Positions 1-33,339 of a DNA stretch of 33,339 nucleotides are shown here, piece by piece. Numbering within the stretch: position 1 is the first letter of the stretch; every line of letters starts with the position of its first letter. A program made the position numbers and the translations under genes. Under the pieces are notes generated by a model, which was given only the letters and a program-made list of their open reading frames with translations, did not search any database and was not told the DNA's origin. Source of the stretch: Nitrospira sp. CG24E (lineage in GTDB: Bacteria > Nitrospirota > Nitrospiria > Nitrospirales > Nitrospiraceae); assembly GCA_002869895.2 (NCBI GenBank), contig NEWP02000029.1, positions 72,816-106,154 of the forward strand, in the 5' to 3' direction.

Positions 1-1436
1 CTATCTGTTTCCATAGCGGTCTCTCGGACCAGGTGAAAGCCGATATCTGGGATCAGATACATAAGCAGGTCGTTCGAGTGGTCGTAGGAACCAGGTCGAC
101 GATCTTTCTCCCGTTGACTGCGATTGGAATGATTTGGGTCGAGGGGGAAGAAGATACCGCGCTGAAAGAGGCACAAGAACCTCGCTACCATGCACGGGAG
201 ATCGCATGGTTGAGGGCACAGCATGAACCGGCGGTGTTGGTCCTGGGCTCGTCCCATCCCTCCCTTGAGACCAGAGCGGCTGTGGAACAACAGGGCGTCG
301 TCGTATCTAAATCCATGCCGACCGAAGAGCGGCCCGGTATACAGATCATTGACCTGCGCGCTCATAGCCGAGGTGCAGTGCTGAGCCAACCGCTCGTTCG
401 AGCCATCGAACAGACCATCGGTCGCCAAGCCCGCGTCCTCTTGTTTCTCAACCGGAAGGGCTATGCCAGTGCACTCGTCTGTCGTGACTGCGGCCAGGTT
501 CCCCGTTGTTCTGCCTGTCGCGTGGCGCTGATATACTCTCGGCAAGCAAATCACCTGCTCTGTTCGTACTGCGGGGAGAGAGCACCCATCCCCGAGATTT
601 GCGTGGCCTGTTCCGGTCCTCGCATGCAGTTGATCGGAGAGGGAACAGAGCGAGTAGAAGAAGAGGCGAAACGGTTGTTTCCAGGCGCGGCAGTAATTCG
701 GCTTGATGGAGATACCATGAGACGGCCACCGCAGGCCGAGGCCCTCTGGCGGAGGGTTGAGCAAGGCGAGTGGGATATCGTCATCGGGACACAACTGTTG
801 CTACGGCATGGGCCGTTCCCAACGGTTGGTCTCGTTGGAATTGTGCAAGCAGACGCAGGGCTCAGCCTGCCGGATTTTCGGTCCGCCGAACGGACCTACC
901 ATACACTCCTTGATGCGGTCAGTCTCGCCGGTCCGGCAAGAGCCGGCGGTCAGGTGATCCTACAGACCCACTTGTCATCTCATCATACAATTCAAGCAGT
1001 GGCTCAACACGACGAAACCATATTTTTGTCGGAAGAGCTGTCCCATCGAACTGCCTTGGGCTACCCCCCTGCCATGTATCTGATTGCCCTCCTTGTATCG
1101 GGGACCGATGAGAAAATGGTTCGCGACGCTGCCACTGCCTGGGTCGCTCGACTCACCGCATACGCTTCAGCGTCCGTGGCTGAACAAGCAGTTTCGGGAC
1201 AGGCTCCCTCGACCACTCCAGCGATTGTTCGCCCAGACCGTCTCACGGTTTTGGGACCGGTTCCCTCTCTGGTATCCAGACTCCGGGGGCGCTATCGGCA
1301 ACAGATTCTCATGAAATCGCTGGAGAAGGGTCCGGGCCTCGAAGCGGTGCGGGTCACGGTCAAGGACATGGAACGGACGTATCAGCGCCGAGCCATCAAG
1401 TTCGATATCGACGTCGATCCAGTCGAAATGTGGTAG
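1..1436 (+). CDS. priA: PriA-like primosomal protein N' (5' partial, degenerate helicase motifs)
   Basis: This is the 3' part of a PriA-family replication-restart protein. The reading frame is open from the window edge (codons from base 3), and upstream of the first GTG (33) it already reads HSGLSDQ, the conserved PriA segment, so the true start lies outside the window. PriA normally binds stalled forks and uses ATP hydrolysis to load the replicative helicase. Seen here: an intact GTRS motif, and a zinc-binding region with eight cysteines in four pairs (about 477-650). The DEEH Walker B box is EGEED (141-155), the GTQMxxKGHDFP motif is GTQLLLRHGPFP (786-821), and AGRAGR is replaced by SLAGPA (921-938). 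The structural and zinc parts are therefore kept while catalytic motifs are lost, as in the actinobacterial PriA proteins thought to lack helicase activity. Family assignment is strong; loss of ATPase activity is inferred. Confidence 0.88.
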   Translation, partial: ICFHSGLSDQVKADIWDQIHKQVVRVVVGTRSTIFLPLTAIGMIWVEGEEDTALKEAQEPRYHAREIAWLRAQHEPAVLVLGSSHPSLETRAAVEQQGVVVSKSMPTEERPGIQIIDLRAHSRGAVLSQPLVRAIEQTIGRQARVLLFLNRKGYASALVCRDCGQVPRCSACRVALIYSRQANHLLCSYCGERAPIPEICVACSGPRMQLIGEGTERVEEEAKRLFPGAAVIRLDGDTMRRPPQAEALWRRVEQGEWDIVIGTQLLLRHGPFPTVGLVGIVQADAGLSLPDFRSAERTYHTLLDAVSLAGPARAGGQVILQTHLSSHHTIQAVAQHDETIFLSEELSHRTALGYPPAMYLIALLVSGTDEKMVRDAATAWVARLTAYASASVAEQAVSGQAPSTTPAIVRPDRLTVLGPVPSLVSRLRGRYRQQILMKSLEKGPGLEAVRVTVKDMERTYQRRAIKFDIDVDPVEMW

Positions 1437-1439
1437 ATG

Positions 1440-1883
1440 CTACTTGTTTCTTCGGGAGCGTCCCGATTGAACCATTGGTGGAGAGCTGTCGGTTGCATCG
1501 GTTGATTGGGCGACGATGGGCTGCCCGGCACGTTTGAAGAATCCATAGGAAAATGTGATCCAAAAGACCGCTGAAACGAGTCCCATCAGAGCAGCGGAGA
1601 GGATTGTCCCCATTTGTTCTTCGGTCGGCTCCATCGTAATCGAACGGACCTGAACCATGGTGACGATGGGCCAGGCAAGGCTCTCCACACCGAGCAAGAG
1701 AGTGGCCCAGGCCCAAACCAGTCCAATCGTTCGCCCCCTCCAGATGAGAAACCCCGCGACGCCTCCTGCGACGAGAAAAGCTCCCCAAGGCGAAAATGAG
1801 TCCCACGCCAACCAGGCGCCTGCCGCCACAACAAAGCCGCCAAACAGGGCATTGAGTTGGGGCCCCCACCATGTAGTGACCAT
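1440..1883 (-). CDS. Hypothetical four-helix membrane protein
   Basis: A 147-residue protein of no family I recognise. It is strongly hydrophobic, with about four predicted membrane segments (near residues 10-28, 34-50, 53-72 and 93-117) and a polar, basic C-terminal tail ending in RSRRNK. The ATG at 1883 is preceded by an AAGGA Shine-Dalgarno sequence 8 bases upstream and a plausible sigma-70 promoter at 1919-1947, so it is probably transcribed alone. It converges with the PriA-like gene, the stop codons being only 3 bases apart. The residue pattern suggests a small inner-membrane protein. No catalytic motif is visible and no function can be assigned. Confidence 0.7.
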   Translation of the reverse strand: MVTTWWGPQLNALFGGFVVAAGAWLAWDSFSPWGAFLVAGGVAGFLIWRGRTIGLVWAWATLLLGVESLAWPIVTMVQVRSITMEPTEEQMGTILSAALMGLVSAVFWITFSYGFFKRAGQPIVAQSTDATDSSPPMVQSGRSRRNK

Positions 1884-1918
1884 ACAGGGAATCCTTCTCC
1901 GTAGACAATGTGCGCGCT

Positions 1919-1947
1919 AGTGTGAATTCCGAGGTTGCGGTTGTCAA
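1919..1947 (-). promoter_or_regulatory. Putative sigma-70 promoter for the membrane protein gene
   Basis: On the minus strand a perfect TTGACA -35 (1942-1947) is followed after 17 bases by CACACT (1919-1924), a poor -10. The expected transcription start is near 1912, leaving a leader of about 29 bases containing the ribosome site. The -35 is convincing; the -10 is weak. Confidence 0.35.
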
Positions 1948-2029
1948 TGGATGGGACCGTCGGCGAGGCGAGAGAGGAACAATACCCGTTATGAAGTCGT
2001 CTGAGCTTCAGGCTGCTCCTAACCCTCCC

Positions 2030-2758
2030 CTATCGCGCATCCCCCTGACCATTCCTTCGTCCGACAGCCTGAAAGAGCTGCACACGTTCCTCTCCGGTGA
2101 GCGGTTTCCACTTTCCGGGTATTAGTCCAGCAAGCGTAATATGCATGATCCGAACACGGTGCAAGGCAAGTACCCGATACCCTAACACTTGACACATTCG
2201 CCGAATCTGCCGATTGCGCCCTTCCGTCAGGATAATGCGGAACCCTGTGGGACTGAGTCGTTCAACTCTACAGGGTTTGGTTGGGTGATCGAGAATGATC
2301 ACTCCTTGAGCCATACGGTCGAGAAATATTTGATCATAGGGACGATCGACTGACACCTCGTACTCCCGCTCATGCCCGTGCTCTGTCCGGAGAATCTCAT
2401 TCACAATATCTCCGTCGTTCGTGAGAAGAATGAGGCCGGAAGAGTCCTTATCGAGCCGACCGATCGGAAAGATCCGTTCCGGGTAGCCAATTTCCGCGAT
2501 GATGTTACGGGGCACGTGCGACTCGCTGGTCGTCGTCACACCTACCGGCTTGTAATACTTGATATAGAGCGGGGCCGTCCCCCAGGGAATCACCTGTCCG
2601 TCTCGCGCGATGACGTCGTCGGGGCCGACCTGGTCTCCCAAACAGGCCACCCGCTGATTGATGGTCACGCGACCGGATTCGATCAGACGGTCGGCCTCTC
2701 GTCGCGAACAGATGCCGTGCTGGGTAAAAAATTTATTGATGCGAAGCGTATCGATCAC
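2030..2758 (-). CDS. rluF: 23S rRNA pseudouridine synthase, RluF-like
   Basis: A 242-residue enzyme of the RsuA/RluB/RluE/RluF family, which isomerises specific uridines in rRNA. An N-terminal S4 RNA-binding domain begins at LRINKFFTQHGICSRREAD. The catalytic block reads GRLDKDSSGLILLTNDGD, containing the nucleophilic aspartate of the GRLD motif, and the C-terminal part contains EGRNRQIRRMC. The IGRLDKDSxGLIxLTNxGD block, the HEREY segment and the RIMHITLAG ending resemble RluF (U2604 in E. coli 23S) more than RsuA or RluB. The frame is open to 2947, but that extension overlaps the agmatinase gene antisense-free and adds no conserved sequence. The GTG at 2758, 17 bases after the agmatinase stop, starts just before the S4 domain and is preferred although its ribosome site is weak. 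It is probably the last gene of the arginine decarboxylase-agmatinase operon. RluF rather than a sister specificity is likely but unproven. Confidence 0.82.
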   Translation of the reverse strand: MIDTLRINKFFTQHGICSRREADRLIESGRVTINQRVACLGDQVGPDDVIARDGQVIPWGTAPLYIKYYKPVGVTTTSESHVPRNIIAEIGYPERIFPIGRLDKDSSGLILLTNDGDIVNEILRTEHGHEREYEVSVDRPYDQIFLDRMAQGVIILDHPTKPCRVERLSPTGFRIILTEGRNRQIRRMCQVLGYRVLALHRVRIMHITLAGLIPGKWKPLTGEERVQLFQAVGRRNGQGDAR

Positions 2759-2775
2759 AGGCGAGGTATGCCGTT

Positions 2776-3708
2776 TCAGTGAACGCGACGACCCGCGTTG
2801 ATCCGTCCCAACATCCGATAGATCAAGCGGGCGATACAAAACTGTGGGGCGACGAACCCTTCGATTGGAGCAATCTCGCTGATATCCATCCCGAGGATAC
2901 CCGGCCCATTGGCCAAGGCTGTCACGAGATTCAGCGTATCGTACCACCCCAACCCACCTGGCTCAGGAGTGCCGAGCGCGGGAACCAACGAAGCATCAAG
3001 CCCATCACAGTCGAAAGTCAGGTAGACCGGCCCACGACAGGCCTTTACGACATCGGAAACCCAGCGGGAGGCCTTGCCTTCGTAGGGGCCTGAGGGGTCA
3101 AGAATCTCGGCGGCAAAGAAGGTATCAATTCGATCGGAGCTCTGAATGCGATCGATCTCCTCGGGAGAAATGGAGCGAATACCGACTTGAACCAAGGGCA
3201 ACCCGTCATCGACAACTCGGGCCATTACACTGGCATGGCTATAGGGGTTCCCCCCATAGGCTTTCCGCAAGTCTCCATGCGCATCGATTTGAACCACGCA
3301 AAGGTCTGGATACCGTCTGGCATGGGCTCTGATAGCCCCGAGCGCGCCGGTATGTTCCCCCGTCAAGGTAACAACAAAGCGCCCCGTTCCGACTGAGGGA
3401 GCGACAAATGCCTCAATCGCATCAACCGCTTGCTGATCGACTTTGCCGTCAAGAGCGAGCGAGCGAGCAGTGGCGACCCCGCCCCACTCTCGATAGGGTT
3501 CACACCGAAGTGTTTCGTCGTATAACTCAACCTGTTGAGAGGCCTCAATGATGGCGGAAGGACCTCGATCGGAGCCCCGTACATAACTGGAGGTATGTTC
3601 GTAGGGCGCAGGCAGGACATAGACCCCCGCCCGATCAGGATGGCACCAAGCCTCCTCGAGCCCGAGGAAGTTCTGGTCGATGCCTTCCCATCCGGCGGGA
3701 AGTGTCAT
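2776..3708 (-). CDS. speB: Agmatinase (ureohydrolase family)
   Basis: A 310-residue arginase/agmatinase-family enzyme. Agmatinase hydrolyses agmatine to putrescine and urea using two Mn ions in the cytoplasm. The metal-binding motifs are present: GEHT (variant of GGDHS), DAHGDL, SHAS, and FDCDGLDASL followed by the family's GTPEPGG. Length fits the family (about 300-320). The ATG at 3708 lies 24 bases after the stop of the upstream pyruvoyl arginine decarboxylase, and the two together make the arginine-agmatine-putrescine route, which supports agmatinase over arginase. The first motif has threonine instead of serine and lacks one glycine, a mild deviation. The ribosome site is weak, so expression may rely on coupling to the upstream gene. 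Confidence 0.88.
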   Translation of the reverse strand: MTLPAGWEGIDQNFLGLEEAWCHPDRAGVYVLPAPYEHTSSYVRGSDRGPSAIIEASQQVELYDETLRCEPYREWGGVATARSLALDGKVDQQAVDAIEAFVAPSVGTGRFVVTLTGEHTGALGAIRAHARRYPDLCVVQIDAHGDLRKAYGGNPYSHASVMARVVDDGLPLVQVGIRSISPEEIDRIQSSDRIDTFFAAEILDPSGPYEGKASRWVSDVVKACRGPVYLTFDCDGLDASLVPALGTPEPGGLGWYDTLNLVTALANGPGILGMDISEIAPIEGFVAPQFCIARLIYRMLGRINAGRRVH

Positions 3709-3732
3709 GGGCGTACGCTCACGTGGGCAGAT

Positions 3733-4299
3733 CTACCGACGCCGTTTTGTCAGATTTTCTTCAGGAATAAACACGGCCAATGCAATCACCGTCGTCCATC
3801 GATTGGGTTTCCCAACGGCTGATTGAGTGATGTTTTGGGTCCGAACGATCTTGCCGGCCATCTTGAATACTTGTTCACGTTCTTTCCATGCGATGTTCGG
3901 ATCGAACTCGACACCGAGGGTCGTGGCCAACATCTGCGCCGCCAGGTCTTCGGTATACTCACCCGTCTCTTCATCGGTTTCACCATGCGCATGGTGCTCG
4001 GACAGATACCCATAGGTTCGACGGTCGGTCGGGACCGCCAATCCGATCGACGCGGAGGCCAGGCGATTCCGTTCATTCGTTTCCGACCGAGCCATCACAC
4101 AGAATGTGATTTCACCGGGATTCAATAACTTCTCGCCGCGTGCACGTGGAATAATTTTACAATTAGGTGGAAGAATCGACGACACCGTGACGAGATTACA
4201 ATAGGCGACGCCGGCACTGCGCAAGGCTTGCTCGAATGAGGCCAGCTTTTCCTTGTGGACTCCGACGCCTCGCGTCAAAAACATCTGCGTTGGTACCAT
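3733..4299 (-). CDS. pdaD: Pyruvoyl-dependent arginine decarboxylase
   Basis: A 188-residue proenzyme of the PvlArgDC family, which decarboxylates arginine to agmatine using a pyruvoyl group made by self-cleavage at an internal serine. The processing site VSSILPP is visible at residues 39-45. Cleavage is expected between Ser40 and Ser41, giving a small beta chain and a larger alpha chain that carries the pyruvoyl group. The region around GEITFCVMA and the [12 protein letters not shown] segment agree with the archaeal and bacterial family. The ATG at 4299 has a strong AAGGAG ribosome site 7 bases upstream. It heads the operon with agmatinase and RluF and makes the substrate for its neighbour. 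The enzyme type is best known from archaea and chlamydiae; here it replaces PLP-dependent SpeA. Confidence 0.9.
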
Positions 4300-4345
4300 C
4301 GTTCTTCTCCTTACTTCGTTCGACCGACCGGGTGACGGACGTTTT

Positions 4346-4375
4346 GTGTTAGTTGAACTGCGCGCTTTGAGTCAA
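4346..4375 (-). promoter_or_regulatory. Putative promoter of the arginine decarboxylase operon with inverted repeat
   Basis: Minus strand TTGACT (4370-4375), an 18-base spacer and TAACAC (4346-4351) put the transcription start near 4339, about 40 bases before the ATG. An AGTTGA...TCAACT inverted repeat (4351-4356 and 4372-4377), with half-sites 21 bases apart, overlaps both promoter elements and could be an operator. The -10 match is modest. Confidence 0.3.
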
Positions 4376-4449
4376 CTTCATAAAAGCACAGGGTCGCTGT
4401 TGTACCAAGATTGGCAACGCTTCGCAATATCCTGCGGCATTTTTTCTGA

Positions 4450-4572
4450 CAGGATGCTGAAAAAGTCCGCCAGCTTCGTTCTCGCATCGTTTAGACCCTC
4501 AACGTACCCCGAGGGTACGCTTCGGATCTTCACTCGCTGCGGCCTTGCTGGACGGCCATTTTGAGCATCCTG
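4450..4572. repeat. Dispersed palindromic repeat, copy 1 (MITE-like)
   Basis: A 123-base element bounded by near-perfect terminal inverted repeats: CAGGATGCTGAAAAAGTCC at the left end, and CAGGATGCTCAAAATGGCC read from the right end on the opposite strand. The interior contains CCTCAACGTACC and CACTCGCTGCGGCCTTGCTG. Related sequences occur at 21931-22166 and 24854-24945. It carries no gene. It lies upstream of the decarboxylase promoter and downstream of the aldehyde dehydrogenase gene. The remaining bases of the 4300-4631 gap hold only the putative promoter. Confidence 0.85.
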
Positions 4573-4631
4573 CGGGAGCGTTTTCTCAGTTGTGCCACAC
4601 ATGCAGACCCTGAAGACATTCCCGCCACCTG

Positions 4632-6071
4632 CTAGATCCCCGCAGGCGGTTTGAGGTTCAACACCAGCAGGCGAGGCTCTGTCATGTCCTCGATCGCAGC
4701 CCGCACTCCTTCGCGACCGATTCCGGAGTCCTTCACACCGCCATATGGCATGTGGTCGGCACGAAACGTCGGAATCTCGTTTGCCAGCACAGCCCCAACT
4801 TCAAGATGCCGGAAGGCATGAAAGACTTTGTTCACATCCTGGGTGAATACTCCGGCTTGAAGCCCAAAGTCAGATTGGTTAAGCGCTGTGATCGCTTCGC
4901 CGAAGTGGCGGTAGGGTGTTACGGTCACCACCGGCCCGAACACTTCCTGACAGGAAACTTTCATGGTTGGCGTGACGTGCGAGAGCACGGTCGCCTCCAT
5001 CACCGACCCCATTCTCTTGCCGCCCAGAAGCACACGGGCCCCTTGCGACACAGCTTCCCCAACCCATGTTTCAAGACGATGGGAGGCGGCTGGGTCGATC
5101 AACGGTCCAACCACTGTTGTATCGTCGCTTGGGTCGCCGGCCTTCAGCCGTGCGACTTGAAACAGAAACTTGGTGGTGAAGAGATCCACGATGGAATGGT
5201 GGACGAAGATTCGTTGAACGGATATGCAGGTCTGACCGGCATACCCGAACCCACCGGCTGCGCAACGCTGTGCAGCAAGCTCGATATCGGCATCGGGCTC
5301 CACGATGACGCCCGCGTTTCCACCAAGCTCCAACACCACCTTCTTCTTCCCGCACTTGGCCTTCAACATCCATCCCACGGCGGCGCTGCCGGTAAAGCTC
5401 AGGAGTTTGAAGCGGGAATCGGCAACAAGCTGTTCCGCCATAGCATTGTCGCAGGGCAGGATATTCACTGCGCCAGGCGGAAGTCCAGCCCCCAGAATAA
5501 CCTCTCCCAAAAGTAAGGAGGTCAAAGGCGTTTGTGGCGCCGGCTTGATCAGGATGGAATTGCCGGCAGCCAGGGCCGGCGCGACCTTGTGAGCCACAAG
5601 ATTGAGGGGAAAGTTGAAGGGGGTAATCCCCAGCACCGGGCCGATCGGAACCCGACGGAGGATGCCGAGATGGGAATCCGTTCCCGGTGTCCAGTCAAGG
5701 GGGACTACTTCGCCAGGGATCCGCCTCGCCTCTTCAGCCGCAACGGTAAATGTCTGAACGGCGCGATTCACTTCACGTTTCGCGTCGGTAATCGGTTTGC
5801 CTGCCTCAGCCGTCATCAAGCGGGCAAATTCCTCGCGGCGGTCATAGAGCCCGCCCGCGATCTTCTGCAACGCATGATAGCGAGCGTGGGACGGCAACGC
5901 TCCCATTGCAACAGCGGCATCGACCGTCGATTGGACCGCGTCCTCGGCATCGGCGGAACTAGCGGTCGATACCTCGGCGAGTAGACGTCCCGTGAATGGA
6001 TTGTTCACAGGCACAACGGTCTCTCCGTGCCGCCACAAACCTCCAATTAAAAATGGACGTGGTTCCTGCAC
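4632..6071 (-). CDS. NAD(P)-dependent aldehyde dehydrogenase
   Basis: A 479-residue aldehyde dehydrogenase superfamily protein that oxidises an aldehyde to its acid. The nucleophilic Cys282 sits in AGQTCIS and the general base Glu248 in LELGGNAG. Their 34-residue spacing is the family norm. TPFNFPLNL and KPAPQTPLTS form the nucleotide-binding part, and FGPVVTV and PYGGVKDSGIG are the conserved C-terminal blocks. The frame is open to 6194, but that would overlap the upstream zinc-ribbon gene. The GTG at 6071 has GGAG 7 bases upstream and is preferred, giving normal length. It is the last gene of a four-gene minus-strand run beginning with the deoxyhypusine synthase-like gene. The true substrate is unknown; lactaldehyde-type, glyceraldehyde-3-phosphate-type and aminoaldehyde specificities are all possible. 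Confidence 0.88.
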   Translation of the reverse strand: MQEPRPFLIGGLWRHGETVVPVNNPFTGRLLAEVSTASSADAEDAVQSTVDAAVAMGALPSHARYHALQKIAGGLYDRREEFARLMTAEAGKPITDAKREVNRAVQTFTVAAEEARRIPGEVVPLDWTPGTDSHLGILRRVPIGPVLGITPFNFPLNLVAHKVAPALAAGNSILIKPAPQTPLTSLLLGEVILGAGLPPGAVNILPCDNAMAEQLVADSRFKLLSFTGSAAVGWMLKAKCGKKKVVLELGGNAGVIVEPDADIELAAQRCAAGGFGYAGQTCISVQRIFVHHSIVDLFTTKFLFQVARLKAGDPSDDTTVVGPLIDPAASHRLETWVGEAVSQGARVLLGGKRMGSVMEATVLSHVTPTMKVSCQEVFGPVVTVTPYRHFGEAITALNQSDFGLQAGVFTQDVNKVFHAFRHLEVGAVLANEIPTFRADHMPYGGVKDSGIGREGVRAAIEDMTEPRLLVLNLKPPAGI

Positions 6072-6097
6072 GAAGTAGCTCCGCTTCTGGTGAAGAT

Positions 6098-6367
6098 TTA
6101 GTCGGTGGACTTCACCGATGCTGCAGAAGCCGGCTCGTGGCTGGCTGCTTGCTGGGCGACAGCGGCCTTCGCGATCAAATCTTCCGTACCCCAATCATGG
6201 ATCGCCTCAAGCGTGAAGGCCTCATACGTTGAGACACCTTGGCACGTCGGACAATCCGGCATCGGCACTTTGCAGTAGAAGACTTCTGACAAGCATGACA
6301 TGCAGACCCAGTAGGGGGGTTCTCCCTCACGGAGCGGAACAGACCAAAACGATTGTGTGGCAGACAT
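6098..6367 (-). CDS. Small zinc-ribbon-like hypothetical protein
   Basis: An 89-residue protein with two CxxC knuckles (CMSC near residue 22 and CPTC near 39), separated by a short segment that also holds one further cysteine. This is the arrangement of a small zinc ribbon or rubredoxin-like metal site. The C-terminal half is helical and alanine-rich with no motif. The ATG at 6367 has AAGGA 6 bases upstream, starts 9 bases after the DsbA-like stop, and the gene ends 26 bases before the aldehyde dehydrogenase start, so it is in the same operon. No function is known to me; metal or protein binding is inferred. Confidence 0.72.
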   Translation of the reverse strand: MSATQSFWSVPLREGEPPYWVCMSCLSEVFYCKVPMPDCPTCQGVSTYEAFTLEAIHDWGTEDLIAKAAVAQQAASHEPASAASVKSTD

Positions 6368-6376
6368 AGGTAATCC

Positions 6377-7084
6377 TTAGTGAATGATGAACTGACTGTT
6401 CTGTGCCACCGCAGTCGACCCATGAGGTTCTGTAGGCTCTCCCTGTGAACGCGGGGCGGTGGCCAACATGCGGTCGATCTCCTCGGCAAAATCCTCGAAT
6501 GGGACTGCGCCTGGGATCGCAACCGCCGGCTCTTTCTCAGTGGGTCCACCAGCCGTTCGCGTCAGAATAAAACCGGGGGTGCCATGAAATCCCCACCGGT
6601 TCGCTTCCTGGCGATCTCGGAAAATGGATTCGAGATATTCTCGTTCGTCGAAACACTTGGCAAACGCCGCCTCATCCAGGCCCATCGTCTTTGCGTAACC
6701 TTTGAACAGTCCCGAATTCAAGCGGCCCCGTTCACTGAAGAGCCGGTCGTGCATTGGCCAATATCGACCCTGGGCTCCAGCGCAGCGCGCCGCAACTGCC
6801 GCATCAACCCCGACCCCCTGATCCGCTCGAGGATAGTCCCGGTAAACAAACCGCACTTTGCCTGTATCAATATATTTTGCCTGCAAGCGAGGCCAGGTCT
6901 CCAGAAAGAATTTCGCACAGTACCCGCAGGTAAAGTCAGAATACTCGAGCAGAGTAATCGGAGCGTCGGCTCGTCCTCTGGTTCGTCCATCCTCTGTCAC
7001 CACTCCTCCGCCGGCCTGGGCCAGTTGAGCGAGGGCCAGCAGCAATGCACCGATAACCGTGTAGAACCACCGTGGACTCATCAT
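6377..7084 (-). CDS. DsbA-like thioredoxin-fold protein, exported
   Basis: A 235-residue thiol-disulfide protein. Residues 1-24 form a signal peptide with probable cleavage after AQA. The active site is C53-G-Y-C56 in YSDFTCGYCAKF, and the cis-proline loop is GTPGFIL. A helical insertion lies between them, as in the DsbA/Com1-type family (thioredoxin_4). The ATG overlaps the stop of the upstream deoxyhypusine synthase-like gene as ATGA, so translation is probably coupled. It likely acts outside the cytoplasmic membrane as a thiol oxidase or isomerase. The C-terminal 30 residues are polar and probably disordered. Why an exported thiol protein is coupled to a polyamine-type enzyme is not evident. 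Confidence 0.85.
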   Translation of the reverse strand: MMSPRWFYTVIGALLLALAQLAQAGGGVVTEDGRTRGRADAPITLLEYSDFTCGYCAKFFLETWPRLQAKYIDTGKVRFVYRDYPRADQGVGVDAAVAARCAGAQGRYWPMHDRLFSERGRLNSGLFKGYAKTMGLDEAAFAKCFDEREYLESIFRDRQEANRWGFHGTPGFILTRTAGGPTEKEPAVAIPGAVPFEDFAEEIDRMLATAPRSQGEPTEPHGSTAVAQNSQFIIH

Positions 7085-8187
7085 GTACGTGAGGTCCGCT
7101 TGGCTTTCATGCGCTCCAGCAATCCGACCATCAGAAGAGGCCAGACGACCGTGGCATCGCTCATTATCTCGGCAAAGCGCCCTCCTGCTTCAGGCGGAAC
7201 AAACTTTCCCCAGGAAAGGCCCTCTTGATAGGTACAGCCGCTCAATCCACCCAAATGATCCGGATCCGGACAGATTCGCACCCCGTATTGGAATCGAGGC
7301 GGCTCCACATCGAGCCCGAGCCTAGTATTGCAGATCTCGATGTAGGGGCCGACTTGTTGCGCCCAATTGCGCGGAACTCCCCCCCCGATCGTAAAGATCC
7401 CACGCCGCTTGGCCGAGACGACATGACTCGCATAACTGTTGAGATCGAGGTAGGGATTGAACGATGGACACGAACGTTGAATCGCACGCAGCACCTCAAG
7501 ATCATTACTTCCCGTTGCCTGCGCACGAGCCCGATCGAGATCTCGACTCATGGCCCAGGTTCCAAGATCCAGCCCCATCTCGGAATCGGTAAAGGCAGGA
7601 ATGAAGACCGGAACATTTTTCAGATAGGCGCTTTTGAGGATACCCGTTCCGTCATATTCTTCCGCGAGCGTCTTGCCCAATTCACGGGTGAGGATTTCTG
7701 AGGAAAGAGTCTGGTCCTGATCCATCCGCTTGATTGTTCGGGCAACGACCTGCTCAACATAGTTGAGATTGGACTCCATCTCCAGCGTGTCGTAGACCCG
7801 ATTGTAGCCCTTCTCGAACAACTCTTGGTCGGACATGGACGTATGGTGCCGATAGTGGGTTTTACCAACCGACTCACTCAATCCATGGGCGATCAATGCT
7901 CCGGTCGAGACGACGCATTGCACCATCCCATGATCGATCATCGCGCTGACGATCTTGCCCATCTTAGCAATGGTCATCGCCCCTGACAGCGTCAACACAA
8001 CGGAGCAGTCAGGGTCTTCGATCATCGTCCACAGCACTTCGTAAGCCTCACCCAGTCTGCGGCCCCCAAAGGCTGTCTTGCGCATTGCAGTCAGCAGGCC
8101 ATCGAAAGACTCAATCTGTTCCGGGTCGAGAGGCTCGAGCGCTTCGAGGCCGTCCTGCGCTCCATCGTGAAATTCACGTGTACCCAT
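7081..8187 (-). CDS. Deoxyhypusine synthase-family protein (possible homospermidine synthase)
   Basis: A 368-residue member of the deoxyhypusine synthase family. Visible family blocks are VVLTLSGAMT near residue 63, CVVSTGALIAHGL near 90, the FIPAFTDSEMG segment, FTIGGGVPRNW, and the SWGK block whose lysine (Lys328) matches the catalytic lysine that carries the aminobutyl imine. Bacteria lack eIF5A, so bacterial homologues are assigned to homospermidine or related polyamine synthesis by NAD-dependent aminobutyl transfer. An agmatine-derived guanidino polyamine is another reported family activity. The arginine decarboxylase and agmatinase genes lie 3 kb away, which supports a polyamine role. 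It is the first gene of a run whose second gene overlaps it by four bases. The ATG at 8187 has only a weak ribosome site. Confidence 0.85.
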   Translation of the reverse strand: MGTREFHDGAQDGLEALEPLDPEQIESFDGLLTAMRKTAFGGRRLGEAYEVLWTMIEDPDCSVVLTLSGAMTIAKMGKIVSAMIDHGMVQCVVSTGALIAHGLSESVGKTHYRHHTSMSDQELFEKGYNRVYDTLEMESNLNYVEQVVARTIKRMDQDQTLSSEILTRELGKTLAEEYDGTGILKSAYLKNVPVFIPAFTDSEMGLDLGTWAMSRDLDRARAQATGSNDLEVLRAIQRSCPSFNPYLDLNSYASHVVSAKRRGIFTIGGGVPRNWAQQVGPYIEICNTRLGLDVEPPRFQYGVRICPDPDHLGGLSGCTYQEGLSWGKFVPPEAGGRFAEIMSDATVVWPLLMVGLLERMKAKRTSRT

Positions 8188-8261
8188 AGAAGAGTCTACC
8201 TACCATCAAGTGAAAGGAAAACGGAGCATTCTTTATACACAACCGACAATAGAGGCGTCAA

Positions 8262-8285
8262 CGAAGTTGGAGCGATATAACTTCG
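8262..8285. repeat. Short inverted repeat
   Basis: CGAAGTT (8262-8268) and AACTTCG (8279-8285) form perfect 7-base arms around a 10-base loop, upstream of the deoxyhypusine synthase-like gene. It could be a regulator site or chance. The rest of 8188-8417 holds nothing else I can support. Confidence 0.25.
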
Positions 8286-8417
8286 CCTGCTCATCGTGCC
8301 ACCATAAAATTTGCGAGAAGAAAACAGCGGAGAGGAATCGCCATGGTCCTACACACCCTCTATGGCGGAAGCGCTCACACTCAATGCTGGCTCCTACGAC
8401 CAGCGAGTCTATGTATG

Positions 8418-8444
8418 AGAAAATATCCTACGTAGATATTTTCT
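8418..8444. repeat. Perfect AT-rich inverted repeat downstream of tRNA-Glu
   Basis: AGAAAATATC (8418-8427) and GATATTTTCT (8435-8444) are perfect 10-base arms around CTACGTA. It lies about 50 bases beyond the tRNA 3' end. The stem is too AT-rich to be a convincing intrinsic terminator, so it may be a protein-binding site or weak transcript end. Confidence 0.5.
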
Positions 8445-8492
8445 TCGCACGCGATCGCGGGCCAAGCTCCAGCGGCAAGAACCAATGTGGTA

Positions 8493-8570
8493 TGGTGGTC
8501 CCAACGGGATTTGAACCCGTGTTTAAGCCTTGAGAGGGCTCCGTCCTAGGCCAGGCTAGACGATGGGACC
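8493..8570 (-). tRNA. tRNA-Glu (anticodon CUC)
   Basis: On the minus strand the sequence folds as a cloverleaf. The acceptor GGTCCCA pairs with TGGGACC. The anticodon stem GAGCC/GGCTT holds loop CTCTCAA with anticodon CTC (8532-8534), and the T arm is ACGGG-TTCAAAT-CCCGT. The discriminator is A and the 3' CCA (8493-8495) is encoded in the DNA. The CUC anticodon reads GAG codons, so this is a glutamate tRNA. It stands alone, not in a tRNA cluster. Confidence 0.93.
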
Positions 8571-8599
8571 AGCTTTCAATGACATGGGATCGATTTAGC

Positions 8600-8629
8600 A
8601 CAGTAGCACAAGCACTTTTCACTTTTCAA
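8600..8629 (-). promoter_or_regulatory. Putative tRNA-Glu promoter
   Basis: Minus strand TTGAAA (8624-8629), an 18-base spacer and TACTGT (8600-8605) would start transcription near 8593, about 23 bases before the mature tRNA 5' end. Both elements are moderate matches to sigma-70. Confidence 0.35.
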
Positions 8630-8684
8630 TTCCTCACGATTCTCAGGTCGTGCTCAGGCCCTGCGCTGTTGATTCACACACGAC

Positions 8685-8713
8685 TTGACAGAGACGATCG
8701 TATAGCCTACCTT
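8685..8713 (+). promoter_or_regulatory. Putative sigma-70 promoter for the 178-residue hypothetical gene
   Basis: A perfect TTGACA (8685-8690), a 17-base spacer and TACCTT (8708-8713) predict a start near 8720 and a leader of about 44 bases before the ATG at 8764. Confidence 0.5.
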
Positions 8714-8763
8714 GCGGAAAATACGTCGGCCTCTTCTTTCCGTCGGCAGGCTCATGGTGGAAC

Positions 8764-9300
8764 ATGAACAACCCACTCCAAATCAAAGCTAACGGCAGCC
8801 CAGACTCTCCTGAACTCGTCGAGATTGAAAAGCCCGAACAGGGTCTTGAGCTACATGTCGGATCAAATGTGTTTCGAAACACCAACGGCGTCGTCAAGCT
8901 TCAAGGTAAGGAGCAGTTGGTGTTGGAAACGCAACCAGATCCCTTGGTGTTGATCCTGACAATGGACCTCTACGATGAGCAGGGAACCCGTGTCGGTCAT
9001 ATACGACGGAATGCGCTCTCGGCGCATAGTGCGGGCCGTTTCACCATCGACGTAAAGACCGGCGACGAGGCAACTCAAGATGAACCTCCTTCAGTCACCG
9101 TCGCGGACCGAACAACGGGAAACACGGTGTTCGAGGCCTGTCTCATGCAACGAAGAAAAATTCGCATAACCGCGGGAAACTTCTTTACCCATAAAGGCGA
9201 ATTGGTTACGGTCAGCCCGCACTACTGCCGCATCGGCACCGGTCTCACCCTGTTTGGCAATGTCGCGGAAAGCCGGGGCAATGCGGGAGCCATCGGATAA
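8764..9300 (+). CDS. Hypothetical protein, beta-rich
   Basis: A 178-residue protein I do not recognise. It has no signal peptide or membrane segment. The sequence alternates short hydrophobic strands (VVKLQG, LVLILTMDLYD, KIRITAGNFF, GTGLTLFGNV) with turns, suggesting a beta-sandwich or beta-helix fold. The N-terminal 25 residues are polar. The ATG at 8764 follows a GGTGGA-like weak ribosome site and a good upstream promoter. The next gene starts 141 bases later from its own promoter, so this is probably a single transcription unit. No function is assigned. Confidence 0.68.
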   Translation: MNNPLQIKANGSPDSPELVEIEKPEQGLELHVGSNVFRNTNGVVKLQGKEQLVLETQPDPLVLILTMDLYDEQGTRVGHIRRNALSAHSAGRFTIDVKTGDEATQDEPPSVTVADRTTGNTVFEACLMQRRKIRITAGNFFTHKGELVTVSPHYCRIGTGLTLFGNVAESRGNAGAIG

Positions 9301-9407
9301 TCGGCTTACACGATAGACCCCGGTCTCTATCCCGACGTTCCCTTCCCTACATCAAGAGAACAGCGACCGGCTACCCCTCGGCTTCCTGGTGAAAAACACA
9401 TCATTTT

Positions 9408-9435
9408 TTGACAAGGCATCGGACTCCCGTACAAT
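9408..9435 (+). promoter_or_regulatory. Strong sigma-70 promoter giving a probable leaderless mRNA
   Basis: TTGACA (9408-9413), a 16-base spacer and TACAAT (9430-9435) are close to consensus. The ATG of the next gene begins 6 bases after the -10, where transcription itself should begin (about 9442), so the transcript should have no leader. Confidence 0.7.
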
Positions 9436-9441
9436 GGCGGT

Positions 9442-9855
9442 ATGTCGGATGTCGTGAAACCGAGCGTGCAAGCCTTCTTGGTCTGTGACCAGGTCATCGA
9501 AGACAGCGTTACCAAAAAGAAAAGCCTGATCGGTCTCTTCACGCACTTGCAGGCCGTGAGCTTTCCCTTCCAACATTCACAGATGGGGTTGTATTTCTGC
9601 CTTACCGATGCTGAGGGGACCTATCACTTCGATATCGATTTAATTTACCTCAATAACGAACAATTGGTCTGCCGAGCCACCCTGCCGAATATTGCGATCG
9701 GCGACCGTCTTCAAATTTCAGATTTCGGAATCAATATCCCCTCACTTGTCTTTCCCGCTCCTGGACGCTACGAGTTTCGGCTTTGCATGGAAGGGCATCT
9801 CCTTGCGCAGAAAGACTTCAGCGTGATGCAGATGCCGACTCACCAAACTGCATAG
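9442..9855 (+). CDS. Hypothetical protein, DUF6941-like
   Basis: A 137-residue soluble protein. The start SVQAFLVCDQVIED, then KKSLIGLFTHLQAVSFPF, resembles a small uncharacterised bacterial family I recall as DUF6941 (start pattern: LLCD, then LIGIF, then a proline-rich turn). The rest looks like a beta-sandwich (HFDIDLIYLNNEQLVC; PGRYEFRLCMEG). There is no ribosome site. The ATG lies exactly where transcription should start from the promoter at 9408-9435, so it is probably read from a leaderless mRNA. A hairpin follows at 9908-9928. The domain name is tentative and no function is assigned. Confidence 0.72.
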   Translation: MSDVVKPSVQAFLVCDQVIEDSVTKKKSLIGLFTHLQAVSFPFQHSQMGLYFCLTDAEGTYHFDIDLIYLNNEQLVCRATLPNIAIGDRLQISDFGINIPSLVFPAPGRYEFRLCMEGHLLAQKDFSVMQMPTHQTA

Positions 9856-9907
9856 GGATCGCGACGCTCCTGCATCCATTTCCTGCTTAGGCAGCCTGAT
9901 TCTCCTC

Positions 9908-9928
9908 AGCCGGTGCATAGCGCCGGTT
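9908..9928 (+). terminator. Putative intrinsic terminator between convergent genes
   Basis: AGCCGGTGC (9908-9916) pairs with GCGCCGGTT (9920-9928) through nine positions including two G-U pairs, around an ATA loop. It is followed on the plus strand by TCACTTTCTTTCC, a weak T-rich tract. It sits between the gene ending at 9855 and the smpB stop. Confidence 0.4.
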
Positions 9929-10402
9929 TCACTTTCTTTCCTTCATCGCCCGTTCCACTTCGCGGCTGGCCTCGCGTGTCTTGATGGATTCCCGGCGGTC
10001 ATGCTGCTTCTTGCCCTTGGCCAACCCGAGTTCCACCTTGGCAAGTCCCCGCTTGGAAAAATAGAGCCGGAGCGGAATCAGTGTGAGCCCCTGCTGTTGC
10101 GTCTTCCCAAGCAGTTTATGAATCTCCTTGCGGTGGAGGAGCAGTTTCCGCGTCCGGAGGGGCTCATGATTCATGAGATTGCCATGGCTGTAGGGACTGA
10201 TATGGCAATGGTGGAGAAAAACCTCGGCGCCCTTCACACTGGCGTAACTGTCCTGTAGATTCACCCGCCCTTCTCGGATGGATTTCACCTCGGTTCCCTG
10301 GAGCATGATACCAGCCTCGAATTTCTCTTCTATGAAATAGTCGTGATAGGCCTTTCGATTCGTGACCACTGCTTTTTCGAAACTGTCCTTGATTTTCCCC
10401 AT
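9929..10402 (-). CDS. smpB: SsrA-binding protein SmpB
   Basis: A 157-residue SmpB, the RNA-binding protein that delivers tmRNA to stalled ribosomes for trans-translation. Family blocks are [21 protein letters not shown] near the N-terminus, [10 protein letters not shown], the SPYSHGN motif, [19 protein letters not shown], and the basic C-terminal tail [13 protein letters not shown] that enters the ribosome channel. Length is normal. The ATG at 10402 has no clear ribosome site. It is divergent from dciA. The tmRNA gene is not in this window. Confidence 0.95.
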
Positions 10403-10468
10403 CAGACGTCAGACTTTCACTTCCAACGATCGGTCACTCTCAGCCGTCCGAATGTGACCGAAAGCCGG

Positions 10469-10500
10469 CTGCTGATTGCCGCAGCAGTTTTTGCTATGAT
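10469..10500 (+). promoter_or_regulatory. Hairpin with T-tract overlapping an extended -10 promoter for dciA
   Basis: CTGCTG (10469-10474) and CAGCAG (10482-10487) form a 6-base stem followed by TTTTT. Immediately after, TGCTATGAT (10492-10500) is an extended -10 element with TATGAT at 10495-10500. No good -35 is visible, as is usual for extended -10 promoters. Transcription would start at about 10507, the A of the ATG. Confidence 0.5.
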
Positions 10501-10506
10501 CTCCCC

Positions 10507-10995
10507 ATGCGCGGACCTGGTCGCATCGATTCTGTCTCCCATGTCCTCGAGGGGTTGGCCCGTCGTTTGGGTCTCGAAACTGCGTTGCTCGAAAACCGAT
10601 TGCGGCGAGACTGGGTTGCGGTCGTCGGAGAACCCATCGCCTCAAACACCCGGCCGGACCAGATTCGTTTTAAGAAACTCTATCTCCTGGTCCGCAACAG
10701 TGTCTGGCTACACCAGCTCACCTTCCTCAAACCGGCCCTCCTCCAGAAACTCAACAGGGTGGCCGGTGGGGAACTCATAACCGACCTCGTGCTGCGGGTT
10801 GGAGAGTTGCCGGATGCCGGCTACCTGCTCGCCTCGCCAGCAATCCTTCGTGAGACCGTTTCACCACCGAGTGCGACATTGCTCGATGAAATATCGGCGC
10901 ACGTGACCGGCATTCAGGATCCGCTTCTCCGTGTTCGTCTCACGCTGCTCATGGCGCAGGTATTGACCCAACCGGGGGCGCCGAAGGCTGGCTGA
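10507..10995 (+). CDS. dciA: DUF721/DciA-like replicative helicase loader
   Basis: A 162-residue protein matching the DUF721 (DciA) pattern: an N-terminal helical part with RLGLETALLENRLRRDWVAVVG, then the KH-like part IASNTRPDQIRFKKLYLLVRNSVWLHQLTFLKP. DciA is the ancestral loader of the DnaB helicase in bacteria lacking DnaC or DnaI, and its genes commonly sit near dnaA or gyrB, as here. The C-terminal 60 residues are not conserved in my memory of the family. There is no ribosome site, and the ATG lies 6 bases after an extended -10, so a leaderless transcript is likely. Its 3' end overlaps the opposite-strand neighbour by 47 bases. Confidence 0.8.
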   Translation: MRGPGRIDSVSHVLEGLARRLGLETALLENRLRRDWVAVVGEPIASNTRPDQIRFKKLYLLVRNSVWLHQLTFLKPALLQKLNRVAGGELITDLVLRVGELPDAGYLLASPAILRETVSPPSATLLDEISAHVTGIQDPLLRVRLTLLMAQVLTQPGAPKAG

Positions 10996-11548
10996 GCGGC
11001 CCCTTGAAAAGTTGACGGACATCCGCTTGCATTGCCGTCGTCTCCGATCCATCCGGAAGCGGACCGATCCGTCCTTCTTCTTCCGACTCAGTCAGCTGAT
11101 ACAAGCCCCGCAAGGATCTTTGAAATCCTCCACGGTCCTCCCCGGTCAAATACTTGTGCAGTGTCACAGGCTCCGTCCAGGTATTGTCGGAAAAGATGTA
11201 GATGGTCATGCGGCGATAGTGGTCACCCGGATGGTCGGGCGTGGTCGGATTGATCTTCATCGGCTCGAACTTTCTTCCCTCGTGACCGACTATGCGAAAA
11301 CGCTCGATCAGCTTTTCGATGTCCTCATCACTCGTGTCGTCGGGAACATGGATCGCGACGACTGTCTCTTCTTGCGCTCCGACACTATAGGGAGGGATCG
11401 ATCGATCGGGGCGGGTCAGAAACATCCCGCCCCAGATCAGGGCAAAGCACCCGACAAGCACGCCAAGCCCTAACTTGACGACCATATCCATGGGCTTCTT
11501 GGGCTTGGACCTGGTAGGGAATGTTGAAGGTAGTTCCTGCTCCTGCAT
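10949..11548 (-). CDS. Hypothetical membrane-anchored protein downstream of gyrA
   Basis: A 199-residue protein with a short basic N-terminus, one membrane segment (near residues 24-43, VKLGLGVLVGCFALIWGGMF) and an extracytoplasmic domain with alternating acidic stretches, ending in a proline-rich tail. No family is recognised. The open frame extends to a TTG at 11572; the ATG at 11548 is chosen, with neither having a good ribosome site. It begins 48 bases after the gyrA stop and is probably co-transcribed. Its 3' end overlaps the dciA end by 47 bases in convergent orientation. Function unknown. Confidence 0.65.
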   Translation of the reverse strand: MQEQELPSTFPTRSKPKKPMDMVVKLGLGVLVGCFALIWGGMFLTRPDRSIPPYSVGAQEETVVAIHVPDDTSDEDIEKLIERFRIVGHEGRKFEPMKINPTTPDHPGDHYRRMTIYIFSDNTWTEPVTLHKYLTGEDRGGFQRSLRGLYQLTESEEEGRIGPLPDGSETTAMQADVRQLFKGPLSQPSAPPVGSIPAP

Positions 11549-11596
11549 GGGAGGCCTGCGCTCAACGAACAAGACGTATGACGTCGCGAATATCCG

Positions 11597-14059
11597 TTAG
11601 CTTCCGCCTTCCTCGGTGAGCACCTCGGCGCTCTCAGCCAAACGCGCAACGGCGACGACCCGATCGCCCGCACCATCCAGGTCGAGGATGCGAACCCCCT
11701 GGGTGTTACGGCCGATCTCACGAAATTCGTCCACCTTGCACCGAAGCACCTTGCCATGAGCGGCCATCAGCATGATCTCATCGCCGTCTCGGACTTGAAG
11801 AAACCCGACCGCGAGCCCATTACGCTCATTGGTCTTGACGCTGATGATGCCCTTCCCTCCGCGTCCTTGGACGCGATACTCATTCACCGGCGTGCGCTTT
11901 CCGTAGCCGCCCTCCGTGACCGTGAGGATTTGGGTGGTGGAATCGGGCGTGATCGTTTCCATACCGATGACATCGTTGCCTTCTTCAAGCGTAATGCCTC
12001 GCACTCCGTGCGCCGTGCGTCCCATCGGGCGCACGTCGTCTTCCTTGAAGCGGATCGTGATGCCCTTCTTCGTGCCCAAGAGGATTTCCCGCTGGCCGTC
12101 GGTCACATGCACACCGATAAGCCGGTCCCCCTTGTCCAACGACAGCGCGATGATGCCACCCTGGCGGGGATTGCCGTAAGCCGAGAGCTCGGTCTTCTTG
12201 ATGATGCCTTGCGCCGTCGCCATCACGACGAACCGGTCTTCCCGAAACTCTTTGACCGGCACGGTCGCGGTGACTTTCTCTTCTCCGGACAACGCCAGCA
12301 GATTCACCAGCGCTTTGCCCTTGGCGGCCCGTCCTGCGTCCGGAATCTCATGGACTTTCAGCCAATAGACCTTCCCTGCGTCGGTGAAGAACAGGAGGGA
12401 CTCATGGGTAGATGCGGTGAAGAGGGTCACGACAAAATCTTCTTCCTTCACTCCCATCCCGATCTTGCCCTTGCCGCCGCGCCGCTGTGCCCGATACAGG
12501 GTCACCGGGTTGCGCTTGATATAGCCTGCGTGCGAGATCGTAACGACCACCTCTTCGTTTGCGATCATGTCTTCCAGGGTGATCTCCGCTTCCTCTTTCA
12601 CAATCTGCGTGCGGCGGTCGTCCCGATAGGCCTCGCGCACTTCGATCAGCTCATCTTTGACGATCGTGCGAACCAGGGCGTCGCTGCCCAGGATCGACTT
12701 GAGACGTTCGATCTGCTTCAAAACATCTTTATATTCCTCGATCAGTTTGTTCCGCTCCAATTGCGTAAGCCGCTGGAGCCGCATCTCTAAAATCGCATTC
12801 GCCTGGATTTCACTCAGTGCAAATTGCCGCATCAGTCCGGTTCGCGCTTCATCAGGCGATTGCGCACGCCGAATCAAGGCAATCACCGCATCCAGGTTAT
12901 CGAGCGCGATCTTGAGACCCTCGAGTATATGGGCCCTTTCTTCTGCTTTGCGCAGCTCGAAGGCGGTCCGACGGACAATGACCTCGCGCCGGTGTTCGAT
13001 AAAATGATGCAGGATCTGCTTGAGGGTCAGCACCTCCGGCCTGTTGTTCACCAGCGCAAGCATGATAACTCCGAAGGTCGTCTGGAGTTGCGTGAGCTTA
13101 TACAGGTTGTTCAACGTAATAAGCGGAATTTCTCCGCGCTTGAGCTCAATGACGACGCGGATCCCGTCCCGATCGGATTCGTCGCGCAGATCGGAAATCC
13201 CTTTGATCCGTTCGTCCCGGATCAACTCCGCAATCTTTTCAATCAGCTTGGACTTATTGACCTGATAGGGGAGCTCCGTGACGATCAACCGTTCCCGATC
13301 CGTGCGTTCGTCTGACTCAATCTTCACCTTTGCGCGCAGGGTCAGGAGTCCCCGTCCACTTTCATAGGCGGACTTGATACCGGCCGTTCCATAGATGAAT
13401 CCAGCGGTCGGAAAATCCGGGCCTGGGATTTTTTTCATCAACTGCGCCAGTGTAATCTCCGGATTCTCGAGGAAGAGGAGGAGCCCGTCGATCACTTCGC
13501 CGACATTGTGAGTCGGAATGTTGGTGGCATAGCCCACCGCGATGCCGCCTGCGCCGTTGACAAGAAGATTCGGAATTTTAGAAGGGAGGACCAGCGGTTC
13601 GACCAGAGACTCGTCGTAATTGGGGCCAAAATCGACCGTTTCCTTGTCGATATCGGCGAGCATATCCTCGGCGACTTTGGTCAGGCGCGCTTCGGTGTAG
13701 CGCATAGCGGCAGGCGGATCGCCGTCCACCGATCCATAATTACCTTGGCCGTCCACCAGCATATAACGCATGTTGAATGGTTGCGCCATCCGAACAAGCG
13801 TGTCGTAGATCGCGCTGTCTCCGTGGGGGTGATAGTTCCCCATGATCTCGCCGACAATCTTGGCGGACTTCCGGTAGGCCCGGTTCGACGCCAAGCCCAT
13901 TTCATTCATGCCGTGGAGAATTCGGCGATGAACCGGCTTGAGGCCGTCACGCACATCGGGGAGCGCCCGACCGACGATGACGCTCATCGCGTAGCTCAGG
14001 TACGACGAGCGCATCTCATCTTCGATGGCGATCTGTCCTAGTCTCTCATCAGGGGGCAT
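11597..14059 (-). CDS. gyrA: DNA gyrase subunit A
   Basis: An 820-residue GyrA, the DNA-cleaving subunit of gyrase, which with GyrB introduces negative supercoils using [20 protein letters not shown] lies near residues 32-48, the catalytic tyrosine is Tyr121 in [10 protein letters not shown], and the C-terminal beta-pinwheel carries the GyrA box QRRGGKG, which marks it as gyrase and not topoisomerase IV. The quinolone-determining region has Ser82 and Asp86 (E. coli 83 and 87), the usual sensitive-type residues. The ATG at 14059 has AAGGAG 5 bases upstream. The gene follows gyrB with an 83-base gap in the order dnaA-dnaN-gyrB-gyrA. Confidence 0.97.
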
Positions 14060-14142
14060 CGACTCTCCTTTGACCGGGAGCTAATGGCTTATAGCAAATA
14101 GCACGAGCCTCCGGCCATACGCCATGAGCTATACGCTCTTCG

Positions 14143-16626
<2,484 letters not shown>

Positions 16627-16643
16627 TCACGGGCGCGAGGCCA

Positions 16644-16702
16644 GGGGCGAGCGGCAAGGGGTTGGGAGACGTTTTCTCCTCTAGCCTCGTGCCCCTCGCC
16701 CC
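16644..16702. repeat. Long imperfect inverted repeat between dnaN and gyrB
   Basis: GGGGCGAGCGGCAAGGGG (16644-16661) and CCTCGTGCCCCTCGCCCC (16685-16702) pair at 15 of 18 positions. The 23-base loop contains its own GGAGA/TCTCC arms. It lies between the dnaN stop and the gyrB ribosome site and lacks a T-tract, so it may be an mRNA processing or attenuation structure rather than a terminator. Confidence 0.6.
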
Positions 16703-16707
16703 GTGTC

Positions 16708-17838
16708 TCAAACTTTAATCGGCATGACCACGCACTTGAACCCTGGACTGTCTGATTCCTGAATCAAACAGGGGCTCAGCGGATTGTCCATTTGAAGAGA
16801 GATCGTTTCTCCATCCATCACCCCGAGCACATCCAGCAAATAGCGGGCATTGAACCCCGTATTCAGAGCCTCCCCCTCATACCGTGCGGCAAGCTCTTCG
16901 GTCGCTTCCCCGAAATCGGGATTGCTGGAAAACAGCGTCATCTGCCCGGCGGCAAAGGAGACCTTTACCGCGCTTGCCTTATCGCGGGACAGCACGGAGA
17001 CGCGCCGCAACGCACTTTCAAGCTCGCTACGATTGACCCCGATTTTCCTGTCGCTCTCTTTTGGAATGACTTGCTGATAATTCGGGTAGTTCCCCTCCAT
17101 GAGCCGCGAGGTCAACAGCAGCCCGCTCTTCCGAAAAATCATGAGATTTTTCGTAAACCCGATCAAGGGTTCTCCCTCGCCGCCCTCTTCCAACAGACGT
17201 TGCATCTCATGCGCCGCTTTCTTCGGAATGATCGCCTTGATCTCTTGCGGAGCACCCTTGGCCCCGGCCTTCCCGACCTCCTGCTCGGCAATGGCCAATC
17301 GATGTCCATCGGTGCCGACCAGCCGCAAGATCGTTTTCTTTTCCGTCGAGATAAGCGTCACTAAAAGACCGTTGAGAATGTAGCGCGCGTCGTTGTCTCC
17401 TGCGGCAAAGAGGGTTTTCCGAATCAGCTCCAGAAAACCGGCCCCGGCAAGGGGAATGAGCCCTTCCCGTTCGATCGCCGGCAGCGCGGGGTAGTCGGTG
17501 CTGGGAAGTCCGACGATCTTGAATTGGCTCTTACCGGCTTGAATCGTCGTCCAATTATTATCACCCGAGGTGATCTCGATCTCACCGACCGCCAGCTCTT
17601 TGATAATCTCGTAGAGCTTCCGGGCCGAGACCGTGATTCCCCCAGCCTTCTCCACCGTAGCCTTGTAGTGCCCCCGCATGCCGATTTCGAGATCGGTGGC
17701 GACAATTTCGACCCCCTCCTGTTTTGCCTCGATCAAAATATTGGAAAGGATCGGCATCGTATTGCGCTTCTCTACGACACCTTGAACCCGCTGGAGACCC
17801 GTCAAGAGCTCAACTCGTCCCATACGCAGTTTCATCAT
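16708..17838 (-). CDS. dnaN: DNA polymerase III beta sliding clamp
   Basis: A 376-residue sliding clamp, which encircles DNA as a dimer and tethers polymerase III and other partners. It begins MMKLRMGRVELLTGLQRVQG and contains the family blocks KRNTMPILSNILIEA, VGTDGHRLAI in the second domain, and the C-terminal hydrophobic-pocket end KCVVMPIKV. The frame is open to a GTG at 17856, but the ATG at 17838 has GGAGG 7 bases upstream and gives normal length. It starts 23 bases after the dnaA stop and is part of the dnaA-dnaN-gyrB-gyrA series. Confidence 0.96.
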   Translation of the reverse strand: MMKLRMGRVELLTGLQRVQGVVEKRNTMPILSNILIEAKQEGVEIVATDLEIGMRGHYKATVEKAGGITVSARKLYEIIKELAVGEIEITSGDNNWTTIQAGKSQFKIVGLPSTDYPALPAIEREGLIPLAGAGFLELIRKTLFAAGDNDARYILNGLLVTLISTEKKTILRLVGTDGHRLAIAEQEVGKAGAKGAPQEIKAIIPKKAAHEMQRLLEEGGEGEPLIGFTKNLMIFRKSGLLLTSRLMEGNYPNYQQVIPKESDRKIGVNRSELESALRRVSVLSRDKASAVKVSFAAGQMTLFSSNPDFGEATEELAARYEGEALNTGFNARYLLDVLGVMDGETISLQMDNPLSPCLIQESDSPGFKCVVMPIKV

Positions 17839-17861
17839 CTCTTCCCCTCCAGCCACGACGC

Positions 17862-19226
17862 TCAGGCGCGCAGGATTTGCTCTCTCAAGCTGTCCAAGGT
17901 GGCACTCAATGCACTGTCGCTGTCTTTCGCTTTCGTGACCTGCTTGCAGGCATGAATGATGGTCGTGTGGTCCTTGCCGCCGAACTGACGTCCGATTTCG
18001 GGATAAGACGAATCCGTGAGCTCCCGACAGAGATACATGGCGATCTGTCTCGGATGCACCAGCATCTTGCTTCGACGGCGAGATTTCAGATCGGCGATCT
18101 TCACGTGGAACCGCGCACCCACCGTTTCTTGAATATCGTCCATCGACACGATCTTTTTCTTGCTGCCGATCAAATCCCGGAGCACGTTCTTCGCCATCTC
18201 CAGCGTGATAGTTTGGCCTGTGAGCGAAGCATAGGCGCCAAGACGCACCAGCGACCCCTCAAGCTCGCGGATATTGCTTTTCATCGTCGTCGCAAGAAAC
18301 TGGATGACGTCTTCCGGCAGCGTGACGCCTTCGTCCTCGGACTTTTTCCGCAAGATGGCGATTCGTGTTTCAACGTCCGGCGGCTGGAGATCGGCAATCA
18401 AGCCCCATTCGAACCGCGATCTCAACCGCTCCTCAATGTCGGGCATGTCTTTCGGAAAACGATCGCTCGACAGAACAAGCTGTTTATGCGCTTCATAGAG
18501 CGCGTTGAATGTGTGAAAGAATTCCTCCTGCGTCCGCTCTTTACCCGCCAAAAATTGAATGTCGTCGATCATCAGCATATCGATATGACGATACCGCTTC
18601 CGCAGATCCATCATCTTGTCGTATCGAATGGAGTTGATGACCTCATTGGTAAACTGCTCCGTCGTCAAATATGCAATCCGGAGATCGGTCCGTTCAGCCA
18701 CATAATTCCCGATGGCATTCAAGAGATGTGTTTTTCCGAGTCCGGTCTCACCATAAATAAATAGCGGGTTATAGGCTTTTGCCGGCTGTTCAGCGACCGC
18801 CATGCAGGCGGCGTGGGCAAATTGATTTCCTGCGCCGACGACAAAATTCTTGAACGAATACTTTGGGTTCAGTAGTATGCCTCGCTTCGGCTTGACCCCT
18901 GTACTTTGGCGACTGGTTGTCGCAGTGCCCCCGCTATTTTCAGACTGCCTTGCCTGCTTCTGAGAAATAACGAACATGATAGTGGTCTCTTCTCCGCCTC
19001 GAGTAGCAGAAACAGCCTCTGCCAGAAGCGAACCGTAATGTTGGCTTAACCAGTCGCCAAAAAATTTATTTGGCACGCCAAGTTGAGCTGTAGACCCCTC
19101 GATCCTTTCAAGATGAATAGGCGTAAACCAGGTATCATAGACTTGCTTTGGAACTTTCCCTTGGATATAGGCCAAGGCGCTCTGCCATTCGCTTGGGATA
19201 GTCATAATTCCTACATTACTCTTCAT
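17862..19226 (-). CDS. dnaA: Chromosomal replication initiator protein DnaA
   Basis: A 454-residue DnaA, the AAA+ initiator that binds DnaA boxes and opens oriC. Domain I starts at SEWQSALAYIQGKVPKQVYDTWF. A short linker follows, then the AAA+ domain with Walker A GETGLGKTH (about residue 160) and Walker B MLMIDDIQFL. The C-terminal DNA-binding domain carries the signature GGKDHTTIIHACK. The ATG at 19226 gives a normal N-terminus; a second ATG at 19205, preceded by AGGA at short spacing, would remove seven residues. The gene is the first of the replication cluster and is directly preceded by a DnaA-box-containing region, so autoregulation by DnaA is likely. Confidence 0.98.
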   Translation of the reverse strand: MKSNVGIMTIPSEWQSALAYIQGKVPKQVYDTWFTPIHLERIEGSTAQLGVPNKFFGDWLSQHYGSLLAEAVSATRGGEETTIMFVISQKQARQSENSGGTATTSRQSTGVKPKRGILLNPKYSFKNFVVGAGNQFAHAACMAVAEQPAKAYNPLFIYGETGLGKTHLLNAIGNYVAERTDLRIAYLTTEQFTNEVINSIRYDKMMDLRKRYRHIDMLMIDDIQFLAGKERTQEEFFHTFNALYEAHKQLVLSSDRFPKDMPDIEERLRSRFEWGLIADLQPPDVETRIAILRKKSEDEGVTLPEDVIQFLATTMKSNIRELEGSLVRLGAYASLTGQTITLEMAKNVLRDLIGSKKKIVSMDDIQETVGARFHVKIADLKSRRRSKMLVHPRQIAMYLCRELTDSSYPEIGRQFGGKDHTTIIHACKQVTKAKDSDSALSATLDSLREQILRA

Positions 19227-19234
19227 ACACAGAC

Positions 19235-19254
19235 TTATTCACACCTGTTGATAA
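19235..19254. promoter_or_regulatory. Opposed DnaA box pair at the dnaA 5' end
   Basis: TTATTCACA (19235-19243) on the plus strand and TTATCAACA (19246-19254) on the minus strand face each other two bases apart, 9 bases upstream of the dnaA ATG. Binding here would cover the dnaA transcript start region and could serve autoregulation as well as initiation. Confidence 0.7.
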
Positions 19255-19444
19255 CCTGGTTTTTACTGAGGCCTTTCGCCTTCATCCTCGACTATTTTCA
19301 GATCTTTCATCGGTCATGGGACTATCCCTTACCTCAATCACCACAGATTATGGACTCTGCATGCAGTGGTTGCCCAGAGTCAACCCCCAATCTTCTCCAC
19401 AAAGACAGCGTAATAAGAAGCTATGATATTCAACGATTTACTTT

Positions 19445-19490
19445 CTATACACACTATCCACTCAACCTACTCCTACTCTTACTCCTACGA
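19445..19490 (-). other. Candidate DnaA-trio unwinding element
   Basis: On the minus strand, reading toward two degenerate DnaA boxes (19445-19462), the block 19467-19487 is TAG GAG TAA GAG TAG GAG TAG: seven consecutive triplets with A in the middle. DnaA-trios have consensus 5'-TAG/TAA on the strand whose 3' side meets the box, which is the arrangement here. The alternate GAG triplets depart from consensus. Confidence 0.4.
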
Positions 19491-19540
19491 CGATCTTTCT
19501 TTATTGCACAATTAACTAAGAGAAGAACTCTCTGATAAAT

Positions 19541-19783
19541 TTAGAGGACAATGATGCGATCCGCTTCGAAAATTTTTTCAACAAGGTCGTCATAGGTCAA
19601 TACCTGACGGGAATCGTCAATCGCCTCTTCTCCGCTAATTTGAACAACTCCCTTTATAGAAGAGAAGGTGATTGAAGCTGAATCTTCCATCCGGACGACA
19701 TCCATATCCCTATCGCTCACTCTAAAGAGAGAGGGAGAAATATGGTTTGTCGGTTGTCGAAGAATGTAGAGAGTCGCGCTCAT
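19541..19783 (-). CDS. DsrH/TusB-like sulfur relay protein
   Basis: An 80-residue protein whose start TLYILRQPTNHISPSLF resembles DsrH/TusB, the smallest subunit of the DsrEFH (TusBCD) sulfur-transfer complex. The C-terminal TYDDLVEKIFEADRIIVL fits the same fold. The frame is open to a TTG at 19825 that would overlap the upstream gene; the ATG at 19783 gives the natural DsrH N-terminus. No ribosome site is visible, and runs of six and seven T bases precede the ATG in the coding sense. It is the third of three DsrE-type genes in a row. The assignment rests on pattern and context. Confidence 0.6.
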   Translation of the reverse strand: MSATLYILRQPTNHISPSLFRVSDRDMDVVRMEDSASITFSSIKGVVQISGEEAIDDSRQVLTYDDLVEKIFEADRIIVL

Positions 19784-19802
19784 AAAAAAACTGATCGATA
19801 TC

Positions 19803-20144
19803 TTAAAAAACGAGACTTCTATCAACTGACCTGATTAACCGGCGTATTTCATCTGCTGGAAGAATGTTCACGGAGAAATCGTCAGACAATGTATCTATCC
19901 TCGTTCCCGGCTCGACGACAAAAGGAATGGCTAAGTGTTGAAAGGAAGGAAGATATTTTTCAAGAATATCAACATCGACTATCTCTTCTGTATTCTCCAT
20001 CAAGAGGGAAGGAGCATGGTCTAAGAGGACGACGGTTGTTTCATGATCTCCAGCGCAAAGACCCAGTGCGATTCGAAGCGCTTCAACAGGGCGACCTGTG
20101 ACAGTCGGATCGCCGGAAATCACCACTGCGATGCGTTTAGACAT
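19803..20144 (-). CDS. DsrE/DsrF-like protein
   Basis: A 113-residue protein beginning SKRIAVVISGDPTVTGRPVEALRIALGL, with the open alpha/beta fold start typical of the DsrE/DsrF/TusC family. A DHETTVVLLDHAPSLL segment follows. No cysteine is present in the usual active position, as is common for the TusC-type subunit. The frame extends two residues further to a TTG at 20150; the ATG at 20144 is used. It lies between the TusD-like and TusB-like genes with gaps of about 30 and 19 bases, consistent with one operon. Confidence 0.65.
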   Translation of the reverse strand: MSKRIAVVISGDPTVTGRPVEALRIALGLCAGDHETTVVLLDHAPSLLMENTEEIVDVDILEKYLPSFQHLAIPFVVEPGTRIDTLSDDFSVNILPADEIRRLIRSVDRSLVF

Positions 20145-20174
20145 AGACAATCAGCCGCAGTGACAATAATTCGG

Positions 20175-20495
20175 TCATGTAAAAGCGAGAAAGCGGTCGC
20201 AGCCATCGATAATCCCAGACAGTACGACAAGCCCAGATAAGGAGGCTCTCGAATCGATCGAAACAGTCGGAACACCGTGCTGCTGACAGCCGTAGGCACA
20301 GACAGACATCTTCGCTCCCGTATTCATTAAACCAAGGTAGCGAGGATCTGTAGCTACCTTCACTCCCTCATCGATCAGATAGATATAAACTTCAACACCT
20401 TGTCGTAAAGCTGCCAGTGCCAACTGGACGACCGTCTCAACACTCGGGTGCGAAGGGGATGTGGATAACAATAGACCCAACCTACGGTCCGCCAT
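20175..20495 (-). CDS. DsrE/TusD-like sulfur relay protein
   Basis: A 106-residue DsrE-family protein. The N-terminal strand RRLGLLLSTSPSHPSVETVVQLALAALRQGVEVYIYLIDEGV is typical of the family, and the two cysteines in VCAYGCQQHG sit where TusD/DsrE carries its persulfide-forming cysteine. Such proteins pass sulfane sulfur along a relay, for tRNA 2-thiouridine or for sulfur oxidation. It is the first of three similar small genes. A possible promoter lies at 20553-20581. No clear ribosome site precedes the ATG. Which relay it serves is not decided by the window. Confidence 0.75.
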   Translation of the reverse strand: MADRRLGLLLSTSPSHPSVETVVQLALAALRQGVEVYIYLIDEGVKVATDPRYLGLMNTGAKMSVCAYGCQQHGVPTVSIDSRASLSGLVVLSGIIDGCDRFLAFT

Positions 20496-20552
20496 AGTTA
20501 CGAATAGAACAACTCAATACAATCAATTACTTATGAAATATATCGTGGGCGA

Positions 20553-20581
20553 GACTACGAGGTTTTGTATCTAAAGTCAAT
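20553..20581 (-). promoter_or_regulatory. Putative promoter of the DsrE-like operon
   Basis: Minus strand TTGACT (20576-20581), a 17-base spacer and TAGTCT (20553-20558) lie between hisS and the TusD-like gene, about 50 bases before its ATG. The -10 is weak, so readthrough from hisS remains possible. Confidence 0.3.
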
Positions 20582-20597
20582 ACCAAAAATGAGTTGC

Positions 20598-21863
20598 TTA
20601 TGTGGAGAAAGTACGAGCTCTTAGAAGGGACCCGAGTCCTGAGAGGGGGAGAACTTCTTGCGCCTTGGATTCGAGATTGCGGAGGATGACAGTGCCACGA
20701 GCGACTTCGTCATCGCCCAGGAGAATGGCATAGCGGCATTTGGATCGGTCAGCTTGGCGAAGATGAGATTTGAGAGAAGTGGAACGGTAGTCACATTGGG
20801 CAGAAAGTCCAGCTCTTCGGAGTTCATCGAGCAAGACCAAACCACACTTCACTCCTGCTTCTCCAAAAGCCGCGACGTAATAGAGACATTCATCTCGTAG
20901 AGAAATGGATGTCTTCTGGAGCATCAAGGATACACGCTCAAGCCCTACCGCGAATCCTACGGCAGGAACAGAGGGTCCCCCGAGAGTTTCCACCAGGCCA
21001 TCGTAGCGACCACCGGCACCCACTGCGTTCTGAGCTCCTAAATGAGAGGAGGTAATCTCAAAACTGGTCAAACAATAGTAATCGAGTCCTCGAACTAACC
21101 GAGGATTCAGTTGATAGGGGACACCAAGAGCCAGTAGACCGGAGAGGACCTGGTCAAAATGCGCACGGGCTTCAGGAGAAAGGTGGTCCATCAGCCTGGG
21201 TGCCGACTCAGTCGCAGCGCGACATTCAGGCACCTTGCAATCCAACACCCGCAAAGGATTTGTGTCCATACGGCGTCGGCAGTTTTCACAGAAACTGGAT
21301 TCTTGCTGTGAGAGGAACGAGCGCAAGAGAGGCTTGTACGTCACGCGATCACCGGAGCTTCCCAGACTATTGATCTCAAGTGTCAGGTCTGGCAGAGCCA
21401 GGTCCGACAGCAGGCGCCACAGCAGCGCAATAACCTCGATGTCCGCACGGGGGTCCGACGTGCCAAAGGATTCGACACCGAATTGATGAAACTGCCGGAG
21501 GCGTCCTGCTTGGGGCCGCTCGTGGCGGAACATGGGGCCGATGTAGAAATACTTCTGTGGGAGAGGATCAGCCGCCCGATTGTGCTCGATGAAGGCGCGA
21601 ACTGTACCAGCCGTGCCCTCCGGACGCAACGTGAGCGATGTCCCATCCCGATCAGGAAAGGTGTACATCTCCTTTTCGACGATGTCCGTCGCAGAGCCGA
21701 TACTCCTGGCAAAGAGCGCAGTCAGTTCGAATAGGGGAATGCGGATTTCCTGATATCCGTAACAGAGCGCCCAGCGCCTCGCCGTATCTTCAATGAGACG
21801 CCACCGAGGCGTTTCTTCGGGAAGGATATCCTTGACGCCCTTGATGGCTTTGATCGAATCCAT
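20598..21863 (-). CDS. hisS: Histidyl-tRNA synthetase
   Basis: A 421-residue class II synthetase that charges tRNA-His. Seen motifs: GVKDILPEETPRWR at the N-terminus, motif 2 with FYIGPMFRHERPQAGRLRQFHQ, the histidine-specific LVRGLDYY block, and motif 3 GFAVGLERV. A zinc-like cysteine set (FCENCRRRMD, then CKVPEC) lies in the insertion, as in many bacterial enzymes. The frame is open to 22016, but a near-consensus promoter at 21891-21919 places transcription start near 21884, so the ATG at 21863 is the start and length is normal. The ribosome site is weak. It precedes the DsrE-like genes on the same strand. Confidence 0.96.
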   Translation of the reverse strand: MDSIKAIKGVKDILPEETPRWRLIEDTARRWALCYGYQEIRIPLFELTALFARSIGSATDIVEKEMYTFPDRDGTSLTLRPEGTAGTVRAFIEHNRAADPLPQKYFYIGPMFRHERPQAGRLRQFHQFGVESFGTSDPRADIEVIALLWRLLSDLALPDLTLEINSLGSSGDRVTYKPLLRSFLSQQESSFCENCRRRMDTNPLRVLDCKVPECRAATESAPRLMDHLSPEARAHFDQVLSGLLALGVPYQLNPRLVRGLDYYCLTSFEITSSHLGAQNAVGAGGRYDGLVETLGGPSVPAVGFAVGLERVSLMLQKTSISLRDECLYYVAAFGEAGVKCGLVLLDELRRAGLSAQCDYRSTSLKSHLRQADRSKCRYAILLGDDEVARGTVILRNLESKAQEVLPLSGLGSLLRARTFST

Positions 21864-21890
21864 ACTGAGAGGCCGTTGCGAAAAATCGGG

Positions 21891-21919
21891 ACTATAGCCG
21901 CGGGCTACAGGCATGTCAA
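21891..21919 (-). promoter_or_regulatory. hisS promoter
   Basis: Minus strand TTGACA (21914-21919), exactly 17 bases and TATAGT (21891-21896). Expected transcription start is about 21884, giving a 21-base leader. This excludes longer upstream starts for hisS. Confidence 0.78.
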
Positions 21920-21930
21920 CGCGGACCTGG

Positions 21931-22166
21931 CAGGACGCTGAAAAGGTCTCCGTTCTCACCCGCCCAACCCCGGCGTGCCGAGACGCGCCTTTTCCCATGC
22001 ATCGTTCTCGCATCATTCAGATCCTCAACGGGGACCCGGCCGCCTCACTAACTCAGCGGCGCGCACAAACTTCGTGCTCCTTATTCGTCGCACCGTGCGC
22101 CCCAGAGGGTACGCCTGCAGTCTTCACTCGCTGCGGCCTTGCTGGGCGGTCTTTTTGAGCGTCCTG
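21931..22166. repeat. Dispersed palindromic repeat, copy 2 (enlarged)
   Basis: A 236-base element with ends CAGGACGCTGAAAAGG and, read from the right on the other strand, CAGGACGCTCAAAAAG. The right part (CACTCGCTGCGGCCTTGCTG, GAGGGTACGC) and the CGTTCTCGCATC word match copy 1. It contains about 110 extra bases in the interior, so it is an expanded or composite copy. It lies between the divergent hisS and thyX promoters, and the 21864-22310 gap holds nothing else but those promoters. Confidence 0.8.
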
Positions 22167-22244
22167 CTTGATTAGTTTACGAGAACACCTGTTCGGCGAT
22201 TCTAAGGTTCATGAACGACGCAGGGCGAGAGTCGCCGTGCCTTC

Positions 22245-22273
22245 TTGCGCCAATCGGTGCGCGGGGGTATAGT
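22245..22273 (+). promoter_or_regulatory. Putative promoter of the ThyX-like gene
   Basis: TTGCGC (22245-22250), a 17-base spacer and TATAGT (22268-22273) give a start near 22280 and a 31-base leader that ends with an AAGGA ribosome site before the ATG at 22311. Confidence 0.6.
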
Positions 22274-22310
22274 TCGCGGCCTATCTCTATCTGTCACTGA
22301 AGGAAGCGTC

Positions 22311-23798
22311 ATGAGTGTAGATCAACCGAACCGCCGCGTCATCGCGCTCGCACCGATGCCGCCCGAGAAGTCCGCCTATGCCCTGGCCCGCTATAGCAGA
22401 TCGCCCGACTCTATCGAGAGCAGCCTCCGCTGGGGACATGGCCATTCTTCTGAAAAGTTCTGGGATCAGTTCTATTTCGACTACGGCCATGCCTCGATTG
22501 CCGATTTGGGCCATGTCATCATCTGCTTCGAGGACATCTCCGAGCTCGCCGCGATTCGGCTTGAGGACGAGCCTCTGTGGGATGGCCAGGCAAAATCCAG
22601 CCGGTATCAAAACTTTGCGTCCGGCGGGTGGTTCGTGCCCGATTCCATTCGGGGGTCGGAAACAGAAGGCACCTATTTCGGCATTCTCCGCAGCCTTGCC
22701 GAGATCTATAGGCTCCTACACGAACCCTTAACCCAATTTATTTCGGAACGTGAACCGCGACCCGAGTCGATGAAACCGGCCGATTACCAACGAACGATTG
22801 CCGCACGCGCATTCGATGTGACGCGGTATCTCTTGCCCCTCGCAGCCAAGACCAACGTCGGGCAGGTGGTCAGTATCAGGACGCTGGAGAAACAGATCAC
22901 GAGACTCTTGTCATCCCAGCTGCCGGAGCTTCGTGCAATCGGAGATGAACTGAAGGATGCCTGCCAGCGGTCGCCCGTCAACCTCTGGGGTGAACTCTGC
23001 GGTCAACCGGTCGGAGCGCATGAACCCCTCGCCCCGACGTTAGCCCGCCATGCGAAGCCGAACGACTATCAGGCCTCGGTCTATCAGGCCCTCGCCACAT
23101 ACGCGAAGGACGCGCTTCGGGGAACCGGATTAGATCAACCGACAGCCTGGGGCGAGCCGGAGCCGGTAACGCTCATCGAATCTCATGATCCATTGGACGA
23201 GATCGTGACCACTTTGCTGTACCGCGTCTCGCACGCGCCCTATCGGAGCCTCCTTGCGGTCGTCCGCACCTGGACAGAGAAGCAAAAACAGGAGGCTGTC
23301 GACGTGGCGACGAGCGCACGGGGACCCTACGACGAACTCATCAAAGAATTCCGCAGCGGCTATGCTTTCACATTCGATGTGCTGATGGACATCGGAGGCT
23401 GGCGCGACATGCATCGGCACCGGCGTTGCCAGCAGATTCAACAGAACTTTACGACGCTGCACGGCTATGAAGTGCCGCCGCCGCTCGTACAGGCTGGATT
23501 GGATCATGAGTATCGGCAGGCGATGGACGCGGTCCGATCGGATATCGAGCAGCTCAAGAAAACGAGCGCGGAGGGATCGCTCTACGCGACGCCGTTTGGA
23601 TTCAAAGTCCGATGCCTCTTCAAGATGGACTACGCGGAAGCCGAGTACATCGCCAGACTCCGTTCCGGCGTGAAGGGCCACTGGTCGTATCGGACCGTGG
23701 CCTGGCTGATGAAAGAAAAAATTGCTGCGCGCTATCCTTCACTCGGGGATCGCATCCAGGCGACCTCGCCGGACATTGAGGATACCCTCACAAGATAG
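22311..23798 (+). CDS. Two-domain ThyX-like (FAD-dependent thymidylate synthase family) protein
   Basis: A 495-residue protein composed of two ThyX-like halves. ThyX makes dTMP from dUMP with FAD, methylene-tetrahydrofolate and NADPH. Half one has FDYGHASIADLGHVIICFEDIS and ends its signature region in AKSSRY, but the RHR of the RHRxxSxxxxSGRY signature is absent (residues 81-100). Half two has RHR at residues 369-371 (RDMHRHRRCQQIQQNF) but lacks the following Ser and SGRY. Each half thus retains part of the signature. The ATG at 22311 follows AAGGA and a good promoter; the longer frame from 22245 overlaps the promoter and is rejected. It is followed by a TPR gene 17 bases later. It may be an active divergent synthase or a repurposed homologue. 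Confidence 0.78.
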   Translation: MSVDQPNRRVIALAPMPPEKSAYALARYSRSPDSIESSLRWGHGHSSEKFWDQFYFDYGHASIADLGHVIICFEDISELAAIRLEDEPLWDGQAKSSRYQNFASGGWFVPDSIRGSETEGTYFGILRSLAEIYRLLHEPLTQFISEREPRPESMKPADYQRTIAARAFDVTRYLLPLAAKTNVGQVVSIRTLEKQITRLLSSQLPELRAIGDELKDACQRSPVNLWGELCGQPVGAHEPLAPTLARHAKPNDYQASVYQALATYAKDALRGTGLDQPTAWGEPEPVTLIESHDPLDEIVTTLLYRVSHAPYRSLLAVVRTWTEKQKQEAVDVATSARGPYDELIKEFRSGYAFTFDVLMDIGGWRDMHRHRRCQQIQQNFTTLHGYEVPPPLVQAGLDHEYRQAMDAVRSDIEQLKKTSAEGSLYATPFGFKVRCLFKMDYAEAEYIARLRSGVKGHWSYRTVAWLMKEKIAARYPSLGDRIQATSPDIEDTLTR

Positions 23799-23815
23799 CC
23801 ACGATACCGATCCGA

Positions 23816-24853
23816 ATGACCGACTACCAAGCCCAGTGTGAAACCGCGCTGTTGGAAGGCCGATGGGATCAGGCGCAGCAGACAGCGCTGGCCTGGGCTT
23901 GCCATCCTGCCACCGGCATGGACCGGAACCCTCGACCCCATTTCGCCCTGAACGTGATTCAGTTGCTCCATGGGGAGTTCGCCGAAGCCTGGACGACTCA
24001 CCAGAGATGTCTCCAAGAATCCGAAGATATTGCCCTGGTCAAAGAATGGGTCGAAAGATTCGTCGCGCAACAGTCTCAGCAGGCCAACGCCCATCTCGTG
24101 ATGGGGTTATTCCTGGCGCAGTCGGGACAATCTGAACAGTCGATCGTGTCCTATAAGGAAGCGTCCAAGCTCGCACCGCAGTCCGCGTACCCCCATTATT
24201 TTCTCGCGCAGATTCACGAGCGGGCCAACCATCTCGAAATGGCGATCAAGGAATACCGTGAAGCGGTGCGACTGGATCCTTCCTATGCGCCGGCGCGGAC
24301 CAACTTGGGTGTGGCCTATCAAGAGCAGGGACGGTTGGAGATGGCGATTCCTCAATATCGCGAAGTCATCAAATTATGTCCCCATGATCCGATAGCCCAC
24401 GCAAACCTCGCCTGCTCGCTCGCCGAGCAGGGCAAATTTGAACCGGCTTTGCAGTCGTACAAAGAGGCTTTGCGCCTGAATCCCAATGACGCAGAGGTGC
24501 ATTTTTCGCTGGGAGGTCTCTACGAAACGAGAGGCCGTCTGGATCTGGCAGAGAAGGAGTACAACGCGGCGCTCATCGCCGATCCGAACTTCGGCCCGGC
24601 GCACTCAGCGATCGGCTGGCTGGCGTTGGGTAGACAACACCTGCAGGCCGCCTACGAAGCCTTCAACCGGGCTCTCAAGTCGAACGACCAAGATCCTCGG
24701 GCCTACCACGGCATCGCCGAATACTATTCTCAAAAGGGGAAACGAGAGAGCGCTCTGGATAATTTTACAAAAGCCCTCAAGTACTACAAAGATCCCGAGA
24801 AGAGAAACGCGATACTGAACCAGCTATTTCAAGAAGGACAAATGGCGGATTAG
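23816..24853 (+). CDS. Tetratricopeptide repeat protein
   Basis: A 345-residue soluble protein. After an N-terminal helical region of about 85 residues, some seven TPR units follow (about residues 88-325), with the consensus A at position 8 and A-P at position 20/32 visible, for example AHLVMGLFLAQSGQ and ARTNLGVAYQEQGRLEMA. TPR arrays bind protein partners and have no enzymatic role. It starts 17 bases after the ThyX-like stop, so the two genes are probably co-transcribed. The last residues run up to repeat copy 3. The partner is unknown; the neighbouring kinase-regulator pair is one candidate. Confidence 0.85.
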   Translation: MTDYQAQCETALLEGRWDQAQQTALAWACHPATGMDRNPRPHFALNVIQLLHGEFAEAWTTHQRCLQESEDIALVKEWVERFVAQQSQQANAHLVMGLFLAQSGQSEQSIVSYKEASKLAPQSAYPHYFLAQIHERANHLEMAIKEYREAVRLDPSYAPARTNLGVAYQEQGRLEMAIPQYREVIKLCPHDPIAHANLACSLAEQGKFEPALQSYKEALRLNPNDAEVHFSLGGLYETRGRLDLAEKEYNAALIADPNFGPAHSAIGWLALGRQHLQAAYEAFNRALKSNDQDPRAYHGIAEYYSQKGKRESALDNFTKALKYYKDPEKRNAILNQLFQEGQMAD

Positions 24854-24945
24854 CAGGATGCTCAAAAAGGCTGTCAGCTGCATTCTCCCCTCGAAAGCAT
24901 CCTCAACGTAGCCCAGAGGCTACGCATCCGGTGCTTCCGCTCGTC
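24854..24945. repeat. Dispersed palindromic repeat, copy 3 (right end missing)
   Basis: It starts CAGGATGCTCAAAAAGG exactly at the left-end consensus, includes CCTCAACGTAGCCCAGAGGCTACGC (read as two words CCTCAACGTA and GGCTACGC), and stops resembling the other copies near 24945. The right terminal inverted repeat is absent, and the sequence passes directly into the histidine kinase gene. It begins immediately after the TPR stop codon. Confidence 0.7.
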
Positions 24946-26688
24946 TTACAATATTTGGAGCGATTGGTGGCGCAAGGACGCAGTTCGATGGAGACCGTGT
25001 TTCTCACCAAAGGCGGTCACTCGATCGACGTGGAGATTCACGCCACGGCGTTGATCGATCAAGAACGGGGCGGGCTGGTTCACTCGCGAGCATTTGTGCG
25101 CGACGTGACCGATCGGCGCCAGCTTGAGCAACGGGTGCAGGAATACACGACAGAGCTTGAAGAGGCTGTGTCGGAACGAACGCAACAGCTTGTCGCCTCC
25201 CAGGCGCGGTACAAGGCCCTGTTCGATTTAGTCGTCGACTCTGTCTTCATGGTGAATGCGAACGGCATGATCGTCGCGGTCAACAAACGTGAGGAGCAAG
25301 CGTTGGGATACGCAGAGGCGAAGGTGGTCGGCCGTAGCCTGCTCGAAGTGGTCCTCGCAAGCTATCACGATGCATTGCGTGGGTGGCTCAGCGATACCAT
25401 TTCGGGCCAGAGGAAAATCCCTACCCAGGAGATCGTGGTGCTCCATGCCGACGGATTGGAGACTCCGGTCGAAATGGATTTGATCCGGGTCGGAGTGGCA
25501 GACCAACTGTCGGTGATGGTGCAGTTGCGCGACATTACCGACCGGAAACGGCTTGAACGGCAGCTGGACGCCTATCGGGAAGAGTTGGAGGACAAGGTGC
25601 GCGAGCGCACGAGGGAGATCGAAGAGACCAAGCAATATCTTGAAAGTCTGCTCGAGAACGCGAACGATGTCATTTACACACTCGATACCGAGCAGCGATT
25701 CACCTATGTCAACAGCAAGATCGAAGCATGGGGCTACAGGAAAGAGGATCTGCTCGGGCGTCCGTACCTTGCTCTTCTCTCCAAGCGTCACCGGGGGAAA
25801 CGTCTCAAGAGCACATTGGATATCGAGGTGAAGCAGGTTTATGAGGTCGAAGTGGTCACTCGCATGGGAGAGCCGCGGGCTGTGATGATCAGTGTGTCTC
25901 CACTGCATGATGCCGAGGGAGGATTTCTGGGCCTGATGGGCATTGCCCGCGACATGACCGAGACCAAGAAACTGGAGCAGCAGATCAGGAACTCTGAGAA
26001 GCTGGCCTCGGTCGGACGGCTTGCGGCAGGAGTCGCCCACGAAATCAACAATCCCCTTGGGGGCATCCTCAACTGCCTCTACAACTTGCGAAAGGGAACG
26101 TTGTCGCCGACAAGGCAAGAGGAATATCGGGTCTCGATGGAAGACGGTGTGCGGCGTGTGCAGAAGATCGTTCGGCAGCTGCTCGATTTCTCCCAGCAGC
26201 ATGTGCCGGAGTTTGCGCTGACGGATATCAATCACGTCGTCGATCGGGTCCTGGTCCTGACGACGCATCTCTTTTCCCCGAAGCGAATTGTGCTGGAAAC
26301 GGGATTCGGGCAGGGGTTGCCGAATATCATGGTTGATCGGCACATGATTGAGCAGGTCCTGATGAATCTGGTCTTGAATGCGGTGCATGCGATGACAGAG
26401 GGAGGAACTCTGACGATCCGAACTTCCGTGGTCGAAGGGATCTGCGTGGTCGAAGTGTGCGACACTGGGTCCGGCATTCCACCGGCGGTCCTACCGAGGA
26501 TCTTCGATCCCTTCTTTACGACCAACCGCGAAGGCGAAGGAACCGGACTCGGCCTGTCGGTCAGTCTGGGCATCGTTGAGCGCCACGGAGGAAAGATTTT
26601 GGTGGATAGCGAAGTCGGGAAGGGAACAACCTTTACACTCTGTCTTCCTGTGTCCCGTGAACGTTCGTTGGTGGAGAGGGTGTCATGA
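24931..26688 (+). CDS. PAS-domain sensor histidine kinase, apparently 5'-truncated
   Basis: A 585-residue soluble histidine kinase. The N-terminus holds only the latter part of a PAS domain (from about VETVFLTKGGHSIDVE to AFVRDVTDRRQLE). A coiled coil, two complete PAS domains (about 85-205 and 225-345), and the kinase core follow: phosphoacceptor His370 in VAHEINNPLGG, N box Asn483 in LMNLVLNAVHAM, Asp511 in CDTGSGIP, FDPFFTT, and GEGTGLGLS. There is no membrane segment. The GTG at 24931 lies inside repeat copy 3 with a poor ribosome site; the ATG at 24988 has AAGGA 9 bases upstream and may be the working start. The missing front half of the first PAS domain, exactly at the damaged repeat, points to a deletion. 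It overlaps the response regulator as ATGA. The signal is unknown. Confidence 0.85.
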   Translation: MLPLVLQYLERLVAQGRSSMETVFLTKGGHSIDVEIHATALIDQERGGLVHSRAFVRDVTDRRQLEQRVQEYTTELEEAVSERTQQLVASQARYKALFDLVVDSVFMVNANGMIVAVNKREEQALGYAEAKVVGRSLLEVVLASYHDALRGWLSDTISGQRKIPTQEIVVLHADGLETPVEMDLIRVGVADQLSVMVQLRDITDRKRLERQLDAYREELEDKVRERTREIEETKQYLESLLENANDVIYTLDTEQRFTYVNSKIEAWGYRKEDLLGRPYLALLSKRHRGKRLKSTLDIEVKQVYEVEVVTRMGEPRAVMISVSPLHDAEGGFLGLMGIARDMTETKKLEQQIRNSEKLASVGRLAAGVAHEINNPLGGILNCLYNLRKGTLSPTRQEEYRVSMEDGVRRVQKIVRQLLDFSQQHVPEFALTDINHVVDRVLVLTTHLFSPKRIVLETGFGQGLPNIMVDRHMIEQVLMNLVLNAVHAMTEGGTLTIRTSVVEGICVVEVCDTGSGIPPAVLPRIFDPFFTTNREGEGTGLGLSVSLGIVERHGGKILVDSEVGKGTTFTLCLPVSRERSLVERVS

Positions 26689-28127
26689 AGGGGCTCAGAA
26701 CTCTGCTCGTGGATGACGAGCCGTTGATGCGGCTGTCGATGGTCGATGCGTTGGAAACGATCGGCCATGACGTCGAAGCGGCTGCATCCGGGACGGAAGG
26801 CATCGAAGCCATCCGTCAGCGGCCCTTCGATCTGGTCATCACCGATCTGCGGTTGCCGGGAGCGGACGGGCTTATGGTGCTCAAGGCGACCAAAGAGCAG
26901 TCGCCCGACACAGAGGTCATCGTGATTACCGCCCACGGATCGGTGGAAACGGCAGTCGGCGCGATGAAGCTCGGCGCCTTCGACTACGTCACGAAACCCT
27001 TTCAGATGGACGAGTTACTGTTGATCGTCGAGCGAGTGGGCCACGTTGTGGCCTTACGCCGCGAGAATCAGGATCTCAAAGATACGCTTGAAGATAAATT
27101 CTGCTTCAACGGCATTCTGGGATCGAACAACCAAATGCGAGCGGTGCTGGACAAGATCAAGATGGTGGCTGGGACGGACTCCACGATTTTGATCCTTGGA
27201 GAAAGCGGAACCGGAAAAGAGCTGGTGGCGAACGCGATTCACCAAAACAGTCCGCGCAGCCCCCACCCGCTGATCAAGGTCAGTTGCGCTGCCTTGCCGG
27301 AATCGTTGCTCGAAGCAGAGCTGTTCGGCCACGAGAAAGGCGCCTTCACTGGCGCGCTTCGTCAACGGCGGGGGCGATTTGAATTGGCGCACCGAGGCAC
27401 CCTGTTCCTGGACGAGATCGGTGAAATCTCGCCGGTCATCCAGGTGAAACTTTTGCGGGTGCTTCAGGAACGGCAGTTTGAGCGAGTCGGAGGGAACGAC
27501 AGGATCGATGTGGATGTCCGCCTGGTCTGTGCGACCCAGAAGGACTTACGAAAGGAAGTCGCGCAGGGGCGGTTCCGCGAAGATTTATTCTATCGGCTCA
27601 ATGTCGTCCAGGTCGTGATTCCTCCGTTGCGTCAGCGGCAAGAGGACATCATGGTGATCGGCGACCACGTGCTCAAGACCTGCTCCACCAAGATGAACAA
27701 ACAACTGAAGGGATTTTCCTCACAGTCGCGGGAGCTGCTCTTGCGCTATTCCTTCCCTGGGAACGTGCGGGAGTTAGAGAACATGGTCGAGCGTGCAGTG
27801 GCGTTGGGACGCGATCGTGAAGCGATTCAACCGCCGGATCTGTGCGGGTACCAGTCCTGCCCCTTTACCGGAGGTGCCGCGCAAGAGTCTTGTGGATTCT
27901 GTAGCGAAGGGTTGACGGGACAGAAGCGTGAAGAGCGTCCACTGACCTCGCTGGCGACGGCGCGGGAACAGTTCGAGCGGGAGTATATTCTGTCGGTCCT
28001 CGGGAAGGTAGAAGGCAGCCGAACTACCGCCTCGAAAATCCTCGGCCTCTCGCGTAAAGCCCTCTGGGAAAAGTGCAAACGCTACGGCATCCCCTCAGCG
28101 CGGGATGAGGCGGAGGATGAGGGCTGA
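26685..28127 (+). CDS. NtrC-family sigma-54 response regulator with a four-cysteine linker
   Basis: A 480-residue activator. The receiver domain has DDEP near residue 9 and phosphoacceptor Asp54 (VITDLRLPG). The AAA+ domain has Walker A GESGTGKE, the sigma-54 contact loop GAFTGA at residues 219-224, and LFLDEIGEI. A Fis-type helix-turn-helix ends the protein (TTASKILGLSRKALWEKCKRYG). Between the AAA+ and helix-turn-helix parts is an insertion with Cys387, Cys392, Cys403 and Cys406 (spacing x4, x10, x2), not usual in this family. It overlaps the kinase gene by four bases and is surely its partner. It activates sigma-54 promoters; the nearby 28212 site is a candidate target. The cysteines could bind a metal or sense redox state. 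Confidence 0.92.
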   Translation: MKGLRTLLVDDEPLMRLSMVDALETIGHDVEAAASGTEGIEAIRQRPFDLVITDLRLPGADGLMVLKATKEQSPDTEVIVITAHGSVETAVGAMKLGAFDYVTKPFQMDELLLIVERVGHVVALRRENQDLKDTLEDKFCFNGILGSNNQMRAVLDKIKMVAGTDSTILILGESGTGKELVANAIHQNSPRSPHPLIKVSCAALPESLLEAELFGHEKGAFTGALRQRRGRFELAHRGTLFLDEIGEISPVIQVKLLRVLQERQFERVGGNDRIDVDVRLVCATQKDLRKEVAQGRFREDLFYRLNVVQVVIPPLRQRQEDIMVIGDHVLKTCSTKMNKQLKGFSSQSRELLLRYSFPGNVRELENMVERAVALGRDREAIQPPDLCGYQSCPFTGGAAQESCGFCSEGLTGQKREERPLTSLATAREQFEREYILSVLGKVEGSRTTASKILGLSRKALWEKCKRYGIPSARDEAEDEG

Positions 28128-28143
28128 TGATCTTCTGTGCTCG

Positions 28144-28200
28144 CGCAACGCGCGGTTGCGGAATGCCCTCGCTCGGGCTAATGGCACGTCTCGGCGTGCC
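28144..28200. repeat. Cluster of three small hairpins after the response regulator gene
   Basis: CGCAAC/GTTGCG (28144-28149, 28155-28160), GCCC/GGGC (28165-28168, 28175-28178) and GGCACG/CGTGCC (28183-28188, 28195-28200) follow each other closely. No T-tract follows, so simple intrinsic termination is not supported. The sequence may be a repeat of this genome or a structured 3' end. Confidence 0.5.
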
Positions 28201-28211
28201 AGTGGGTGGGC

Positions 28212-28227
28212 GGGTGAGAAAGTTGCG
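28212..28227 (+). promoter_or_regulatory. Candidate sigma-54 promoter upstream of the large membrane protein gene
   Basis: GGGTGAGAAAGTTGCG contains the two invariant dinucleotides GG (28213-28214) and GC (28225-28226) separated by ten bases, and TTGC at the -12 element. The -24 block is otherwise a poor match to TGGCACG. It would start transcription near 28238, about 115 bases before the ATG at 28353, directly downstream of a sigma-54 activator gene. Confidence 0.4.
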
Positions 28228-28270
28228 CGCAGTGGAGGACCAACCAGGCCACCCTTTTTGGGTATGTGAA

Positions 28271-28283
28271 GGGTGACTCACCC
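28271..28283. promoter_or_regulatory. 13-base perfect palindrome
   Basis: GGGTGACTCACCC has GGGTGA and TCACCC arms around one base, lying between the candidate sigma-54 promoter and the large gene. It could be a dimeric regulator site. Confidence 0.35.
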
Positions 28284-28352
28284 AAGCCTTCTGTGGGGCG
28301 CGTGAGGGATTCCCATTGATCGGCCTCTGAATTAGAGAACTCGGACACCTCG

Positions 28353-31300
28353 ATGGCAAAAGGAAGTGGAGAGTCGAAGATCGCCCTGGTGGGTGTGGTT
28401 ACCCTCGCGGTCGCGCTCGCCGGCGTGCTGTTGGTGAAGGAGCCTCTGCGGAGTTCTCGCCCGGTAGGGACCGGGTTGGAAGTGAAACAGACCACCAGTG
28501 AACAATCGGTTCGCGCGAGGCTGTGGGAAGATCCTCTGGCAGCGGTGCAGCGGGGGATGGGAGAGGCGCCGCCGGCAGCAAGCGGGTTGTCCAAGTCTTC
28601 GTCCAGCCGGTCGGCCGACTCGTTTCTCGTACAGCGCCTGAGACCGCTGAGGCATGCGATTGCCGACCGGGTCAAGAAGGATGAGCGGATCACCGTCCTC
28701 TTGGTGACGATGAGCGGTGATCCCTATGCGGAGAGTGCTGAGTCCCGCATCCGGGATCGTTATGCGGTCGGCACTGCGTTGGGTGTCGCCTGCTATGTCC
28801 CGGAAGATGAGGGGCATCTCTCGTTCATCGAGGGCAATACTCAGGGCACTGGTTTCTTGCCCTACGAATGGTATCGGCTCCGGAAGACCAAGGTTTGTGG
28901 CGAGGGACAGGACCGGGCTCAAAATACCCTCGTGGTCTGGGTCTCCGATGACGCACTCAGCCGAGGGTTCCTGGCCACCTTGACCTCGTTGTCGCAAGCC
29001 CTGGTGTGCCAAGAGTCGACAGAGAAAAGCGAATGTCTCTTTACCGATGACCGGCGCAGGCTGGTCCGGCTGAATCCGAGGTTGCAACAGTCCGTCACGT
29101 TCAAGATTGTGGGGCCCCGCAGCTCCTCAGCCCTGCGTCAACTCCTGGATGAAGCCGGAGGCTTGTATACCGAGCCCCATGAAGGAATCGGGGCCTGGCC
29201 GAACGCAGATGGGACCATCGAGCTCTATTCGCCTTGGGCCAGCGCGATGAAGGGGCTCATGGCCTATGGGCTGAAGAAGGAGCGGGGGAAGGGATCTGCC
29301 TGCCAGGCTTATGAAGCCTGCGAGGAGGAGTTTTCCCATCGGCTGGCCGCTGCAAATGTGAGGCTCGTCTACGAGGTCGGAACCGACGATCGGCTTTTCA
29401 CCACGCTGATCGAAGAATTAGAACGGCGTCAGGTACGGCTCGGCTGGGATGCGGTGATCCTGATCGGGGAATGGGATTCCTTCTATGGCCGAGCATTGCC
29501 CATCGAGTTTCGCGCGGCGGCCTGCGCGAAGGTGGCAACGTTCACGGAGCTAGAGCTCAAGCAGATTCAGGTGCCGGCGACGATCAAATCCTGGTGTCCG
29601 ACTGTTCCGCGCGCGGTCGATTTGCAGATTCAGCGCCCGGCTGACTATGAGTCCCTGACCTTGAACGTCTTCCGCTATAGCTATCTGAGCGGTCTCGATG
29701 GCGAAGTGCCGGGCGACGATGCGGTGAACGCCGGACGTGGAGAGAGCTCCAAGGCCAATGTGACGGCGAAGGATCTGCTGGCCGGTGGGTTGCGGGAACG
29801 TCCGGAGGGAACGAGCCAGCTCGATTATGTGCGGGCCTTGACGACAAGGATCCAAGACGAAGGAGAGGGAGCAAAAGCGATCGGTATTCTGGGCAGGGAT
29901 CCCTACGATGCTTTGCTCATTCTGAAAGCGCTCCGGCCGGCCTTCCCCTACGCTGTTTTCTTCACCGTCGATCTCGATGCGCGCCATCTTCACGCCGGCG
30001 AGTACAAGTGGACCAGGAACATGGTCGTCGCCTCGCCGTTCGGCCTGCAGTTGGACGGGAGTCTCCAGCGCGACGTTCCGCCGTTCCGGAGCAGCTATCA
30101 AACTGCCACATACTTTGCCGTGCTGCGGGCGGTGAATCACGTGACCTGTCGAGCAGGGGGGGATCGGCAGCCGTCGGCGGGGCCCTGTCAGGCAGGGTAT
30201 CACGTGCCGCTGACCCCCGAAGACCGGGTCTACGATTCGGCTGAACATCCTCGCATCTTCGAAGTGGGGCGCGAGGGCGCCGTGGACCTCAGCGTCGTGG
30301 ATGTCGAAGGGGTGAGAACGATCCATCCCCTGCGCGCGGATCTCGATCATACGGACAGTTATGGTCAGCTGAAACAGGGTATCGGCCCCAGCAGCGCAAC
30401 GGTGATGGCGCTGGTCGGGATCGGGCTGTTCATTGTGACGGCGCTTGCCTGGAAGAATGAGCGAGTCTGGCTCCGGGTTTCTCGGTCCTGGGGTCTGTTC
30501 GCACTGGCTGGTCTGTTGCTACTCGCCGGGACTGCGATCTTTTTGACTCTGGGCGGCGGCACAGCCCTTATGGCCCAGCACGATGAAGGCGAACCCTTCT
30601 CCTGGACTGCCGGTGTAAGCATTTGGCCCGGCGAGTGGCTCCGGTTTCTCGTGGTGCTTATGTGCCTTGTCTTCCTGGTCAAGGGGGCTCGCGATCTGAC
30701 GAAGAACAGCGACCGCCTCACCGACGATTTCTCATTCCGCATGGATCAGAGCCCCCGCTCCCGATTTACCCTGAGGATTTGGTGGACCAATGTGCAACGG
30801 ATCTATCATCCGGCTGCCACCAGAGCCGCCACCACGGTTGATCAAGCCTGGTCCTGGTATCTCAACGGCGCCGCCCCGCTGCAGAGGGCGGCGCGCCTGC
30901 TGGTCCTGTTTCTCCTGTATGGCGCGATGATGATGTCTCTGGACCATTGGGTCCTTGACGAAGAGATGATCCAACCCTGTCGGGGCTGGCTAAGCTGTCG
31001 AGTGGATTCGATCATGACGCTGGTCAGCATGAGCTGCGTGGTGCTGCTCAATCTGGCGGTATTCGACGAGGTCATGTTGTGCCGTCGGTGGGTCGGTTGG
31101 GTGAACAGCACGAGCGGGGGCTGGTCCGATCAGGTGCAACAGAAATACTTGCGCGAGTATGGATTGAGCCAGAGCCATCAGGCAGAGTTTGACAAGCTCA
31201 AATATTTGGCCGGCATCGACCTGATCAGCCGGCGGACGGAAGCGGTCAATCGCCTCATCCGGTACCCCTTCATCGCCCTGCTGATTATGATCGCTGCCCG

Positions 31301-31628
31301 CAACGACTACTTCGATATTTGGAACTATCCGGTCTTGCTGCTGCTGGCCTGGGCCTTGAACGTCGTTCTGGCGCTGGGCGGGGCGATGTTGCTCTATCGC
31401 TCCGCCGACCGCGCGAAGCAGTCGGTTTTGGCCGGGCTGAGCAAGCAAATGATCCAAGCGCTCGGGCTCGGCAAGGACCACGAAGTCCGCGCAAAGCAGG
31501 TCCAGTACATCATCGGCGAGGTTGAGGCCAACCAGAAGGGCGCCTTCGTTCCTTTCTATCAGCAGCCGGTCGTTGAGTCTTCGCTCTACGGCCTCGTGGC
31601 CCTGCTGCAATATCTCTATTTGAAGTAA
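28353..31628 (+). CDS. Large uncharacterised membrane protein
   Basis: A 1091-residue protein of no family I can name. One membrane segment lies at residues 10-28, followed by about 650 residues likely outside the cytoplasm. About seven segments lie in the last 410 residues (near 683-702, 712-735, 763-780, 847-866, 886-905, 969-985 and 990-1014), leaving a cytoplasmic tail of about 75 residues. The exported part has alternating alpha/beta sequence with DAVILIGEWDSFYGRALP, AKAIGILGRDPYDALLILKAL and YAVFFTVDLDARHL, suggesting a periplasmic-binding (type 1) fold; this is inference. The ATG at 28353 has a weak ribosome site. It stands after a sigma-54 activator gene and ends 10 bases before an esterase gene. 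Length and topology suggest a sensor or signalling protein. Confidence 0.75.
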   Translation: MAKGSGESKIALVGVVTLAVALAGVLLVKEPLRSSRPVGTGLEVKQTTSEQSVRARLWEDPLAAVQRGMGEAPPAASGLSKSSSSRSADSFLVQRLRPLRHAIADRVKKDERITVLLVTMSGDPYAESAESRIRDRYAVGTALGVACYVPEDEGHLSFIEGNTQGTGFLPYEWYRLRKTKVCGEGQDRAQNTLVVWVSDDALSRGFLATLTSLSQALVCQESTEKSECLFTDDRRRLVRLNPRLQQSVTFKIVGPRSSSALRQLLDEAGGLYTEPHEGIGAWPNADGTIELYSPWASAMKGLMAYGLKKERGKGSACQAYEACEEEFSHRLAAANVRLVYEVGTDDRLFTTLIEELERRQVRLGWDAVILIGEWDSFYGRALPIEFRAAACAKVATFTELELKQIQVPATIKSWCPTVPRAVDLQIQRPADYESLTLNVFRYSYLSGLDGEVPGDDAVNAGRGESSKANVTAKDLLAGGLRERPEGTSQLDYVRALTTRIQDEGEGAKAIGILGRDPYDALLILKALRPAFPYAVFFTVDLDARHLHAGEYKWTRNMVVASPFGLQLDGSLQRDVPPFRSSYQTATYFAVLRAVNHVTCRAGGDRQPSAGPCQAGYHVPLTPEDRVYDSAEHPRIFEVGREGAVDLSVVDVEGVRTIHPLRADLDHTDSYGQLKQGIGPSSATVMALVGIGLFIVTALAWKNERVWLRVSRSWGLFALAGLLLLAGTAIFLTLGGGTALMAQHDEGEPFSWTAGVSIWPGEWLRFLVVLMCLVFLVKGARDLTKNSDRLTDDFSFRMDQSPRSRFTLRIWWTNVQRIYHPAATRAATTVDQAWSWYLNGAAPLQRAARLLVLFLLYGAMMMSLDHWVLDEEMIQPCRGWLSCRVDSIMTLVSMSCVVLLNLAVFDEVMLCRRWVGWVNSTSGGWSDQVQQKYLREYGLSQSHQAEFDKLKYLAGIDLISRRTEAVNRLIRYPFIALLIMIAARNDYFDIWNYPVLLLLAWALNVVLALGGAMLLYRSADRAKQSVLAGLSKQMIQALGLGKDHEVRAKQVQYIIGEVEANQKGAFVPFYQQPVVESSLYGLVALLQYLYLK

Positions 31629-31638
31629 AGGGTCGTTC

Positions 31639-32361
31639 ATGCGCGAAGCACAGATAGGCGGGCTGCGGACGCGGATCGTAGGTGGCATCGATGGCAAGGG
31701 TGGGGGCAAGGGTCCCCTCGTTCTGCTCCTGCACGGCTTTGGGGCGCCAGGGAATGATCTCGTGTCGCTGGCAGATGCGTTGGATGTGCCCACCGGTACA
31801 AGGTTTGTCTTTCCCGAAGGCCCGCTTTCGTTAAGCTTTGGGCCGAGAGATGCGCGAGCCTGGTGGCTGATCGATATGGCGCGCATTGCCGCAGATCAAG
31901 CGGCAGGCCGGATCCGTGATCTCTCGCAGGATATTCCCAAAGGCCTGGCTCCGGCGCGCACGACAATGTTGGCCTTCCTCAAGGAGGTCGAGCAACATCT
32001 CAACACGGCCCCGCGCAGAACTATCCTCGGGGGCTTTTCCCAGGGCGCCATGCTTTCTTGTGATGTGATGCTCAGGACGACAGAACCCTATGCCGGGTTG
32101 ATCCAACTTTCCGGTACGCTCCTCGCCACACAGGAATGGGCTCCGTTGCTCCAAAAACGCAAAGGGCTGCCGGTCTTTCAAAGCCATGGGATGCAGGACG
32201 AGATCCTGCCCTATGTGGGAGCGGAACGGTTACGAGACACGCTTAGTCAGGGAGGACTCACAGTCGAATGGCACAGCTTCCGCGGCGGCCACGAGATTCC
32301 AAGAGCGGTTCTGCAGCGGCTGGGGCCCTTTATCGCCAAGGCGGTTGCCAAACATGAGTAG
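31639..32361 (+). CDS. Alpha/beta hydrolase, phospholipase/carboxylesterase family
   Basis: A 240-residue esterase of the carboxylesterase/thioesterase (LysoPL-like) family, hydrolysing short-chain esters or thioesters. The oxyanion segment is LLLHGFGAPGNDL, the nucleophile is Ser in GGFSQGAML, the acid is Asp in SHGMQDEILPY, and the base is His in RGGHEIP. There is no signal peptide. The ATG at 31639 has AAGGG 6 bases upstream and lies 10 bases after the large membrane protein stop, so it is likely co-transcribed. It overlaps the next hydrolase gene by 8 bases. The substrate is unknown. Confidence 0.9.
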   Translation: MREAQIGGLRTRIVGGIDGKGGGKGPLVLLLHGFGAPGNDLVSLADALDVPTGTRFVFPEGPLSLSFGPRDARAWWLIDMARIAADQAAGRIRDLSQDIPKGLAPARTTMLAFLKEVEQHLNTAPRRTILGGFSQGAMLSCDVMLRTTEPYAGLIQLSGTLLATQEWAPLLQKRKGLPVFQSHGMQDEILPYVGAERLRDTLSQGGLTVEWHSFRGGHEIPRAVLQRLGPFIAKAVAKHE

Positions 32362-33109
32362 CCTCCATTCGTTTGAACTTGCAGCCACAGATGGCAAGCT
32401 GATTCGTGGAGACCGGTCAATCGGCAAGGATCGCCAGATATTGTTCATCACTGGTTTTCTTTCAAAACGCTGGGGCAACAAGAGCAAGGCGTTGGTTCAG
32501 TGGTGTGAGGAGAAGGGCTGGGGTTTCTGTTGTTATGATGTGCGGGGGTTTGGAGAATCGGATGGAAACTTCACCGACTACACCCTGTCAGATTGGATCG
32601 CGGATGCGCGAACGGTGCTCCGCACTCTCGACACCGGTCCGCCGCTGACCCTTGTCGGCAATTCACTTGGAGGCTGGATCGCCTGGCTGATGGCGCAGGA
32701 GCTCGAGCAGATTGAGCGGCTTGTCCTTATCGCTCCAGCCTTCAACATGATGGGACTGCGGGCGAAGTCGATTGATCCTGAAAGGAGACAGACCTGGCAA
32801 GGCAATGGCTGGATGCCCTGGGACGATGAGCCGGCTCACAGGGACTGGCCTCTCTCGTGGAAATGGGTCGAGGAGAGCGAAGCCTATTGGAAGACCAGCT
32901 TCGACCGTCTCAGGCATGTGAGCACGACGGTCTTACACGGATTGCAAGATAGCGTGATCCTTCCGGGCGGCAGCAGGCAGTTCGTCGAACAGCTCTTGGC
33001 CAAGGATGCGTCATTTCCTGTCGAGCTCAATCTGATCACAGGTGACCATCGATTGGGCACTTCTGAAAACATGGAACGGTTTCATCAACTGGTCGTAGGA
33101 CAACCCTGA
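32354..33109 (+). CDS. Alpha/beta hydrolase
   Basis: A 251-residue alpha/beta hydrolase. LFITGFLSKRWGNKSKAL and YDVRGFGESDG form the early strands, the nucleophile Ser lies in VGNSLGGW, the acid Asp in LHGLQDSVI, and the base His in ITGDHRL. It resembles small bacterial esterases and ABHD10-type thioesterases. The frame is open to 32186, overlapping the upstream gene; the ATG at 32354, which overlaps the preceding stop by 8 bases, gives the family N-terminus and is preferred. A second hydrolase of a different subfamily adjacent to the first suggests one small pathway. The substrate is unknown. Confidence 0.85.
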   Translation: MSSLHSFELAATDGKLIRGDRSIGKDRQILFITGFLSKRWGNKSKALVQWCEEKGWGFCCYDVRGFGESDGNFTDYTLSDWIADARTVLRTLDTGPPLTLVGNSLGGWIAWLMAQELEQIERLVLIAPAFNMMGLRAKSIDPERRQTWQGNGWMPWDDEPAHRDWPLSWKWVEESEAYWKTSFDRLRHVSTTVLHGLQDSVILPGGSRQFVEQLLAKDASFPVELNLITGDHRLGTSENMERFHQLVVGQP

Positions 33110-33118
33110 GGCCCCATC

Positions 33119-33286
33119 ATGCTCACACTCATTCACAAAGAATGCGGCGGTCCGGCGCTCGATGAGTCGCCCGTCGGCGAGGTCTGCGCGATCCCCATCG
33201 ACCGGTTTCCGTTTACGTGCTTCAGTTGCCTTGAGGAAATCGACGACGAATCGGAAGTTCGACTGTCGGAGGAGATGGGAATCTGA
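33119..33286 (+). CDS. Small cysteine-containing protein (possible zinc finger)
   Basis: A 55-residue open frame starting ATG at 33119, 10 bases after the hydrolase stop, and ending TGA at 33284-33286. It begins MLTLIHKECGG and contains four cysteines at residues 9, 23, 34 and 37, with CFSC forming a knuckle, followed by an acidic tail (EEIDDESEVRLS). The pattern suggests a small zinc-binding protein. Base use agrees with neighbouring genes. No ribosome site stands out, so translation may be coupled. No function is assigned. Confidence 0.6.
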   Translation: MLTLIHKECGGPALDESPVGEVCAIPIDRFPFTCFSCLEEIDDESEVRLSEEMGI

Positions 33287-33339
33287 GCCGCTCCGTTCCA
33301 GGCTCCTAGCCCGCATTATTCATGAGCGATTCTGCTGCA

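Follow-up and report, generated by a model that had tools for sequence, protein, structure and literature searches.

The window analyzed here is a 33,339-nucleotide stretch of the Nitrospira sp. CG24E genome (C22:72816-106154; 3.45 Mb in 99 contigs). It opens with the 3′ part of priA, encoding the primosomal protein from residue ~297 to the C-terminal end (Table 1) and matching TIGR00595 at profile positions 56-509 with 387.8 bits (cut-off 230.35). Position 33, where the interval given in the preliminary description begins, is not the gene start, as the frame stays open up to base 3. The window starts right after a 100-N scaffold gap at which the 5′ part of priA is cut off, and the PriAs of relatives carry about 300 additional N-terminal residues. 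Querying the genome with the full-length PriA of the nearest relative (G015) returned residues 297-774 at C22:72815-74248 (plus strand, 93% identity) and residues 1-248 at C22:18204-18947 (minus strand, 87% identity), so that the N-terminal half lies on the same scaffold, 54 kb off, inverted and likewise stopping at a 100-N gap. This half contains FADVIVPRHLAGPFTYTVP, in line with a 3′ DNA-binding domain. The gaps C22:18107-18206 and C22:72716-72815 bracket an apparently inverted piece that splits priA, and since flipping the piece between them would join the two halves, the split is most simply explained by a mis-oriented scaffold piece. About 48 PriA residues of this genome fall in the gap, the Walker A position among them.

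Beyond priA, positions 10507-19226 hold a replication-start cluster, with dciA on the plus strand followed by gyrA, gyrB, dnaN and dnaA on the minus strand. Arginase/agmatinase-family, pyruvoyl-dependent arginine decarboxylase and deoxyhypusine-synthase-family genes at 2776-8187 (minus strand) likely form a polyamine cluster, and a 1091-aa open frame at 28353-31628 matches no Pfam family at E values up to 0.01.

Table 1. Positions of priA features and of dciA in the window; residue numbers are those of E. coli PriA.
Feature	Position	Strand	Basis or detail
PriA (primosomal protein N′), C-terminal 477 residues	3-1436	+	TIGR00595, PF18074, identity to the nearest relative
GTRS, motif Ia region, kept	87-98	+	Sequence read
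Degenerate Walker B, EGEED for DEEHD	141-155	+	Third acid alone (E322) in place
Changed motif III, GSSHPS for GSATPS	246-263	+	Motif comparison
G-V codons at K371-Y372 (K371 touches the SSB tail tip)	294-299	+	Alignment; pocket residues from PMC5531588
Zinc region, eight Cys all kept	480-611	+	Cys in 140/140 Nitrospirota PriAs at each position
Changed motif V, GTQLLLRHGPFP for GTQMxAKGHDFP	786-821	+	Motif comparison
DFRSAER, kept	873-893	+	Sequence read
Motif VI region, both Arg gone	912-947	+	R584 to L (924-926), R587 to P (933-935)
PriA C-terminal domain PF18074	1074-1421	+	Pfam; R698 to K (1326-1328), Q702 to L (1338-1340)
DciA, candidate DnaB loader possibly acting downstream of PriA	10507-10995	+	PF05258, 73.2 bits

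The preliminary description of this protein as a PriA that has lost its helicase motifs and kept its zinc cysteines was borne out by the motif comparison. The Walker B DEEH of active SF2 helicases is replaced by EGEE (141-152), motif V departs from the KGHDFP type, and the motif VI region, DAVSLAGPARAG, lacks GRAGR, with L and P at the two arginine positions. The GTRS and all eight zinc-region cysteines (codons beginning at 480, 489, 507, 516, 561, 570, 600 and 609) are retained as described; a ninth cysteine, at 6-8, is unrelated to the zinc region. The Walker A motif GxTGSGKT, which falls in the gap in this genome, is lost in relatives from the genus, where the site reads, for example, VQAPWADRLRLLQQ. 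Chance or sequencing error as the source of the motif loss was ruled out, because substitutions of the same type have become fixed throughout the genus and the order. The marks of a PriA are present, namely a score above the TIGR00595 cut-off, the eight zinc cysteines, the C-terminal domain and, in a same-genus protein, the 3′ DNA-binding domain and the modelled overall fold.

An intact helicase-type PriA elsewhere in the genome, a prospect raised in the preliminary description, was searched for in the 99 contigs; no second intact PriA was found, and two weaker matches proved to be an Mfd-type protein and UvrB. On contig C6 of the same genome, an 820-aa frame (locus L002, 625-3087, plus strand) combines the C-terminal half of Mfd with an SprT-like metallopeptidase (PF10263). 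Its junction contains no N runs and Mfd elsewhere in the genus is about 1160 aa long; the frame is either a real fusion or an assembly chimera.

Each of the 32 genomes examined in the genus has a single PriA scoring above the TIGR00595 cut-off, and all full-length ones match the profile only from position 16-17 on, that is, after the P-loop. Across 395 sampled Nitrospirota genomes, the Nitrospirales PriAs among the matches listed start at profile position 10 or later, and many other families match from position 1. Motif conservation was compared in 140 Nitrospirota PriAs, as the preliminary description had proposed, giving 29 intact and 111 degenerate sequences, the latter without the catalytic lysine and a motif VI arginine. 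The P-loop lysine K230 is present in 29/29 intact and 0/111 degenerate PriAs. Arginine is found at R587 in 28 of the 29 intact proteins and is not among the common residues there in any degenerate group. Hardly any of the 111 has an unbroken Walker B box, motif V or motif VI; family f4 retains DEEH. The third Walker B acid, E322 (window 147-149), is retained in 110/111 degenerate PriAs, in which the rest of the box is mostly gone. No PriA was found in three near-complete Nitrospiraceae MAGs (G134, G278 and G412), through true loss or a gap in the MAG. A second degenerate copy with an internal TGA (L147, on G318:C53) in family f9 may come from a second strain or contamination.

The motif loss is order-wide among the sampled members of the Nitrospirales. 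Outside the order, degenerate PriAs occur in families f9 and f13 of the same class and in a clade of other classes (f17 to f40). In a PriA tree computed without the motif columns, the degenerate sequences separate three ways, with the other-class clade on one branch (support 1.0), Nitrospirales joined by f9 on a second (0.80) and f13 by itself; the branches are long and deep placement is unsafe. As intact PriAs are present on each side of the phylum, the motifs were lost at least twice in Nitrospirota. A single common loss for all degenerate PriAs is not favoured, given the three tree groups and the intact relatives in both classes.

PriA is under purifying selection. Within the genus its median dN/dS is 0.17, with the lowest value (0.11) in the zinc-bearing part of lobe 2, and the ratio between this genome and its nearest relative is 0.27. 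An AlphaFold model of a full-length PriA from a same-genus MAG (L148), which also matches PF17764 (3′ DNA-binding domain), has a mean pLDDT of 86.6, and its best PDB matches are all PriA (8fak, 4nl4, 6dcr and 6dgd, Z about 31; for 8fak, Z 31.0 and 2.6 Å over 633 residues). By its selection and fold, the protein is thus a homolog that has been maintained in the shape of PriA, very probably with a dead ATPase.

The main SSB lacks a terminal Pro-Phe in 39/39 sampled Nitrospirales genomes and ends in PF in 37/37 other Nitrospirota genomes, counts that reflect one shared ancestry and not independent events. The C-terminal tail of SSB has been termed highly conserved among all eubacteria (PMC10143822), and deletion of the terminal Phe is lethal in E. 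coli (PMC10164576). The one SSB found in the CG24E genome (L231, C14:67512-67820 and onward) ends in GYEPEEHV, its C-terminus reading ...AHDDAGYEPEEHV-stop in place of a classical DDDIPF-like tip, and none of the three SSB-like proteins in the complete genome of Nitrospira moscoviensis has a PF end. In Candidatus Manganitrophus, PriA retains motif VI and SSB ends in DEVPF. No frameshifted PF was found near the SSB stop codon in the 11 Nitrospirales loci checked. PF-tipped paralogs were considered and set aside, the extra SSB copies of G007 and N. moscoviensis also lacking PF; the copies of G270 and G395 were left out. A motif of the type (Y/F)(E/D)..(E/D), defined after the tails had been read, occurs in the last 13 SSB residues of 33/39 Nitrospirales and 0/37 other genomes. 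A literature search found no paper on Nitrospira PriA or on the Nitrospira SSB tip.

The PriA pocket that grips the SSB tip consists in K. pneumoniae of W82, Y86, K370, R697 and Q701 (PMC5531588). These residues were mapped by alignment from the 4.1 Å structure to E. coli W83, Y87, K371, R698 and Q702, the placement of K371 being less secure than those of W83 and Y87. The CG24E PriA has Q, Q, G, K and L at the five positions and thus no classical docking pocket. Outside Nitrospirales, nearly every intact or other pseudohelicase PriA retains W/F, Y and K/R; R698 and Q702 are variable everywhere among Nitrospirota PriAs. A scan of PriA picked out 48 positions that are conserved among intact PriAs and also among the other pseudohelicases. 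Six of these persist in less than 40% of the f1-f3 sequences of Nitrospirales, and W83, Y87 and K371, the three pocket residues that are informative, all belong to the six (hypergeometric P 0.0012, indicative only because the 0.4 threshold was picked after the data had been seen). The SSB-tip pocket is eroded in most of the Nitrospirales.

The family f4 lacks the SSB tip and retains the PriA W, Y and K as well as the Walker B DEEH, suggesting that loss of the tip preceded loss of the pocket. Family f13 shows the opposite pattern, with the pocket gone and the tip retained, indicating that the two losses are not strictly tied. S. aureus PriA likewise lacks the SSB pocket, yet is bound by SaSsbA (PMC5531588), so pocket loss alone is no proof of uncoupling. 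Loss of the RecO pocket was looked for and not seen, R203 remaining K/R in Nitrospirales. The SSB pocket of RecG (R474, R614) is uninformative, since Nitrospirota from outside the order mostly lack it already. These results do not show that the SSB hub as a whole has collapsed.

We consider it likely that the product of this gene is a PriA pseudohelicase, which would serve as a scaffold for recognising forks and be coupled neither to ATP hydrolysis nor to the SSB tail; a role as "scaffold only", proposed at the outset, is the best inference from these comparisons. Such a PriA would recognise abandoned forks through their shape and the 3′ end of the nascent leading strand. It would neither hydrolyse ATP nor unwind the lagging arm, and would act as a platform for reloading the replicative helicase DnaB, probably with DciA. 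With the SSB tip lost and the PriA pocket eroded, we infer that recruitment would no longer run through the classical SSB tail; the recruiter could be the fork structure itself or the changed (Y/F)(E/D)..(E/D) tail motif. Restart in Nitrospirales thus probably runs without a PriA motor and without the SSB-tip handle.

Other readings of the protein were weighed against this one. That it is a decaying pseudogene or dispensable relic, its PriA function lost and eroding, might be argued from the loss of every catalytic motif and from the few near-complete Nitrospiraceae MAGs without a detected PriA. This reading is already contradicted by the selection on priA: the full-length frame is open genus-wide at a dN/dS of 0.17, the eight cysteines are invariant and PriA is conserved over the entire order, all of which makes a relic extremely unlikely. 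In principle, nucleotide might still be bound in the degenerate pocket, and a helicase that binds or hydrolyses ATP through a non-canonical site with compensating residues would be consistent with RecA-like lobes predicted to be intact and with the near-universal retention of the Walker B acid E322. It is nonetheless improbable, as the P-loop Gly-Lys-Thr, Walker B and the motif VI arginine are lost together in the 111 sequences, and a single K-to-R change, which also occurs in the inactive D. radiodurans PriA, abolishes the ATPase of E. coli PriA (PMC4504706).

Two further proposals concern the partners of a PriA scaffold. The helicase role may have shifted to RecG, a Rep/UvrD-type enzyme or DnaB-DciA, for which PriA would be the landing pad, a proposal that builds on the scaffold model and is compatible with it. 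RecG-type helicases occur in nearly all genomes tested and DciA in 30/30, but both are equally present beside intact PriA and neither tracks its loss, leaving such a shift possible but doubtful. RecG-family matches were found in 80/80 genomes (in a few, including that of CG24E, the best match is only an Mfd), and co-loss of RecG with the PriA helicase was rejected on this count. Another candidate, to which we give slightly less than even credence, is that the tail change created a new docking motif, an internal aromatic-acidic one replacing the terminal Phe and carboxylate. The distribution of the motif, the still acidic SSB tail and the retained basic residue of RecO point this way; the motif is, however, absent in both f4 genomes, and it was defined after the fact.

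Taking the scaffold reading of PriA to the level of the order, the chances appear even that throughout Nitrospirales, cultured nitrite-oxidising Nitrospira included, the SSB tail hub has been dismantled or rebuilt, with Pro-Phe replaced by an aromatic-acidic motif, partners such as PriA without the old pocket, and restart on a motorless PriA without the classical SSB handle. The SSB tail interaction hub is regarded as near-universal in bacteria; the absence of the tip in all sampled Nitrospirales warns that models resting on it may not apply to every bacterium. The order offers a natural system for asking if replication and repair can do without the classical hub, and by what arrangement. Biochemically known PriA pseudohelicases come from one phylum so far, and at least two motif losses beside close relatives with intact PriA constitute a natural test of what the PriA helicase is for.

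Actinobacterial PriA, with which the preliminary description compared this protein, is annotated in databases as lacking helicase domains. The literature consulted describes it only as "smaller and very divergent" (PMC1193525). The better comparator is the biochemically proven pseudohelicase of D. radiodurans. Like Nitrospira, actinobacteria (e.g. M. tuberculosis Rv1402) combine a divergent PriA ortholog with DciA. The actinobacteria-type NCBIfam models (PRK14873 series) score far below helicase-type models on the window PriA, indicating that it is no close relative of the actinobacterial proteins. E. coli PriA and its helicase-dead K230R variant (priA300) have the same domain order as Nitrospira PriA; the E. 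coli enzyme itself is an active 3′-5′ helicase that docks on the tip of the SSB tail.

The closest known system is the D. radiodurans PriA pseudohelicase, which has no ATPase and does not unwind, yet binds forks and DnaB (PMC4504706). It too is a PriA ortholog whose Walker A and B motifs are broken, and in D. radiodurans, which has no clear PriB or DnaT, DnaB is bound directly by PriA. D. radiodurans is an independent lineage in which the Walker A Lys has become Arg inside the motif, whereas in Nitrospirales the P-loop has been replaced in its entirety and motifs V and VI have disappeared too. Loss of the SSB tip in D. radiodurans is not reported in the parts of PMC4504706 consulted. Within Nitrospirota, the f17 to f40 clade also lacks the P-loop, Walker B and motifs V and VI and keeps the zinc cysteines; it differs in having its own separate tree branch, an SSB ending in PF and a retained SSB pocket (W 44/45, Y 42/45, K/R 44/45). 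The PriA pseudohelicase is thus of a kind already proven in Deinococcus, and what is new here is the loss of the SSB tip with erosion of the pocket.

Follow-up and report, generated by a model that had tools for sequence, protein, structure and literature searches.

A tandem ThyX from Nitrospira divides the conserved motif between its two domains and probably serves as a thymidylate synthase

The window, a 33,339-nt stretch of contig NEWP02000029.1 from Nitrospira sp. CG24E, carries a gene that encodes two Thy1 domains in a single chain, hereafter tandem thyX (Table 1). A TTG at 22245 in the same frame is a possible alternative start, and no Rfam match lies within 21800-24000. The gene has hisS, on the opposite strand, and a TPR gene as neighbors; dnaA (17862-19226) is about 3 kb away and is adjoined by dnaN. 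The segment holding dnaN and dnaA (16708-20468) includes a low-GC stretch (18001-20000, GC 0.472), and two DnaA-box-like sites are present at 19235-19243 (+) and 20460-20468 (-). On the other side, a 1091-aa ORF (28353-31628, +) has no Pfam match at E ≤ 1e-5. Judged by ORF lengths, N. moscoviensis and N. defluvii show a matching hisS-like/thyX/TPR-like order, close to the end of either chromosome record. The replication origin probably lies between dnaA and hisS, which would make tandem thyX origin-proximal.

Table 1. Window coordinates of tandem thyX, of its two halves (boundaries chosen by us from alignments) and of key residue codons; Mtb, M. tuberculosis ThyX
Feature	Position	Strand	Evidence and assigned role
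Tandem thyX gene, two Thy1 domains	22311..23798	+	ATG at 22311, stop ending at 23798, intact ORF of 495 aa; ORF, Pfam, AlphaFold model and structure alignment
Half one, residues 1-235	22311..23015	+	Predicted ThyX fold; keeps Ser-x-Arg-Tyr and GHxS, putatively acting as subunits C and B do in Mtb; without RHR and without the Arg199 counterpart
Half two, residues 286-495	23166..23795	+	Predicted ThyX fold; keeps RHR and Arg199, putative role of Mtb subunit A; without Ser-x-Arg-Tyr
S62 codon	22494..22496	+	Corresponds to Mtb Ser71 (subunit B; contacts the FAD phosphate/ribityl; role from a passage of PMC6514825); Ser in 30/30 type-B rows
S96-S97-R98-Y99 codons	22596..22607	+	Corresponds to Mtb Ser105-x-Arg107-Tyr108 (subunit C; lid Tyr and residues contacting dUMP) and to T. 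maritima Ser88-x-Arg90-Tyr91
R369-H370-R371 codons	23415..23423	+	RHR motif (subunit A; contacts FAD and dUMP)
R451 codon	23661..23663	+	Corresponds to Mtb Arg199 and T. maritima Arg174, which activate dUMP; Arg in 30/30 type-B rows

Pfam Thy1 (PF02511) matches the 495-aa protein in two stretches, scoring 81.4 bits (cut-off 24.8), and matches all 17 rows of our alignment A2. The only other families returned by the Pfam scan were two below their cut-offs, and PF00303 (ThyA) was not matched. The NCBIfam thyX equivalog TIGR02170 gives 19.8 bits for the window protein and 27.1 bits for the N. moscoviensis homolog against a cut-off of 87.9, which places both outside the canonical family. Searching PDB sequences with the protein or with our profile A1 did not return ThyX. 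An initial AlphaFold model that used 24 close relatives had a low pLDDT of 51.5; the second model used 52 more varied rows, viral-contig relatives among them, and reached a mean pLDDT of 82.9 and a pTM of 0.79. With this second model the top Foldseek matches were ThyX chains (E 1.3e-3, probability 1.00). In VIA-align comparisons of the predicted model, residues 12-222 of half one superpose on M. tuberculosis ThyX (3gwc_D; Z 11.3, rmsd 2.9, 191 residues) and residues 291-489 of half two on T. maritima ThyX (3g4a_B; Z 11.0, rmsd 2.9, 183 residues). Among the 50 VIA-align entries listed, the ThyX fold, with PolB and C. glutamicum ThyX counted as such, accounts for the first 47 (Z of at least 9.5); entry 48 drops to Z 4.9. 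Both halves are thus ThyX folds in the predicted structure.

A first-pass annotation of this stretch had described a two-domain ThyX-like protein with a split, degenerate signature, in which half one lacks RHR, half two keeps RHR without the later Ser and SGRY, and neither half holds the complete motif of ordinary ThyX. Our analysis bears out the domain count and each of these absences. The RHR place of half one, 10 to 8 residues before the Ser, reads D-E-P; half two has R369-H370-R371 and reads N-F-T-T at its Ser-x-Arg-Tyr place; and RHR-x7-S-x-R-Y/F inside one domain, which we took as the mark of canonical ThyX, is found in neither. The annotation had passed over the fact that half one keeps S96-S97-R98-Y99 complete, which, read at the level of sequence, makes the two halves complementary. 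We use the name tandem ThyX for proteins with two ThyX domains per chain and such a complementary split of the two motif arms, a criterion devised in this analysis.

The division recurs in every row compared from the relatives of the window protein, which we call type B. We compared 30 type-B rows picked for diversity, among them the window with 3 of 80 Nitrospira loci, 2 of 30 loci of family f2 and 1 of 24 Ma-LMM01-like contigs (L223, L229, L231 and L232 were left out). Half ones have the Ser, the Arg and Tyr/Phe in 30/30 rows each and RHR in 0/30. Half twos have the first Arg and the His of RHR in 30/30 and the third Arg in 21/30, with Asn in the other 9, and at their Ser-x-Arg-Tyr place Ser occurs in 3/30 and Arg and Tyr/Phe in 0/30 each. 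The nine RHN variants are tandem ThyX of Bacillus-type phages and plasmids (L192, L194, L222, L224-L228 and L230). Tandem ThyX of a second type, type A, found in other Nitrospirota (for example L130, L131 and L132), share the domain order and the identical division (17/17 and 0/17); here, L147, whose ORF is cut by a contig end, and L146, which has one half only, were set aside. The complementary split therefore holds in 47 of the 47 tandem proteins counted (30 type B and 17 type A), drawn from Nitrospirota, phages, plasmids and viral contigs. Across 17 type-B rows with 20-83% identity to the window protein, the columns that stay identical are S29, R30, S31, S62, S96, R98, R172, P176 and E206 in half one and R369, H370, L450, R451 and R461 in half two. 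Single-domain ThyX controls carry the complete R-H-R...S-x-R-Y in 40/44, a largely circular control because 41 of the 44 had been chosen by that very pattern. Single-domain variants also occur elsewhere in the phylum, with KHR for RHR (L140, L141) or Cys for the lid Tyr (L149, SRRC).

Purifying selection acts on both halves, with a dN/dS of 0.03-0.09 in 15 of the 16 comparisons that cover them and the 16th not computable. No internal stop interrupts any of the translations of the 80 Nitrospira homologs (80 of 222 confirmed loci), and an alignment of 81 rows has 207 invariant positions. We rejected a pseudogene or a decaying gene on account of the lack of stops, the low dN/dS and the retention of the split, which is not decay because the same division holds in every tandem protein counted. 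"Degenerate" is a misnomer here, both arms being strictly conserved, one per half.

In ordinary ThyX these arms come from different subunits of the homotetramer. A review passage on M. tuberculosis ThyX assigns the dUMP contacts to Arg95 and Arg199 of subunit A and to Arg87, Ser105, Arg107 and the lid Tyr108 of subunit C, and the FAD contacts to RHR of subunit A and to Ser71 and Arg190 of subunit B (PMC6514825). Passages on other ThyX describe Gln75/Arg182 from monomer A and Ser88/Gln89 from monomer B in the PBCV-1 enzyme (PMC3498832) and, in the T. maritima enzyme, S88A, R90A and Y91A substitutions that slow the step and R174 as the residue that activates dUMP (PMC8316439). We carried these roles from the PDB alignment to an alignment of the halves of 27 of the 47 tandem proteins (18 type B, 9 type A). 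Arg95 and Arg199 of role A are each present in 27/27 half twos and 0/27 half ones; Ser105 and Arg107 of role C are each present in 27/27 half ones and in 2/27 and 1/27 half twos; and Ser71 of role B is Ser or Thr in 27/27 half ones and 1/27 half twos. Under alternative gap placement, 10 of the 30 type-B half ones have an Arg one residue off the Arg199 counterpart, and type-A half ones have one two residues ahead of it. Four positions are exceptions. Mtb Arg190 (role B) is Arg in 11/18 type-B half ones, 6/18 type-B half twos and 0/9 type-A halves; Mtb Arg87 is kept in 9/9 half ones of type A and only 4/18 of type B; in 14/18 type-B half twos Asp replaces the Gln that precedes RHR; and the middle His of RHR is retained in 9/9 type-A half ones.

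Because the Mtb role residues divide in this way in the mapped proteins, half two reads in sequence as a fixed A, and half one as a fixed C and B. The halves keep complementary residues of different subunits and therefore probably build each working site jointly. The first-pass annotation had offered a composite site as one of two options, and the match between the residues kept per half and those contributed by different subunits in solved single-domain ThyX argues strongly for it. A thymidylate synthase could instead work through a single half with a remodeled motif, the other half being a scaffold. Each half does keep the ThyX fold, and the motif varies in some single-domain ThyX (KHR in 2/44, Cys for the lid Tyr in 1/44). 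We regard this reading as quite improbable, however: in all 47 rows each half retains precisely the arm that its partner has lost, an invariant Ser-x-Arg-Tyr or RHR is unexpected in a scaffold half, and dN/dS points to equal constraint on both halves.

The closest relatives of the window protein are from Nitrospira (80 of the 222 confirmed loci) and include genes on the N. moscoviensis and Ca. N. defluvii chromosomes. Thy1 matches occur in 236/295 sampled genomes of the phylum and in 77/79 genomes of the window's family (a hand count of listed rows), and in a sister family 47/48 genomes (33/33 of good quality) carry the tandem gene, some copies being in pieces. Type-B relatives also occur in other Nitrospirota, in phages (16 records, 10 of which cover at least 80% of the query) and in plasmids (10 records, 7 covering at least 80%). 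In viral contigs, relatives were found with the queries L186, L193, A3 and A4; scans with A1, L185, L189 and L190 gave none. The copy of phage Tunturi_5 lies among dUTPase and dCMP deaminase genes, and that of a Euzebya plasmid near a dCTP deaminase gene.

We searched the source genome, a draft that is 98.24% complete, for other routes to thymidylate. It has no PF00303 ThyA match at E ≤ 0.001, no Thy1 (PF02511) match beyond the two in the tandem gene, no PF00186 DHFR (DHFR_1) and no PF00265 thymidine kinase, and positive-control genomes gave matches in these searches. Looking for thyA or a second thyX in the genome, the check put forward in the first-pass annotation, thus favors the tandem protein as the main synthase, and we rejected a role as a backup to a canonical synthase here, none having matched in these searches. 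ThyA was found in 0/32 genomes of the genus, and class-wide a PF00303 match occurs in 7/196 genomes, 6 of them above the cut-off. Among 40 chosen genomes of the phylum, thyA occurs in 6, DHFR is above the cut-off in those same 6 (G011 has a match below it), and thyA directly adjoins DHFR in 6/6 genomes having both; the three of these six that were searched for Thy1 and A1 gave no match. The tandem gene is present in 32 of the 34 chosen genomes that lack thyA, including G117, which has a single-domain ThyX as well. One genus code covers both G137, with a type-A tandem gene and no thyA, and G252, with thyA and DHFR and no Thy1. ThyA yields dihydrofolate and hence needs DHFR, and ThyX releases tetrahydrofolate, so that an exchange of the tandem gene for thyA plus DHFR is as predicted for a ThyX-type synthase. 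As no other synthase was found in the genome and relatives replace the gene by thyA and DHFR, the tandem protein is very probably the thymidylate synthase of this genome.

The adjoining thyA-DHFR pair of these six genomes (L151-L154, L233-L238) replaces ThyX in part of family f6. In four of the sampled genomes (G117, G151, G159 and G204) a single-domain ThyX occurs in addition to the tandem gene (L133, L144, L143 and L145); these are complete and of varied kinds, and some may be phage-borne. Two drafts from the window's family, G018 and G232 (99% and 94% complete), gave no Thy1, tandem gene, thyA, DHFR or thymidine kinase in profile searches, which we take as missing contigs or assembly gaps.

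The second option of the first-pass annotation, a divergent flavoenzyme with another role, for example methylation of another pyrimidine nucleotide, fares poorly. It has precedents in the Thy1 fold, judged by PDB titles: PolB is a UMP/dUMP methylase, and C. glutamicum ThyX is not required for thymidylate synthesis. The model also aligns with PolB (4p5b) and C. glutamicum ThyX (3fnn, 3ge9) at Z 10.8-12.0, and the tandem sequence is far from canonical ThyX by its TIGR02170 score. Against this, searches of the genome turned up no second thymidylate synthase, relatives replace the gene by thyA and DHFR, the dUMP contacts are retained, and phage and plasmid copies adjoin dUMP-supplying genes in the two cases noted above. 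We rejected another substrate as the main role and judge this reading very unlikely. That the gene is inactive, the cells living on imported thymidine or on a true synthase yet to be recognized, is barely credible: the draft consists of 99 contigs, absence searches can miss genes, and G018 and G232 show no synthase by the same searches, but the source genome and 18 others lack PF00265 thymidine kinase, dN/dS is low in both halves and the 80 Nitrospira homologs are free of internal stops.

We consider it highly likely that tandem ThyX is a flavin- and folate-dependent thymidylate synthase with ThyX chemistry, a fused duplicate whose halves share out the active-site roles and whose dimer is a pseudo-tetramer with two composite sites. 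The ordinary homotetramer site draws on three subunits: A (RHR and the activating Arg), C (Ser-x-Arg-Tyr) and B (the Ser71-type FAD contacts). In the tandem enzyme the A role would be fixed in half two and the C and B roles in half one. We infer a dimeric assembly, a pseudo-tetramer whose four sites would comprise two that work and two that are dead, with FAD bound once per chain; a working site would join one chain's half two to a pair of half ones. The enzyme would convert dUMP, methylene-tetrahydrofolate and a reductant, with FAD, to dTMP and would release tetrahydrofolate, in which case the genome would need neither thyA nor a ThyA-linked DHFR.

Tandem ThyX shares with single-domain ThyX (PF02511, TIGR02170; T. 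maritima TM0449 and M. tuberculosis ThyX) the fold of both halves. The dUMP-contact residues given in the review passage (PMC6514825), except Mtb Arg87, are present once per tandem chain. It differs in having two domains per chain, with RHR and Ser-x-Arg-Tyr in separate domains, in scoring far below the TIGR02170 cut-off, and in that two complete sites are expected rather than four. Type-A proteins are nearer canonical ThyX than the window protein: two of them, scored against TIGR02170, exceed its cut-off with 92.5 and 96.9 bits, and the type has conserved PFYNSEQVSQRY and ADSQDQRHR blocks. The phage thymidylate synthase family phrog_36506, to which gp020 of Microcystis phage Ma-LMM01 belongs, is also tandem, with the same split, and matches the window protein at 6.3e-30 over residues 21-474; gp020 itself is about 27% identical to it. 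Database labels of the relatives read "FAD-dependent thymidylate synthase" or "thymidylate synthase".

The ThyX of Chlamydia trachomatis is about twice the usual length and is perhaps tandem too. A passage of one study reports that its activity was assayed (PMC3498832). Domain-duplicated ThyX was noted in 2009 in Chloroflexi "and a few other species" and termed uncharacterized (PMC3224940). By that description the architecture is alike; the passage itself gives neither motif nor mechanism. A division of the arms between the halves would explain why the duplicated ThyX of 2009 looks degenerate if read half by half. We found no description of the split in the open-licence literature searched, and an earlier one may exist. 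The duplicated architecture was already known, and the split active site and the place of sole synthase in Nitrospira appear to be undescribed.

Nitrospira are major nitrite oxidizers and include complete ammonia oxidizers. The dTMP supply of the sampled members seems to depend on a single unusual enzyme that the NCBI ThyX equivalog misses at its cut-off. Should the composite-site model hold, tandem ThyX would provide a natural, covalently fixed test of multi-subunit ThyX sites: with one arm per half, each arm could be changed separately within one chain, which is impossible in a homotetramer. It would also be a clear case of paralogous domains splitting one active site.

We further compared the two types for signs of one origin or two. 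In a tree of 68 rows of halves, made by a quick method with the motif columns removed, each half-group of each type forms one side of a branch, and the half ones of types A and B do not join. Holding the half ones together was not rejected by the AU test (p 0.18), nor was holding the half twos together (p 0.557). Profile comparison between the types gives 5.6e-14 for half one against half one and 8.3e-14 for half two against half two; comparisons across halves are weaker, at 4.4e-5 within type B and 0.009, 0.0012 and 0.17 otherwise. A doubtful scenario would have ThyX duplication, fusion and reciprocal division of roles happen twice, in A and in B, each time converting a homotetramer with four sites into a pseudo-heterotetramer with two, with the lost sites kept as a regulatory nucleotide site. 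Invariant residues, for example S29-R30-S31 and Y425, do remain in these putative lost sites.
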